Source: Ktedonobacterales bacterium (GTDB lineage: Bacteria > Chloroflexota > Ktedonobacteria > Ktedonobacterales > DATBGS01). Taken from it: DNA of 62,788 bases. Positions within the stretch are counted from its first letter, which is position 1, and each line of letters begins with the position of its first letter. The stretch covers positions 1-62,788 of the forward strand of contig DATBHW010000056.1 in the NCBI GenBank assembly GCA_036557285.1. Reading direction: 5' to 3'. Shown here piece by piece: positions 1 to 62,788 of the stretch. The position numbers and the translations under genes are program-made. The notes under the pieces are model-generated. The model was not told where the DNA came from and did no database searches. It saw nothing but the letters and a program-made list of their open reading frames with translations.

Positions 1-1
1 G

Positions 2-106
2 GACGACCTGCACGAGACCCAAGCCAGCCGCTGCTTGACGCTTCAGGCAAACCCTGAGCGTATCTGTGGCCTCACCGCCTTCCATTGGTGGCCGCAACTC
101 GCATGA
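2..106 (+). CDS. possible 3' end of a gene entering from the left edge
   Basis: An open frame without a start runs from base 2 to a TGA at 104-106 (34 codons, ending in HWWPQLA). It may be the tail of a gene cut by the window edge. I do not recognise the protein; a transposase C-terminus is only a guess. The next 350 bases hold no frame I believe in. Confidence 0.25.
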   Translation, partial: DDLHETQASRCLTLQANPERICGLTAFHWWPQLA

Positions 107-359
107 TAGCACTGCTATTTAACAGGATTTGGTATAAGACCGACGTGGCAAGGCAAGCATTCATGAGGCGTATATTACAATACATCAGCGGCTTTGCAAG
201 AGGCTATGGTCGTCATAACCACGCTGCTTGTTCCTTTTGGGGGATTTCGGATATTTTCGGGCGCGTGCGGCTCTATACCGTGGGGTTTGCGATCTTTACC
301 GTCGGCAGCACGCTGGATGGTTCCTGGTGTGCCTCTGCCACTGCACTCTCTTACTAGAC

Positions 360-375
360 TGTGAACTAGCTCACA
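360..375. promoter_or_regulatory. CRP/FNR-type palindrome upstream of the sigma-factor gene
   Basis: TGTGA (360-364), six bases, then TCACA (371-375) is a perfect match to the E. coli CRP core consensus. It lies about 88 bases before the sigma-factor ATG. The match is seen; that a CRP-family protein binds here is inference. Confidence 0.4.
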
Positions 376-462
376 TTCCTCCGTATTGGCGCCTTTTCTC
401 TGTAATGGTTTCACCCTGGCAGCGATGTACTGAGTAGCACATCCTGACTACAGAGGTGTCTG

Positions 463-1053
463 ATGCAACCGAGTCCTTCCAGTTCGCACATGGATAGTCC
501 AGCCGCCCTCTACCAGGAGTACGCGCCACTTCTGTTCGCGTACCTGCGTCGGCAGACGGCTTCGCTGGAAGAGGCGGAAGACCTGCTGGTGGAGGTCTTT
601 CTGGCCGCGTTGGAACGCAACCAGCTTCTTGCCGTGCCCGAAGGGGAGCGGCGGCGCTGGCTGTTTGGCGTAGCGCAGCACAAGCTGGTGGACTCGTATC
701 GGCGCTCGGCGCGCCTGCGGATCGTCCCGCTGGACGCGCTCCCCAAGACCTTGGAGGAAGACGCGACACAGACTCCCGAACAGGTCGTGCTGCGCCAGGA
801 GGCGCAGATAGAACTGCGCGCAGCGATCCGGCGCTTGCCGCCGCCGCAGCAGCAGGTGCTGTACCTGCGCTTTGCGCATGGACTCGGCGCTGCCGAGATC
901 GCTGCTGTCCTGGGCAAAGGCGAGGGGGCCGTGCGCATCTTGATCTGGCGCACACTCAAGCTCTTGCGCACCTATTTCGCGGCAGCCCTCCTGCCAGTGA
1001 GGATGGAGGACATACTGGCTGTCTTGCTGGTCAACCTGCGACTGGACAAATAA
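463..1053 (+). CDS. ECF-type RNA polymerase sigma factor
   Basis: A 196-residue sigma-70 family protein of extracytoplasmic-function size. Region 2 lies at about residues 15-80 (YQEYAPLLFAYLRR, then EEAEDLLVEVFLAALE). Region 4, which reads the -35 box, is at about 120-172 (LPPPQQQVLYLRFAHGLGAA, then the recognition helix GEGAVRILIWRTLKLLR). AGAGGTG lies a few bases before the ATG. No anti-sigma gene is adjacent; the next gene is an ArsR regulator 86 bases on, so control may be transcriptional, and a CRP-like palindrome lies upstream. Family assignment is firm; the regulon is unknown. Confidence 0.85.
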   Translation: MQPSPSSSHMDSPAALYQEYAPLLFAYLRRQTASLEEAEDLLVEVFLAALERNQLLAVPEGERRRWLFGVAQHKLVDSYRRSARLRIVPLDALPKTLEEDATQTPEQVVLRQEAQIELRAAIRRLPPPQQQVLYLRFAHGLGAAEIAAVLGKGEGAVRILIWRTLKLLRTYFAAALLPVRMEDILAVLLVNLRLDK

Positions 1054-1139
1054 GTGAAGATGTTGTAACATATCATGAGAAGCTGATGTATCTAATGTAT
1101 CATTACAACCAAATGTATTTCACCCTCCAGGAGATGATG

Positions 1140-1838
1140 ATGAGTGAAAGTGATCAACTGGTCATCCTTGCTCAAGCACTGGCTGACCCGGTGCGGCTTG
1201 GGATACTTCAACACTTAATGGCAGGCCCCGCAACCGTGTCGGAATTGCAGTCCCTCACTGGCGTCTCTCAATCAAACGTCTCCAACCATCTGGCTTTGCT
1301 GCGCGAACGTGATCTGGTGCGAGCGGCACGAGAGGGGCGGCACATTATCTATGCCCTGCGCGATGCATCGGTGGGCCACCTGGTTGAGTCCCTCACGGTA
1401 GTGGCGGGGATGGTCCCGGTCAGGCTCTGGAAATCACCACAGCTCGTTGCTGCCCGTACCTGCTACGATCATCTTGCAGGCCGCTATAGTGTGGCTCTTT
1501 TTGATGCCCTGCTGGCTCTGGAGGCCATCAAGGAACCAGGAGCCATGCATGCTGAGGTGGAGCTTGGGGCCAGGGGGGAGGAGGTGTTTGGCAAGCTTGG
1601 ACTCAATCTAAGCGCCGTGCGACGAGAACGGCGTCGCTTTGCGTTCGCCTGCCCCGACTGGACCGAGCGGCGCCCCCACCTGGGAGGCAGCCTTGGGGCA
1701 GCACTGTGGGCCACCTGTGTCGAGCATGGCTGGGTAGTCAAGCAGCAGGGGACACGTGCTATCGTTGTCACCGATCTGGGCAAGCAGCAGTTCTGGGAAC
1801 AATTGGGTGTCCAGATGCCATTGCCAGAGGGAGCGTGA
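1140..1838 (+). CDS. ArsR-family winged-helix transcriptional regulator
   Basis: A 232-residue DNA-binding regulator. Residues 5-90 form an ArsR winged helix (LADPVRLGILQHLMAG, then the recognition helix SQSNVSNHLALLRERDLV). The C-terminal half carries motifs typical of the long ArsR subgroup, ARTCYDHLAGR and CPDWTERRPHLGGSLGAAL. The frame opens at 1086, but ATG 1140 is preferred: AGGAG at 1129-1133 sits six bases before it, and the winged helix begins just after. The ligand is unknown; the Cys and His residues of the second half could bind a metal, but this is not shown. Confidence 0.8.
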   Translation: MSESDQLVILAQALADPVRLGILQHLMAGPATVSELQSLTGVSQSNVSNHLALLRERDLVRAAREGRHIIYALRDASVGHLVESLTVVAGMVPVRLWKSPQLVAARTCYDHLAGRYSVALFDALLALEAIKEPGAMHAEVELGARGEEVFGKLGLNLSAVRRERRRFAFACPDWTERRPHLGGSLGAALWATCVEHGWVVKQQGTRAIVVTDLGKQQFWEQLGVQMPLPEGA

Positions 1839-1901
1839 CTGATTCATTTCCCCAGAAATGACCGGGATGAAGAAGGCAACTCGCCTGCTTTACCTCCTTC
1901 T

Positions 1902-3449
1902 TCACTCCATGCTATCAATGAAGGTCCGGGCGCCCTGTAGAAACCGATAGGCATCACTAAACGTCGTTGCCAGTCCAACAGAAGCGCGCAGGGCGCCTGT
2001 CTTTTGCCCATCAATCACCAGGAGAAATTGCTCATACGTCATCCGCTCTTTCTCCCCGAAACAGTTCGCCAGACGCTCTTTCGTAAAGTCCAGGGCAACC
2101 TCTCGGACTCCCGGATTGCAGAAGCATCCGCTGCGTAAGGAGATAGAAAGGTGATTGGTCTTTGCTTGTGCCTGATAGCAATCGAGAAGTTTTCCCTCTG
2201 GGTTCAAGAAATTGAAGGCAATCGTCCCGCCACGCCGGTCTGTTGTGAGGGGGCCATAGATTTGCACCACTGGTTTGCCATTGCTGTGACGCAGCGCGGT
2301 CAACTGCTCCAGCAGCCATCCGGTCAGGCACAACACACGCTCGTGAATCATTTCGATGCCAATGCTCGCAATATAGTTCAGCCCGATTTCTACCGCAGGG
2401 ATGTTGAGGTAATTGACTGTGCCGTCTTCAAAGCCTGCCGCGCCCGGTGTCAGATAAAATCCAGCGCCGGTCTCTTCGGCGGCAATAACCGATGACAAGG
2501 TAATTGTGCCTCCAGCGTACCAGGGGCGTTGCAGTTTTGCCAACGCTTGTTTGCGCGCTAGCAGGCATCCGATGCCAGTCGGGTACCCGAAAATTTTGTA
2601 GAAGGAGAGGGGCACAAAATCGGGATGCCATTGACCCAGGTCCAGGCGATTGGTCGGGACAAAGGCAGCACAATCCACCAGTACATCCCATCCTTGTTCA
2701 TGCGCCAGTTCGATCCATTCCAGGGGATGTTGCACGCCGCTGACGTTGGATTGGGCCGGGTAGGCGAAGAGGTTCGCATGTTTTCGTCGCGCCTGATGGA
2801 GTTGTTGCAGTAGATGCGCTTCGTCCACCCGCAAATCCGGCGGGGTAATCGGCACATAGGAGAACAGCGCGCCTTTCGCACGGGCAAACTCACGAATGCC
2901 GTTCACCGAGTTGTGATTATCAAAGGTCAGCAGGTACTGGCCGCTGGGGCCAAAAGGGTAGGCTTCACCGACGAGCTTGAGCGCCCCACTGGCATTGGAA
3001 GTAAAGATCACCTCATATTCCCTGGGATCAGCGTTGAAATACTCGAGGACGTAGCTGCGCGTGTGTTCCACCAGGTCTGTCATAGCCTGAGAGGCTGGGT
3101 TCGTAGAATGGGGATTGCCAAACACCTGACTGGTCAACAGGGCCATATGCGCACGCAGTTGGGATTCTGCGTACAGCCCACCGCCCGTGTAATCCAGATA
3201 CACCTGCCCTTGCTGATCCAGGCGGTTGTACTCCCGCGCGCGCAGTTCGTCCAGATACCCGGTGGAAGCATACGTGGGATACCGCTGCTGAAAAGCCGCC
3301 AGCGCCTCCTCTATGGAAGGGAGAGGGCTGATCTGAGGTACGAGCGTGGATTCCCGGAGGGGCCTTCCACACTCGCCACCAAAAGGCGCATTGGCTGGTA
3401 ATGGCTCACAACAAGAGGAGCAGTCACCAGGCGCAGAAGCCCAGGCCAT
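1902..3449 (-). CDS. PLP-dependent class V aminotransferase-fold protein (MoCo-sulfurase or cysteine-desulfurase-like)
   Basis: A 515-residue protein of the NifS/MOCS3 fold. Visible features are the start of the PLP domain (YLDYTGGGLYAESQLRAHM), the PLP lysine in SFYKIFGYPTG (about Lys285) and a C-terminal cysteine loop RSGCFCNPGVRE that could take part in sulfur transfer. It resembles the N-terminal domain of molybdenum-cofactor sulfurases without a MOSC domain. The N-terminus carries CSSC...GGECGRPL, a zinc-ribbon pattern in which one cysteine is glycine. ATG 3449 was chosen over an upstream TTG because AAGGAGG lies eight bases before it. The substrate is unknown. Confidence 0.75.
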   Translation of the reverse strand: MAWASAPGDCSSCCEPLPANAPFGGECGRPLRESTLVPQISPLPSIEEALAAFQQRYPTYASTGYLDELRAREYNRLDQQGQVYLDYTGGGLYAESQLRAHMALLTSQVFGNPHSTNPASQAMTDLVEHTRSYVLEYFNADPREYEVIFTSNASGALKLVGEAYPFGPSGQYLLTFDNHNSVNGIREFARAKGALFSYVPITPPDLRVDEAHLLQQLHQARRKHANLFAYPAQSNVSGVQHPLEWIELAHEQGWDVLVDCAAFVPTNRLDLGQWHPDFVPLSFYKIFGYPTGIGCLLARKQALAKLQRPWYAGGTITLSSVIAAEETGAGFYLTPGAAGFEDGTVNYLNIPAVEIGLNYIASIGIEMIHERVLCLTGWLLEQLTALRHSNGKPVVQIYGPLTTDRRGGTIAFNFLNPEGKLLDCYQAQAKTNHLSISLRSGCFCNPGVREVALDFTKERLANCFGEKERMTYEQFLLVIDGQKTGALRASVGLATTFSDAYRFLQGARTFIDSME

Positions 3450-3548
3450 AGGAGCGTCCTCCTTTTCCGCAAAGGGGCAGCATGCCCCAAAACACAACTG
3501 GGCACAGGCGGGTATGAACCATGATGGACAAAGTGGTCTATAGCTCCT

Positions 3549-3794
3549 CTACTCTTCACACCATCCGCGCAGCGTACTCAAATTCAGTAGATCCCCTCCA
3601 CAGCCCGGGCATATCGGCTCGATGGCAGCTATGAGCCACCCCCCTTCGCCTAGCTTTCTCGTGACCCTCCAGAGTTCGTGGGCCTCGGCGCACCGATGCA
3701 CCATAAGGAAGCTGCACTGGCAAAATGCTGTCGTGCAGAAGCCCATCTCCCAGGTTCTGGCCTTTTGTTGAGTGTCTTGCTGGAATGTGTCCAT
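3549..3794 (-). CDS. small cysteine-rich hypothetical protein
   Basis: An 81-residue protein of unknown function. It has clustered cysteines (FCTTAFCQCSF, CPGCGGDLL and a C-terminal WCEE), suggesting metal or cluster binding. The start at 3794 has AGAGG about five bases upstream; ATG 3821 in the same frame is an alternative. It lies 99 bases upstream of the class V aminotransferase start on the same strand, so the two may be co-transcribed. No family recognised. Confidence 0.5.
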   Translation of the reverse strand: MDTFQQDTQQKARTWEMGFCTTAFCQCSFLMVHRCAEAHELWRVTRKLGEGGWLIAAIEPICPGCGGDLLNLSTLRGWCEE

Positions 3795-4195
3795 GATTCC
3801 TCTTTGCTGTTTATCAATCATTCTTCCCCCGCCCTCCCCTGGATGCGGACAGCGCCGCCGTGTGGTCTGCCAGAGCCGAGCCAGAGAGGCCCTACCACCT
3901 TTTGGTGAGTGAAACACGACCAGGTGCTACGCACCTGGGTACTGTACAAGCATCAGTCTAAAGGTTCAGCGCCAAGCGCGCATCGGGGGAATCTCCCAAT
4001 TGGCAAGCCAGGCGTAAATTAGGAGGAAACCCCTATGCGCGCTTGATGGCCTGCACCATTCCATGCCGCCTGGAGCTTGGCAGCAAGGCGCTTCCGGCAC
4101 GAAGGCTTGTGCCAGGGCTATTGGAGGAGCAGAGGAGGAGCCGTAGAGTGATCTCAAGGCACAGCAGAGTGCTGGAGAGGTGGGAGAAAGTCCTG
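3795..4195. other. gap without a convincing gene
   Basis: The only structure noted is a short hairpin, CCAGGTG...CACCTGG at 3920-3938, without a T-run. The open frames here lack ribosome-binding sites and family features. Confidence 0.4.
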
Positions 4196-6967
4196 CTATG
4201 CCAGCCCATGCCGGATGGCATAGGCGACGGCAGCGGCCCGGTTTTCGCAGCCAATCTTCTGGAAGATGCTGGTCAGGTGGTTGATGATGGTTTTCTCGCT
4301 CAGACCCAGGGTGTCAGCAATGGCGCGATTGCTCTGCCCCCCGGTGAGCAGTCGGAGAACCTGGGCCTGACGGGTGCTGAGTCCGGCTGGCAGAGTCACT
4401 CGTTTCCGTGAAGCAGGCAGAGCATTCGGCAGGGTTTCCTGGGTGCTGATCTGTGCTTGATCGGCGGCCCTGGACGATGGAGTGGGTTCAGTGAGCGCGA
4501 CCTGAAGCGCCTGCTTTAAGGTCATCGTCTGTCCCTGTGCCCACAACTGCGCAAACAGCATCTCCCCACCCTGAGATGACGCTGCATTGCTCATCGGCGT
4601 CTCCAGGAGAGCGCGCAGGTCGTCCAGGTGTTGCTCACAAGCCGCCCGTTCGGCGGGCGCGAGTTGAAGACTGCGGCTGAGCCGGGGCAGGGCGGCAGCG
4701 AAGAGGACCGTCGCGTGCTGTAAGGCGCCTTCGGTGTGAGCGACGGAGGCGAGACCCAGCAAGCAGTGACCGGCTGGTTCGCTGGCTGCGATGCTCGCGG
4801 CCAGGCGCAGCCCGTCACGGTAGGTCGCTTTTGCCTGTTCCACCTGGCCCTGTGCCTGGGCTACCTGCCCCTGGATGGACAACAGGCGACCCGTCGCATA
4901 GCGATCCCCTGCCTGGTGCGCCAGTAACAGGGCTTCTACACACAGGGCATCGGCGCGCGCGTAGTCACCAGCCAGGCGGGCGAGGGTGGCTAAGCCTGCC
5001 AGCGACCAGTAGACGGCCCCGGCATAGCCGATGTGCCGGGCCAGCGTCAGGTTCTCCTCCAGCAAGGCATGCGCCTGGCCCAGTTCTCCGCGCGCGAAAG
5101 CAAGCGCGGCCAGGTGACGCCGGGTGCGCGTGCCAAAACCTGGGTGATGGTCAAACGCCTGTACCAGGTGTCGGGCCTGCTCCCAGTGGGCGATGGCGCG
5201 CGCCTCGTCGCCCTGTTTCTCTGCGAGGAGGGCGAGCAGGCTCTCGTGAAAGGCGACAAACCCCGGCTCGCCCAGAGCCTCACTCAGGGCCAGCCCCCGC
5301 TCGGCCAGGCGCTCGACTGCCGGGTAATCGGCGCGATAGAGCTGCACCTGGGCCGCCCAGCCCAGCGTCAGGGCCAGCCCCTCCTGATCGCCCAGCCGCG
5401 CCGAGAGCGCGCAGCTCTCCTCCAGCCAGGCCAGGCCCTCGGCTTGTTGGTGGTGCAGATACGCGGTCAAAAACCCCAGCCCGCACAGCGCCCGCGCCCG
5501 TGCCACGGTGAGCGCTTCCGCGCCGGGAAGGTCGAGCGCCTGCTGGAGCCAGGAAAGCGCCTCGAAGCGGGCGCCCTGGATGGTCCAGTACCGCCACAGC
5601 GCCCCAGCCAGGCGCAGCAGCGCCTGGGTCTCGCCGCGGTCGCGCAGCCAGGTCAGGGCCGCTCGCAGATTCGCTTGCTCCTGCTCCAGGCACATGTACG
5701 GAGGCGCTGGCTGGCCGCGCATCTCCTGGTAGGCCGCCTGCTCTGCGAGTGCCAGGTAATAGGCCGCATGGGCCTTCTGGCTGGTTTCGTGTTCCCTCTG
5801 GGCCACCAGGGCTTCCAGGCCATAGGCGCGCATGGTCTCCAGCATTCCGAAACGAGGCTCCCCGCCCTCGTGCGCGACAGGCACGAGCAAACTCTTATCT
5901 ACGAGCGCCGTCACGTCATCCAACAGTGGCTCCTGGTAGCCCATGATGGGCACGGCGACCATTTCCAGTGCTTCGAGTGTGCAGCCACCGACGAAGACCG
6001 AGAGCAAGCGGAAGAGCCGTTGTTCTTGAGAAGAGAGCAGGTCGTAGCTCCATGCCAGTGTGTTGGACAGGGTTTGCTGGCGAGCAGGGAGGGTAGGTGA
6101 GCCACCTGTGAGCAGGGTCAGGCGCTCGTTGAGCCGGGCGAGCAACGCTTGCGGAGGCAGAACCTTGATCCGAGCCGCCGCCAGTTCCAGGGCAAGCGGT
6201 AAACCATCCAACTGAGTACAAATGTTTGCCACGACCTGCGCGTTGGTTGGCGTGAGCTGGAAGGTGGGGACGACGGCCTGGGCGCGCTCCAGGAAGAGTG
6301 CAACCGCCGGGTTCTGCGCAAGATCTTCTGGCGTAGCGCAGTAGCCAGGATCGGGCAGCGGAAGCGGCGCCACCGGGAACTGGTGTTCTGCGCGCAGGTG
6401 TAAGGCGGCGCGGCTGGTCACCAGCAGGGTGAGCGTCGGACAGGCGATGAGCAGATCCTCCAGGAGCGGCGCGGCCTGGAGGATCTGTTCAAAATTGTCC
6501 AGGACGAGCAGGGCGTGCCGGTCGTGGAGCGCCTCCTGTACCTGCTCCAGGAGGGAGAGTCCGCGACGCTCATGGACCTGCAAGGCGTTGGCAAGCGTTG
6601 GCGCCACCAGACCTGGCTCGCTGATGCTTGCCAGTGACACAAAGCTCACCCCGTCGCGGAAGGCCGTATGTAGGCGGCGGGCCACCTGCGCGGCCAGGCG
6701 GGTTTTGCCCACGCCTCCTGGTCCCACCAGTGTCACCAATCGCACGGTGGGACGGCGCAGCAGCGTTAAAAGCTGGTCCACATCGCGCTCACGACCGATC
6801 AAAGAGGTCAGTTCGGCAGGCAGGTGATGCTGGACAGCAGCTCTGAAACCGCTGACGGAACTGGACAGGATAGGAGGCCGGTTCGGTGTCAGGTGGTCGG
6901 TATGCTTGAAACGTTGTTCCGGCAAGCGCCGCCTCCGGGTAGCGCGGGTGTCGTGAGACTGGTGCAA
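4196..6967 (-). CDS. AfsR/SARP-like NB-ARC ATPase regulator with LuxR C-terminus
   Basis: A 923-residue signal-transduction ATPase (STAND class). Walker A GPGGVGKT is at residues 82-89, and Walker B HALLVLDNFEQIL near 150. A sensor-like LLVTSRAALHLRAEHQFPV follows. Residues 400-800 are TPR-like helical repeats that usually bind a partner or ligand. Residues 860-923 are a LuxR helix-turn-helix (STRQAQVLRLLTGGQSNRAI, then GLSEKTIINHLTSIFQKIG). The only start before the ATPase is TTG at 6967, supported by GGAGGAG six bases upstream. Target genes are unknown; the MFS gene beyond the 460-base gap on the opposite strand is a candidate. Confidence 0.85.
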   Translation of the reverse strand: MHQSHDTRATRRRRLPEQRFKHTDHLTPNRPPILSSSVSGFRAAVQHHLPAELTSLIGRERDVDQLLTLLRRPTVRLVTLVGPGGVGKTRLAAQVARRLHTAFRDGVSFVSLASISEPGLVAPTLANALQVHERRGLSLLEQVQEALHDRHALLVLDNFEQILQAAPLLEDLLIACPTLTLLVTSRAALHLRAEHQFPVAPLPLPDPGYCATPEDLAQNPAVALFLERAQAVVPTFQLTPTNAQVVANICTQLDGLPLALELAAARIKVLPPQALLARLNERLTLLTGGSPTLPARQQTLSNTLAWSYDLLSSQEQRLFRLLSVFVGGCTLEALEMVAVPIMGYQEPLLDDVTALVDKSLLVPVAHEGGEPRFGMLETMRAYGLEALVAQREHETSQKAHAAYYLALAEQAAYQEMRGQPAPPYMCLEQEQANLRAALTWLRDRGETQALLRLAGALWRYWTIQGARFEALSWLQQALDLPGAEALTVARARALCGLGFLTAYLHHQQAEGLAWLEESCALSARLGDQEGLALTLGWAAQVQLYRADYPAVERLAERGLALSEALGEPGFVAFHESLLALLAEKQGDEARAIAHWEQARHLVQAFDHHPGFGTRTRRHLAALAFARGELGQAHALLEENLTLARHIGYAGAVYWSLAGLATLARLAGDYARADALCVEALLLAHQAGDRYATGRLLSIQGQVAQAQGQVEQAKATYRDGLRLAASIAASEPAGHCLLGLASVAHTEGALQHATVLFAAALPRLSRSLQLAPAERAACEQHLDDLRALLETPMSNAASSQGGEMLFAQLWAQGQTMTLKQALQVALTEPTPSSRAADQAQISTQETLPNALPASRKRVTLPAGLSTRQAQVLRLLTGGQSNRAIADTLGLSEKTIINHLTSIFQKIGCENRAAAVAYAIRHGLA

Positions 6968-7368
6968 AGAAGACTCCTCCCTATCGGCAGCTCCGCTCGC
7001 TGGTTGGTGTCGTGTGGCGATGCTGGGCGAACCAGGCAGATCAGCGTGTTAGATGATTGGCTCGTTATCATCAGTATACCTGAAGCGCTCACATCCGACA
7101 TGGGTAAAATACGCCATCTTGGCCCTGGCGACGACCAGATGGGGCATCTGGTCGCCTAAGAGGCTAGACTGCGTGCGCGCTGGACCAGGAGAAGCTGAAA
7201 GAGGCGAGGACAGCGGCCTTTCGGCATTTATGGAAGGCGCCGTCTCATCTTCAGCGCCTCACTGCCTACCCTTGGTGGAGCAAAGGGACGACATCTATCC
7301 CCTCATCTTCATTGTGAAAGAGTATCACCTGCTTAGAAAACCCCTTTAATTCTGATACCAAGTCGAGA
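6968..7368. other. divergent intergenic region, no gene seen
   Basis: This separates the leftward regulator from the rightward MFS gene. The one + strand frame (7053-7349) has no ribosome-binding site and no recognisable composition. A TATACT on the minus strand near 7074-7079 could be the regulator's -10, but its -35 is poor. Confidence 0.35.
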
Positions 7369-7397
7369 TTGACGTTAACGTAAATGTCTGATATACT
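7369..7397 (+). promoter_or_regulatory. promoter of the MFS gene, with overlapping palindrome
   Basis: TTGACG (7369-7374), a 17-base spacer and TATACT (7392-7397) form a near-consensus promoter 33 bases before the ATG. The -35 is part of the palindrome-like TTGACGTTAACGTAAA (7369-7384), resembling MerR-family (LiuR-like) operators, so repressor or activator control is plausible. Confidence 0.65.
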
Positions 7398-7429
7398 TAG
7401 AGATAAAGCTAACGATTTATGAGGTTTTT

Positions 7430-8812
7430 ATGTTCGCTCGATTAGTTCGAAATCAAGCACGACGCCCACTGAAGATGCGCACTGGGGGATTAGTAATGGC
7501 ACGGGCTTTCAGGGCACTGCGCCATTATAATTTCCGGTTGTTCTGGTTTGGTCAACTTATTTCGTTGATTGGCACCTGGATGCAATCCATCGGCCAGGTC
7601 TGGCTTGTTCTGGAACTCTCGCATAACAATGCGTTGCTACTTGGTCTGGTAGGCGCACTTCAGTTCCTTCCCGTGCTAATTTTGTCGCTCCTGGGGGGCG
7701 TTATCGCTGACCGCTGGCCTAAACGACGATTATTGCTCATCACCCAGAGCAGTGCTATGCTCCTGGCCTTCCTCCTGTATGCGCTCACTGTGACTCATAT
7801 CGTGCAGATCTGGCAAATCCTGGTATTGGCTACCCTCCTGGGGACGATAAATGCCCTCGATATGCCAACCCGCCAGGCGTTTGTCGTAGAAATGGTCGGG
7901 CGCGAAGATGTCTTGAACGCCGTAGCACTCAACTCCTCCCTGTTTAATACCGCCCGCATAATCGGTCCAGGCATCGGAGGAATATTGATCGGCTGGTTGG
8001 GTGTCGCCCCGCTCTTTTTGCTCAACGGGATCAGCTTTATCGCCGTAATTATTGGTTTGGCGCTCATGCGCATTGACAAATTACTGTCGGTAGCCCATTC
8101 CAATAAGGGAGGTGGCTGGAAATCATCCTTTATTCAGTTGAGAGAGGGTCTGGAGTATATACGGCAGACCCCTATAATGCTCACCATCGTCCTCCTGATA
8201 GCTGCCGTAGGGACTTTTGCGCTGAACTTTAATATTATTCTCCCTTTGTTTGCTGCTGACGTGTTGAAAGTGGGAGCGTCCGGCTACGGAGCAATGTCTG
8301 CCATCACCGGGCTTGGCTCTTTGATAGCTGCCCTGGTCATTGCAGCTATTGGGCGCAAGCCACGCATGAGCGTCTTGCTTATCAGTGGAGCAGCGTTGGC
8401 CGCCTGCGAGGTAGGATTTGCATTGTCGCGTTTCTATCCACTTTCGCTCCTTCTGCTGGCAGCCATCGGGTTTGCCACCATCTCATTCTCTGCAACCGCC
8501 AATACCGCGTTGCAAACCGGCAGCCCTGATCACCTTCGTGGACGGATTATGGGCATGTATGTAGTCGTTTTTGCGGGTACAACGCCCATTGGCAACCTGT
8601 TTTCTGGAGGGCTGGCTAGTTGGTGGGGGCCTCCGTTCTCGTTGATCGTAGGCGCCACTGTCGCTGCGTTGGTAGTGGTTTTAAGCCTGCCGAAGCGTAC
8701 AGCGGCCATCACTCCACCTCCAGATGGGATACCACCGGAGATGCTGCTAGATAAATCCGCCGCACCGATCCCGCCAGCGCCGGACCAGGCAAGCGTATCC
8801 AGCGCGAGATGA
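7430..8812 (+). CDS. MFS transporter of the EntS-like (MFS_3) group
   Basis: A 460-residue integral membrane protein with about 12 hydrophobic segments. The N-terminus HYNFRLFWFGQLISLIGTWM is typical of the EntS/DUF894 branch of the major facilitator superfamily, which exports small molecules such as siderophores or drugs. The intracellular loop DRWPKRRLLLITQ is the MFS motif A region. The C-terminus is a proline-rich cytosolic tail. ATG 7430 follows the promoter directly; ATG 7496 has a better GGGGGA site and would drop 22 residues. The substrate is unknown. Confidence 0.85.
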   Translation: MFARLVRNQARRPLKMRTGGLVMARAFRALRHYNFRLFWFGQLISLIGTWMQSIGQVWLVLELSHNNALLLGLVGALQFLPVLILSLLGGVIADRWPKRRLLLITQSSAMLLAFLLYALTVTHIVQIWQILVLATLLGTINALDMPTRQAFVVEMVGREDVLNAVALNSSLFNTARIIGPGIGGILIGWLGVAPLFLLNGISFIAVIIGLALMRIDKLLSVAHSNKGGGWKSSFIQLREGLEYIRQTPIMLTIVLLIAAVGTFALNFNIILPLFAADVLKVGASGYGAMSAITGLGSLIAALVIAAIGRKPRMSVLLISGAALAACEVGFALSRFYPLSLLLLAAIGFATISFSATANTALQTGSPDHLRGRIMGMYVVVFAGTTPIGNLFSGGLASWWGPPFSLIVGATVAALVVVLSLPKRTAAITPPPDGIPPEMLLDKSAAPIPPAPDQASVSSAR

Positions 8813-9003
8813 ATGCTCGCGGAGCCGGGGGGATGCTCTCCCTTCAGTACATCAAGCTTGCGTAAGAAGCACTACTTCCTTACAATACCCACAAGGTCCG
8901 CATTTTAAGGGCTGGGCACTACACGAGAGGTCCATGAAAGCTGAGCCAACCGGAAATAGGTTATCTCATGCACCAATCATTCTAACGTGAGGAATTCTTT
9001 GTT

Positions 9004-10311
9004 ATGGCGCGTATCATGCTTTCGACCTTTGGGTCATCGGGCGATCTGAATCCGTTTTTGGCGCTAGGGCTGCGGCTGCACGAGCGCGGACATGAGGTCC
9101 GATTCGCGATGCAGGAGCACTTTCGCGCGACGGTGGAATCGCTCGGCTTCCCAGTTGATGTCCTCAGCGGCAATGTGGTTGCCAACCTGGCACCCGCTGC
9201 TCGCCAGATGCTGGGCAAAAGCAACCCAATCAGATCGATCTCGCTGCTGGTGCAGCAAGGCATTCTGCCGACGCTTTCGGCCAATGTGGAGGAATTGCGC
9301 CAGGCGTGTGGCAATGCCGATCTGCTGGTCGCTTCTTCCGCGCAGCTGGCCGCGTCGTTTGTAGCCGACCTCACTGGCATACCCTGGGTAACAGCGGCGC
9401 TAACGCCTGTGACCCTGCCTTCCGCGCACATCATCACGCAGCCGCCGCCATTCACCTTACCGGGGCCAGTGCAGCGCGCCAGCAATCGCTTCTCCTGGGG
9501 GCTGGGCGGGCTAATCCTGGGGCGCATCGCGGATCGTCCTATCAATCGCCTGCGGGCGGGCTATGGTCTGCCGCCGCGCCGGGAACTGCTCTGGCTAGGC
9601 AATGCGTCGGAGCAGTTGGTATGCCTTGCCTGTTCTTCCGTGTTTCAGCCACGCCCACCTGATTGGCCTGCCTACGTGCAGGTGACAGGGTTCTGCTTCT
9701 GGGATACACCCTCCACCTGGCAAGCGCCTCCCGAACTCGAAGCCTATCTCGGCGAGGGACGCCCGCTGGTGGCCGTGACAGCGGGATCGATTGGGCCAGA
9801 GATGCGCCGGGCGTTTGCGCCCTACTTCCAGACCAGCATCGCGGCCATCCGCCAGGCAGGAGCACGTGCCCTGGTGATTGGAATGGCTGCTGATGATCTG
9901 GGTCAGCCAGAAGATAGGGAGGTGCTGGCGCTGCCCTTTGCGCCCTATTCGGCAATTTTCCCCCACTGCGCGGCGATCATCCAGCATGGCGGCATCGGTA
10001 CCATCGCCCAGGCATTGCGCTTCGGAGTGCCCGCGCTGGTCGTTCCTTGGGGCTTCGATCAATTGTACTCGGCTAGCCAGGTGGCGCGCCTGGGTGCAGG
10101 CGCATACCTCCCCTGGAGCCGCTTCACTGTTGATCGGGCTGCTCGCATCCTCAACCAGTTCCTGCACACCTCCCGCTACCTCCAGGCAGCCCGGCATCTG
10201 CGTGACCAGATCGCCCAGGAGGACGGAGCGGCGGCTCTGTGCGCGGCGATTGAACAGCAGTTGGCCGCTCCTCAGATGTCTACGATCATCAGTGAGCGCC
10301 AGCAACCATAA
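9004..10311 (+). CDS. GT1-family glycosyltransferase (UGT/macrolide glycosyltransferase-like)
   Basis: A 435-residue GT-B fold enzyme that would transfer a sugar from a nucleotide donor to a small lipophilic acceptor. The acceptor half begins with MARIMLSTFGSSGDLNPFLA, matching sterol and macrolide glycosyltransferases. The donor half ends with the signature HGGIGTIAQALRFGVPALVV followed by PWGFDQLYSASQVARLGAG. GAGGAAT precedes the ATG. The gene stands alone between the MFS and oxidoreductase genes; conjugation of a product exported by the MFS protein is conceivable but is inference. Confidence 0.85.
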   Translation: MARIMLSTFGSSGDLNPFLALGLRLHERGHEVRFAMQEHFRATVESLGFPVDVLSGNVVANLAPAARQMLGKSNPIRSISLLVQQGILPTLSANVEELRQACGNADLLVASSAQLAASFVADLTGIPWVTAALTPVTLPSAHIITQPPPFTLPGPVQRASNRFSWGLGGLILGRIADRPINRLRAGYGLPPRRELLWLGNASEQLVCLACSSVFQPRPPDWPAYVQVTGFCFWDTPSTWQAPPELEAYLGEGRPLVAVTAGSIGPEMRRAFAPYFQTSIAAIRQAGARALVIGMAADDLGQPEDREVLALPFAPYSAIFPHCAAIIQHGGIGTIAQALRFGVPALVVPWGFDQLYSASQVARLGAGAYLPWSRFTVDRAARILNQFLHTSRYLQAARHLRDQIAQEDGAAALCAAIEQQLAAPQMSTIISERQQP

Positions 10312-10407
10312 CAATCCGATCCCTTTTCGAGGAGGAGTCCGCCCTATATGGGCATTCGGTTGTCTGAAGTACCTCGGCGTGTCAGACGTCTCAGGGGCCG
10401 TGCTTTG

Positions 10408-11412
10408 TTAGGTTTTATTATCCTGTGTCACCGTGATGACGACATGGCCCTTTTTCTGTCCGGTTTCGACATATCGGTGGGCCTGGGCTGTTTGTTCTAA
10501 CGGATAACATCGATCGATGACCGCGTGTATCTTTCCCGCTTCAATTAGCTCTGTGAGGAACTTTGAGTCTTCAGCGTATTCGCTCCCTGTCCTTGCTGCC
10601 CAGGGGATAACCTGCTTGTTGCTTCTCCGCGACGTCCATTGCCCTCGAACCCGGTGTGACAGCGGAGGGTTCCCTAGCAGATAGCGCCCATTCGGCGTGA
10701 GCAACCTGAAACTCCGGGAAAACGAACTCTTGCCTATCACGTCAAAAATCACATCATAGGTCTCACCCCTTTTCGTGAAATCCTCTTGCGTGTAATCAAT
10801 GACGTGGTCTGCTCCAAGCGAGCGCAGCAGGTCTAACTTCCCGGCGCTATCCACCCCCGTCACCTCCGCCCCAAAGTACTTGGCAAGCTGTATCGCAAAC
10901 GTCCCGATACTTCCTCCTGCACCGTTAATCAACACCTTTTCTCCGCTCTGCACCTGGCCTCTTCTCAGAAAATGCACGGCTTCCAGTCCACCTACAGGAA
11001 GTGTGGCAGCTTCCTCATAGGTCATGTTGGCTGGTTTGATTGCCATCACCCCCTTTTCAGGCAGACATTTGTACTCAGCATAACCACCCAATCCGATACC
11101 AGTCCAGGCAAAAACCTGGTCCCCTTTGCTAAAGCGTTGTACATCTTTGCCGACGGCTTCAATTTCACCAGCTATCTCCTGTCCCAGGATAAAGGGCCTT
11201 GGTCTTAGGCGTCTTAGGAGACCCACACCGATGAATATAGGAAGCCGATACGCGAGAGGGAGTTGTAAACTGCGCAGCTGACAGTCCCCTGCTGTGACGG
11301 TCGTCGCATAGATTCTGATCAGAACCTCATGATCCGAAAGCGCAGGTTTTGCTAGCTCTTGGAGCTGAAGCACTTCCGGTGGTCCGAATTTGGTCCATAC
11401 CATCGCTTTCAT
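10408..11412 (-). CDS. zinc-independent MDR quinone-oxidoreductase-like protein
   Basis: A 334-residue medium-chain dehydrogenase/reductase. The N-terminal GroES-like domain starts MKAMVWTKFGPPEVLQL. The Rossmann motif GAGGSIGTFAIQLAKYFGAE binds NAD(P)H. No structural zinc lobe is seen, as in quinone reductases. ATG 11412 is preferred to 11433 because GGAGGGG lies four bases before it. It is a tandem paralogue of the next gene (both share DHVIDYTQ.DFTK and VIDRCYPL), 41 bases away and probably in one operon. The true substrate is unknown. Confidence 0.8.
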   Translation of the reverse strand: MKAMVWTKFGPPEVLQLQELAKPALSDHEVLIRIYATTVTAGDCQLRSLQLPLAYRLPIFIGVGLLRRLRPRPFILGQEIAGEIEAVGKDVQRFSKGDQVFAWTGIGLGGYAEYKCLPEKGVMAIKPANMTYEEAATLPVGGLEAVHFLRRGQVQSGEKVLINGAGGSIGTFAIQLAKYFGAEVTGVDSAGKLDLLRSLGADHVIDYTQEDFTKRGETYDVIFDVIGKSSFSRSFRLLTPNGRYLLGNPPLSHRVRGQWTSRRSNKQVIPWAARTGSEYAEDSKFLTELIEAGKIHAVIDRCYPLEQTAQAHRYVETGQKKGHVVITVTQDNKT

Positions 11413-11453
11413 GAGACCCCTCCAAGATGACATTGATCCGGGCTGTGTCTGGG

Positions 11454-12434
11454 CTAGCTGTTCTGATCCATTGTGATGACGACTTTTCCTCTGGCGTGCC
11501 CCTCTTCAAGATACCGGATAGCCTCCGCCGTCTCGTGTAACGGGTAACATCTATCAATTACAGGTACGACTTTTCCGGCTTCAAGTAGCTCTTTCAGAAA
11601 CACCAAATCCTTCTGGGTTGGGTGCGCCAGCATGAACCCCAGTTTCTGTCTCCCCTTCCTTGACAGCACTGGCCCCAGGAGCAGGGTCTGGAGTAAAGCC
11701 TGGATTAAATGCTCCTTAGAGGCTCCGACCATAGCATAAATTCCCTTGGGGCGTAATGCACGCCGATACGCGAAAATGGAATGATAGCCGTTCACGGCCA
11801 GTACCAGATCATAGCGCTGCCCATTCTTGGTGAAATCCGCTTGCGTGTAATCAATGACATGATCTGCACCAAGCGAACGGACCAGGTCCACATTGTGTGT
11901 GCTGCACACAGCCGTGACTTCTACTCCGAATGCTTTGGCAAGCTGCACGGCAAAGGTTCCTACACCCCCGCCGGCGCCATGAATCAAAACCTGTTGGCCG
12001 GGCTGAACCTGTCCAGTATCTCGCAGACTCTGAAGCGCGGTGAGGGCTGCTACCGGGACGGCAGCGGCTGCCTCGAAAGTCAGCGCGGTTGGTTTCACTA
12101 TTACGGCGTCTTCACGCGCACACGCATATTCGGCAAACGCGCCCAACCCCCTCCCAAAGACTTCATCACCGACCTGAAACTGTGTGACAGCCCCGCCGAC
12201 CGCCTCCACTCGTCCCGCCAGGTCAACGCCGAGTCGCTGATCTTTTGGTTTGAGCAGCCCATTGCTCGTGCGGACCAGGAAAGGTTTCCCTCTCAGGCTA
12301 TGCCCGTCAAGTGCATTGACGGAGGCCGCAGATACTTTTATCAGGACTTGATGATCTTTAGGGAGTGGTTTTTCTACCTCTTTGAGTTGAAGGGTGTCCG
12401 GTGTCCCGTAGCGGGTGAGTAGTATGGCTTTCAT
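11454..12434 (-). CDS. MDR-family NAD(P)-dependent oxidoreductase
   Basis: A 326-residue medium-chain dehydrogenase/reductase, upstream partner of the gene above. It has the GroES-like start MKAILLTRYGTPDTLQL, a nucleotide-binding loop GAGGGVGTFAVQLAKAFG and no zinc-binding cysteine cluster. GGAGG lies six bases before ATG 12434. The sequences are clearly related but diverged, pointing to an old tandem duplication. Proteins of this kind reduce quinones or enones; the substrate cannot be read from the sequence. Confidence 0.8.
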   Translation of the reverse strand: MKAILLTRYGTPDTLQLKEVEKPLPKDHQVLIKVSAASVNALDGHSLRGKPFLVRTSNGLLKPKDQRLGVDLAGRVEAVGGAVTQFQVGDEVFGRGLGAFAEYACAREDAVIVKPTALTFEAAAAVPVAALTALQSLRDTGQVQPGQQVLIHGAGGGVGTFAVQLAKAFGVEVTAVCSTHNVDLVRSLGADHVIDYTQADFTKNGQRYDLVLAVNGYHSIFAYRRALRPKGIYAMVGASKEHLIQALLQTLLLGPVLSRKGRQKLGFMLAHPTQKDLVFLKELLEAGKVVPVIDRCYPLHETAEAIRYLEEGHARGKVVITMDQNS

Positions 12435-12483
12435 GCGTTTCCTCCACGTTTGCTTTGCTTCATCTTAAGGAGCTTGCCTGGAT

Positions 12484-12756
12484 TTACTGTGTAACCTCTG
12501 ACGCATCTGCCTGGCCGGGTGTAAGACAAATAACCGAGAGCAATGGCAGTCCGACATCCCGCACTTTTCTGAGCACCCCATACAAGGCGGCCTGATCAAC
12601 CACCGGGCCGGTTAACAGCGTCTCGCCGTTGTCGAGAGCCGTGATGGTCAGTCCCCCAAACCAGTCTGACCAGTGATGGCCCAGATGGCCCTTGATCCTG
12701 ATCTGATAGATCATTGGCTGACCCGGATCAATTTCCGCGTTCATGTCGTTGGTCAT
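12484..12756 (-). CDS. small conserved-looking hypothetical protein
   Basis: A 90-residue protein with the pattern QIRIKGHLGHHWSDWFGGLT, a strand TGPVVDQAALYGVLRKVRD and a hydrophobic end. I recall similar small proteins beside LuxR-type regulators in Chloroflexota, but I assign no function. ATG 12756 is preferred to 12789 because GGGGGACGGG precedes it. It is a near neighbour of the MDR pair on the same strand and lies downstream of the MalT-like regulator. Confidence 0.6.
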   Translation of the reverse strand: MTNDMNAEIDPGQPMIYQIRIKGHLGHHWSDWFGGLTITALDNGETLLTGPVVDQAALYGVLRKVRDVGLPLLSVICLTPGQADASEVTQ

Positions 12757-12971
12757 GATCCCGTCCCCCTTGTGGTCAGTCAGAACCATCGGTGCCGCGT
12801 GCTTGACCTATCAAGAGCATAACTCCATACCCCCTTCACAACGAGACACGAAAGTGTTGTTTGGAGTGTTGTTTTGGGGGCGCTGAGAGGATAGAAGGTT
12901 AAAACGTTTGGGTGCTGGAGAGCTGGCGGACAGTTCTTGAGACGGTGGTTGCGGACCAGTTGATGGTTCAG

Positions 12972-15620
12972 CTACAACAGATCCAACTCGCGGGCACGCG
13001 CGACTGCTTCGGTGCGCCGCTGGACCTGCAACTTACCAAAGATTTTCCGATTGTGCCCTTTCACGGTGTCCAGAGCCAGGAACAGCCGCTCGCTAATCTC
13101 ATCATTGGAAAGTCCCTGCGCAATCAGGCGAAGCACCTCTAACTCGCGTCGGCTCAGTGGCTCGATCAAGGGCTGGGCAGGAGATCGCGGCGATGGGTTT
13201 GCGCTCTTCTGTGCCTCAACTTTACATACAGCCAGCAACTTCCCAATATAGTCTGGCATCCTCCCAAGAGCGGCTGCTTTGGACAAGAGCTGAGCCATTG
13301 GCCTCCCTTCGTCAACAAAGAGCCGGATGAAACTCTCCGGCTCAGCCAGCGCCAGCGCGTCCAGGAGGAGCTGCACCGCCTGGTCCCGTTCCCCCTGCGC
13401 CTGGAGAGCAACCGCCTGGAGCACCAGCACCTTGAGCCGTTCATCCGCCCACCCCCTGGCCTCCACCTGCTCTCGCCAGGGTGCGAGCACCGCCAGTGCT
13501 GCCGATGGATCTCCCTGCGCCAGGTACACACGAGCCTGGCTGACAGGGAGTTTGTGCGTCTCTGCCAGATGCGCGGCTGCCGCCAACTGGCCCTGGCGCA
13601 GCAACGGCAGCACCTGTGCGGCAGCCACTTCCGGGATGCGATGCACAAAGTTGTGCTGGCGCGCGGACTGGCTGGCCTGAGCTAAAAGCGTGGCCGCGCC
13701 GTCCACGTCGCCCTGCGCCAGTTTCAGGCGAGCCAGCAAGACCTCACAGAGAATGAATCGGTCAATCACACTCTCGTATTGCCGCGCCAGGTGGAGGCTC
13801 TGTCGCCCATGCTGCTCGGCAGCCTCCAGGTCGTTCCATTCGTAGCGGATGCGGGCCAGACCCAGATGTGCTTCGTAGATAATCTGAAGGGGTTGATCAC
13901 CTGTCAGTTCCAGGACGCGCTGGTAGGTCTGGGCTGCCAGATGAAGCTGGTTATCTGCCTCCTGGATATTGCCCAGGCCGATGGTCGCCAAGAGGATGAA
14001 GAAGATATTCCCGGATGCCTGGCTGAGCGCAATGGCTTCGGTATAGGCCCGGCGGGCGGCAGTTCGATCTCCCTGGAGTTGGTAGGCAAACCCCAGCGTC
14101 CAGTAAGCGTTAGCACGGAGAGACAGGTTGGCAGGATGCAGATACTCCAGGGCGCGGCGCGACTGGGCCAGCATGGTTTCTACCTGATACCGAGTGAGCG
14201 CCAACGTCGCTCTGGCGGTGGCAATTTGCCCGACCAGGTTTCGGGTCTCGTCATCCCCCTCGGCGCCTTGCAGGGCGACTTCAGCCGCGCGCAGTTTCTC
14301 CTCCACGCCAGTCGTTTGACCATTCACCAGCAACAACGAGGCATACCTCACCCACAAGGAGGGCCTGGCATTCAGCACGGCCTTTGGCAGCGACGCCAGC
14401 CAGTCCAGGAGAGCCGCTGCCGCGCCACGGAGATGCATAGGAATCTTCTTGCCTTCCATCAGGCGCTCGGCGCGCTCTACATCATGAGCGGCAGCAGCGT
14501 GGTGAAACGCTTCTATTTCCAGGCCATTGTCTTCATACCACTGGCTGGCACGTCGGTGTAATTCGTCTATGCTCCTGCTTTCATCCTTTGGAGACGAGGC
14601 GATGCTCTGGCGCAGCCGCTGCCGCAGCAACTCCGCAAAGAGATGGTGGTAGCGGTACCACCGCCGCTCGTTGTCCAGGGGGACGAGAAACAGATTGGCA
14701 TGTTCGAGATAATCCAGGGTGGCTTGCCCGGAAGCCGAGGAGGTGCACAGCACGGCATCACACAGGGGACCGCACAGGCGGTCGAGGATGGAGGTGCGCA
14801 GCAAGAACGCCTGGACGCTTGCGGGTTGCTGCTGCAAGACTTCTTCCGCCAGATAGTCCATCACGAACTGGTGGCTGCCGGTGAACGCGGTGATGAAGTC
14901 GGCGGCATCTTGATGTCCTTGCATGGAAATCGCAGCTAATTGCAGCCCGGCAATCCAGCCTTCGGTGCGGGTGGCAAGCAGCCCGATGTCTTGGGCTGAG
15001 AGGTTGAGGCCCATCACCTGGGTGAGAAATCCGGCGGCTTCAGAGGGGGTAAACCGCAAGTCGGCAGCGCGCAGTTCGGTCAAGTGGCTCCGGGCGCGCA
15101 GCCGGGCCAATGGCAGTTGGGGATCCTCACGGGTGGCAATGACCAGGTGCATCTGGGGTGGCAGATGCTCCAGCAGAAAGGTCAGGGCCTGGTCCACCGG
15201 TTGGGCATCCAGCACGTGGTAATCGTCCAGGACGAGGACGAACGGATCCGAGAGGGTGGTCAGGTCATTGAGCAGGGCCGTCAGAATTGATTCGATAGGC
15301 GGTGGCTGAGGGGAGTGGAGTACCCCCAACACGCTTTCTCCAATAGTCCTCTTAATCGCCTGTAAAGCAGCGACCAGGTACATCAGAAAGCGCGCGGGGT
15401 CGTGATCCCCTGCCTCTAGCGACAGCCAGGCTGCCGGTCGGTGGCAACTGGCGAGCCATTCACTGATCAGTGTAGTTTTCCCAAAGCCAGCCGGGGCCGA
15501 GATGAGGGTCAGTTTGCGGTGCAGCCCCTCGTTCAGCCGCTCGATCAGGCGGGGACGGCTGACCAGTTTAGATCGAGGCGGGGGGATATACAGTTTCGTG
15601 GCTAAAATCGGCGTAGACAT
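12972..15620 (-). CDS. MalT-like LuxR-family ATP-dependent transcriptional regulator
   Basis: An 882-residue STAND-class regulator. MSTPILATKLYIPPPRSKLV is the characteristic family N-terminus and fixes the start at 15620, although the frame is open to 15725. Walker A APAGFGKTT is at residues 42-50, Walker B is LVLDDYHVLDAQPV, and a long TPR-like region covers about 350-780. The C-terminus is a LuxR helix-turn-helix (SRRELEVLRLIAQGLSNDEI, then TVKGHNRKIFGKLQVQRRTE). Such proteins activate target genes on binding an inducer. The inducer is unknown; the MDR pair downstream is a candidate target. Confidence 0.85.
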   Translation of the reverse strand: MSTPILATKLYIPPPRSKLVSRPRLIERLNEGLHRKLTLISAPAGFGKTTLISEWLASCHRPAAWLSLEAGDHDPARFLMYLVAALQAIKRTIGESVLGVLHSPQPPPIESILTALLNDLTTLSDPFVLVLDDYHVLDAQPVDQALTFLLEHLPPQMHLVIATREDPQLPLARLRARSHLTELRAADLRFTPSEAAGFLTQVMGLNLSAQDIGLLATRTEGWIAGLQLAAISMQGHQDAADFITAFTGSHQFVMDYLAEEVLQQQPASVQAFLLRTSILDRLCGPLCDAVLCTSSASGQATLDYLEHANLFLVPLDNERRWYRYHHLFAELLRQRLRQSIASSPKDESRSIDELHRRASQWYEDNGLEIEAFHHAAAAHDVERAERLMEGKKIPMHLRGAAAALLDWLASLPKAVLNARPSLWVRYASLLLVNGQTTGVEEKLRAAEVALQGAEGDDETRNLVGQIATARATLALTRYQVETMLAQSRRALEYLHPANLSLRANAYWTLGFAYQLQGDRTAARRAYTEAIALSQASGNIFFILLATIGLGNIQEADNQLHLAAQTYQRVLELTGDQPLQIIYEAHLGLARIRYEWNDLEAAEQHGRQSLHLARQYESVIDRFILCEVLLARLKLAQGDVDGAATLLAQASQSARQHNFVHRIPEVAAAQVLPLLRQGQLAAAAHLAETHKLPVSQARVYLAQGDPSAALAVLAPWREQVEARGWADERLKVLVLQAVALQAQGERDQAVQLLLDALALAEPESFIRLFVDEGRPMAQLLSKAAALGRMPDYIGKLLAVCKVEAQKSANPSPRSPAQPLIEPLSRRELEVLRLIAQGLSNDEISERLFLALDTVKGHNRKIFGKLQVQRRTEAVARARELDLL

Positions 15621-15714
15621 ACCACCACACCAGGCGTGCGCTGCGCCACAAGGCGTCATTCTCATCGGCCAGTATACCAGAGATCTGCACAAAAGACCAG
15701 TGGTGCGCCTTTGC

Positions 15715-15889
15715 GGTTCCACCAATTATCGGGGGTCACTGGTAGCGCCGCCTTCCAGGCGGCCAACGCTGCGCCCTGGCGAGCGTTCGCCCTGGGGGCC
15801 AGCGGACCAGCAGGCCAACGCTGGCCGCCAAGATGGCGGCGCTACCAGTAACACGCCTCGCTTGCCAACACCTCAGATTTGGTAGAACC
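15715..15889. repeat. MITE-like repeat, copy 1
   Basis: A 175-bp non-coding element with short imperfect terminal inverted repeats (left GGTTCCACCAATTATC; right end, read inward, GGTTCTACCAAATC). Inside is a second inverted repeat, ACTGGTAGCGCCGCC at 15738-15752 against its complement at 15836-15850, then a 75-bp GC-rich core (15758-15832). A related copy lies at 23220-23538 with the core reversed. It sits between the MalT-like gene and the CpaE-like gene, about 35 bases before a possible -10 (TATGTT, 15924-15929). No ORF codes for a transposase. Confidence 0.75.
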
Positions 15890-16045
15890 CCGCGCGGCAG
15901 CCCTCTTTCTATTTTTCCGGCTCTATGTTAGTATGGGAGCAGGAATGGTAGAGGTAAGGAGGGGGGAGCATGGAGCGAGACGCAGGAAATAGCGTATATA
16001 GCTGTGGCGTTGGGGCTTTCAGTATTGCAGGGAAGGGTTGAGGCG

Positions 16046-17365
16046 ATGGCAACAAGACCATGCGTACTTGTGTATACCAGGGAGCATAAGGAGATTGCGC
16101 CGGTTCTGTGGCGTGAGGGTCTGGATGTTGAAGTCGTGACTTCACAAGCAGAGCTTGAGAATGCGGCGGTGCGCAAGCGTTTCAAGCTGCTCCTGGTTGA
16201 TTCGCTGATCAGTCCACCGGCCTCGCAGATTCGGGTATTACTGGACCAGAGACAATCACCTGGGCCAACAGAGCAAGGGAATACTTCTGAGGCTCCATCA
16301 CCAGCGGCGGCAATTCCGGCGCTGATTATTATGCCGCCAGCAGACTCGTATTCTCTGGTGCAGGAGCAGATGCTGAAAGGGATTGTGGAGCTAGACGAAC
16401 TGCTGTTCCGGCCCTATCGTATGGACGAACTGGTCTTGCGCGTGAAGGCTCTGCTGATTCGCAGTGGGGTAGACCTGACCGATTTGACACGCCTGGCCCC
16501 GCTGAAGCCCGACCGACCACAGGGGCGGGTGATCGCGGTTTTTTCGGCCAAAGGCGGAGCCGGAAAAACGGTGCTGGCCTGTAATCTGGCGGTGGCTCTG
16601 AAACGGCAGATGGGGCCTGGCGAACTGCTGTATCTGGTGGATGGCAACCTTCAGTTTGGGGATGTGCGTGTGGTGATGGATGTGCGCTCGCCGCAGAACG
16701 TGTTTGAGACCGGCGCCTACGAAAAGGGTATGTTGGATGGCGATGTCGTCAAGCAGATAACGTATGTCCATCCTTCGGGAGTCTCTATCTTATTATCGCC
16801 TACGTATTCGGATACAGCCGAGCGGGTCACACCCAATTCGCTTCAGCAGCTTTTCACGATTATTCGCGGGCTGGCCTCGCTGGTGGTGGTGGATTTGCCT
16901 ACCTCCTATGAGGATAGGACGCTGACGATACTGGAACTGGCCGATGAGATTCTTCTGGTGGTCACGCCAGAGATGTCGGTGGTGGCGAACACGACCAGAT
17001 TTCTGGAGGTGGCCGCGCAGTTGGAACTGGATGAGAAGGTACACATTGTTATCAACCGTTCAACCAGCCCATCAGGGATGACGCCCGCGCAGGTCAGGCA
17101 GGTCTTCGGCCAGCGTGTGCTTGGGGAGATCGTGAGCGATGAGCGCATGGTGATGCGCGCCGTCAATACCGGCCATCCTTTTACGATCAGCCAACCCAGG
17201 AGCCAGGCCGCGCAAGATGTGGCCCAACTGGCTCAAGGTCTCTGGCAAAGGCACCAGATCGAGCAGACATCCGCCCATAAAGCCATCAAGCTGACCGGCA
17301 AGACGGCCACGAGGCCGCTGAAGGGTCGGCGATTTGGCTTATTCAAGCCCACCACCAATACCTGA
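16046..17365 (+). CDS. CpaE/MinD-like P-loop ATPase with N-terminal receiver-like domain
   Basis: A 439-residue protein. Residues 1-135 resemble a response-regulator fold (PCVLVYTREHKEIAPVLW, LLLVDSLI). Residues 160-400 are a MinD/ParA ATPase with deviant Walker A KGGAGKT (about 169-175), the switch-like LYLVDGNLQFGDV and LVVVDLPTSYEDRTLTILE. This architecture matches CpaE/TadZ, which places Tad pilus machines or other polar complexes. ATG 16046 has a GAGG four bases upstream; 16004 is open but lacks a site. No other tad genes are in this window, so the role is open. Confidence 0.8.
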   Translation: MATRPCVLVYTREHKEIAPVLWREGLDVEVVTSQAELENAAVRKRFKLLLVDSLISPPASQIRVLLDQRQSPGPTEQGNTSEAPSPAAAIPALIIMPPADSYSLVQEQMLKGIVELDELLFRPYRMDELVLRVKALLIRSGVDLTDLTRLAPLKPDRPQGRVIAVFSAKGGAGKTVLACNLAVALKRQMGPGELLYLVDGNLQFGDVRVVMDVRSPQNVFETGAYEKGMLDGDVVKQITYVHPSGVSILLSPTYSDTAERVTPNSLQQLFTIIRGLASLVVVDLPTSYEDRTLTILELADEILLVVTPEMSVVANTTRFLEVAAQLELDEKVHIVINRSTSPSGMTPAQVRQVFGQRVLGEIVSDERMVMRAVNTGHPFTISQPRSQAAQDVAQLAQGLWQRHQIEQTSAHKAIKLTGKTATRPLKGRRFGLFKPTTNT

Positions 17366-17392
17366 CCTCCCCATGCTTCCCGAATGGACGCC

Positions 17393-18247
17393 TCATTTGT
17401 CGGGTCTGTTGCCGTTGAGTAAATAACGTTCGATGGCGAGGGCTGCGCCGTCCTGGGTATTTGAGAGTGTGACCGCGCGAGCCACCGCGCGTACTTCCGG
17501 CGGGGCATGGCCCATCGCTACCCCCAGGCCCGCGAGGCCGAGCATCGAGAGATCATTGAAACTGTCGCCCAGGGCCATTGTCTGGCCTGGCGCTAGCTGC
17601 AAACGGCTGCTGAGAACACTCAAGGCAGCGCCTTTGCTGGTCGTGGGACTCATCACCGAAAGTTCGGCGCTGCCATAACTGCCCAGCGGATTGAGATACG
17701 CCTGGCAGGGCAGATGACGCATATCGGCGGCAATGCGTTCCAGGCGCTCTTCCGGCCCAAAGGCGACGACGCGCAGGGGATCGTGTCCCCCGGCGCAGAG
17801 TTCGTCCAGGGGATGGCGCTCAAGCGGAGATGCCAGGAGCGTAAAATAGTCGCCTTCCCAGGGAGTGTCGCCGGATTCGGGGCCGGTCAGAACGCGCTCG
17901 CCGTCGTCCAGATCGTACTGCGCCAATGGTTGCAGGCCATGCCTGGCGATGGCGTCAACGGCTGCCTGGCCGACGACGGCAGGCAGCGGGTCGCTGTGCC
18001 AGCGTTCGCCGGAAGGGTGAACGCGGATGAGCGCACCATCATAGCTGGCGATAGGCCCCGTCAGGCCGAGGTCAGCGGCGAATCGGGCCGCGCTGAAATA
18101 GCGCCGCGCCGTCGCCAGCACTATCAGGACTCCGGCAGCCTGCGCCGCTGCGATAGCCTGGCGTGTGCGCGGGGTAATCTGGCCCTGTTCATTCAGCAGC
18201 GTGCCGTCAATATCCAGCATGAGCAGTTGGTACGGGGGAGTGGTCAT
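17393..18247 (-). CDS. Cof-type HAD-IIB phosphatase
   Basis: A 284-residue haloacid-dehalogenase hydrolase. Motif I LLMLDIDGTLLNEQG supplies the nucleophile Asp, motif II is VLATARR, motif III is the lysine in TSKGAALSVLSSRL and motif IV is MALGDSFNDLSMLGLAG. The C2-type cap between them marks the Cof/YbiV group, which dephosphorylates sugar phosphates or nucleotides such as FMN. It converges with the CpaE-like gene and diverges from thrC. The substrate is not determinable from sequence. Confidence 0.85.
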   Translation of the reverse strand: MTTPPYQLLMLDIDGTLLNEQGQITPRTRQAIAAAQAAGVLIVLATARRYFSAARFAADLGLTGPIASYDGALIRVHPSGERWHSDPLPAVVGQAAVDAIARHGLQPLAQYDLDDGERVLTGPESGDTPWEGDYFTLLASPLERHPLDELCAGGHDPLRVVAFGPEERLERIAADMRHLPCQAYLNPLGSYGSAELSVMSPTTSKGAALSVLSSRLQLAPGQTMALGDSFNDLSMLGLAGLGVAMGHAPPEVRAVARAVTLSNTQDGAALAIERYLLNGNRPDK

Positions 18248-18390
18248 CAGATATATCCTTTGGGCGCGCTAAAAAACAAAGAGGCGCGCGAGACACCTCG
18301 CTGTGTTTTGCTGATCGTTCAAGTCCTATAATAACAGATGTGCGAGAAAGCAGTGCAAGGAAGCAGTGCAAGAGAAGAGGATACCAGCCA

Positions 18391-19611
18391 ATGTCAGCCT
18401 ATAGTTATCTGACGCATCTGGAGTGCAGCCGCTGCGGGCAGGCGTATGAGGCCGAGCGGTTGCAGACGGTGAGCGCCTGCTGTGGCAAGCCGCTGCTGGC
18501 GCGCTATGACCTGGCGCGGGCGCGGCGCGAATGGGAACGCGCGGCGTTGGCAGAGCGCCCGGCAACGATGTGGCGCTATCATGAACTGCTGCCAGCGCGT
18601 CGGGGAGCGGATGTGGTGAGCCTGGGCGAGGGAATGACGCCCTTGCTGGCCTGCGAGCAGCTAGGCCGGGCGCTGGGGTTTGTGGGGGCGCGGGTGTTGG
18701 TGAAAGATGAGGGGCAGAATCCAACCGGCAGCTTTAAGGCGCGCGGGATGAGCGCGGCAGTGAGCCGGGCGCGGGCGCTGGGTGTGCAGGCGCTGGCGAC
18801 ACCCAGCGCGGGCAACGCCGCCGCGGCGCTAGGAGCCTACGCGGCGCGCGCGGGATTGCCCGCAGCGGTCTTTATGCCCGCAGACGCGCCGGAGAGCGCA
18901 AAAGTCCAGGTGGCCGCGAGCGGCGCGAACCTCTATCTGGTGCAGGGACTCATTAACGACGCGGGGGCGATGGTGGCGGCGCTGAAAGAGGAGCGCGGCT
19001 GGTTCGATGTGGCGACGCTCAAGGAGCCGTATCGCGCCGAGGGGAAGAAGACAATGGGCTTTGAGCTGGCAGAGCAGCTTGGCTGGCGGCTCCCCGCTGC
19101 GATCATCTATCCGGCGGGCGGCGGCACAGGTATTGTCGGCATGTGGAAGGCGTTTGAGGAACTGGAGGCGCTGGGCTGGATTGGTTCGGCGCGCCCGAAG
19201 ATGAGTATCGTGCAGGCGGAGGGCTGCGCGCCGCTGGCGCGCGCCTTTCACGCCGGAGCGGAGAGAGCGGAACCCTGGCAGGGGGCGCAGACGTTGGCGG
19301 GTGGATTGCGCGTGCCAGCGGCTATCGGCGATTTTCTGATTCTGCGCGCGGTGCGCGAGAGCGGCGGGACGGCGCTCTCGGTGAGCGACGCGGAGATGCT
19401 GGAAGCGGCGCGCCTGCTGGCGGCCACCGAGGGCATCTTCGCCGGGCTTGAGGGCGCGGCGACGGTGGCCGCCTATCGCGCGCTGCTGGCGAATGGCGCG
19501 CTGAAGCCGGAAGATGAGGTGGTGTTGTTCAATACCGGCAGCGGGCTGCTGAACCTCGATCAATTTCCGGTGCAGGCTCCGGTCTTGCGCCCAGGCGAAA
19601 AGCCCTGGTGA
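18391..19611 (+). CDS. thrC: threonine synthase
   Basis: A 406-residue PLP enzyme converting O-phosphohomoserine to threonine. The N-terminus has a zinc-ribbon-like segment (LECSRCGQAYEAE..SACCGKP) typical of one threonine synthase class. The PLP lysine lies in NPTGSFKARGMS, the phosphate loop is YPAGGGTGIVG, and the end NTGSGLLNLDQF is characteristic. ATG 18391 follows AGAAGAGGA by nine bases; TATAAT at 18327-18332 is a plausible -10. A strong hairpin follows the gene. Assignment is confident. Confidence 0.88.
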   Translation: MSAYSYLTHLECSRCGQAYEAERLQTVSACCGKPLLARYDLARARREWERAALAERPATMWRYHELLPARRGADVVSLGEGMTPLLACEQLGRALGFVGARVLVKDEGQNPTGSFKARGMSAAVSRARALGVQALATPSAGNAAAALGAYAARAGLPAAVFMPADAPESAKVQVAASGANLYLVQGLINDAGAMVAALKEERGWFDVATLKEPYRAEGKKTMGFELAEQLGWRLPAAIIYPAGGGTGIVGMWKAFEELEALGWIGSARPKMSIVQAEGCAPLARAFHAGAERAEPWQGAQTLAGGLRVPAAIGDFLILRAVRESGGTALSVSDAEMLEAARLLAATEGIFAGLEGAATVAAYRALLANGALKPEDEVVLFNTGSGLLNLDQFPVQAPVLRPGEKPW

Positions 19612-19624
19612 GGCGATCTATGTT

Positions 19625-19652
19625 GGCAGGTTCTTTATGTAAAGAATCTGCC
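19625..19652. promoter_or_regulatory. hairpin abutting the methyltransferase RBS
   Basis: GGCAG.TTCTTTA and TAAAGAA.CTGCC form a 28-base nearly perfect stem-loop with a 2-base loop, ending one base before the AGGAG of the next gene. There is no T-run, so it is not a terminator; it may stabilise the thrC mRNA end or affect translation of the methyltransferase. Confidence 0.45.
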
Positions 19653-19663
19653 CAGGAGACCCT

Positions 19664-20194
19664 ATGAATCATAACGACCATGTGCGCTTGCTGCGCGCTG
19701 GTGTGTCTGAGCCAGAAGGAGGCGTCTGGGCCGATCTTGGCTCTGGCTCAGGCGCTTTTACGCTGGCGCTGGCCGATCTGCTCGGCCCAACCGGCGAGAT
19801 CTATTCAGTGGACAAGGACCGGGGGGCGCTGCGCGAGCAGGAGAAGGCGCTGCGCGCCCGTTTTCCGGCGACGACGGTGAACTATCTCGCCGCTGATTTT
19901 TCACAGCGGCTGGACCTGCCGCCGCTGGATGGGGTGGTGATGGCGAACTCCTTGCACTTTCAGCGCGAGAAAGGTCCGGCGCTGCAACTGGTGCGCGGCT
20001 ATCTCAAGCCCCCAGGGCGGTTGATTCTGGTGGAATACAATGCTGATCGGGGCAACTGGTGGGTACCGTATCCGCTTTCGTATCGGACGTGGGAGGCGCT
20101 GGCCCGCCAGCAAGGGTTTACCAGCACCACGCTGCTGGCGACGATCCCCAGCCGCTATTTGGGCGAGATCTACTCGGCGCTCAGCCTGCGCTGA
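19664..20194 (+). CDS. class I SAM-dependent methyltransferase
   Basis: A 176-residue protein with motif I VWADLGSGSGAFTLALADLL (SAM binding), the acidic motif II SVDKDRGAL, and the region PPLDGVVMANSLHFQRE corresponding to motif IV. It has the length of a bare methyltransferase core, so the acceptor site is small. CAGGAG lies seven bases before the ATG. It probably shares a transcript with thrC (52 bases) and with the pseudo-receiver gene 16 bases downstream. The methyl acceptor is unknown. Confidence 0.75.
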   Translation: MNHNDHVRLLRAGVSEPEGGVWADLGSGSGAFTLALADLLGPTGEIYSVDKDRGALREQEKALRARFPATTVNYLAADFSQRLDLPPLDGVVMANSLHFQREKGPALQLVRGYLKPPGRLILVEYNADRGNWWVPYPLSYRTWEALARQQGFTSTTLLATIPSRYLGEIYSALSLR

Positions 20195-20210
20195 GCAAAG
20201 GATAGAGGCT

Positions 20211-20651
20211 ATGAGCGAGACGAAAAAAATCCTGCTGCTTGAACGGGATTTGTTTTTTAGCGTGAAGATTCGGGATACGCTCAGTCCCCTGGGCTACGAG
20301 ACGCAGGTGGCGCGTAACGCGGAAGATTTTGCGCGCAAGCTGGCGGCAGGCGCGCCCGCGCTTGCGATTGTCCATGCAGGGATAGCTGGCGTGGAGTGGG
20401 AGCAGGTGATCGCCCAGGCCAGGGGAGCGCGTATACCCACGCTGGCCTTTGGTTCGCATATCGATCTGGAGGCGCAGCAGGCTGCGCGGCGCGCGGGGGC
20501 GGATCGCGTGATCTCGAACTCGAAGCTGGCGAGCGATCTGCCCGCGATTGTTGCGCGCCTGACGAACGCTGATAAAGCAAATAGTCAGGAAGAAGTGGAT
20601 GAGGAGGACGCTGAAGAGGAGGGCTTTATGCGCGAGACGAATCTGCCGTAA
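20211..20651 (+). CDS. receiver-like protein lacking the phosphoacceptor Asp
   Basis: A 146-residue protein. Residues 5-120 follow the response-regulator pattern (KKILLLERDLFFSVKIRDTL, later RIPTLAFGSHIDLEAQQAARRAGADRV). The position that normally carries the phosphorylated Asp reads ALAIVHAGIAG, with His in its place, so normal phosphorylation is unlikely. The C-terminus is strongly acidic (EEVDEEDAEEEG). There is no output domain. AGGATAGAGG precedes ATG 20211; the frame opens earlier, inside the methyltransferase. It could be an adaptor; nothing firmer can be said. Confidence 0.65.
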   Translation: MSETKKILLLERDLFFSVKIRDTLSPLGYETQVARNAEDFARKLAAGAPALAIVHAGIAGVEWEQVIAQARGARIPTLAFGSHIDLEAQQAARRAGADRVISNSKLASDLPAIVARLTNADKANSQEEVDEEDAEEEGFMRETNLP

Positions 20652-20706
20652 AGCCTGCTGAGCCTGAAGCAAAGCATCTTCTAACCAGTATAAGGCCATT
20701 GAGGGG

Positions 20707-21750
20707 TTAGCTCTTCAGGAGCTTTGGCTCGCCCCAGTCGCCGATGCGCGTGGCGACAAGCTCCCACGCGAGCAACTGATTTTTCTGGACAGTCAGAGTA
20801 AGGATGCTGCCGCGTCGGACAACCTCTTCATACATATTATCGAAGACGAAGTTCCCCAGGCTGTAGACGATGAGCCTGCCCTTGTAGGTTTCGTGCGGCT
20901 CGATGACATGTGGGTGCGCGCCGACGACCACATCGGCGCCGGAGTCTATGGCGACCTGGGCCAGATGGCGCTGATGCGCGGTGAGTCCGGTATCGTATTC
21001 GATGCCCCAGTGTAGATAGGGGATGACGAAATCGGCCTGGGCGCGGGCGCGCTTGATGTCTTGCCGGAGCGCGTCTTCGGTGAGCCAGGCATGGCCGGGC
21101 GTGCTGTCGGTGGCGGCAAAAGAAAAGGGGTCGATCTCGTCGTAGGCCAGGAAAGCGATAGTAGTATCGCGGACCGTCTTGAAGACGGGCGTGTGCGCCT
21201 GCTGCTTATTCTGGCCGCCGCCAATGGGGGTTAAGCCGCGCCTGGGCAGGGTGGTCAGTTCGTCGAGGAAGGCGGCTTTCCCATAGTCACCGCTGTGGTT
21301 GTTGGCAACCGAAACCAGATCGAAACCGGCGTTGAGCAGCCGATCATAGGCGCGAGCGTCGCCGCGAAAGTTGTACGACTTGGGGACCGGCGCGCCGAGT
21401 TTGGAGATAACGCATTCCAGGTTGCCGATGGTCAGATCGAAGCCGCGCAGGAAATCGGCGGTGTAGGTGAAGGGGTAGGGATCGTTGAGAGCCGTCGCCA
21501 GCATGTGGCTGTTGACAGTGCGCCCAAACATGACATCGCCGGTGTAGGCCAGCGTGACGGGCGCTGGCGGAGGAGTTGGCGTCGGCGTGCTGGTCGGCTG
21601 AGCCGTTGCCGGGCTGCTGAGCGGCGGGGGCGTGGTGTCTGTGCCGCAGCCTGCCAGCCCCAGCAGAGCTAAGCCACCCGCAGCTTTCAGCACTTCGCGG
21701 CGGCTCCAGGCGTGGGCTGATGATTGGCTGGTATGCTCGTGGGTTTTCAT
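20707..21750 (-). CDS. CapA-family exported lipoprotein (metallophosphatase fold)
   Basis: A 347-residue protein. The N-terminus has twin arginines and a hydrophobic stretch ending in a lipobox (SRREVLKAAGGLALLGLAGC), so Tat export and lipidation are likely. A proline/threonine linker follows. The catalytic-fold domain has LAYTGDVMFGRTV, NLECVIS, VANNHSGDYGKAAF, PYLHWGIEYD and VGAHPHVIEPHETYKG, the metal-binding pattern of PgsA/CapA proteins. CapA is tied to poly-gamma-glutamate capsules, but orphan members like this one are common and their role is unclear. Confidence 0.82.
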   Translation of the reverse strand: MKTHEHTSQSSAHAWSRREVLKAAGGLALLGLAGCGTDTTPPPLSSPATAQPTSTPTPTPPPAPVTLAYTGDVMFGRTVNSHMLATALNDPYPFTYTADFLRGFDLTIGNLECVISKLGAPVPKSYNFRGDARAYDRLLNAGFDLVSVANNHSGDYGKAAFLDELTTLPRRGLTPIGGGQNKQQAHTPVFKTVRDTTIAFLAYDEIDPFSFAATDSTPGHAWLTEDALRQDIKRARAQADFVIPYLHWGIEYDTGLTAHQRHLAQVAIDSGADVVVGAHPHVIEPHETYKGRLIVYSLGNFVFDNMYEEVVRRGSILTLTVQKNQLLAWELVATRIGDWGEPKLLKS

Positions 21751-21797
21751 GGCGCTATTTTATCATGAGTTGGTCAATGCTTCCCAGCAGCCGGAGC

Positions 21798-23078
<1,281 letters not shown>

Positions 23079-23219
23079 GATGGGGTTCTCCTGCGGGCAT
23101 AAAAGCCAAAGAGCGCCGATAGGCACTTCTGCAGAGGAGTATAGCATAGCCTTCTCAGAGAGGATACACCACCCATCCTGGTAAGGAGCGAGGCTTTGGG
23201 CTGGGGCGTCCGCTTTCAG

Positions 23220-23538
23220 GGTTCCACTAATTATCGGGGGTCACTTGTAGCGCCGCCCCCCTTCGGGAAGGGCTTCGCCAGAGCCGCTTGACCGCGCTGG
23301 GCGCGGCCATGCTCGCTCGGCTGTGCCTCGCTCGCGCGTCTCTGCCGCTTGCCTCGGCTGTTGCCCCGTCCTCTCGCTCCCGTTGGTCGCTCGCGCGTCC
23401 CTTCTTGGCGGCCAGCGTTGGACTGCTGGTCCGCTGGCCTGGAGGGCGCACGCTCGCCAGGGCGCAGCGTTGGCCGCCAAGAAGGCGGCGCTACAAGTAA
23501 CACGCCTCGCTTGCCAACACCTCAGATTTGGGAGAACC
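23220..23538. repeat. MITE-like repeat, copy 2 (larger, core inverted)
   Basis: The outer 35 bases on each side match copy 1 at 15715 in the same orientation, including the terminal repeats. The internal stem reads ACTTGTAGCGCCGCC and its complement. The 75-bp core at 23404-23478 matches the reverse complement of copy 1's core at about 70 of 75 positions. About 145 bp of extra low-complexity GC-rich DNA lies left of the core. It lies between serS and the FHA cluster promoter. Confidence 0.75.
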
Positions 23539-23554
23539 TGCTTTCAGCGGCCCG

Positions 23555-23583
23555 TTGACGTTCGCTACTCCTGGCTCTATAAT
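23555..23583 (+). promoter_or_regulatory. promoter of the FHA gene cluster
   Basis: TTGACG (23555-23560), 17 bases, TATAAT (23578-23583). It begins 17 bases beyond the right end of the repeat element and leaves a leader of about 140 bases before ATG 23730. Confidence 0.7.
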
Positions 23584-23729
23584 AGACGCTGACACCGAGG
23601 GCCGAGACAGGAGAGACGGCAGGGCAGAACCCCCTGACTCTCCTGGGCAAGAGGGGCGAGCTACTCACCGGCCATGTTGGCTGGCAGCCCTGCGCTGCCG
23701 ACGAGATCATCGAAGTAAAAGAGGAATGT

Positions 23730-24914
23730 ATGGGTGCATCCATTCGCGGACCATCCGGTCTGATCGATCTGGGAGGCCAGGCGCTGACCATTGGGCGGAG
23801 TCGTAACAATCGCCTGGTGCTGACGAATAGCCAGATTTCGAGTAAGCACGCGGAAATCCAACCCCTGGCCGATGGCCGTTATCAAGTAATAGATGTAGGC
23901 AGCACCAATGGCACGGCGGTCAATGGGGTCAAGCTGAGCGCGGGCCAGCCGCAGCCGTTAAATGCTGGCGATACAATTACGCTGGGTGGCTCCGGCGGGA
24001 TTGAACTGCACTTTGAACTCACTGCCGACGCGCCCTGGCAAGCCAGTCAGCCGCAAGCGGCTGGCGCGCCTGGCGGTTTTGGCGCGGCTGATCCGGGGGC
24101 GGCTGCCCAGCCTTTTGGGGGCGGCATCGGCCAGCCGCCGCCTGGCCCTCCTGGCTTTGCGCCCGCGCCGGGCGGCTTTGGCCCTGCGGGGCAGCCCGGT
24201 CCAGGTGCGCCGCCATTTCCACCGCCCCAGGAGCCATTTCCGGCGGCTCCTGGGGGCTTTCCACCGCCCAATCAATTTGGCCCGCCAGGGGGACCAGGGA
24301 GCTTTGATGGCGCGCCGCCTGTCGCTGGCTTTCCGCCGCCAGGGGGACCGGGCCTCGCGCCGTTTGGAGTGCCTCCAGCCCAGGGGCCAGATTTTCCGCC
24401 GCCAGGTGGCGCGCCCTTTGGCCCGCCAGGTGGGCCAGGAGGTTTTCCGCCGCCAGGAGGGCCAGGCGGCGCGCCCTTCGGCCCGCCCTTTGGAGCGCCT
24501 GGCGCTCCGCCAGGCGCAGGCCCAGGCTTCCCGCCGCCAGGAGGCCAGCCGTTTGGCCCGCCAGGAGGCTATCCCCCGCCTGGGGGCGCTATGCCGGTCA
24601 AAAAGCGCACTGGTCGCAACCTCTTTCTGCTGGCGGGCAGCATCATTGTTCTGGCGCTGATCGTGGTAGGGATTGTGTTTGGTGTGAGAACGGTGCTGAA
24701 CAAGAATCCAGCGCCGCCAGCCGCACAGCCGACGGCTCCAGCCGCAACACCTACAACGGCTCCTACAGGGCAGAGAGGGGGAGCGCCAGCAGCACTGGAA
24801 GCGCAGACGCGGCCCTCCGCTGAGGGCTTAGGAGGGCAGGGCGCTCGATACAGTGTCGTAATTTGCGTCGTTGGCGGCGCGGCGTCGTCAGTGGCAGTGA
24901 TAAGCCGCGTGTGA
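23730..24914 (+). CDS. FHA-domain membrane protein with a long Pro/Gly-rich linker
   Basis: A 394-residue protein. Residues 1-95 are a canonical FHA phosphothreonine-binding domain (TIGRSRNNRLVLTNSQISSK, then HAEI and VGSTNGTAVNG). Residues 100-290 are a low-complexity Pro/Gly/Phe linker. One transmembrane helix follows (about 293-318, LFLLAGSIIVLALIVVGIVF). The tail after it is short and lacks the NTF2-like domain found in the next paralogues, so the C-terminus may have decayed. It is likely the first gene of the cluster; the FHA domain would be cytoplasmic and may read Ser/Thr kinase signals. Confidence 0.8.
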   Translation: MGASIRGPSGLIDLGGQALTIGRSRNNRLVLTNSQISSKHAEIQPLADGRYQVIDVGSTNGTAVNGVKLSAGQPQPLNAGDTITLGGSGGIELHFELTADAPWQASQPQAAGAPGGFGAADPGAAAQPFGGGIGQPPPGPPGFAPAPGGFGPAGQPGPGAPPFPPPQEPFPAAPGGFPPPNQFGPPGGPGSFDGAPPVAGFPPPGGPGLAPFGVPPAQGPDFPPPGGAPFGPPGGPGGFPPPGGPGGAPFGPPFGAPGAPPGAGPGFPPPGGQPFGPPGGYPPPGGAMPVKKRTGRNLFLLAGSIIVLALIVVGIVFGVRTVLNKNPAPPAAQPTAPAATPTTAPTGQRGGAPAALEAQTRPSAEGLGGQGARYSVVICVVGGAASSVAVISRV

Positions 24915-25029
24915 GATTTCGCCAGCAGCTAGCAGGCGTGTAAGAAGTATATCATGGCGCTGGTGGCTGGACGCAAGACAACGCGCCCAGCCGCCGATGT
25001 CAGGAGTGTCGGGGGGAAGGAAGCAGCCA

Positions 25030-26106
25030 ATGCCAGGCGCACTACTTGGTCCGTTTGGTCGTTACGAACTTGGCTTGGAACCTGTGACGATTGGGCGGTC
25101 ATCCTCAAATAAGCTGGTCATCAACGATAATCAGGTGTCCGGTCGGCATCTCCAGGTGTTTCTTCAGGGAACAGGCTATATGCTGGTTGATGTCGGCAGC
25201 AGCAATGGCACGTTCTTCAATGGAGGACGGCTGGCGCCGCAGATGCCCCAGCCGCTGAGCAGTGGCGATGTCATCATCATTGGCAGCACCCGGCTCGTAG
25301 TGGAGCTTGCGGAGGGTGCTTTTCCAGCAGCCCCGCAACCGGCGGCCCCCCAGCCGACGGCGTTCGCGCCATCGGAGCAAATGGGCTTCTCTCCTGCTCT
25401 GACGAATGACGCGCCGCTGCCCCCTTTTGGCGCGCCACCCACGCCCAGTTACGGGCCGCCCGCGCAGCCAGGCGCGCCTTTTCAGCCTGCTGGACCGCCT
25501 CCCAATCCCTTCGGCCCTTATCCGGGAAACCCTCCGGGCCAGGCTCAGGGGTATTATCCCGGCGCGCCTGCGTTTGGAGCGCCGCCGCAGGGCTATCAGG
25601 GCGCGCCGGGAGTGGGCGTTGGGGCAGCCAGGCGCGGCAGCAAGCGGTTTCCTCTGTTGATTGGCGGGGTTCTGGCGGTGCTGCTGATTCTAGGCGGGAC
25701 GGGCCTGGCGTTTTTCCTGCTGAGCCATCGAACGCCGCAAGGTCCATCCATCCCCAATGCGACGACTCAGGTAGTGACGCCCTTCTATGACAATCTGAAG
25801 AAGCAGAACTACACGGCGGCAACCGGGATGTTTACACCTGATTATCTCGAACTGCATGGTGGTCAGCAAAACTACATTACGGTGGTCTTTGAGCAGCTTG
25901 ATAAGGACCGGGGCGCGGTGACGGATTACCATATTGTCAGCGTGAAGCCTGTTGGCTCCTCCACTACCAATGAGGTGGCTTCGGTTAATGTGACGCGCGA
26001 CCCGAACAAGGGCGCATTTAATCCAGATACGCTTCAACTGGTGTATGAGAAGGGGAAGTGGCAGATCAGTCAATGGACACCTGGACAGCGCCAGAGCCAG
26101 GTGTGA
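25030..26106 (+). CDS. FHA-domain membrane protein with extracytoplasmic NTF2-like domain
   Basis: A 358-residue protein. The FHA domain is at residues 10-95 (VTIGRSSSNKLVINDNQVSG, then RHLQV and VGSSNGTFFNG), followed by a Pro/Ala linker. One membrane helix (about 218-242) is followed by a roughly 110-residue DUF4878/NTF2-like domain (VVTPFYDNLKKQNYTAATGM, ending VYEKGKWQISQW). ATG 25030 follows GGAAGGAAG; the earlier ATG 24997 has no site. The layout suggests a protein linking an outside fold to inside phosphoprotein binding. Function unknown. Confidence 0.8.
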   Translation: MPGALLGPFGRYELGLEPVTIGRSSSNKLVINDNQVSGRHLQVFLQGTGYMLVDVGSSNGTFFNGGRLAPQMPQPLSSGDVIIIGSTRLVVELAEGAFPAAPQPAAPQPTAFAPSEQMGFSPALTNDAPLPPFGAPPTPSYGPPAQPGAPFQPAGPPPNPFGPYPGNPPGQAQGYYPGAPAFGAPPQGYQGAPGVGVGAARRGSKRFPLLIGGVLAVLLILGGTGLAFFLLSHRTPQGPSIPNATTQVVTPFYDNLKKQNYTAATGMFTPDYLELHGGQQNYITVVFEQLDKDRGAVTDYHIVSVKPVGSSTTNEVASVNVTRDPNKGAFNPDTLQLVYEKGKWQISQWTPGQRQSQV

Positions 26107-26179
26107 TGGCGTCTGGCAAGGCTGGGCGCTGCTTGCGGCGCTGGCGCACGATCACGATGAAAGGGACAGCGAGGTCGGC

Positions 26180-27229
26180 ATGCGTGGAGCTTTGCGCGGT
26201 CCTTTTGGCCGGTACGAGCTTGGAAAAGAGGTTGTGACGCTTGGGCGCGCGCCTGCCAATACCATTGTTATTGATGATACCAGGGCTTCCGTTCGCCAGG
26301 CCGAGGTATGGCCGGAGGGCGAGGAATACACGCTGCTGGATGTGGGCAGTACGCATGGCACGCTGCTCAATGGGCGCCCGCTTCAGCCGCATGTGTCTCA
26401 CCTTTTGCACGCTGGCGATGTCATCACCATTGGCGCGGCGCGTATCATTGTTGAGCTGGCGGCAGTTGGCGCTGCTCATGCGCCGACAGAGTACCTGGCT
26501 CCAGCAGGTGGAGGAGCCAGCGCGCCGACGGAGCGGCTGGCCTCATCGGCTGGAGGGGGTTTCGCGCCGACCCAGCCCATAGCGCCTTCTCATCACCCCG
26601 CTGATGGGGCATCTTCAGGGTATGTACCTCCGCCCCCACCGCCGCCTCTAGGTGGTTACGGCGCGCCACCGATCTCTTCAGCAGCCCCGCCTTATGCGCT
26701 TCCTCCGCCCTATGTACTGCCGTCTCCACCCAGGAGGCGCTCAAAAAAGAAATGGATCTGGCTCAGTGTCGGCGGCGGGCTGGCATTTCTGGTGATGGCC
26801 TGCGCCTGCGTTGGCCTGCTGCTCTACACACTCTATACCCATAGCCCGGAAGGCGTGACGGATGCCTATTATGCGGATATTAAAAGCCAGGATTATACAG
26901 CGGCCTTTCAACTGCTTTATAGCACGACGCAGCAAGTTCTGAATCTTGATGCGCAGAAGAATCATGTGGCAACCGGGCAGCAACTGTACATCATTTTGTT
27001 CTCCTGTCTGGATCGCCAGCTTGGGACGGTCACAGCCTATGCTACCAGCGCGCGCGGGCAGGAGAACGGCCACGCCTCGGTAAATGTGCAGGTGACTCGC
27101 GCCAAAGAGCAGTATATTGATCCAATACAACTCTTGCAGGAAAACAAAGGTTGGAAGATCGCGTTTTTCCTTCCGCCGCCCAACCAGCAATGTTCTGCGG
27201 TGAACGCTGGTTTGGCGGCGCCATTATAA
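26180..27229 (+). CDS. FHA-like membrane protein with degenerate phosphopeptide site
   Basis: A 349-residue paralogue of the preceding gene, 73 bases downstream. Residues 8-95 follow the FHA fold (VTLGRAPANTIVIDDTRASV, VGSTHGTLLNG). The conserved His of SxxH is Gln (SVRQAEV) and the Asn of GSxNGT is His, so phosphothreonine binding may be lost. A Pro-rich linker, one membrane helix (WIWLSVGGGLAFLVMACACV) and an NTF2-like C-terminal domain (VTDAYYADIKSQDYTAAFQL) follow. ATG 26180 has GAGG upstream; the frame is open back to 26045, overlapping the previous gene. Confidence 0.78.
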   Translation: MRGALRGPFGRYELGKEVVTLGRAPANTIVIDDTRASVRQAEVWPEGEEYTLLDVGSTHGTLLNGRPLQPHVSHLLHAGDVITIGAARIIVELAAVGAAHAPTEYLAPAGGGASAPTERLASSAGGGFAPTQPIAPSHHPADGASSGYVPPPPPPPLGGYGAPPISSAAPPYALPPPYVLPSPPRRRSKKKWIWLSVGGGLAFLVMACACVGLLLYTLYTHSPEGVTDAYYADIKSQDYTAAFQLLYSTTQQVLNLDAQKNHVATGQQLYIILFSCLDRQLGTVTAYATSARGQENGHASVNVQVTRAKEQYIDPIQLLQENKGWKIAFFLPPPNQQCSAVNAGLAAPL

Positions 27230-27253
27230 ACTCAGCCCAGAAAGAAGGGCTTT

Positions 27254-27973
27254 ATGACCAATTCGTTGAATCCGTTTGATGATGAGAGGCCCGGTGAAAC
27301 CTCAGCGACGGCGCGCGCGAGTTCTGGCGATCTCGCTGCTGCTGAGGAGCCGTTTGACCGGCGGCAAAAGCCGCAAAGACGACACGAGCTGAGTGGGCGC
27401 GCCGCGCGCCGCCACCCTTATTCCGGCCCGCTGTCGCCTATGGGCGTGCCTGCAAAGTTGCAGGGGAGCGACTCTGGCAAGCAGGGCAAACGGCGCAAGC
27501 TCCTGCCGCTCGTATTGGCGATAGTTGGGGGCATAGTCATTGTAAGCTGCCTGGGCCTGGGGGGGGTGATTACGGTCAACCTGCTCTCGATCCAAAGCGC
27601 GCTGAACAGTCCGCAGGCGACGCTCGATACGTTCTATAGCGCGCTCCATACGGGTGATTACGGGACTGCCTACGATCAGCTTTCTAGCAGCTATCAGAGC
27701 CGCCTGACAGAGGAGTCTTTCCGGGCGACTTTTGAACTGATTGGCACGATTGATAGCTACCAGATCAGCAACCTTCGGACGCAAAACAATCAGGCTACCG
27801 CTGCAATCAAGGTGACGCTGGTGAAGCAGGGCGGAGGCACGGCGGTTGATGAAACAAAGAGTGTGCAGCTTGTTCTTGAGGATGGCAAATGGAAGATCAA
27901 TCGTGTTGATCCAAGTCTGACCAGATCAATCTGGCCCGTTGGTCAGCAGGCGCTGACCCTGGATTGCTGCTGA
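27254..27973 (+). CDS. single-pass membrane protein with NTF2-like/DUF4878 domain
   Basis: A 239-residue relative of the FHA proteins without an FHA domain. Residues 1-75 are polar and probably disordered, one membrane helix lies at about 77-105 (LLPLVLAIVGGIVIVSCLGL), and the C-terminal domain (PQATLDTFYSALHTGDYGTA to LVLEDGKWKINRVDPS) matches the extracytoplasmic part of its neighbours. AAGAAGGGC precedes the ATG, 24 bases after the previous stop. Probably co-transcribed. Function unknown. Confidence 0.75.
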   Translation: MTNSLNPFDDERPGETSATARASSGDLAAAEEPFDRRQKPQRRHELSGRAARRHPYSGPLSPMGVPAKLQGSDSGKQGKRRKLLPLVLAIVGGIVIVSCLGLGGVITVNLLSIQSALNSPQATLDTFYSALHTGDYGTAYDQLSSSYQSRLTEESFRATFELIGTIDSYQISNLRTQNNQATAAIKVTLVKQGGGTAVDETKSVQLVLEDGKWKINRVDPSLTRSIWPVGQQALTLDCC

Positions 27974-27980
27974 GTGTTCT

Positions 27981-28439
27981 ATGCAACATGCCGATGTTGT
28001 GACCTGCTTTTTGCTGCGGCGGTGTCCTGATGGCCGCGAAGAAATATTGCTTTTGCGGCGCAGCCAGCGGGTGGGAACCTATCATGGCCGCTGGGCTGGC
28101 GTGAGCGGCTTTGTGGAAGCGCCGCCAGATGAGCAGGCGTATATCGAACTTTCTGAAGAGGCCCATCTGGAGCGCGAGGATGTGACGCTGCTGTGCCGGG
28201 GCGAGCCGCTGACCTTCGTTGACGCTGACATAGGCCGCGAGTGGACGGTTCACCCGTACCTGTTCCTGGTCGCCGATGCCGCCAGCATTCAGACCGACTG
28301 GGAACACACGGAGATGCGCTGGATCGCCCCAAAAGACCTCGGCCAGTATGAGACGGTGCCGATGCTCAAGGAGGCGTTCCAGCGGGTCTATCCACCCGAA
28401 ACCCCACATGAGCAACCGGCGTCCACCGAAGGGCCATAG
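27981..28439 (+). CDS. NUDIX-fold protein with divergent NUDIX box
   Basis: A 152-residue protein starting MQHADVVTCFLLRR. The fold pattern (EILLLRRSQRVGTYHGRWAG, then VSGFVE) is NUDIX. The catalytic box GFVEAPPDEQAYIELSEEAH keeps the glutamates but has Ile where the REUXEE consensus has Arg, and the spacing is off by two. It may still hydrolyse a nucleoside diphosphate derivative, or bind one. It starts eight bases after the membrane-protein gene and ends six bases before the eIF2B-like gene, so the pair is probably translationally linked. Confidence 0.75.
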   Translation: MQHADVVTCFLLRRCPDGREEILLLRRSQRVGTYHGRWAGVSGFVEAPPDEQAYIELSEEAHLEREDVTLLCRGEPLTFVDADIGREWTVHPYLFLVADAASIQTDWEHTEMRWIAPKDLGQYETVPMLKEAFQRVYPPETPHEQPASTEGP

Positions 28440-28445
28440 GCAGCG

Positions 28446-29417
28446 ATGGCTGAGGAAAAGGCGTCAGAGCAGCCGATTGCGGCGCGTATCGCCTGGGTGC
28501 GCGATGATCGCGCGCATGGAGCCAGCGCGCTGGCCCGCGAGGCCGCCGACATTTTGCGCGTGTGCGCGCTGCAAGGGCTGGAGCCGCAGGCTGATGCGCT
28601 GGCGGCGCTCCAGAGGTTGCGCCAGGCGGCGCGTGATCTGGCTGCCAGCCGCCCCAGTATGGTGGCCGTTGCCAATACGGTTGGGCGCATCTGGGCTGAG
28701 GCGGCTGAGACGCCTGGCCTGCGCGGGTCTAACCCTTCAACGGCGCTAGAGCGGTTAGCATTAGAGCGGGCGAGCCGCGCGGCTGAAGAAGCGATCTCTG
28801 GTTGGGCAACGGCAGCAGAGCAGATCGCCAACCACGCCCGGCCATATCTGCGTGGCACGCTGCTGACGCACAGCCTTTCGGGGACGGTGCAGGCGGCTTT
28901 GCTGGCCTGCAAGCAGCAGATCGAGCAGGTCTATGTGACGGAGGGTAGGCCGCGCTGCGAAGGCCGAACGATGGCGCGGGCGCTTGCCGCCGCCGGGATG
29001 CGTGTCACGCTGCTGACCGACGCTGAGGCCGGGCTGTTTATCCCCGCATGCGCGGCGGTGGTGGTGGGCGCTGACAGCATTCTGGCCGATGGCGCGGTGG
29101 TGAATAAAGCGGGAACGCTCTTGCTGGCGCTGGCGTCTCGCGCCAGCCGCCCGCAGCGTGTCCCGTTCCTGGCGCTGGCGGAGCGACTGAAGATCGCGCC
29201 GTTCAGGCAAGCCCATCTGGAGGAGATGGACCCCGCAGAAGTCGTTTTGCCCGCCGATCTGCCAGGGGTGCGCGCGCGCAACATCTATTTTGATCGCACG
29301 CCCGCTTCGCTGGTGAGCGTGGTAATCACCGAGCGCGGTTTGCTCGATAGGGCGCAGGTGCGCGAGCAGGCTGCGCAGGCGCGGCGCTGGGCGCGGCTGT
29401 TGAAGCAAGCGGGTTGA
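28446..29417 (+). CDS. eIF2B alpha/beta/delta-family protein (sugar-phosphate isomerase-like)
   Basis: A 323-residue member of the fold shared by eIF2B subunits, methylthioribose-1-phosphate isomerase and archaeal ribose-1,5-bisphosphate isomerase. Residues 125-300 carry TLLTHSLSGTVQAALLAC, VTEGRPRCEGRTMARALA (candidate catalytic Cys) and VGADSILADGAVVNKAGT (the phosphate/acid loop). The N-terminal 110 residues are helical. The NUDIX gene just upstream suggests a nucleotide or ribose-phosphate salvage step, but this is inference. Not a translation factor in bacteria. Confidence 0.75.
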   Translation: MAEEKASEQPIAARIAWVRDDRAHGASALAREAADILRVCALQGLEPQADALAALQRLRQAARDLAASRPSMVAVANTVGRIWAEAAETPGLRGSNPSTALERLALERASRAAEEAISGWATAAEQIANHARPYLRGTLLTHSLSGTVQAALLACKQQIEQVYVTEGRPRCEGRTMARALAAAGMRVTLLTDAEAGLFIPACAAVVVGADSILADGAVVNKAGTLLLALASRASRPQRVPFLALAERLKIAPFRQAHLEEMDPAEVVLPADLPGVRARNIYFDRTPASLVSVVITERGLLDRAQVREQAAQARRWARLLKQAG

Positions 29418-29426
29418 AAGAATCTC

Positions 29427-29568
29427 TAGTGATTCTCTGGATCATCTGTCGCTAAACCTTCAGCGTCTGCGATACGAAGCAGCTTATCATCTGCTGTCAC
29501 AAAGAGGGATAACGCAGCGCCGCAACATAACGCTTGGCAACGGCGCTTGTATCCAAAAAGACGATCAT
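29427..29568 (-). pseudogene. VapC-type PIN toxin remnant with internal deletion
   Basis: Reading leftward from ATG 29568, the start is MIVFLDTSAVAKRYV, the usual VapC N-terminus with the first metal Asp. After about 20 codons the frame stops. In another frame the DNA continues as ALSLFVTADDKLLRIADAEG and ends at TAG 29427-29429, the usual VapC C-terminus. About 250 bp of the middle of a PIN domain is absent. The start overlaps the antitoxin stop (ATGA), the usual operon junction. The toxin cannot be functional as read. Confidence 0.75.
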
Positions 29569-29828
29569 TCATCCCGCTCCGCACGTACCTCCTCAGCTAT
29601 CGTTGTTTCAGCAGCCTGAAACACTTTACCGAGTTCATGAGCAAGTTCCTCAAAGAGTGCTGCTTCTTCGTCGCTCCCATAGGGAGGCAACGAGGCTTCG
29701 AGGGCTGTTTCATCGAAATCATCATTCGACAGCAAGCCCCTGGCTTGCATGGTATCAAGCAATCGCTGGCTTTCTGACGGTGATCGCTTTGTTTCTTGCT
29801 GCTGGCTCTGAGCCTTGTTCCTGCCCAT
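29565..29828 (-). CDS. putative antitoxin of a decayed VapBC-type module
   Basis: An 87-residue charged protein starting MGRNKAQSQQQETKRSPSES. It has no clear AbrB, RHH or Phd motif, but its stop overlaps the start of the VapC remnant by the ATGA arrangement typical of toxin-antitoxin pairs. The acidic C-terminal half (LFEELAHELGKVFQAAETTI) could be the toxin-binding tail. GGAGGAAACG precedes ATG 29828. With the toxin broken it may be a leftover, or may protect against a related toxin elsewhere. Assignment rests mainly on context. Confidence 0.55.
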   Translation of the reverse strand: MGRNKAQSQQQETKRSPSESQRLLDTMQARGLLSNDDFDETALEASLPPYGSDEEAALFEELAHELGKVFQAAETTIAEEVRAERDE

Positions 29829-29880
29829 GATCGTTTCCTCCTCCAGTGGTATGCCTGACTCGTGGCCCAAATGCGAGCAT

Positions 29881-30735
29881 TTACCCCACTGGAGGAGCGG
29901 GAAGCTTAATCTGTACCCCACTCAAGGCCACCCAGGGTGTCACCACCTTATTATCGGGATGGATCGTCAGCAGATAGACCTGCCCACTGATGCCCACAGC
30001 GAGAATATCAATATAGTTCCCCGTGTTGTCATAGGCAGCATCGGTCTGGAGTGGAGCCAGTGGTTCCTGCCCTGGGTGTCCGAGATTCTGTTTGTTGTGC
30101 TCGGCATCATGAGCCAGCCCGCTCCCGCCCCTCTCACTGTACGTATGCCAGATGTTCCCGTCAGGACTCAGATAAAAAACATCAAGACGTGCATTATTTA
30201 GCGGATGATGGACCAACATACCGTGACTCCCCCCTTCCTGATCCTTGGGCAGGACAGTGGTGATCTCCAGTCCGAGGTTCTGCGCAGCATCCCTCAACTG
30301 CTGGATGGAACAGGTTTGGAGTTGCTCATTCACTGGGTTCATGAAATAGTACTTCGCATCGTCGTACCCGTAGACAATCACCCAGTGTCCAAGAGTGCTG
30401 CCTGGTGTGGGGTCTCCTGCATGATTCGACCAGATAGCGACCATACACTCATGTTTGTTGTCGAGCGCAGGCAGCAGCCAGTCAGCCTGGAGACCCCTGC
30501 GAAGGATACTTGGAACTCCATACTGATGAAACAGGGCATGGTACACCTCAGCGCCCGTCCCACCTTTAGGCGCGTCTCCATACTTCTTCGCAAAGTCCTC
30601 GATGTCTCGTACTGAATGGGGGCGACCAAAGTCGGTGAGGATCGAACTCGCGCAGGACTCACCACAGTCTTCATGGGGATACTGCCCACCCGCAGTGAGT
30701 TGATTGATACGTATCGGCGCCTTCAGTAGAACCAT
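29881..30735 (-). CDS. C39-like cysteine peptidase with C-terminal repeat-like domain
   Basis: A 284-residue protein without a signal peptide. Residues 8-165 follow the C39-like papain fold: catalytic Cys in EDCGESCASSIL (Cys24 or Cys28), His in STLGHWVIVYGYDDA and Asn/Asp in KYYFMNPVNE. Residues 175-284 contain LDVFYLSPDGNIWHTY and DILAVGISGQVYLLTI, resembling blades of a beta-propeller or lectin. AAGGAGGGTATACT precedes the ATG. No bacteriocin precursor or ABC transporter is adjacent, so it is probably not a leader peptidase. Target unknown. Confidence 0.65.
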   Translation of the reverse strand: MVLLKAPIRINQLTAGGQYPHEDCGESCASSILTDFGRPHSVRDIEDFAKKYGDAPKGGTGAEVYHALFHQYGVPSILRRGLQADWLLPALDNKHECMVAIWSNHAGDPTPGSTLGHWVIVYGYDDAKYYFMNPVNEQLQTCSIQQLRDAAQNLGLEITTVLPKDQEGGSHGMLVHHPLNNARLDVFYLSPDGNIWHTYSERGGSGLAHDAEHNKQNLGHPGQEPLAPLQTDAAYDNTGNYIDILAVGISGQVYLLTIHPDNKVVTPWVALSGVQIKLPAPPVG

Positions 30736-30793
30736 AGTATACCCTCCTTCGGGGTGAGAGGCTGCGAGTGAAGATTACCTACACATACCGTTC

Positions 30794-30820
30794 CTATGGT
30801 CTATCGGTAGTATACCATAG
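30794..30820. promoter_or_regulatory. inverted repeat upstream of the C39-like gene
   Basis: CTATGGT (30794-30800) and ACCATAG (30814-30820) with TA steps inside form an imperfect palindrome. Read leftward it contains TATACT, which could be the -10 of the peptidase gene, making this a possible operator. Confidence 0.35.
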
Positions 30821-30859
30821 ATGGGTTGACAGCAGCGATAGGCAGAAAGCGGGGAGAGG

Positions 30860-30904
30860 AAAAAGAGCACGCAGGGCGCTGTCAAACGATAGCGCCCTGC
30901 GTGC
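30860..30904 (-). terminator. intrinsic terminator of acnA
   Basis: A perfect 14-bp stem (30867-30880 with 30891-30904) is followed on the minus strand by TCTTTTT. It lies 34 bases after the acnA stop. Confidence 0.85.
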
Positions 30905-30937
30905 TTGCTTCCAGCATCGAGAGATAGCGTGCCAGGC

Positions 30938-35302
<4,365 letters not shown>

Positions 35303-35695
35303 GAAAAGCGCTCCTTGGTCGCTGGCGGTGCTCAATAGAGCATGCTCAATATCGCCAGCGGGAGGAAATAGGTGAGCATCTCTATCCGTATACTATAGCA
35401 TACGGCAGTGCTGGTGAGGGGAAAGGGAAGGGAGCGCAAAGAAGAGAAAAGGGGAGAAATGGGGAAGAGAAGTGTAGAAGGAAAAAAGAAGGGCGGTTCC
35501 TACCGAGCTGCCAGGGGTCCGAAGAGCGCCACTTGACGGTCAGTGGTGCTGCCGCTTGTTTGCCGCCTCGCCAACAACAAGCAGGCGCAGCTAAGTTCAG
35601 CATGAATCCCGCCCTGGTGATAGTGTAGCCGGAAGCGCCCCAGGACGCATCGGCAGAAATGCGTAACCTGTCCAGGTAATACGACTGATTGCCAG
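35303..35695. other. gap between acnA and the sensor kinase gene, with a palindrome
   Basis: No convincing gene. The near-perfect 20-bp palindrome CCGTATACTATAGCATACGG lies at 35386-35405, about 85 bases before the acnA start. It contains -10-like TATAGT on the acnA strand and may be an operator. The rest is purine-rich filler. Confidence 0.4.
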
Positions 35696-37276
35696 TCAGG
35701 CGCCTGTCGGCAGCGCCAGGCACACTTCAACCGCCGTTCCCTGGCCCGGCGTCGAGGTGATCTTGAGTTCCGCGCCCACCAGCCCGGCGCGCTCGCGCAT
35801 CCCCAGGATTCCCAGGCTGCTGCTCCGGCGCTGTCTTGCTCTGGTCAGATCGAACGCCTGTCCGTCGTCCTGCACGCGGAGGCGCAGCAGCCCAGGCTCG
35901 TAGGCCAGCAGCACTTCGGCCTGGCTGGCCTGGGCATGGCGCCAGACATTAGAGAGCGCCTCCTGGGCGATACGAAAGAAGACGAGTTCTGCCTCGCCGG
36001 GGACTGCAAAAGAGGAACCCTCGATGCGCAGGGTGCAGGGCAGCCCTCGCTGAATGGCTCCCTCTGCCAGCCAGTCGAGCGCAGCCGCCAGACCCAGATC
36101 ATCGAGGATGGATGGGCGCAGATCGCGGCAGGCGCGCCGCACGCTTTCCAGCGAGCGGTCTGCCAGTTCGCGCAGGTCTTCGACCCAGCGGGCGTCGTTT
36201 GCCTGGGCGCGCCCGGCGCTGCGCGAGTCGGCCAGGGCTTCCAGGCCGCGCGAGAGGGCGATCAGCGCCTGGGCCGTGTCGTCATGCAGTTCGCGCGACA
36301 GTCGCCGCCGCTCGTCTTCTTGCGCCCGAATAACCAGCGCGGCATAATCTTGTAGTTCCGCCTGGCGGCGGCGCGCCTGGCGCAGTGCTTGCAGGCTGGC
36401 GCGCAGTTCTTCGGTCTGACGCTGGAAGCGCAGGCTGACGATTGCCAGATAGTAGATGGCAAAGAGCGGCGCCAGGAAGAGTACCCAGGCTAATTCTGCC
36501 TCCAGATCATCCAGTTCCTCGACCAGCGGGAGCAGTGGCCCGATGCTCAAAAGCAGCAACTGAAAGCGCGCCGCAGGCGTTCTGAAATAGGCTGTCCAGT
36601 AACGCAGCGGGGATTTGCCAGGGCTTTTTGCCACCAGGGGTAATGCGATCGCGGGATAAAGGATGAGCATGACCATCGCTCCGACAGCCGCAGCGCCCAG
36701 CCTGATCTCAAATGGTGGATGATGGATTTGTTGTCCGGCTATCCAGACAAGCGCCGTATAGCATCCTCCGCCAGCCAATACCACTACCCCATTGGTTGCC
36801 ACGCGATAGCTGGCTTCTTTGATTCCTCTGGTCTGTTGGGTTATGGCTATGATCTGCAAGAGGGTTTCGATGATGACGGCGGCCAGGACCGCCGTCTGTG
36901 CGCCCAGCAACACGGCGCACGCCAGATATAATGGGAGGGTGATCTGCGGCAGCGAGAAGCCCTGCCCATCTGGCGCAAATTGCGCCTGAAGATCAATTAC
37001 CCGATTGCCGCCCAGCAAGGCGCGATAGGCTAGCCAGCGCGCGCCCAGTTCAACCAGCAAGATCAGCAGCGGGAAGATGAAGGCCGCGCGTTCCCCATAG
37101 GGCGCGACTGGTGGGAGATAGGTTTTCAGCGCCCAGGCAGCCAGAGCAACGATGAGCGATAACGATATGACTGTCACCAGCACTTGCTGTATGGTGTTTT
37201 GGGTGGTCTGGCGCGTTTCTGGCTGAGCCACGCTTTCTGTTTCTGGCGGCGCGTTCGAGGGCGCATGCACAGACAT
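35696..37276 (-). CDS. NarL-type membrane sensor histidine kinase
   Basis: A 526-residue protein. Residues 28-285 contain several hydrophobic segments (VLVTVISLSLIVALAAWALK and others) with no known sensor domain. A coiled linker precedes the HisKA_3 box RRRLSRELHDDTAQALIAL with phosphorylated His331. The HATPase domain has N box ALSNVWRHAQ, G1 VQDDGQAFD and G2 SLGILGMRERAGLVGA. Its ATG overlaps the TGA of the response regulator gene by one base (TGATG), so the pair is translationally coupled. The stimulus is unknown. Confidence 0.88.
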   Translation of the reverse strand: MSVHAPSNAPPETESVAQPETRQTTQNTIQQVLVTVISLSLIVALAAWALKTYLPPVAPYGERAAFIFPLLILLVELGARWLAYRALLGGNRVIDLQAQFAPDGQGFSLPQITLPLYLACAVLLGAQTAVLAAVIIETLLQIIAITQQTRGIKEASYRVATNGVVVLAGGGCYTALVWIAGQQIHHPPFEIRLGAAAVGAMVMLILYPAIALPLVAKSPGKSPLRYWTAYFRTPAARFQLLLLSIGPLLPLVEELDDLEAELAWVLFLAPLFAIYYLAIVSLRFQRQTEELRASLQALRQARRRQAELQDYAALVIRAQEDERRRLSRELHDDTAQALIALSRGLEALADSRSAGRAQANDARWVEDLRELADRSLESVRRACRDLRPSILDDLGLAAALDWLAEGAIQRGLPCTLRIEGSSFAVPGEAELVFFRIAQEALSNVWRHAQASQAEVLLAYEPGLLRLRVQDDGQAFDLTRARQRRSSSLGILGMRERAGLVGAELKITSTPGQGTAVEVCLALPTGA

Positions 37277-37989
37277 CAGGTATCCCCCTCAGTTTCCTCA
37301 AGACGAATCCAGCCACGTCGAAGCGCCTGTAAGACGGCCTCGGTTCGTGAGCCTACTTGCAACTTGCCGAAGATATTGCCGAGATGGGTATGGACGGTGC
37401 GCACGCTCAGGCCCATGCGCCGGGCAATTTCTTTGTTTGGCAGCCCACGCGCGGCTTCCCGCAGCACCTCCATTTCACGATCACTGAGCGCCGCTTCGGG
37501 GAGCGCGTTCGATGGCGTGCCGCCTGCCATGCGGCGCAGCACGCGCGCTGCTACGGCTGTGTCTAGAATTGGCTCCCCGCGATGCACCGCGCGCACAGCC
37601 TCAACCAGTTCGCGCCCATGAACGTTTTTCAACAGAAAGCCTGCGGCCCCTGCCTCCAGCAGCGCCATCACATATTGATCATCATCATAGGCGGTCAGCG
37701 CCAGCACGGCTGTTTGAGGGGAAAGCTGCTTGATGCTCCTGGTTGCCTCGATGCCATTGCCTCCAGGCATGGCGATGTCCATAATTACTACATCCGGGCG
37801 CCCCTGTTCGACGGCGGCAACCGCTTCTATGCCGCTGGCCGCCTCTGCGATCACCTGCACGTCAGACTCCGCTTCCAGCAGACGGCGCGTCCCCTCGCGT
37901 ACCAGGGCGTGATCGTCTGCCAGCACGACACGAATGGGCAGTGGTTCTACCACGTCGTTTGCTTCCAATAAGAGATCGGGCTTATCCAT
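37276..37989 (-). CDS. NarL/LuxR-family response regulator
   Basis: A 237-residue protein. The receiver domain (residues 18-135) has acidic DD in VVLADDHALVREG, phosphoacceptor Asp71 in VVIMDIAMPG, Thr in ALTAYDDDQY and Lys in FLLKNVHG. The C-terminal LuxR helix-turn-helix (LSDREMEVLREAARGLPNKE, then SVRTVHTHLGNIFGKL) binds DNA. ATG 37989 is chosen because GGAGG lies five bases upstream; the open frame extends to 38166 without a site. It precedes its partner kinase in one operon and is divergent from erpA. Confidence 0.88.
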   Translation of the reverse strand: MDKPDLLLEANDVVEPLPIRVVLADDHALVREGTRRLLEAESDVQVIAEAASGIEAVAAVEQGRPDVVIMDIAMPGGNGIEATRSIKQLSPQTAVLALTAYDDDQYVMALLEAGAAGFLLKNVHGRELVEAVRAVHRGEPILDTAVAARVLRRMAGGTPSNALPEAALSDREMEVLREAARGLPNKEIARRMGLSVRTVHTHLGNIFGKLQVGSRTEAVLQALRRGWIRLEETEGDT

Positions 37990-38128
37990 CTGCGCCTCCG
38001 CGCAACAACGCCTGTTCATGTGGCGCTCGCTGACCCCGTATAGCCAGTATAGCACTCCTGGCGCTTTCGCTCCATCGGCAGATATACGTACAGCATAGTC
38101 GAAGCAAGGCGTCACGGCATTTGCTCGC

Positions 38129-38158
38129 TTGACGGATACCCCCCAGAGGTAGTATAAT
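38129..38158 (+). promoter_or_regulatory. promoter of erpA
   Basis: TTGACG (38129-38134), 18 bases, TATAAT (38153-38158), leaving a leader of about 62 bases. Confidence 0.7.
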
Positions 38159-38226
38159 CTGGGCAAAGAGCAAGAAACGTTCTTTTAACCGATTCTGCCC
38201 TCAAACCGAAAGTGAGGTTGGTTTCC

Positions 38227-38631
38227 ATGATTGAGCAGAAAGATACTGGCTCCGAAGTCGCTATCCCGTTGGTCACGTTGACTTCTGTGGCCGCTGAAAA
38301 AATTCGCGCGCTGCTGGAGCAGGAGGATGACGCTGAGCTGGGCCTGCGAGTTTTCGTTGCCGGTGGCGGCTGCTCTGGGCTGCAATATGGTATGACGCTC
38401 GACACTACCCAGGAGGGTGACGAGGTGGTCGAGGTGAATGGCGTGCGCGTCTTCATTGACGACATGAGCGCGACGTATATCGGCGGGGCCGAGATTGATT
38501 ACCTTGACGGCCTGATGGGCGCTGGCTTCACCGTCAATAACCCTAATGCCGTCAGTACGTGCGGCTGTGGGCATTCCTTCAAGACAGCCGGTGACGGCGG
38601 CCAGGCCCGCGCGTGCGGCTGCGGCCACTAG
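38227..38631 (+). CDS. erpA: A-type iron-sulfur carrier (ErpA/HesB family)
   Basis: A 134-residue protein that delivers Fe-S clusters to apoproteins. The three ligands are present: GGGCSGLQYGM and the pair in STCGCGHSFKT. The C-terminus adds a second CGCGH-like end (ARACGCGH), unusual for the family. ATG 38227 has GAGGT eight bases upstream; a GTG at 38212 is the earliest alternative. The gene stands alone with its own promoter and terminator. Aconitase and glutamate synthase, both cluster enzymes encoded nearby, are plausible clients. Confidence 0.88.
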   Translation: MIEQKDTGSEVAIPLVTLTSVAAEKIRALLEQEDDAELGLRVFVAGGGCSGLQYGMTLDTTQEGDEVVEVNGVRVFIDDMSATYIGGAEIDYLDGLMGAGFTVNNPNAVSTCGCGHSFKTAGDGGQARACGCGH

Positions 38632-38659
38632 ACGCCCAGCGCATCAGAGAGAAGATCAG

Positions 38660-38701
38660 GGCGAAGACTGAGCAGCTATCCTCAGCCTTCGCCTCTTTTT
38701 G
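38660..38701 (+). terminator. intrinsic terminator of erpA
   Basis: GGCGAAG.CTGAG with CTCAG.CTTCGCC, then TCTTTTTG. It lies 28 bases after erpA and just before the end of the convergent ABC operon. Confidence 0.85.
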
Positions 38702-38726
38702 TCTCTAGAAGCGGTCCAGCAGCATG

Positions 38727-39515
38727 CTAGATCGCCTGCGCTCCCAGCTGGTTGCCGCTCTCGTAGCGGCGCAGCCCTCGATGAAACACCAGCCAGGCCA
38801 GCGTGGCAATGCCCAGCGTGAAGGCGAGCAGCCCTAGAAACAACGGCCAGCGGAAGGAGCGCAGCAGTTCCACCGGAAAGTACGAGATGAATCCGGCGGG
38901 CAGTACGGTGAACAGCAGCAGCTTTACCGCGCCGTGAAAAATGGCCGTCGGATAGGTGGCGAAGCTGATCAGCGCGCCCATGAGCTGCTGCGACAGCCCT
39001 TCGCTGTTGCCCAGCCAGAACGCCAGCGACCCCAGCAGCACCAGAAACGCTGTGAAGATGATAGCGACCATCAGCGCCAATGCCAGGTAGAGCAGGAAAT
39101 CGAACGGTGATGGGCGAATGAACAGGATAAACACCGTTACGCCAAAGATCAAATCGCCCCAGGCGCTGGCGCTGGTGGCGCTGATCAGCACGTGCAGCAA
39201 GACGTTTTTGGGCAGCGTGAGGTAGCTATCCAGCGCGCCGCTGGTGATGACGTCTGCCAGGCGCTGCGCCCGTCCAAAGATGCCGGTTGCCAGGCCAAAG
39301 CCCGCCGTCGGAACGGCCCAGATGACGATGATGTCGCTGACCACCCAGCCCTGCACGACGGGATAGCGCCGGAAGAAGAGCCACCAGAAGCCCAGCCACA
39401 GCCCGTCGTTCAGGGCCATGCTGATGACCTGACTCCAGAATCCAGCCCGATATTCCATAGCCGCCTGCAAATTGGCGGAGAGATACCCGCCTAGAAAGCG
39501 CAGATAGCGTCGCAT
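38727..39515 (-). CDS. ABC-2 exporter permease (DUF990-like), second subunit
   Basis: A 262-residue membrane protein with about six hydrophobic segments (WSQVISMALNDGLWLGFWWL, VIFTAFLVLLGSLAFWLG, LFTVLPAGFISYFPVELLRS). The last motif is typical of the DUF990/ABC2_membrane_6 permeases that pair with an NatA-like ATPase. It starts one base after the stop of the other permease gene and is the last gene of a three-gene leftward operon. The exported substrate is unknown. Confidence 0.82.
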   Translation of the reverse strand: MRRYLRFLGGYLSANLQAAMEYRAGFWSQVISMALNDGLWLGFWWLFFRRYPVVQGWVVSDIIVIWAVPTAGFGLATGIFGRAQRLADVITSGALDSYLTLPKNVLLHVLISATSASAWGDLIFGVTVFILFIRPSPFDFLLYLALALMVAIIFTAFLVLLGSLAFWLGNSEGLSQQLMGALISFATYPTAIFHGAVKLLLFTVLPAGFISYFPVELLRSFRWPLFLGLLAFTLGIATLAWLVFHRGLRRYESGNQLGAQAI

Positions 39516-39516
39516 C

Positions 39517-40365
39517 TCAGCCTCCGTTGATATTCACGCGCCGCACCGCCAGCCGGTAGACGGCTGCCACGAGCAGCCCCAAAGCCGCCAGCGTCAGCCC
39601 TTGCTGCGCGAGTAGTCCCACGAATTGCCCCAGATCAAACTTGATGATCGTTCGCGCCGGGCCATAGAGCAGGGCTGCAAAGGGCAACGCCCGCGCAATG
39701 GACCCCAGCGGCTCCGGGAAGAGTTCCAGCGGCACCAGCACGCCGCCCAGCACCAGCACCAGCCGACTATAGATGAGCGCAAACGATTCGGTTTCTTCGG
39801 TCCAGAAGGCCAGCAAGCCGATGGCAAAGAGCGCCGAGAAATCAATCGAGATGGACAGAAAGATGACCAGCGGCCCTGCCAACAAGCCCCAGAACGATAG
39901 CGGCGGCGGCCCCACAAAGACCAGCGCCACCATACAGGCAATCACCCCGGATATTGCCAGGCGCACCACGCGATCACCCAGGTAGTACGCGTATTGATAG
40001 AAGACATAGCTACAGGGCCGCCCCAGCAGATAGGCCAGGTCTCCTGAGCGCACTTCGCCATCCACCCGGCGATTCAATGGCGACACGCTGGTGGCGAGCG
40101 TCTCCACCAGCGCCAGATACCAGATAATATCGCGGAGTGTAAAAGCGCCCAGGCGCCCGCCCGGCTGCGCGCTGTAGGTTGTTTCCCACAACTGGACGAA
40201 AATGACCATCAGGGCCACTACGACCACTGCCCGAAAGGCGATCTCGCTGATATAGGCGATGCTGCTCGCCAGGCTCATCCGAAAGATAGCCCAATATTTC
40301 CCTATCTGCCGCAGCCGTCTCGGCTTTTTTCGGGCTGGCCCGGCCATTCTGAAAGCCTGTGCCAT
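39517..40365 (-). CDS. ABC-2 exporter permease (DUF990-like), first subunit
   Basis: A 282-residue membrane protein, six predicted helices, with the family phrases YWAIFRMSLASSIAYISEIA, WYLALVETLATSVSP and LVLVLGGVLVPLELFPEPLG. ATG 40365 has AGAGGAA six bases upstream; the frame is open to 40428. The heterodimer with the next gene would form the channel for the ATPase encoded 43 bases upstream. Confidence 0.82.
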   Translation of the reverse strand: MAQAFRMAGPARKKPRRLRQIGKYWAIFRMSLASSIAYISEIAFRAVVVVALMVIFVQLWETTYSAQPGGRLGAFTLRDIIWYLALVETLATSVSPLNRRVDGEVRSGDLAYLLGRPCSYVFYQYAYYLGDRVVRLAISGVIACMVALVFVGPPPLSFWGLLAGPLVIFLSISIDFSALFAIGLLAFWTEETESFALIYSRLVLVLGGVLVPLELFPEPLGSIARALPFAALLYGPARTIIKFDLGQFVGLLAQQGLTLAALGLLVAAVYRLAVRRVNINGG

Positions 40366-40408
40366 AGTTGTTTCCTCTCTTAAGAGCCATATCCGCAGCC
40401 GCCGCTGG

Positions 40409-41497
40409 CTAGGGGGCGTTATCTCCATTCTGAGCGCCTGCTGCGCTGGAGGCAGCCTCTTTTGTTCCGTAAATCGTGGCGATGATCTCCTCCATCGGGG
40501 GATCGGCGATGTTCAAGTCCAGCACACGGTAGTTTCGCATCAATGCGCTCACCACCGGCTCGATGGGCTGCTGGCGCGTGTCTACTTCCAGCTTGACGCC
40601 GTGTCCCCTGGCTTTGACGACTCTGACCCCCTCGAACCCTTCCAACCCCATCAGGACCGCTCGCTGCCCGTGCGCGCCATTGTTTGCCGGTTCCCTCTGA
40701 CCTTCCGGCGCGACCACTTCTTCCAGCAGCAGGTCTATGGTTTTACTTCTGAGGTATTCGCGTTTCAGCGTTGCCACCGGCGCATCGAGAATGATCTGCC
40801 CGTCGTTAATTACGATGGCGCGGCGGCAAACTTGCTCCACGTCGCCCGCGTCGTGCGAGGTCAGGAAGATGGTCGTCTGTTCTTCGGCGTTTAAGCGACC
40901 AATCAGGTCGCGCATACGCTGCTTGGCGATGACATCCAATCCGATAGTTGGCTCATCCAGAAAGAGTACCTCTGGCCCATGCAGCAGCGCGGCGGCCAGT
41001 TCGCAGCGCATGCGCTCGCCCAGGCTCAGCTTGCGCACCGGCGTCGTCAGGTAATCCTGAATCTCGAATGCCTCGACCAGAAACGTCAGGCGCTTTTGGA
41101 AGATGATCTCGTCCAGATCATAGATGCGCGCCAGCAGACGAAAGGTATCGCGCGGCGGCAGGTGGAACCAGAGCTGCGATTTTTGCCCAAAGACGCTGGC
41201 GATGCGATAGGAGAGCGCCCGGCGCTCGCGCCAGGGAACACAGCCCAGCACCCGCGCCTCGCCCATTGTAGGGTAGAGAATGCCGGTCAGCATTTTGATG
41301 GTTGTACTCTTCCCCGCGCCGTTTGGCCCGATGAAGGCCAGCATCTCGCCGCGCTCCAGACTGAAGCTAACGCCGCGCACGGCTTCGCGCACGCGGTAGA
41401 CTGGCCGGAAGAGCGCGTGGACGCTGCCGCCTAAGCCAGCTTCGCGCTGGCGCGTGCGAAATTGCTTGCCTAAGCCATCTACCTCGACAACATTCAT
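40409..41497 (-). CDS. ABC transporter ATP-binding protein (NatA-like)
   Basis: A 362-residue ATPase that powers the two permeases downstream. Walker A is FIGPNGAGKSTTIKML, the signature is KLSLGERMRCELAAALL, Walker B is VLFLDEPTIGLD and the switch His is in IFLTSHDAGD. The C-terminal 90 residues are a regulatory extension common in this group. ATG 41497 follows AGGAGG by eight bases; the earlier frame to 41626 would run through the terminator hairpin of the unit upstream. Confidence 0.88.
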   Translation of the reverse strand: MNVVEVDGLGKQFRTRQREAGLGGSVHALFRPVYRVREAVRGVSFSLERGEMLAFIGPNGAGKSTTIKMLTGILYPTMGEARVLGCVPWRERRALSYRIASVFGQKSQLWFHLPPRDTFRLLARIYDLDEIIFQKRLTFLVEAFEIQDYLTTPVRKLSLGERMRCELAAALLHGPEVLFLDEPTIGLDVIAKQRMRDLIGRLNAEEQTTIFLTSHDAGDVEQVCRRAIVINDGQIILDAPVATLKREYLRSKTIDLLLEEVVAPEGQREPANNGAHGQRAVLMGLEGFEGVRVVKARGHGVKLEVDTRQQPIEPVVSALMRNYRVLDLNIADPPMEEIIATIYGTKEAASSAAGAQNGDNAP

Positions 41498-41556
41498 CGC
41501 TGGTTCCTCCTTTTGGCATATCCTGCCTGCTCCAATGCTCGCCACGAATCCCCTGG

Positions 41557-41602
41557 AAAAACAGGCGGGGTACGCAGCCCTTATCTGGACTCGTACCCCG
41601 CC
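41557..41602 (-). terminator. intrinsic terminator of the short leftward unit
   Basis: GGCGGGGTACG at 41564-41574 pairs perfectly with 41592-41602; on the minus strand the stem is followed by TGTTTTT. It ends a transcript before the ABC operon begins. Confidence 0.85.
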
Positions 41603-41629
41603 GGAGATCGCTCTGTTTAGGATCATGGT

Positions 41630-41848
41630 CTAACCGTCATCTATTCCTGAGATGGCTGGCTCCCTGGAGGCACGACGCAGCGCGTAAAAGGGCATAACGC
41701 CCTCAATAGTAAGGGCGCTATAGCACTTGCCCGACACCATAGCGCAACAGGAGGTGAAGCTGGCGTGAACCGCTTCATCTCGGTGATACTGCGCTGCTTG
41801 TCGTGCTGACTCGGCTGTCATCGTGGGCCACCATTTCAAAAGAAACAT
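41630..41848 (-). CDS. small hypothetical ORF or non-coding transcript
   Basis: A 72-codon frame (MFLLKWWPTMTAESARQAAQ) placed exactly between a near-consensus promoter (41930-41902) and an intrinsic terminator (41602-41557). The transcript would be about 340 bases. The leader is almost entirely a stem-loop (41853-41889; CCCGCA with TGCGGG, inner CTGTG with CACAG) ending four bases before the ATG, so no free ribosome-binding site is seen. The unit is well supported; whether it is translated is not. Confidence 0.5.
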   Translation of the reverse strand: MFLLKWWPTMTAESARQAAQYHRDEAVHASFTSCCAMVSGKCYSALTIEGVMPFYALRRASREPAISGIDDG

Positions 41849-41901
41849 AAAACCCGCACGCTTCTGTGAGCCACAGGCGCCATTGCGGGTGGTTATTTTC
41901 A

Positions 41902-41930
41902 AGTGTACTGTGAAATTGGTGTTTTGTCAA
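41902..41930 (-). promoter_or_regulatory. near-consensus promoter of the short leftward unit
   Basis: On the minus strand TTGACA (41930-41925), 17 bases, TACACT (41907-41902). Confidence 0.75.
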
Positions 41931-42098
41931 TCCTCTCAGGAGGATACCTCATCCATTTCCACTCACCAGGAAAGATTCCCCCACCGTCTTATCCGCGATA
42001 TGATCTTTATTCTTCTTAGTTTTGGCGCGAATAGTTGGTCTCAATCTTGAAGAATTTTTCGCAGATCACCGGCAAACCAACGTTAGAAAGGCAAGGCG

Positions 42099-43007
42099 AT
42101 GGTTCATAAATCGCGTTTTACACGCAGCGTCAGGAGCACTGCTGTACTGGGAGCAGCCATCGTGCTATTTCTGGGCGGATGTGGCGGGATAGCGCGTGGC
42201 GCTGCCTTTCAGCCGACGGGTACCGCGCCACCGCCAACGGCTACCACGACACCTAGCGCCGTTGGCAATGCATTCATGGCGCCTCAACCCAATGGTTCAG
42301 CAGAACTCACCTGGGATCCCGGCAATGACCACACCTTGACGGTGGCGCTTTCACTGGCTGGCCTGGCTCCCATGAATCCAGGCAGCTATCCCAGCGCCCC
42401 GTATCCCGCTACGCTCGGCTCTGGAGACTGCCAGCACCAGGGGAGTATGCTGCATCAGTTGGCAGCCGTCACGGCGGATCGATACGGCGCAGGCTCCAGC
42501 GCCACGACCATCAAGGGGATAGCGGGCGGCATCCCGGCCAGGGATTGGTATATCGCTCTCCACGCGCCCGCAGCAGGCAATCAGGGGGCTTCGCTGGCGT
42601 GCGCAAACGTCATCAACCCCAAGCCTTCCACTACAGAAAAGCAATCGGTGAAGGCGCGGCTGCGTGGTGTGCCTCATGAGCAAGGCGGGGAGGGAGCGCA
42701 TGGGAAGGCGCGTCTGAGCCTCTCTGGCACGACCTTGACCGTGACCCTCTCATTAGTTGGTCTGGCCCCAGGAAGTCACCACGATGCTCATATTCATTCT
42801 GGTAGCTGCGCAAAGCAGGGGCCGGTAGTGCATCCGCTGGAAACGGTGGTGGCTGATTCTTCTGGTCGCGCGCAGGTCGTGACGACCATTCAAGGAGTGC
42901 AGGCCATCTCCGACAACTGGTATATCCACGTCCACAACGGTACGGACCTTAAAACCCAGGCCGGATACCAGCCGATTGCCTGCGGAGATGTTTTCGTCAG
43001 GTCGTGA
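42099..43007 (+). CDS. exported lipoprotein with two CHRD-like domains
   Basis: A 302-residue protein. The signal peptide VLGAAIVLFLGGC ends in a lipobox Cys, followed by a Thr/Pro linker. Two similar modules of about 115 residues follow (roughly 58-172 and 180-300). Each has the strand LTVALSLAGLAP or LTVTLSLVGLAP, a GSC motif, a hydrophobic HPL/HQL segment, TTI.G and W.YI.(L/V)H. The second module's DAHIHSGSC resembles the CHRD domain and Cu/Zn-superoxide dismutase. It is expected on the outer face of the membrane. No operon partner; function unknown. Confidence 0.7.
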   Translation: MVHKSRFTRSVRSTAVLGAAIVLFLGGCGGIARGAAFQPTGTAPPPTATTTPSAVGNAFMAPQPNGSAELTWDPGNDHTLTVALSLAGLAPMNPGSYPSAPYPATLGSGDCQHQGSMLHQLAAVTADRYGAGSSATTIKGIAGGIPARDWYIALHAPAAGNQGASLACANVINPKPSTTEKQSVKARLRGVPHEQGGEGAHGKARLSLSGTTLTVTLSLVGLAPGSHHDAHIHSGSCAKQGPVVHPLETVVADSSGRAQVVTTIQGVQAISDNWYIHVHNGTDLKTQAGYQPIACGDVFVRS

Positions 43008-43163
43008 CCACGTGTATGAGCGCATAAAGCCCTGGTCAAGCCTTACTGGCCGGCGTCAGCGGCCCCTGGCAGAAGGGATAGGCAGGGATAGCACCTGTAA
43101 TATATCTCTTCTGGCAGGGGTTCGCCAGTCTTGTATAGACGAGTTGAGGCATATTGTGAACCC

Positions 43164-43192
43164 TTGACACAACGCAAAGCCGATGCTATGCT
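43164..43192 (+). promoter_or_regulatory. promoter of tRNA-Ser
   Basis: TTGACA (43164-43169), 17 bases, TATGCT (43187-43192), ending 11 bases before the tRNA 5' end. Confidence 0.7.
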
Positions 43193-43203
43193 ACTTTCGT
43201 ACT

Positions 43204-43288
43204 GGAGGGATGGCAGAGTGGTCGAATGCGGCGGTCTTGAAAACCGCAGAGGTGCAAGCCTCCGGGGGTTCGAATCCCTCTCCCTCCG
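43204..43288 (+). tRNA. tRNA-Ser (anticodon TGA)
   Basis: An 85-base class II tRNA. The acceptor stem GGAGGGA pairs with TCCCTCC and G73 is the discriminator, the serine identity base. The anticodon loop reads CTTGAAA with TGA in the centre, the extra arm is long (CAGAGGTGCAAGCCTCCG region), and the T-loop is GGTTCGAATCC. CCA is not encoded. GCGC-AAA-GCGC plus CTCTTTTG just downstream may end the transcript. Confidence 0.95.
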
Positions 43289-43402
43289 CCGCGCGCGCAA
43301 AGCGCCTCTTTTGTTCCCGACTGATGATCCTGGCTAAACTATGACGCGCTGGGTATTGGCCCTTCTGGTTGAGTTGCTTTGCCACCAAAGATAGGAGCTA
43401 TC

Positions 43403-44179
43403 ATGACCCTCGCAGGCACACTTCAAGAGACGAACCTGGAGGATGTGCTGCGCTTGATTGATGAGCAACGAGGCGCTGGCTTGTTGATTGTCAGGTATGG
43501 CAATCTGGCTGCTGAACTCTATCTGAAGGCGGGCCAGGTGCTGTGTGTCCAGCGGAGCGGTGTCGGCCAATCCTTTAGCGAGCGACTGGTGAATGCTCGC
43601 CTTGTCACCCCGCAGCAACTCGGCTATGTGCGCGCACTCTATCAGGAAAAGCCGATTAACAGCGAAGTGGACCTGGCGCGCGCGCTGCTGCAATGCAACT
43701 ATCTCACCGAGCGGGAGCTGCGCGATTGGGTGGCCGATGATGCTGTTGAGCTGCTGGTGGTGGCGCTTAGTTGGGATGGTGGCGAGTTTGAGTTTGTAGA
43801 ACATGAGGCGCCGCTGCCGGGGCGGATGGTTATCACCATTCCGATCAGCGCGGTGCTGGAAGAGGCTCTGCGCCATCTTGCTGAACGACGGCAGCGCGTT
43901 TCTGCCACCAGGATGGCGGTGACGCTTGATCTCGTTCTCGACTTTGCTGAAGAGGCGCGGCCAGCCGCCAATGGAAAGGTCCAGATTACCCCGGATCAGT
44001 GGCGGTTTCTGACGGCTATCAACGGTAGGACTCCGCTTTGGGAGGTGTGCCGACAGTTACGCCTTTCAGAGTCAGGGGCGCTGCGTCTGGCTTCCGAGCT
44101 ACTTTCATCAGGTGTGCTGGTGGTAAACGGCCTGCAACGGGATACCGCTGGCAGAGCGGCTGGTCCAGCAGCAGATTAG
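43403..44179 (+). CDS. DUF4388 (PATAN-like) domain protein
   Basis: A 258-residue cytoplasmic protein. The N-terminus MTLAGTLQETNLEDVLRLID and GLLIVRYGNLAAELYLKAGQ followed by VLCVQRSG is the DUF4388 pattern found in proteins linked to surface signalling and response regulators. The middle is helical, and the C-terminal 80 residues (QWRFLTAINGRTPLWEVCRQ) look like a winged-helix or PqqD-type fold. AGGAG lies six bases before ATG 43403. It stands alone between the tRNA and moeA. Role unknown. Confidence 0.72.
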   Translation: MTLAGTLQETNLEDVLRLIDEQRGAGLLIVRYGNLAAELYLKAGQVLCVQRSGVGQSFSERLVNARLVTPQQLGYVRALYQEKPINSEVDLARALLQCNYLTERELRDWVADDAVELLVVALSWDGGEFEFVEHEAPLPGRMVITIPISAVLEEALRHLAERRQRVSATRMAVTLDLVLDFAEEARPAANGKVQITPDQWRFLTAINGRTPLWEVCRQLRLSESGALRLASELLSSGVLVVNGLQRDTAGRAAGPAAD

Positions 44180-44206
44180 GAATCCGTATCATCCCCTCAC
44201 CAGAGC

Positions 44207-45421
44207 TTAATCCAGGCCCTCCACGAGGAGCATAGCCTGCACCATCTCGCCTGGCTGCATGGGTGGGCTGTTTTCAGGAATGACCAGCAGCGCGTTTGCG
44301 CCCAGCATCGAGGTGAGGATGTGGGAACCCTGTGGGCCGGTGGTCCTGGCGACAAAGCCGCTTTCTTGCAGTTCCACCCGCGCGCGCACGTAATGGCGGC
44401 GGCCTCCGCTCTCAGGGACGCTGTCGAGCAGGCGCGCCTGAACTCTCGGGCGCAAAAGCTGGGCAAATCCCTGCATCTTGCGCAGCGCCGGGCGGGCGAA
44501 GAGTTCGAGCGTGACGGCGGCTGAAACCGGGTTGCCGGGGAGTCCCAGCAGCGGCGTGCCGCCGAGTCTGCCAAACGCCAGCGGCTTGCCGGGCCGCAGG
44601 TTGACGCGCCAGAACTCGATCACGCCTTGCTCGCGCATGATGTCTTTGACCAGATCGTAGTCGCCAACCGATACGCCGCCTGAAGTGATAATCAGATCGG
44701 CCTCCTGGGCGGCCTGGAGTTTGGCGCGCAGTTCCTCTACCTGATCGTGGGCGATGCCCAGCGGGCGTGGGATGCCTCCGGCGCGCGCGACTGCCGCCGC
44801 GATGAGATAACTGTTGCTGTTGCGAATCTGGCCGGGGCGGAGCGCCTGGTGAATCTCTACCAGTTCATCGCCGGTTGCCAGAATGGCGACTACCGGGCGG
44901 CGGTAGACAACCACCTCTGAGACGCCCAGCGAGGCCAGTACCCCAATCTCAGCGGGGCCAAGAAGGGCGCCTTCTTCAAGCACACGGGTTCCACGTCGAA
45001 TATCTTCGCCAGGATAGCGTATATTATTCCCCTGGGCTACGGGGTTCTCTACCTCTACCCAGCCCGCACCCGTTTGCGTCAGTTCTTGCTGAATGACCGC
45101 ATCGGCCCCCGGCGGCACAGGCGCGCCGGTCAAGATGCGCATCGCTTCGCCTGGACCAATCGGGCGTTCGGCAACCTGGCCGGCCTGGACGATGCCCGCC
45201 AGCCACAAACGTCGCGGCTGCTGCTGCGAAGCCTCCTGGGTATCGCTGCTGCGCAGGGCATAGCCATCCATAGCCGAATTGGCGAAAGGTGGTACCTCTT
45301 CCTGGGAAGCAATCGCTTGCGCCAGCACGCGCCCTGACGCCTCGGCAAGCGGCGTCTTCTCAGGCTCCAGGCGTGTTATTTCAGCCAGAATGCGATCCAA
45401 CGCGACTTCAACCCGCAGCAT
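44207..45421 (-). CDS. moeA: molybdopterin molybdotransferase
   Basis: A 404-residue enzyme that inserts molybdate into adenylylated molybdopterin. Family motifs include VPPFANSAMDGYALRSSD, GEAMRILTGAPVPPGADAVI, ATGDELVEI, TSGGVSVGDYDLVKD and LLGLPGNPVSA. ATG 45421 has GGAGG five bases upstream and gives the usual family length; the frame runs on to a TTG at 45496. The adjacent IS605-type element ends 80 bases before the start, so its promoter may have been altered. No other Moco genes are in the window. Confidence 0.9.
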   Translation of the reverse strand: MLRVEVALDRILAEITRLEPEKTPLAEASGRVLAQAIASQEEVPPFANSAMDGYALRSSDTQEASQQQPRRLWLAGIVQAGQVAERPIGPGEAMRILTGAPVPPGADAVIQQELTQTGAGWVEVENPVAQGNNIRYPGEDIRRGTRVLEEGALLGPAEIGVLASLGVSEVVVYRRPVVAILATGDELVEIHQALRPGQIRNSNSYLIAAAVARAGGIPRPLGIAHDQVEELRAKLQAAQEADLIITSGGVSVGDYDLVKDIMREQGVIEFWRVNLRPGKPLAFGRLGGTPLLGLPGNPVSAAVTLELFARPALRKMQGFAQLLRPRVQARLLDSVPESGGRRHYVRARVELQESGFVARTTGPQGSHILTSMLGANALLVIPENSPPMQPGEMVQAMLLVEGLD

Positions 45422-45540
45422 AGCAGCCTCCGTTTGTTTGACCAATGCCCCAGGCTCTGTTTCAGCCTGAGAGGTGTTCAATCCGATCCCTATCAATCTC
45501 TATTGACACTCCCCCGCTTAAAAGCTGGGGGATTCTTCCT

Positions 45541-46737
45541 TCAGCCAGCGAACTTAACAGACCGCAAGCGCTTGCGGTTGCCAGAGGTTCCCTGTCCAGA
45601 AGCGTTTTGCTCTGCCGAAGCAGAACCCGTTCCCGCCTGCCCGGCGGTACGGAGAGCAGCATCTAGGATGTTGAGGGCAGCATCATGATCGCGGTCAAGG
45701 ACCAGTCCACAAGTTGGACACACGTGGGTACGAGTCGAAAGACTCTTCTGGACCCGGAACCCACAGCCAGAGCAATCCTGCGTGGTGAAGCGTGGGGAGA
45801 CGGCCACCACGGGAATGCCATGCAGGGAGCCATAGTATCTGAGCCAGCCCAGGAACAGCCCCCAACTGGCATCGCTGATACTCTTGGCAAGATGGTGGTT
45901 CTTGACCAGGCGGGTGATCGAGAGCGCTTCGTAGGCAAGGAAATCGCTAGATTTCACCAACGCACCCGCTTGTTTGCAAGCGAAGTCTTTACGTTGCCTG
46001 CTGACCTTGAGATAGCCTTTCGCCAGACGTTTGATGGCTTTCTTCCGGTTCTTGGAGCGCTTGACCGTGCGCGAGACGCGCCGATGCAGGCGCTTCAGTT
46101 TGGTTTCGGCCTTGCGGAGATACCGAGGATTGGCAACCTGTTGGCCGTCCGAGTCGGTGTAGAAGGCTTTCAAGCCCACGTCAATACCGACCTGCTTCCC
46201 GGTTGGCTCGTGCGTGATCTGCCTTGCTGCCCCTACTGCAAACTGCACATAATAGCCATCGGCTCGACGCAGCAGGCGCACGCGCTTGATTTGGCTCATG
46301 GGAAACGTCTCGATAGCGCGCGTGCCAATGAGCCTGAGCGTGCCAATGCCGTGTCCATCGGTGAAGGTGAGCCGCTTGCCGCCTGGTTCCAACTTCCAGC
46401 CAGAGGTTTTGTACTCAACGGAACGGTTATCCTTCTGGAAGCGCGGGTAGCCCTTCTTCCCTGGCTTCTTCTGTTTGCAGTGCTCGTAGAAGCGGCTGAT
46501 AGCGAACCAAGCCCGGTCTGCTGCCGCCTGCCGAGCCATCGAATTGAGGCGAGCCGCAAAGGGGAAGTCTTTCGCCAACTGAGCGCAGAGGGCTTGCAAG
46601 TCGTTCTTGCCCACGCCGCGCCCATCCATCCACAGGCGCAGCGCCTTGTTGCGCACAAACTGCGTGGTACGGATGGCTTCATCAATCGCGGCGCGCTGTG
46701 TTTTGTTGACCCTGAGCTTGTACTCCAGTATCAGCAT
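45541..46737 (-). CDS. tnpB: TnpB, RNA-guided nuclease of IS605 elements
   Basis: A 398-residue protein. RuvC catalytic residues are in VGIDVGLKAFYTD (Asp), DFLAYEALSI (Glu) and VLDRDHDAALNIL (Asp). The zinc finger is CSGCGFRV with CPTCGL. The N-terminal wedge-like domain starts MLILEYKLRVNKTQ. All catalytic residues are kept, so the nuclease is probably active. ATG 46737 lies within the end of the ribbon-helix-helix gene; a GTG 27 bases earlier is the alternative. TnpB cuts donor sites using an RNA from its own 3' end and favours element retention. Confidence 0.9.
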   Translation of the reverse strand: MLILEYKLRVNKTQRAAIDEAIRTTQFVRNKALRLWMDGRGVGKNDLQALCAQLAKDFPFAARLNSMARQAAADRAWFAISRFYEHCKQKKPGKKGYPRFQKDNRSVEYKTSGWKLEPGGKRLTFTDGHGIGTLRLIGTRAIETFPMSQIKRVRLLRRADGYYVQFAVGAARQITHEPTGKQVGIDVGLKAFYTDSDGQQVANPRYLRKAETKLKRLHRRVSRTVKRSKNRKKAIKRLAKGYLKVSRQRKDFACKQAGALVKSSDFLAYEALSITRLVKNHHLAKSISDASWGLFLGWLRYYGSLHGIPVVAVSPRFTTQDCSGCGFRVQKSLSTRTHVCPTCGLVLDRDHDAALNILDAALRTAGQAGTGSASAEQNASGQGTSGNRKRLRSVKFAG

Positions 46738-46873
46738 GTATCCCCTGTTGGCGTGCTGCCTCACGAATCAGCATCTCTAGCACCGCAGTGCGAGCAATCC
46801 CATGCCGGGCTGCGAGCGCAGAGAGCAAGGACCAGGCTTCTTCAGAAAGGCGAAAGTTTTTGGATTGTTTCAT
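46682..46873 (-). CDS. small ribbon-helix-helix protein upstream of tnpB
   Basis: A 63-residue protein, MKQSKNFRLSEEAWSLLSAL followed by AARHGIARTAVLEMLIREAA, matching the strand-helix-helix pattern of CopG/Arc repressors. Its last 56 bases overlap the start of tnpB, so the two are translationally coupled. It may repress transcription of the element, a role not shown by the sequence. It lies inside the element's left end, so it travels with it. Confidence 0.7.
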   Translation of the reverse strand: MKQSKNFRLSEEAWSLLSALAARHGIARTAVLEMLIREAARQQGIHADTGVQAQGQQNTARRD

Positions 46874-47006
46874 GTCAACAGTATATGATATTGCAGTTAC
46901 GTTGTCAATACCTTAGCGTTTGGGCCATGCATCCCCCGACTAAAGATCGGGAGCTTTCTGGCTGGTTTTCTGTAAGAGCATGATACTGCGAGAGGGTATC
47001 AAAGGT

Positions 47007-47047
47007 CAAAAAAAGCGCCAGCCGCAGGTCATCTTGCGGCTGGCGCT
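47007..47047 (-). terminator. intrinsic terminator of the proline-rich gene pair
   Basis: A perfect 13-bp stem, AGCGCCAGCCGCA with its complement (47014-47026, 47035-47047), followed on the minus strand by TTTTTTTGACC. Confidence 0.88.
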
Positions 47048-47075
47048 CGGAGAGATGGGCCTTGAAGCGCGGAGG

Positions 47076-48239
47076 TTAGCCAGTGAAGACGCGGAAGATT
47101 TTGCGGATCAATCCTTGATCCTCGCCCTCTTCCTCCAGGTCTTCGACTTCTACGTCGTCGAGTGAATAGCGTGGGTCAGGGCGCGGCTGATCCTGCGCGC
47201 CCCAACTCGCTCCACCGGATGGCCGGGGTTTCTGGGCGGCGGCATAAGGCTGCTGCGCCAGCGAACCTGATCCTCCTGGCTGCTGGGGTCGTGGCGCTGG
47301 CATGGGCTGATCGGGCCGCCGCTGGGCCGTTGGAGACGCGCCTCCTGCTGAATGTCCACCCGGCGCAGGCTGTTGTGGGGCAACCGTCTTTGGCGCGGGC
47401 ACAGCAGCAGGCGTTGGCCGTGTGGGCGTGTCGGGAATGCTTCCTGACATTGCTGCTGGCCGCCCAGGCGTCTGAGCAGCAGGCGCAGCCTGGCGTGGTG
47501 GCGCTTCTGGTCGTGGCGCAGACGGAGAGAGCGGCGCTGTTTCCAGCTTGCCGATCTGCTCAGGGGCAGTCGGAGCGGGCTGGGCTATGCTTGGCACCGG
47601 CTGGGTAGATAGTTCGGTGGCTGCCTGCGCGCGAGGGGCCGCCGCTGGTTTGGGCGCGGGCGGCTCAGTGCGCTGTGGTGGAGAAGCCGGGCGCGCAGGC
47701 GGCGCAGCAGCGACGCGCTGCTGTCCAGGCGGTTCTTTCTTGGCTCCGCTGGCCGCCGCCAGATCGGAGGGGCGAATGGCGCGCATTGGCCCTGTCCCGC
47801 CGCCCTGAAGCGAGAACATGCGCTTGCTGGCATGCAGGCGGGCCGCGTCAATCCAATCGTAGGCGCCGATGAGAGCGTGTTCGCACCAGCCGGGGTAGTC
47901 TGTTGGCGCCAGGCCAGCGCGCTCGAAGTAGTCGAGGCGGTGCATAGTTAGCACCAGCCACTCTTCTCCTTTGCCCACCAGGCGGTCAAGCAGATCAACA
48001 TCGGAGACTTTGTTTGACTGGAGGCGGCGCATCGAGTCGAGTTCAGCCGAGGAGGGCTTAAAGAGCGCCTCTTGCTTGTCGTTCTCTTCTAGCTCGGCGC
48101 GCAGCTTGGCAATCGTCTCATCGAGCTGGCGTGTCGCTCTATCAACGTACCAGGTCATGTAGCTATCGGCCACTTGCTGTAGCGCCCCCAGCGGGATCTG
48201 TTCGTAGAGTTGGGTGATTGCTGTTGCGTCGGAACTCAT
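47076..48239 (-). CDS. proline-rich hypothetical protein, helical N-terminus
   Basis: A 387-residue protein of unknown function. Residues 1-150 look folded and helical, with a coiled-coil stretch (TIAKLRAELEENDKQEALFK) and W/Y-rich helices (LVLTMHRLDYFERAGLAP). Residues 155-355 are Pro/Ala/Gln-rich and probably disordered. The tail is acidic (DVEVEDLEEEGEDQ) and ends in an amphipathic helix (GLIRKIFRVFTG). There is no signal peptide or membrane helix. AGGGGG lies seven bases before the ATG, and the gene starts 10 bases after its partner upstream. Confidence 0.6.
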   Translation of the reverse strand: MSSDATAITQLYEQIPLGALQQVADSYMTWYVDRATRQLDETIAKLRAELEENDKQEALFKPSSAELDSMRRLQSNKVSDVDLLDRLVGKGEEWLVLTMHRLDYFERAGLAPTDYPGWCEHALIGAYDWIDAARLHASKRMFSLQGGGTGPMRAIRPSDLAAASGAKKEPPGQQRVAAAPPARPASPPQRTEPPAPKPAAAPRAQAATELSTQPVPSIAQPAPTAPEQIGKLETAPLSPSAPRPEAPPRQAAPAAQTPGRPAAMSGSIPDTPTRPTPAAVPAPKTVAPQQPAPGGHSAGGASPTAQRRPDQPMPAPRPQQPGGSGSLAQQPYAAAQKPRPSGGASWGAQDQPRPDPRYSLDDVEVEDLEEEGEDQGLIRKIFRVFTG

Positions 48240-48249
48240 ATGTATCCCC

Positions 48250-49359
48250 CTAGCTCTGCTGGCGCCAGCGTTGCCACCAGCGCTCTACGGATTCATGAAG
48301 GCGCATATCTTCTTCGTTTTCAAATGGCAAAGAGACGCTGAATCGCTGCTTGTTGTCGCCCTCATCCGACTGGTCTTCGGCCTTCTCGTTTTCCTGGTTG
48401 ATTTCCATGCTTTTGAGCCACTGAGGCACGATGAGGCGTGGCTCGGTGTAGCCTTCGGTGGGGCGTGATGCGACCAGTTCATCGGTGTCTGAACGCTTTT
48501 TCTCAACCCGCGCAGCGCCCTCGGCGCGCGCGGTTAATTCGGCGGTGGCAATTGCTTCGACGCCGACGGCAACCGAACCGGAGGCAGGCTCTGATGCTGC
48601 CTTTTGTGGTTCAGGCGCGCCCCTCGATTCGCCCAGTAATGCGTTCAGCGCAGATGACCCTGTTGAGGCTGGTTCTGCCAGTGGCGCGGTGGGCAGCGTG
48701 GTGATGGGCAGCGGCGCCTCTCCTCGTGTCAGATTTGGCCCCTGGCTGGCAAGTAAGTTGAGCGCCTCTAATGGGTCGGCTGGCGAGTTCTCTGCCTGCG
48801 CGAGCAGTTGTTCCAGCAGGGGGTCAATGGTGTCTGCTTTCGCTGGCGCTTCAGCGCGCGGCTTTTCCGCTGGAGCAGGTGGAATGATCGGCTTCTCTGC
48901 GATATTTTTAGGAGGAGCCGCCGGTGTCGCCATTGGCTTTGGCTTCATGGGGTCGGCTATTGAGGCTGCAATAGGGGCTGCCATCGGGGGGGCCGGTTTT
49001 GCGGATACTCTCTCCTCCTGAGTTGGCGCTTCTGGCTTGCTGGCCTGCGGGACTGGCCTGCCCGTTATTCCTGACGCTGCCTGGGTGGCGCTCGCCTGGC
49101 CTATGCCCCCAGTCGTTGGAACGCCGGTTGTGGAGCCGCCGTTGCGGCCAGCCCTGGCTGCCGATGCCTCAGATGCTTTGGTGAGAGCCGCCTGTCCGAG
49201 CAGCGCCGCGATAACTGGATTGGAAATATCTGGTAGAGGGGTCTCTTTGGGGGGCGCCAGTTTTAGCACCCGTTCACGCTCCGCCTCGTGGGCAGCGATT
49301 TCGTCACGCAGCCGCGCGCCCACTTCCTGGTGATGGAGCCATTGTTTATACTTGCCCAT
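48250..49359 (-). CDS. hypothetical protein with N-terminal coiled coil and disordered body
   Basis: A 369-residue protein of unknown function, first gene of a two-gene operon. Residues 1-35 (MGKYKQWLHHQEVGARLRDE) form a charged helix, residues 45-300 are Ala/Pro/Ser-rich low complexity, and the C-terminus has short conserved-looking pieces (EPRLIVPQWLKSMEINQENE and a final VERWWQRWRQQS). ATG 49359 is used; the frame begins at a GTG two codons earlier. A physical partnership with the downstream protein is plausible from the operon and similar design. Confidence 0.6.
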   Translation of the reverse strand: MGKYKQWLHHQEVGARLRDEIAAHEAERERVLKLAPPKETPLPDISNPVIAALLGQAALTKASEASAARAGRNGGSTTGVPTTGGIGQASATQAASGITGRPVPQASKPEAPTQEERVSAKPAPPMAAPIAASIADPMKPKPMATPAAPPKNIAEKPIIPPAPAEKPRAEAPAKADTIDPLLEQLLAQAENSPADPLEALNLLASQGPNLTRGEAPLPITTLPTAPLAEPASTGSSALNALLGESRGAPEPQKAASEPASGSVAVGVEAIATAELTARAEGAARVEKKRSDTDELVASRPTEGYTEPRLIVPQWLKSMEINQENEKAEDQSDEGDNKQRFSVSLPFENEEDMRLHESVERWWQRWRQQS

Positions 49360-49566
49360 ACTCACCGCCTTACTTGAACGTTACCGCGCTTCCAACCTGA
49401 TGGGGCGCGGTTCACCTCATCCCTGGATTAGCCTGGAGAAAGTCAGGCCCATATATTTGCCCGCAGGCTCAGCGCAGTATACCATAGGCTCGCTGTGTCA
49501 ACAACCGGAATAGCCCGAATGGGGGGGCATGCCGGAGGGGAAATTGCCTCAGACGGCTGTCAGGGA

Positions 49567-49605
49567 TTGACAGGAGAGCATTTTCCATGTACAACATGTT
49601 ATACA
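49567..49605 (+). promoter_or_regulatory. gltB promoter with overlapping palindromic operator
   Basis: TTGACA (49567-49572), 17 bases, TACAAC (49590-49595). An 18-bp palindrome with one mismatched pair, TGTACAACATGTTATACA (49588-49605), covers the -10, as expected for a repressor site. The leader is about 270 bases. Confidence 0.55.
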
Positions 49606-49686
49606 AATAGAGCGCACCACCGACTCCAGGTGATTGCCAGGGGCTGCTGATGGCCCCTGTCCCCAGGTGCGATACAGGGCGTTGCG

Positions 49687-49743
49687 GCCTTTCGCGCTGG
49701 CATGGTTCCACCTGCCGGTGTGAAAGGCTTTTTGTGTTTCCAG
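49687..49743 (+). terminator. intrinsic terminator in the gltB leader (candidate attenuator)
   Basis: A 15-bp stem including G-U pairs (49687-49701 with 49714-49738 region, outer arms GCCTTTC and GAAAGGC) followed by TTTTT. It lies about 85 bases after the probable transcription start and 130 before the gltB ATG. A second hairpin, CAGGGGC with GCCCCTG, precedes it. No known riboswitch was recognised. Confidence 0.6.
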
Positions 49744-49875
49744 CGCCGGGAACCAGGACGCCGCTCCAGGAAGGTCATGGTTGTGAGCAGGGCTTCTCTT
49801 GCCAATTCGCTCCTATGACCCATCTTCTCTGAGGCAACATTCACCACTGGAAGCTGCTATTACTAGGAGGTTTGA

Positions 49876-52800
49876 ATGGACCAGAGTCAGGCGTCTGTGG
49901 CGCAGAGGCGCCAGGGTTCAATCAGTTCTTATCTATCCCTGTCATCCTGCGGCGATCAATCATCCCCCGCTGCTGATCTATCGCCGTGTCGAGATTATCC
50001 CTTGTATGCTCCTCAGTTTGAGCATGACGCCTGCGGCACAGGCTTTGTGGCGAACCTTACGGGATTACGCGAGCATCGCATTCTCACCGCCGCGCTGGAG
50101 GCGCTGATGAACCTGGCGCATCGCGGCGCGCTGGACGCTGACGACGAGACCAGCGATGGTGTGGGAATGATGACGCAGCTTCCCTACCGTCTGCTCAATG
50201 CCTGGCTGGCAGAGCAGGGTTTGCCGCCTGTGGCCTGGCAGAGCCTGGCGGTGGGCATGGTTTTTCTGCCCGGGGACGATGAGGCCGCCGCGCAGGCGCG
50301 TGAGGTTATGCGCGATGCGCTTGAACGTCGGCGGGCATCGGTCCTGGGCTGGCGTGTTGTGCCGGTCAATCCTGAGAGATTGGGCGCGGCTGCGCGGCGA
50401 ACGTGTCCACGGATCGAGCAGGTGCTGGCGCTGCGGCCAGACACCGCGACACCGGACGACTTCGAGCGGCTGCTGTATCTGGCGCGGAAAGAAACCGAGT
50501 CCCGACTGGCCGCCGCCGGAGTGAGCGATGTCTATATCGCCTCGCTTTCAGCACGTACCCTGGTCTACAAGGGTTTGCTGACGGCAGCCAATCTGCCACG
50601 CTTCTACCTGGACTTATGCGATCCACGCTTCGAGAGCGCGCTGGCCCTGTTCCATCAACGCTACAGCACCAACACGTTCCCAAGCTGGCGGCTGGCTCAG
50701 CCTATGCGTCTGCTGGCGCACAACGGCGAGATCAACACCATACAGGGGAATCGGAATTGGATGGCGGCCCGCGAAGCATCGAGCCTGGCGAACCATTGGG
50801 GCGATGAGGCTGGCTGGCTGCGTCCGATCATTGATCCTGGCGGCAGCGATTCTACCAGCCTGGATAATGCGCTGGAGCTTCTGATACGCTCAGGGCGCTC
50901 GCTGCTCCAGGCGCTGGCCTTGCTGGCTCCTGAAGCATGGGAGGGACGCAGCGACCTGGCTCCACCTATACGCAGCTTTTTCCAGGCGCAGGCGCCGCTG
51001 ATGGAGCCGTGGGATGGCCCGGCGGCCCTGGTCTTCAGCGATGGAACCCTGGCAGGCGCGGCGCTGGACCGCAACGGTCTGCGCCCTTTGCGCTATGTCA
51101 TTACGGGCGATGGTCTGGTTGCGCTTGGCTCCGAGGTCGGTATCGTGCATCTTGACGAGGCGCAGATTGTCGCCAAGGGACGCCTGGGTCCAGGCCAGAT
51201 GCTGGCTGTTGATACGGCGCGTGGTCTGGTGCTGGATAACCAGCAGATCAAGGAGGAACTGGCCGGTCTTGAGCCGTATGCCGCCTGGGTCGAGCGCCAT
51301 CTCATCCCCGTTTCAGTCGCGGCGAAAGAGGAGGGCGGTGGAGCGGTTGCCAAGCGCCCGATCCCTGATGACCTGCTGGAGCAGCAGGCGCTCTTTGGCT
51401 ACAGCCACGAAGATATAGAGCTAGTGCTGCGTCCGATGGCGCAGGAGAGCGCGGAGGCGACCTGGAGCATGGGCGACGATACCCCGCTCTCGATCTTCTC
51501 CCAACAGCCGCGCTCCCTTTCGACCTATTTCAAGCAGCGTTTTGCGCAGGTGACGAACCCTCCCATTGATTCCCTGCGCGAACAACTGGTGATGTCGCTG
51601 ACGACCTATCTTGGGCCACGCAGCGATGCGCTTGCCAGCAGCGAACCTGCGGAGACGCTGCTGCACCTCCCCTCTCCGCTGCTCGATGACGCGGCGCTGG
51701 CCGCTGTGCTGGCCTCGGCCCGTACCCATCAGATAGCAGTAAATCGTGTTCAGACTGTCTACGCGCTCGCTGCGAGCGATCCTGATGATGAGGATAAGGG
51801 CCGGACCCTGCGCTGCGCATTAGACGGTCTGGAAGAACAGGCGGTTGCCGCCGTTCGCGCGGGAGCCGGTATCCTGCTGCTCAGTGACCGCGCCGCGCCG
51901 CCTGACAACGTTCCTATGCCGATGCTGCTGGCGCTGGCGGCGGCGCATCACGCGCTGGTGCGCGCTGGCTTGCGGCTGCGGGTGGGGCTGGTAGTTGAGA
52001 CTGGCGCTGCCTGGGACGCGCATCAAATCGCGCTGCTCGTCGGCTATGGGGCTAACGCGGTCTTGCCCTATCTTGCGCTGGCGTCAGTGCGCGCTCTGGC
52101 AGGCAGCCGTGGGTTGGAGAATATGACGCTGCATGAGGCTGAGGGGCGCTATCGCCATGCCATTGAGAAGGGGCTGCTGAAGGTGATGGCACGCATGGGG
52201 CTTTCGGCGCTGGAGAGTTATCTGGGCGCGCAGCTTTTTGAGTGTCTAGGTGTCGCTGGCGAACTGGTAGAACGCTACTTCCCCGGCACGCCCTGGGCTT
52301 TGGGTGGGCTGACGCTGGCTGATTTACACCGGCAGGCCCGCGCCCAACACGCTGAGGCTAAGCGACTTGCTGCGCTGCGGGCTGCCGCTCAGGCAGATGG
52401 GCAACCTGGCGCTGATCAGGGGGCGCGCGAAGGCGAAAGAAGGTCTGGCGCGATCCGCCCGCGCCTGGCTGATCGCGGATATGTGCGCTTCCGCCGCGAT
52501 GGGGAATACCACGCGGCGAACCCGCAGGTGGTCAAGGCGCTGCAACAGGCGGTTGATAGCGGCAAACAGAGCGATTACCAGCACTATAGCAATCTGGTCG
52601 CCAGCCGCCCAGCGACGGCTATCCGCGATCTACTGGCTTTTCGGCCCGGCCAGCCGATCCCAGTAGAGGAAGTTGAGCCTGCGGAGGCGATCATTCGGCG
52701 TTTTGTGAGTACCGCGATGTCGCTGGGCGCGCTCAGCCCGGAAGCGCATCTGACGCTGACGCTGGGGGTCAATCGCGTGGGCGCGCGCAGCAATACCGGC

Positions 52801-54669
52801 GAAGGCGGAGAAGACCCCGATTGGTACACCGGCACGCGCGACGGGGTTTCGACGAACAGCCGCATCAAGCAGGTGGCTTCGGGTCGTTTCGGGGTCACGG
52901 CTGCCTATCTGGCCCATGCCGAGGAATTAGAGATCAAGATGGCCCAGGGTTCCAAGCCGGGCGAGGGCGGGCAGTTACCGGCGCGCAAGGTGACAGATTT
53001 GATCGCGCGCCTGCGCCATACTGCGACGGGCATCCCGCTGATTTCGCCGCCGCCGCATCACGATATTTACAGCATCGAAGACCTGGCCCAGTTGATCTAC
53101 GATCTGAAGCAGGTGAATCCGCGCGCGGCGGTTGGCGTGAAGCTGGTTTCCGAGCGCGGCGTTGGGACTGTGGCGGCTGGCGTTGCCAAAGCGCACGCCG
53201 ATTATATCCTGATTAGCGGGCATGATGGCGGGACCGGCGCTTCCCCACTGAATTCGATCAAGAACGTTGGCAGCCCCTGGGAACTGGGACTGGCGGAGGC
53301 CCAGCAGGTGCTGCGCATGAATGGGCTGCGTGGCCGCGTCAGGCTGCGAACAGATGGCGGCCTGAAGACCGGGCGCGACATTGTGATGGCGGCCATGCTG
53401 GGCGCTGACGAGTTCGGCTTTGGCGCCGCCGCGCTGATTGCGCTGGGCTGCGATATGGCGCGTCAGTGCCATCTGGATACCTGCCCAACCGGCATTGCCA
53501 CGCAGCGCGAAGACCTGCGCAAACGCTTTACCGGCAAGCCGGAACAGGTCGTCACGTTCCTGCGCCTCATTGCTGAAGAGGTACGCGAAATCCTGGCTGG
53601 CCTTGGTTTTCGCAGGCTCGATGACGTTATCGGGCGGGCAGATTTGCTCATCGCCTCGAAGGAGGGAGCCGCTGAAGCCAGGGCTACCCCTCTGCCGACA
53701 CTCGACCTGGACGCCCTGCTTGCCAGTGGCCCGGCTGATACGCCCCGCCGCTCTACCCCTGCGGAGCAGGTTGTATCGCTGGCAGGCGGCAAGCCGCTGG
53801 ATGAAGAAGAGCTGCTGAACGATGCCCTTCCGCTGCTGGCGCGCGGCTATGGGGTGCTGGTCCATGAGCACATTCATAACGCGCATCGCACCGTAGGCGC
53901 TGGCCTGGCGGGCGAGATTGCGCGCCGCTGGGGCGATAGTGGCCTGCCCGCTGGCAGCATCACCTGCCACTTCACCGGCAGCGCCGGACAGAGCTTTGGC
54001 GCGTTCTGTGTGCCAGGGCTGCGCCTGATTCTGGCGGGCGACGCCAACGACTATGTGGCGAAGGGTATGACGGGTGGGCAGATCATCGTGATGCCCCCGC
54101 CGCATCACCGTTTCAATGCTCAGGAGCAAATTATCGTCGGCAATACCGTTCTCTACGGCGCGACGGGAGGACTATTGCTGGCTCGTGGACGCGCCGGAGA
54201 ACGCTTCGCGGTGCGCAACAGCGGGGCGGTTGCCGTCGTGGAGGGCGTAGGCGATCATGGCTGCGAGTACATGACCGGCGGTGTGGTGGTGGCGCTGGGG
54301 CCGACGGGACAGAACTTTGGGGCTGGAATGTCTGGCGGGATCGCCTATGTCTATGACCGGGAGCAGCGTCTGCCCGATCATCTGAACCCGCAGATGGTGC
54401 GGCTGGAGCGCATAGAGAGTGATGCGGAAGCCGCCGATCTGGAGGCGCTGATTCGCCATCACGCGCAGGTGACGGGGAGCGATCTCGCGGCCTCCCTTCT
54501 GACCGGCTGGCAGGATGCCCTGGCCGCGTTCTGGCGGGTTGTTCCTGAAACAGCGACGGAGGCGGCGCGGCCTTTGCAGACGGTGGTATCCGGCCTGCAA
54601 CTCGCGCCGGGCGCGCCGCCCTACGCATTGGGAGAACGTGTGGCTGCTGTGAGAAGGATGACTGGCTGA
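49876..54669 (+). CDS. gltB: glutamate synthase, large subunit or ferredoxin-type
   Basis: A 1597-residue enzyme making two glutamates from glutamine and 2-oxoglutarate. Class II amidotransferase: nucleophile Cys53 in FEHDACGTGFVANL, so a 52-residue propeptide would be removed. The central domain spans about 480-780, the FMN synthase domain about 850-1240 (GEGGEDPDWYTG, ISGHDGGTGASPLNSIK), the [3Fe-4S] cluster cysteines are in GCDMARQCHLDTCPTG, and a C-terminal GXGXG helix domain follows. AGGAGG precedes the ATG. No gltD is adjacent, so it may use ferredoxin or a distant small subunit. Confidence 0.92.
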   Translation: MDQSQASVAQRRQGSISSYLSLSSCGDQSSPAADLSPCRDYPLYAPQFEHDACGTGFVANLTGLREHRILTAALEALMNLAHRGALDADDETSDGVGMMTQLPYRLLNAWLAEQGLPPVAWQSLAVGMVFLPGDDEAAAQAREVMRDALERRRASVLGWRVVPVNPERLGAAARRTCPRIEQVLALRPDTATPDDFERLLYLARKETESRLAAAGVSDVYIASLSARTLVYKGLLTAANLPRFYLDLCDPRFESALALFHQRYSTNTFPSWRLAQPMRLLAHNGEINTIQGNRNWMAAREASSLANHWGDEAGWLRPIIDPGGSDSTSLDNALELLIRSGRSLLQALALLAPEAWEGRSDLAPPIRSFFQAQAPLMEPWDGPAALVFSDGTLAGAALDRNGLRPLRYVITGDGLVALGSEVGIVHLDEAQIVAKGRLGPGQMLAVDTARGLVLDNQQIKEELAGLEPYAAWVERHLIPVSVAAKEEGGGAVAKRPIPDDLLEQQALFGYSHEDIELVLRPMAQESAEATWSMGDDTPLSIFSQQPRSLSTYFKQRFAQVTNPPIDSLREQLVMSLTTYLGPRSDALASSEPAETLLHLPSPLLDDAALAAVLASARTHQIAVNRVQTVYALAASDPDDEDKGRTLRCALDGLEEQAVAAVRAGAGILLLSDRAAPPDNVPMPMLLALAAAHHALVRAGLRLRVGLVVETGAAWDAHQIALLVGYGANAVLPYLALASVRALAGSRGLENMTLHEAEGRYRHAIEKGLLKVMARMGLSALESYLGAQLFECLGVAGELVERYFPGTPWALGGLTLADLHRQARAQHAEAKRLAALRAAAQADGQPGADQGAREGERRSGAIRPRLADRGYVRFRRDGEYHAANPQVVKALQQAVDSGKQSDYQHYSNLVASRPATAIRDLLAFRPGQPIPVEEVEPAEAIIRRFVSTAMSLGALSPEAHLTLTLGVNRVGARSNTGEGGEDPDWYTGTRDGVSTNSRIKQVASGRFGVTAAYLAHAEELEIKMAQGSKPGEGGQLPARKVTDLIARLRHTATGIPLISPPPHHDIYSIEDLAQLIYDLKQVNPRAAVGVKLVSERGVGTVAAGVAKAHADYILISGHDGGTGASPLNSIKNVGSPWELGLAEAQQVLRMNGLRGRVRLRTDGGLKTGRDIVMAAMLGADEFGFGAAALIALGCDMARQCHLDTCPTGIATQREDLRKRFTGKPEQVVTFLRLIAEEVREILAGLGFRRLDDVIGRADLLIASKEGAAEARATPLPTLDLDALLASGPADTPRRSTPAEQVVSLAGGKPLDEEELLNDALPLLARGYGVLVHEHIHNAHRTVGAGLAGEIARRWGDSGLPAGSITCHFTGSAGQSFGAFCVPGLRLILAGDANDYVAKGMTGGQIIVMPPPHHRFNAQEQIIVGNTVLYGATGGLLLARGRAGERFAVRNSGAVAVVEGVGDHGCEYMTGGVVVALGPTGQNFGAGMSGGIAYVYDREQRLPDHLNPQMVRLERIESDAEAADLEALIRHHAQVTGSDLAASLLTGWQDALAAFWRVVPETATEAARPLQTVVSGLQLAPGAPPYALGERVAAVRRMTG

Positions 54670-54700
54670 TGATGAAAACCCTGTTGAAGCGTTGTCACCT

Positions 54701-54788
54701 GTAGCGCCAGCCGCCGTCCCTGGCGAACCGTTCGCCGCCAGGGACGGCGGCGGTACACGCAAGAGGCCGCTGCGTGCAGCGCCGCTAC
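54701..54788. repeat. long palindrome between gltB and amt
   Basis: 54711-54750 is an almost perfect hairpin (CCGCCGTCCCTGGCGAAC with its complement, one bulge). Flanking GTAGCGCC and CGCCGCTACAAG echo the arms of the repeats at 15715 and 23220. It lies between two convergent genes and could stop transcription from both sides or be a relative of those elements. Confidence 0.5.
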
Positions 54789-56173
54789 AAGCGATAGCCT
54801 TCTTCCCCGTGGACGGCCAGATCAAGTCCTTGCGCCTCTTCCTCGCTTGAGACGCGCAGTTTCATGGGAGCGAGTAATTTCAAGAGGATGAAGGTGATGC
54901 CAAACGAGTAGGTCAGGCTGACCGCAACTGCGAGGATCTGTACCCAAAGCTGTCCAGGGTTGCCGAAGAGCAGCCCATTATTGCCCGCGCTGTTAATGGC
55001 TTTTTCGGCAAAGACACCAGTGAGAATAGCGCCCGTGACGCCGCCCATTCCGTGCGCTGCCCACACATCGAGCGTATCATCAACGCGCATACGTTTGTTG
55101 CGCAGCAGAAGCATGAGATAGGTCACAACCCCCGCGATGATCCCGATGGCGATGCTTGCCATCGGCCCTACAAAGCCGCTGGCCGGTGTGATCGCTACCA
55201 ACCCGCAAACGGCCCCGGTTGCGGTTGCCATCGCGCTTGGCTTCTTGTTTTCGGCCCAACTGAGGACCATCCAGGTCAGCGCGCAGGCGGCGGCTGCGGT
55301 ATTGGTCACGACAAAGGCGCTTACGGACAACGGGGAGGCGGCCAGAGCACTGCCCGCGTTAAAGCCAAACCAGCCAAACCAGAGCAAGGCCGCGCCGAGC
55401 AGGACGAAGGGGACATTGTTCGCGGCGATTGGCTGCCCTGGCCGATACTCGCGCCTTTTGCCAATCACGATGGCTGCGGCTAAGCCTGCAAAGCCCGCGC
55501 TGATATGAACGACGGTCCCTCCGGCGAAATCGAGCGCCCCAAGGCTGTGCAGCCATCCGCCCGCGCCCCAAACCCAGTGGGCGATGGGGTCATAGACAAG
55601 CGTGGACCAGAGAATGATGAAGAGGACCAGCGTGCGGAAACGCATGCGCCCGACAAACGAGCCGATGACGAGCGCGGGCGTGACAATCGCAAACATGGCC
55701 TGGAAGATCATGAAGGCAAGCTGTGGGATGGTTCCGGCATAGCTGGCGTTGGGCGCATAGCCCACGCCGCGCAAGCCGAAGAAGTTGAGTCCGCCGATGA
55801 CGCCGCCCATATCGTTGCCAAAGACGAGGCTGTAGCCAAAGAGCACCCATTGGATGCTGACAATTCCAAGGATGAGCAGCGATTGTTTGATCAGGCTCAC
55901 CACATTTTTGCTGGAGACCATGCCTCCATAGAAAAAGCCGACGGCTGGAGTCATGACCATCACCAACGCGGCTGCCGCCAGAACCCAGGCGGTATCCCCG
56001 GCGTTGATGGCTTTGGGATCATAGGCTCCTGCGGATGCTCCGCCGAACCAGGTGGTTGCATAGCCAATAGCCCCGCCAATCACGAAGAGGAGGAGGACTT
56101 TCAGCCGGAAGGCGCGGTTGTAGATAAGGGGCATCCTGGGTGCAGGGGGTCGCGCTGCTTCAATTGTCGCCAT
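54785..56173 (-). CDS. amt: ammonium transporter (Amt family)
   Basis: A 462-residue channel-like membrane protein with 11-12 hydrophobic segments that conducts ammonium into the cell. Family features are VMTPAVGFFYGGMVSSKNVV, FMIFQAMFAIVTPALVIG, WVWGAGGWLHSLGALDFAGG with VVHIS, and DDTLDVWAAHGMGGVTGAIL. The N-terminus has an extra hydrophobic stretch (LKVLLLFVIGGAIGYATTWF). The ribosome-binding site is weak (GGTGACA). No GlnK/PII gene is adjacent. It converges with gltB and diverges from the lys operon. Confidence 0.92.
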   Translation of the reverse strand: MATIEAARPPAPRMPLIYNRAFRLKVLLLFVIGGAIGYATTWFGGASAGAYDPKAINAGDTAWVLAAAALVMVMTPAVGFFYGGMVSSKNVVSLIKQSLLILGIVSIQWVLFGYSLVFGNDMGGVIGGLNFFGLRGVGYAPNASYAGTIPQLAFMIFQAMFAIVTPALVIGSFVGRMRFRTLVLFIILWSTLVYDPIAHWVWGAGGWLHSLGALDFAGGTVVHISAGFAGLAAAIVIGKRREYRPGQPIAANNVPFVLLGAALLWFGWFGFNAGSALAASPLSVSAFVVTNTAAAACALTWMVLSWAENKKPSAMATATGAVCGLVAITPASGFVGPMASIAIGIIAGVVTYLMLLLRNKRMRVDDTLDVWAAHGMGGVTGAILTGVFAEKAINSAGNNGLLFGNPGQLWVQILAVAVSLTYSFGITFILLKLLAPMKLRVSSEEEAQGLDLAVHGEEGYRL

Positions 56174-56283
56174 CTGTTGTCACCAACCTTCTACCTGTCT
56201 GGGGTCAACGGGTTTCTTGCCTGACTGACCCCTGCTGACCGACGATAAAAGAGCGTCCTGTGACTCATTTCGTCTTTGAGGAG

Positions 56284-56333
56284 AAAAAAACCGCCCCTGG
56301 TATGCAGGACTGCCTGCATACCCGCGCCAACGC
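56284..56333 (-). terminator. terminator-like hairpin in the amt leader
   Basis: On the minus strand a 10-bp stem, GGTATGCAGG with CCTGCATACC (56322-56299), can be closed further by CCGC/GCGG and is followed by TTTTTTT (56290-56284). It lies about 110 bases before the amt ATG, as in the gltB leader. Confidence 0.5.
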
Positions 56334-56382
56334 GGTGGGCCTCCGTCGGTGGAGAAGGGTGTGTGCTAGGGGAAGTGGCCTT

Positions 56383-56397
56383 TGTGTATTCTGCACA
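56383..56397. promoter_or_regulatory. palindrome at the amt transcription start
   Basis: TGTGTATTCTGCACA, one mismatch from a perfect palindrome and the same motif as 56468-56482. It overlaps the predicted amt start point, downstream of the promoter at 56433-56405. Confidence 0.5.
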
Positions 56398-56404
56398 CAT
56401 AATT

Positions 56405-56433
56405 AGGGTAAACGATGCTGGCTAAGCCGTCAA
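56405..56433 (-). promoter_or_regulatory. candidate amt promoter
   Basis: On the minus strand TTGACG (56433-56428), 17 bases, TACCCT (56410-56405). The -35 is good, the -10 only fair. Confidence 0.4.
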
Positions 56434-56461
56434 CCGTCAAATTATCCAGCCCTGGAGGTGA

Positions 56462-56488
56462 AATATCTGTGCATTCTGCACAAATATT
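56462..56488. promoter_or_regulatory. extended palindrome in the amt-lysW region
   Basis: The core TGTGCATTCTGCACA (56468-56482) is a perfect palindrome flanked by AATAT and ATATT. It lies about 15 bases upstream of the lys operon -35 and on the other side of the amt promoter, so one regulator could act on both. Confidence 0.55.
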
Positions 56489-56503
56489 CTGGCAAGGCGA
56501 CCC

Positions 56504-56533
56504 TTGACACGCAGAGACGCTATCGGCTACAGT
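56504..56533 (+). promoter_or_regulatory. promoter of the T-box/lys operon
   Basis: TTGACA (56504-56509), 18 bases, TACAGT (56528-56533); transcription would start just before the T-box. Confidence 0.55.
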
Positions 56534-56544
56534 ATAGAACGTTC

Positions 56545-56830
56545 ACAAGAGAGAAAACGCTAAAGGGGAAGAGTACCCGGACAATCACCAGCAGAGACCA
56601 GGCGGTTGGTGCAAGCCTGGAGGTTGAGGCCCGGCGGAAAAAGGCCCCTGAGTGTGGGAAGAACGAGGGTACAGACCCTTTAGTAGACCCCACCGGCTGC
56701 CACCGTTACCCGGCTAGAGTGTGTTGGCACTCGAAGAGGCTTTGCGCCGCGAGGCGCAGGCGAATGAAGGTGGTACCACGACCAGGCGCATTTCAGGCGC
56801 TGCTCGTCCTTTACGAGCAGCGCCTTTTTG
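56545..56830 (+). promoter_or_regulatory. T-box leader, predicted tRNA-Lys specific
   Basis: Stem I has AGTA (56572-56575), AGAGACCAGGC, the apical GGTTGGTGCAAGCC, and on its 3' side GAA-AAA-G. If GAA is the S-turn strand, the specifier codon is AAA (Lys) at 56640-56642. The antiterminator consensus is AAGGTGGTACCACG (56767-56780) with TGGT for the tRNA acceptor end. It ends in a terminator. Uncharged tRNA would favour read-through into lysW. T-box identity is firm; the specifier reading is inference. Confidence 0.85.
56795..56829 (+). terminator. terminator of the T-box
   Basis: AGGCGCTGCTCGT pairs with ACGAGCAGCGCCT, followed by TTTTTG. The regulated transcription stop 41 bases before lysW. 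Confidence 0.9.
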
Positions 56831-56869
56831 TATGTCCGGCAGACTCGGTAACAAGAAAGGAGAACGACG

Positions 56870-57031
56870 ATGGCAAGCTGTCCAGAATGCGGGGGCGGCG
56901 TTCCCGCCGCCAATGTCGAGCGCGGGGAGATACTCCCCTGCCCCGATTGCGGGGCCGAATTAGAGGTTCGCAGCGTCGAGCCGCTGGTGTTGGAACTGGC
57001 CCCGGAGATTCAAGAAGATTGGGGTGAGTAG
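56870..57031 (+). CDS. lysW: LysW amino-group carrier protein
   Basis: A 53-residue acidic zinc protein. It has the zinc ribbon CPECGG...CPDCG and the C-terminal EDWGE, whose last Glu is joined to the amino group of alpha-aminoadipate (or glutamate) so that intermediates are carried on the protein. AAAGGAG lies seven bases before the ATG. It is the first gene after the T-box. The short length is normal for the family. Confidence 0.95.
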   Translation: MASCPECGGGVPAANVERGEILPCPDCGAELEVRSVEPLVLELAPEIQEDWGE

Positions 57032-57161
57032 CGGACGCGGCAAAGCTGGTGGCATGGAATGCCAGGGTTTGATGACAACATCCTGAAAGCGACAGACAAA
57101 GGAGGCCCATCTTGGGGAAAGGACCGTTCAGCCGATAACCGTTGGGATTCTGGCATCGCGG

Positions 57162-57995
57162 GTGCGCGTCGAGGAGAAGCTGCTGATGGAAGCGTTCCGC
57201 GCGCGCCAGATAGATGTAGTCTTGATTGATGACCGCAAGCTTGTCTTTGACCTTGTGGCTCAGCAGAACGTGTTGAGCCGCTATCAGATTATTCTAGAGC
57301 GCAGCCTGAGCCAGTCGCGCGGTATGTATCTGCTGCACGCGCTCGCTCAGCTTGGTATCCCTACCCTCAACCGCTACGACGTGGCAGCCGTCTGCAACGA
57401 CAAATACCTCACAACCGCTGCCCTGGTCCGCCAACAGATTCCGACTCCACGCACACTGCTGGCCTTTACGCCGGAAGCCGCGCTGCGGGCGCTGGATGAG
57501 ATTGGTTATCCGGCGGTTCTCAAGCCGGTAGTCGGTTCCTGGGGCAGATTGCTTGCCAGAGTCAATGACCGCGACGCCGCCGAGGCAATTCTGGAACACA
57601 AGGAGACGCTTGGCTCCTACCAGCACAGCATCTTCTATATCCAGGAGTATATCCCCAAGCCCGAACGCGACATTCGCGCGTTCGTCGTGGGTGATCGCAC
57701 GATCTGCGCGATCTACCGCGCTTCGGAACACTGGATTACCAATACAGCGCGGGGCGCAAGCGCGACTTGCTGCCCGGTGACACCCGAACTTGACGGTCTG
57801 TGCCGCGCAGCCGCGCGCGCGGTGGGCGGCGGCGTCCTGGCGGTGGATGTATTGGAAAGCCAGCGCGGCTTGCTGGTCAACGAGGTCAACGCGACGATGG
57901 AGTTCCGCAACAGCATCGCGCCCACCGGCGTTGATATTCCGGGCATCGTTGCCGACTATGCGCTGGCGGTCGCGCGAGGGGAGCAGGCGCTGTGA
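57162..57995 (+). CDS. lysX: LysX, LysW--aminoadipate ligase (ATP-grasp)
   Basis: A 277-residue form from the first canonical start (GTG 57162). The enzyme ligates alpha-aminoadipate to the C-terminal Glu of LysW with ATP. ATP-grasp features are [39 protein letters not shown] and [19 protein letters not shown]. The family N-terminal strand is encoded upstream in the same frame ([16 protein letters not shown] from about 57138), but no ATG, GTG or TTG starts it; AGGAGG at 57100-57105 points to a start near 57111. A one-base difference in the GGGG run at 57114-57117 would restore a TTG start. Confidence 0.85.
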
Positions 57996-59092
57996 ACCTT
58001 CCTGTTGAACACGACTCTCCGGTTCGCGTGGCGATTCTTGGCGGCTCCGGCTACGCTGGCGGCGAACTGGCGCGATTGCTGTTGCAGCATCCACGAGCGC
58101 AGATTGTCCAGATCGCCTCTGAACACTACGCCGGAAGCTACCTACACGGCCTGCATCCCAATCTGCGTCCGGCGGGTGGGCGGCCTCCTGTTCGACTGGT
58201 GTCGCCAGACGCGCTGGAGCGATGCGATGTTCTGTTTGTCGCGCAGCCGCATGGCGCGAGTATGCGTCAGATTGAGCGTTACCAGGCGCTTGCGCCGCGT
58301 ATTATCGATCTGAGCGCCGATTTCCGGCTGCGCCGCGCCGAGGGCTATTCGCGCTGGTACGGGCATCCGCACCCGCGCCCGGACCTGCTGGAACGCGCTG
58401 TCTATGGCATCCCTGAACTGCACCGGGCAGAACTGCCAGAGGCGCGCCTCATCAGCGGGGCGGGCTGCCTGGCGACGGCGGCTATTCTGGCGCTGGCTCC
58501 GTTGGCGCGGGCCGCTGTGCTGGATCGCCAGGCCCCGCTGGTGATCGAGGCCAAAGTCGGCTCCTCCGCTGCGGGGGCCGCGCCGGGCGCTGGCTCGCAT
58601 CATCCCGACAGAAGCCATGCTGTGCGCTCCTTTGCGCCTACCGGCCACCGGCACACGGCGGAGATTATGCAGGAGCTTGATTGGCCTGAAGCCACTGCCG
58701 AATCGAGCCAGGCGCGCGGCGTGTATTTTTCGGCTACGGCTGTGGAACTGGTGCGCGGCGTCCTCGTCACGGCCCAGGCATTCTTGCGCGAACAGCTCAG
58801 CGACGGCGATCTCTGGCGGCTTTATCGCGCGGCTTATGGCAAGGAGCCGTTCATCCGCATGGTGAAAGATCGCTCCGGCGTCTATCGCTATCCTGAGCCA
58901 AAAGTGCTGACCGGCAGCAATTACTGTGACATTGGCTTCGAGGTTGAGCCAGGCACGCGGCGCGTCGTGGTGATGGCCGCGCTCGATAACCTGATGAAAG
59001 GCGCGGCTGGCAACGCTGTGCAGGCGCTCAACGCGGCGATGGGCTGGGACGAAACGCTAGGGCTGACTTTTAGCGGGCTGCATCCGATCTAG
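57992..59092 (+). CDS. lysY: LysY, LysW-aminoadipyl phosphate reductase (ArgC family)
   Basis: A 366-residue NADPH-dependent reductase converting the LysW-bound acyl phosphate to the semialdehyde. It has Rossmann motif [17 protein letters not shown], catalytic Cys in [19 protein letters not shown], and the His in [13 protein letters not shown]. The GTG start overlaps the lysX stop (GTGA). ArgC-type enzymes for arginine look alike; the LysW context and T-box favour lysine, though dual use is possible. Confidence 0.88.
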
Positions 59093-59108
59093 CGAGGGAA
59101 TATGAGTC

Positions 59109-59912
59109 ATGTTGACTGTCATGAAGATTGGCGGCGGGCGCGGGATTGATCGCGCTGCTGCCGCTGCGGATATTGGAGAGTATGTTGCGCGGGGCGAGCA
59201 GGTGGTGGTGGCGCATGGCTGTTCGGCGGCTGCCGATGCGCTGGCGGCATCGCTTGGCGAGCCGGTGCACTACGTGACCTCGACGGCTGGCGTGCGCAGC
59301 CGCTATACCGACGCGCGCATGCTTGACATTTTTCTGATGGCGGCGCTGCGGGTGAACGCCGAACTGGTCCGGGCGCTCCAGCGGGAAGGCGTCAACGCGC
59401 TGGGGCTGAGCGGGCTGGATGGCGCGCTCTTGCGTGGACCGCGCAAGGAAGCCCTGCGTATTGTTGAGGATGGACGCCAGCGCGTCATCCGCGATGATTT
59501 TACGGGGCGCGTGGAGCAGGTGAACACCGGGCTGCTGCGCCTCTTGTTGGAGCAGGGCTATACGCCGGTTGTTGCGCCGCTGGCGCTTGCCGATACCGGC
59601 GAGGCCGTCAATGTGGATGGTGATCGCGCCGCCGCGATGATGGCCGCTGCCTTGGAAGCCGATCTGCTGGTCATCTTGTCGAACGTGCCGGGGCTGCTGG
59701 CCGATGCCCGAAATGAGCGAACGCTTATCGCGTCGCTCAGTATCCCGGAACTGAGCCGCTATGAAGCGCAGGCGAGCGGCGGCATGCGCCGCAAGCTGAT
59801 CGGCGCGCGAGAAGCGTTACAGGCTGGAGTACGCCGGGTGGTGCTGGCCGATGGGCGCGCTGAGCATCCGGTGCAGGCTGCTCTAGCCGGGAGAGGGACG
59901 GTAATCGCATGA
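59109..59912 (+). CDS. lysZ: LysZ, LysW-aminoadipate kinase (ArgB family)
   Basis: A 267-residue amino-acid kinase phosphorylating the side-chain carboxylate of LysW-bound aminoadipate. Key segments are VMKIGGGRGI (phosphate loop), VVVAHGCSAAADALA, GLSGLDGALLRG, NVDGDRAAAMMAAALEAD and GGMRRKLIGAREAL. It starts 16 bases after lysY with GAGG upstream, and its stop overlaps the next start by ATGA. It could also act on LysW-glutamate for arginine. Confidence 0.88.
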   Translation: MLTVMKIGGGRGIDRAAAAADIGEYVARGEQVVVAHGCSAAADALAASLGEPVHYVTSTAGVRSRYTDARMLDIFLMAALRVNAELVRALQREGVNALGLSGLDGALLRGPRKEALRIVEDGRQRVIRDDFTGRVEQVNTGLLRLLLEQGYTPVVAPLALADTGEAVNVDGDRAAAMMAAALEADLLVILSNVPGLLADARNERTLIASLSIPELSRYEAQASGGMRRKLIGAREALQAGVRRVVLADGRAEHPVQAALAGRGTVIA

Positions 59913-61096
59913 GTACAGGTTATGAACCTGTGGTTGAGATCGAACAGGACGCCGAGGCGCGCTATGAGGCAGGCGGCGCTTACAAGCGCCCGATCCGGCT
60001 GGTGCGCGGCGCAGGCGCGGTGGTGTTCGACGACCGGGGGAACGAATACATTGACTGTGTGGGCGGCATCGCAGTGGCAAACGTCGGCCACGCCAATCCG
60101 CGAGTAGTGGCGGCAATTACGCAGCAGGCTGCGCGTCTGATAACTTGCCCCGAACTCTTTTACAACGACGTGCGCGCCGCCTATCTTGAACGCCTGGTCG
60201 CCGCGCTGCCTGCCGGGATGAATCGGGTCTTTCTGTGCAATTCAGGAACCGAGGCCATTGAAGCAGCGATCAAGTTTGCGCGGCTCACCACCGGACGGAC
60301 TGAGATTATGGCGGCCATGCGCGGCTTTCATGGGCGCACGCTGGGGGCGCTCAGCGCCACCTGGGAAAAGTCCTATCGTGCGCCGTTCGAGCCGCTGGTC
60401 CCTGATTATCAGCATGTGCGCTACAACGATCCGGCGGCGCTCGAAGCGGTCATCTCCGACAGGACCGCTGCCGTCATGCTGGAGGTCGTGCAGGGCGAGA
60501 GCGGCGTCAGACCGGCTGATCCAGCGTATCTCCAGGCTGCTGCGCGGCTCTGCCAGGAACGCGGCGCGCTCTTGATTGTGGATGAGGTTCAGACCGGCTT
60601 CGGGCGCACAGGCCGAATGTGGGCCTGCGAGCATGCTGGCATTCTGCCCGATCTGCTCTGTCTGGCAAAAGGTATCGCGGGAGGTGTCCCGATGGGCGCA
60701 GCGTGCCTGGGGCCGCGCGTGCAATCCATGCCCCCAGGCTTACACAGCAGCACCTTTGGCGGGAATCCGCTGGCCTGTGCTGCGGCCATCGCTACCTTAG
60801 ACGAACTAGTCGAGCGGCGCCTGCCTGAGCGGGCCGCGATCCTGGGAACGCATCTGCTGGAACGCCTGCGGGCGCTGGCGGCTTCGTCTCCCGTAATTCG
60901 TGAGGTACGCGGGCTGGGGCTGCTGCTGGGAATTGAACTGCGCGAACATGTGCAGCCGTACCTCAAGGCGCTGGCGGGCCGGGGCGTGCTGGCGCTGACG
61001 GCAGGGCCGTCTGTTATCCGGCTGGCCCCGCCCCTGGTGATTGAGGATGCGCAGCTTGAACAGGTTGCCGCTGCGCTGGAGGAGGCGCTGCGATGA
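59909..61096 (+). CDS. lysJ: LysJ, LysW-aminoadipate semialdehyde transaminase (ArgD family)
   Basis: A 395-residue class III aminotransferase giving LysW-bound lysine from the semialdehyde, with glutamate as donor. The PLP lysine is in LLCLAKGIAGGVPMGA; the PLP Asp is in LLIVDEVQTGFGRTG; FLCNSGTEAIEAAIKFARL binds phosphate. ATG 59909 overlaps lysZ, and its stop overlaps lysK, both by four bases. ArgD enzymes are often bifunctional for lysine and arginine. Confidence 0.9.
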   Translation: MSTGYEPVVEIEQDAEARYEAGGAYKRPIRLVRGAGAVVFDDRGNEYIDCVGGIAVANVGHANPRVVAAITQQAARLITCPELFYNDVRAAYLERLVAALPAGMNRVFLCNSGTEAIEAAIKFARLTTGRTEIMAAMRGFHGRTLGALSATWEKSYRAPFEPLVPDYQHVRYNDPAALEAVISDRTAAVMLEVVQGESGVRPADPAYLQAAARLCQERGALLIVDEVQTGFGRTGRMWACEHAGILPDLLCLAKGIAGGVPMGAACLGPRVQSMPPGLHSSTFGGNPLACAAAIATLDELVERRLPERAAILGTHLLERLRALAASSPVIREVRGLGLLLGIELREHVQPYLKALAGRGVLALTAGPSVIRLAPPLVIEDAQLEQVAAALEEALR

Positions 61097-62244
61097 CGAT
61101 TGAAAGAGCGGTTGCCGAACCAGCGCGCTCAGCCTGGACCCTGGCTGATGAAGAGGCGCTGCTGATCGGCATGCTCCAACGCTATACGCCATCTGGCGCA
61201 GAACGGGCGCTCTCCGAGTGGCTCTGCGGGCGCCTGGACGTATCGGCTCTGCGGGGAGAGGTGGATGCGGTTGGCAACTTTATCGCTGAATTGCCAGCAA
61301 CGGTTGATAGACCTGAGCCGCCCTGTGTGCTGCTGGGCCACCTGGATACGGTATCGGGCGCTATCCCGGTGCGGCGCGAGGGCGAACGCCTCTATGGTCG
61401 CGGGGCGGTAGATGCGAAGGGGCCGCTGGCGGCTTTTATCGCGGCGACGCTGCGCCTGGCCGCCAGCCCTGCCCCAAGACGCCGCGCGGTCATCGTTGTG
61501 GGCGCTGTAGAGGAAGAGGCGGCAACCTCACGCGGCGCGCGGGCCGTCCTGGACCGCTGGCGGCCAGCCTATACGATCATTGGCGAACCCAGCGGGGCCA
61601 GCGCCGTGACCCTCGGCTATAAGGGGCGGCTGCTGGTCTCCTACCGAATAGAGCAGCCTGTCGCGCACACGGCCCGCCCGGAAGAGGGCGTTTGCGCGCG
61701 GGCGGTAGCTTTCTGGCAGACGGCACAGCAGGCGGCAGAGCAGTGGAATGCTGCCCAGGCGCCGCCGAACGGCCCTGCAACCTATTTCGACGCTTTGATG
61801 CCGTCGCTGCGCGCGATCAACTCCGGCAGCGATGGCTTTACCGAGTGGTGCGAGCTAGAGATTGGCTATCGCTTGCCGCCTGACTTCGATGCTGCCGCCC
61901 TTGAAGCCTGGCTTATGCAAGCGGCGCGGGCAGAGGGCGCGCAACTCACCTGTCGGGGCGCTGAAGCGGCGTATCGCGCGCCGCGACATGGCCCGCTGGT
62001 CAGCGCCTTTGTGCGCGCCATGCGCGCCGGGGGCATCGCACCGGCTTTCAAGCTCAAGACCGGCACGTCGGATATGAATGTGGTTGGGCCGGTCTGGAAC
62101 TGTCCGCTGCTGGCCTATGGCCCCGGTGATTCGGCGCTGGACCACACGCCCAACGAGCATATCGTTCTCCCGGAGTATTTTCAAGCCATCGCCATACTTG
62201 AGCGGGCGCTGGCCGAACTGGTGTACACGCCTGCTCAGGGGTGA
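61093..62244 (+). CDS. lysK: LysK, LysW-lysine hydrolase (M20 peptidase family)
   Basis: A 383-residue zinc hydrolase that frees lysine from LysW and regenerates the carrier. Metal ligands are in LLGHLDTVSG (His), GRGAVDAKGPLAAF (Asp), VVGAVEEEAATSRGAR (catalytic Glu pair), IGEPSGA and the final YGPGDSALDHTPNEHIVL (His). The start overlaps lysJ (ATGA). It is the last pathway gene here; the early steps (homocitrate synthase, homoaconitase and others) are not in the window. Confidence 0.88.
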   Translation: MTIERAVAEPARSAWTLADEEALLIGMLQRYTPSGAERALSEWLCGRLDVSALRGEVDAVGNFIAELPATVDRPEPPCVLLGHLDTVSGAIPVRREGERLYGRGAVDAKGPLAAFIAATLRLAASPAPRRRAVIVVGAVEEEAATSRGARAVLDRWRPAYTIIGEPSGASAVTLGYKGRLLVSYRIEQPVAHTARPEEGVCARAVAFWQTAQQAAEQWNAAQAPPNGPATYFDALMPSLRAINSGSDGFTEWCELEIGYRLPPDFDAAALEAWLMQAARAEGAQLTCRGAEAAYRAPRHGPLVSAFVRAMRAGGIAPAFKLKTGTSDMNVVGPVWNCPLLAYGPGDSALDHTPNEHIVLPEYFQAIAILERALAELVYTPAQG

Positions 62245-62394
62245 AATCGTGTACGATGAGGAGGCAACGAGCGCGTTCAGGGTCAGGGCAAGCGCAACAA
62301 AAGAAAGCCAGCGACGTATATATCTGTGGCGACTATTGAGCTGGCGTTCTCCCTGCTGCGATGGGAACAGCGTCTCGAAGAGGAGAGTTCTTTA

Positions 62395-62688
62395 ATGATA
62401 GGTTGCCTTACCGGGTTTCTCTCGCGCCTGATATTCCTGGGTATCTGGATATGGACGCCCCTGGTGTCGCTCGCGTTCAGTGGTAACTGGATTGTGCCGC
62501 TGCTGGGCGTGCTCTTTCTGCCGTGTATGGCGCTGGTCTACGTCTGGGCCTATGCCCCCGGCATCGGCGTGACTGGCTGGGGCTGGGTCTGGGTCGTGGT
62601 GGCCTTCCTGGTTGATGTGAGCGCGCATGGCTCAGGCGCCAGGCGGGCTGTAAGGAGAAGAAACAAAAGCGCCAGCCTTCCAGCGTGA
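62395..62688 (+). CDS. small multi-pass membrane protein
   Basis: A 97-residue protein with about three hydrophobic helices (LSRLIFLGIWIWTPLVSLAF, IVPLLGVLFLPCMALVYVWA, GWGWVWVVVAFLVDVSAHGS) and a basic tail (ARRAVRRRNK) that should face the cytoplasm. ATG 62395 has GAGGAGAG seven bases upstream; the frame opens at GTG 62326 without a site. It lies 150 bases after lysK and may have its own promoter. No family recognised; nothing follows it to the window end. Confidence 0.6.
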   Translation: MIGCLTGFLSRLIFLGIWIWTPLVSLAFSGNWIVPLLGVLFLPCMALVYVWAYAPGIGVTGWGWVWVVVAFLVDVSAHGSGARRAVRRRNKSASLPA

Positions 62689-62788
62689 CCTGACAGCGCC
62701 AACTCGCGTCACTTCCACAAGCAGTTATGGTTCGGCGCCGAAGCCAGGAGCTAACGAAGGGGCTGAAGTATACTAGCCCAAGGGCGCG

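Follow-up and report, generated by a model that had tools for sequence, protein, structure and literature searches.

A T-box placed before the genes of a LysW-type carrier pathway raises the question of whether the operon answers to lysine or to arginine, and through which codon. The case considered here lies in a contig of a Ktedonobacterales bacterium (GCA_036557285.1, contig DATBHW010000056.1), which was analysed over its whole length of 62,788 nucleotides and is referred to as the window. The original prediction, made from the letters alone, had set the element at 56545-56830, and these coordinates are right: an Rfam covariance-model search of the whole window reports an RF00230 match on the forward strand that spans the full model (positions 1-219), scores 94.5 bits where the gathering score is 93, and has a whole-window E of 2e-19. 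The leader is confirmed as a real T-box. Among the 14 T-boxes of this genome it has the top score and is the only one above the RF00230 cut-off, so that in this genome it is the cut-off that is stringent, not the match that is poor. Stem I, the specifier loop, the T-box bulge and the terminator, all part of the first description, are seen in the RF00230 alignment and in the folds, together with the AGAGA/GGUUGGUG apical elements and the T-box sequence UGGUACC (56771-56777). Folding of the terminator stem (56795-56825) yields -27 kcal/mol (z = -5.6), and the antiterminator folds once the 3' arm of the terminator is omitted, the two structures being mutually exclusive. Upstream, a consensus scan returned one promoter-like site where 0.2 were expected, which is weak evidence. 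The features are collected in Table 1.

Table 1. Features of the lysW leader and operon, in window coordinates
Feature	Position	Strand	Basis
Promoter-like site, TTGACA-18-TACAGT	56504..56533	+	consensus scan
T-box leader RNA (RF00230), class I, stem I to antiterminator	56551..56814	+	cmscan 94.5 bits, over gathering score
Specifier codon AAG (Lys)	56641..56643	+	register calibrated on the genome's 13 other T-boxes; relatives keep AAG/AAA
Antiterminator	56765..56813	+	Rfam alignment and fold of stretch 56765..56813 alone
UGGU in T-box bulge	56771..56774	+	sequence; predicted pairing with ACCA of uncharged tRNA-Lys (A73)
Intrinsic terminator, 13-pair stem and U run	56795..56829	+	folding
lysW, carrier protein, C-terminus EDWGE	56870..57031	+	TIGR01206 69.7 bits, over cut-off
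lysX, ATP-grasp ligase, start codon uncertain	57108..57995	+	TIGR02144 329 bits, over cut-off
lysY, argC-like reductase	57992..59092	+	TIGR01850 over cut-off
lysZ, [LysW]-aminoadipate kinase	59109..59912	+	NF010659 329 bits, over cut-off
lysJ, aminotransferase	59909..61096	+	best model LysJ_Th_th under its cut-off; argD subfamily over cut-off
lysK, [LysW]-lysine hydrolase	61093..62244	+	NF003367 368 bits, over cut-off

The proposed LysW-type operon is borne out by profile matches to lysW-lysX-lysY-lysZ-lysJ-lysK downstream of the leader. The LysW carrier and the LysX/Y/Z/J/K set are thereby present, the LysJ equivalog model scoring under its cut-off, and the contig, hence the window, stops 544 bases past lysK. 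The lysX product carries the motif HWITNTARG, identical to that of Thermus thermophilus LysX, so that its substrate motif, with the NT residues as in the Thermus protein, is of the LysX and not of the ArgX type. The more distant chain 3vpb, the Sulfolobus tokodaii ArgX according to PMC10433800, differs in this motif, the meaning of which is given in the accessible part of the same paper. Adjoining the lysine operon are genes for the large subunit of glutamate synthase (49876-54669) and an ammonium transporter (54785-56173; opposite strand).

The specifier was read in a register calibrated on the Infernal alignments of the 13 other T-boxes of this genome, as the three model columns that follow GAA and one spacer; a script sliding the lower stem I helix had been dropped, being unstable where the helix slips. 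These columns hold a sense codon in 13 of 13 cases, and the amino acid of the downstream gene fits in 12: UUC (pheS), CUC (leuS), AUC (ileS, the second gene), CCC (proS), UCC (serS), GGC (glyS), ACC (thrS), CGC (argF), UGG (trpS), GCC (alaS), GAC (aspS, non-discriminating) and GUC (valS). The gene names come from NCBIfam, several of the proteins being truncated where the locus stops, with the ileS fragment scoring under the full-length cut-off. The 13th T-box, with UUC, precedes a gene devoid of any NCBIfam match. In the lysW leader the same columns hold AAG, hence a lysine specifier, in agreement with the lysine genes downstream; the register GAA-A-AAG-G-CCCC, within an 8-base loop, leaves no slack.

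Two of the calibration T-boxes have features of their own. The T-box without a named gene (L003 1501-1783, C3:49487-49769) is a second Phe T-box upstream of a small ORF, and its 3' half is nearly identical to that of the pheS T-box, located 2.6 kb away in divergent orientation. The leuS leader contains a complete tRNA-Ala(GGC) gene with an encoded CCA (L004 1712-1787, C40:66754-66829), inserted between the 5' side of stem III and the antiterminator.

The genome encodes both tRNA-Lys(CUU) and tRNA-Lys(UUU), each with A73, and the UGGU of the lysW leader complements A73 of tRNA-Lys(CUU). The bulge letter tracks the discriminator base at the argF leader too, where UGGC faces a tRNA-Arg(GCG) with G73. 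Among 13 relatives searched, tRNA-Lys(CUU) was found in 12, always with A73, and not in G045; the tRNA-Lys(UUU) of G035 has A73 as well. Our reading, to which we assign a probability of about 0.93, is that the lysW leader is a class I (transcriptional) T-box riboswitch that responds to lysine via AAG and controls lysWXYZJK. The nascent leader would bind tRNA-Lys by its AAG specifier. Were this tRNA uncharged, its ACCA would pair with the UGGU of the bulge, the antiterminator would form and the polymerase would continue into lysWXYZJK, while charged tRNA-Lys would let the terminator (56795-56829) halt transcription. Through this predicted tRNA binding and read-through, lysine shortage would activate that half of the alpha-aminoadipate route to lysine which runs on the LysW carrier.

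Conservation was followed in 47 genomes of the window's class, 28 of which, the window's own included, contain LysX at E <= 1e-70. Rfam T-boxes lie upstream of lysW in 24 of the 27 other LysX loci; in the remaining three, a contig edge cuts the T-box (L178, L199) or the locus begins inside lysX (L185). The T-box is a tandem pair in 22 of these 24 loci and single in G008 and in L180, where a contig edge may have removed a second box. All 46 boxes of the 24 loci are followed by a U run save one, a box of L192. A consensus fold of 18 hand-chosen leaders, one per locus and represented by the second box where tandem, comprises 47 pairs, 39 of them with two-sided changes. The related boxes whose alignments were inspected specify lysine in 20 out of 20 cases (16 AAG and 4 AAA), the calibrated columns of L183 and L193 holding AAA, synonymous with AAG. 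A different codon, or homologues without the box, had been named as what would speak against the original prediction; aligned with its relatives' leaders, the element gave no such refutation.

A wider collection of 80 LysX loci shows the same-strand T-box core pattern upstream of lysX in seven, a figure that says little on absence because the collection was sampled by query closeness and much of the upstream DNA is short. The seven comprise five Ktedonobacteria/Thermogemmatispora loci, the Thermomicrobiales-labelled L043 and the Chloroflexi locus L026, in which the T-box (AAG) is followed by homocitrate synthase, a homoaconitase and lysX. In L043, as read by eye, a LysX-like gene with the motif HWITNAARG (1-1031) ends immediately upstream of the Lys T-box belonging to the following lysX, and the two genes are possibly an ArgX/LysX pair.

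The tandem leaders bring arginine back into consideration. The second boxes carry UGGU, and 7 of the 22 first boxes carry UGGC (L174, L175, L176, L177, L179, L181 and L189; six as UGGCAAC), which mismatches A73 of tRNA-Lys, although the Rfam model still places AAG in the UGGC boxes inspected (L174, L179, L189, and L175 as L058). Such first boxes are either relaxed or specific for a tRNA with G73, for instance a tRNA-Arg. It is conceivable, though we consider it unlikely, that in several genera box 1 responds to arginine, its AGA specifier and UGGC bulge matching a tRNA-Arg with G73, and box 2 to lysine, as a two-amino-acid gate in series; the window would then represent the plain lysine version with a single box. 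The T-boxes before argC-argB in relatives, with CGC (Arg) and UGGU in G043 and CCC in G030 and G045, did not settle the arginine reading of box 1. The T-boxes before argC-argB with CCC (proline) in the specifier columns, from G030 and G045, lie at L239 8718-9116 and L240 8102-8306 (minus strand).

Arginine could also be reached in the window itself if the specifier were one base further on (AGG) and the operon answered to arginine as in ArgW-type pathways, which we regard as very improbable. AAGG and AAGA do contain AGG and AGA, the genome's tRNA-Arg(CCU) has A73 too, and a 9-base loop in the first boxes of some relatives could bring AGA/AGG to the spacing from the lower helix that the calibration requires. 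However, the window's own loop allows no such shift, and box 2 of L183 and both boxes of L193 carry AAA and no AGR triplet, so that the arginine register cannot hold there. The genomic context argues in the same direction, since the genome has argJ, argB and argC separate from the lysine operon and an Arg (CGC) T-box of its own heading argF-argH-argG. Homocitrate synthase follows lysK in 10 of 11 relatives fetched, and homoaconitase comes next in nine (the G035 contig ends within homocitrate synthase; in G008, read by eye, an isopropylmalate/homoisocitrate-dehydrogenase-like gene follows lysK instead). An operon that runs on into homocitrate synthase in relatives is a lysine operon of the alpha-aminoadipate type. 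Moreover, a classical second argB is kept in 27 of the 28 LysX genomes of the class, the exception being G036 (83% complete) with LysZ alone, and LysW therefore need not make arginine there. With the Lys specifier, this evidence upholds the initial preference for lysine over arginine.

The pathway of the window's own genome is less complete. No homocitrate synthase over the cut-off was found in this draft, which is 96.9% complete and whose contig ends shortly past the operon; the best matches cluster with isopropylmalate synthases. A LeuA-like gene at C5 was rejected as a candidate: its product shares 76% identity with a Thermogemmatispora protein found alongside the real homocitrate synthase there, and 29% with that synthase. 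The genome also has dapB and lysA over the cut-off, with a dapA match below it, and lysine may thus come from diaminopimelate too. The lysW operon may be one of two lysine routes, or be fed aminoadipate from elsewhere, or depend on a synthase encoded in sequence that the draft lacks.

The remaining issue is the codon within lysine. The original prediction was correct in the amino acid and one base off in the codon, its AAA (56640-56642) sitting immediately left of the AAG. We give little credence to AAA as the specifier, with tRNA-Lys(UUU) as partner. This tRNA exists in the genome and AAA does encode lysine; in the accessible part of an analysis of 23,535 T-boxes, two-codon amino acids such as lysine use one codon in >85% of cases, 3'-A over 3'-G (PMC7778990), a preference from which the AAG of the lysW leader departs. 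The calibrated columns nevertheless hold AAG, and in relatives the base to its left is G, A, U or C, which would turn the AAA register into GAA, UAA or CAA. Least probable of all is a decayed, functionless T-box, for which the want of a clear homocitrate synthase in this genome might speak, given the top score among 14 T-boxes, the intact terminator and bulge, the open operon and the conservation with covariation across the class.

A lysine-responsive T-box at this site would put the LysW/alpha-aminoadipate route under direct tRNA-charging control, and its specifier offers a genomic criterion for whether a LysW operon makes lysine or arginine. With a T-box on nearly every LysW operon, mostly doubled, the class lends itself well to asking what is gained from tandem T-boxes, and its use of AAG where AAA is customary to asking why a codon is chosen. 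In the literature searched, with most subscription papers and TBDB lying outside the search, no published account of a T-box before a LysW-carrier operon was found, and TBDB may list one; the "lysW" of PMC5584792 is, in its accessible part, a transporter, a homonym irrelevant to the LysW carrier. T-boxes had been introduced here as best known from Firmicutes, but others, Chloroflexi included, are already published: the accessible text of PMC2494555 reports them on Dehalococcoides ile and trp genes, and that of PMC3766115 across the phylum Chloroflexi in general. Tandem T-boxes are likewise already known (PMC12452182, as far as accessible).

The lysine riboswitch (RF00168, L-box) is likewise an RNA control of lysine genes but a different RNA, for which the Rfam covariance-model search reports no match in the window. 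With the LysW lysine biosynthesis of T. thermophilus, the window has the lysW/X/Y/Z/J/K set in common, as well as the LysX motif. In Thermus, a leader-peptide attenuator acts on the LysW lysine genes. Unlike T. thermophilus, which is devoid of the DAP pathway according to the accessible part of PMC10433800, the present genome carries dapB and lysA and lacks a clear homocitrate synthase. A lysine-specific T-box is known on lysK of Bacillus cereus, encoding a class I lysyl-tRNA synthetase (PMC2916919, accessible part). The lysW leader shares the whole anatomy of the class I T-box riboswitch (RF00230) and scores over the family cut-off; it differs from the known ones in that it targets a LysW-carrier alpha-aminoadipate operon and that the leaders of most relatives are tandem. 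The type of switch is well known, whereas its use on a LysW operon, often doubled in relatives, looks little described.
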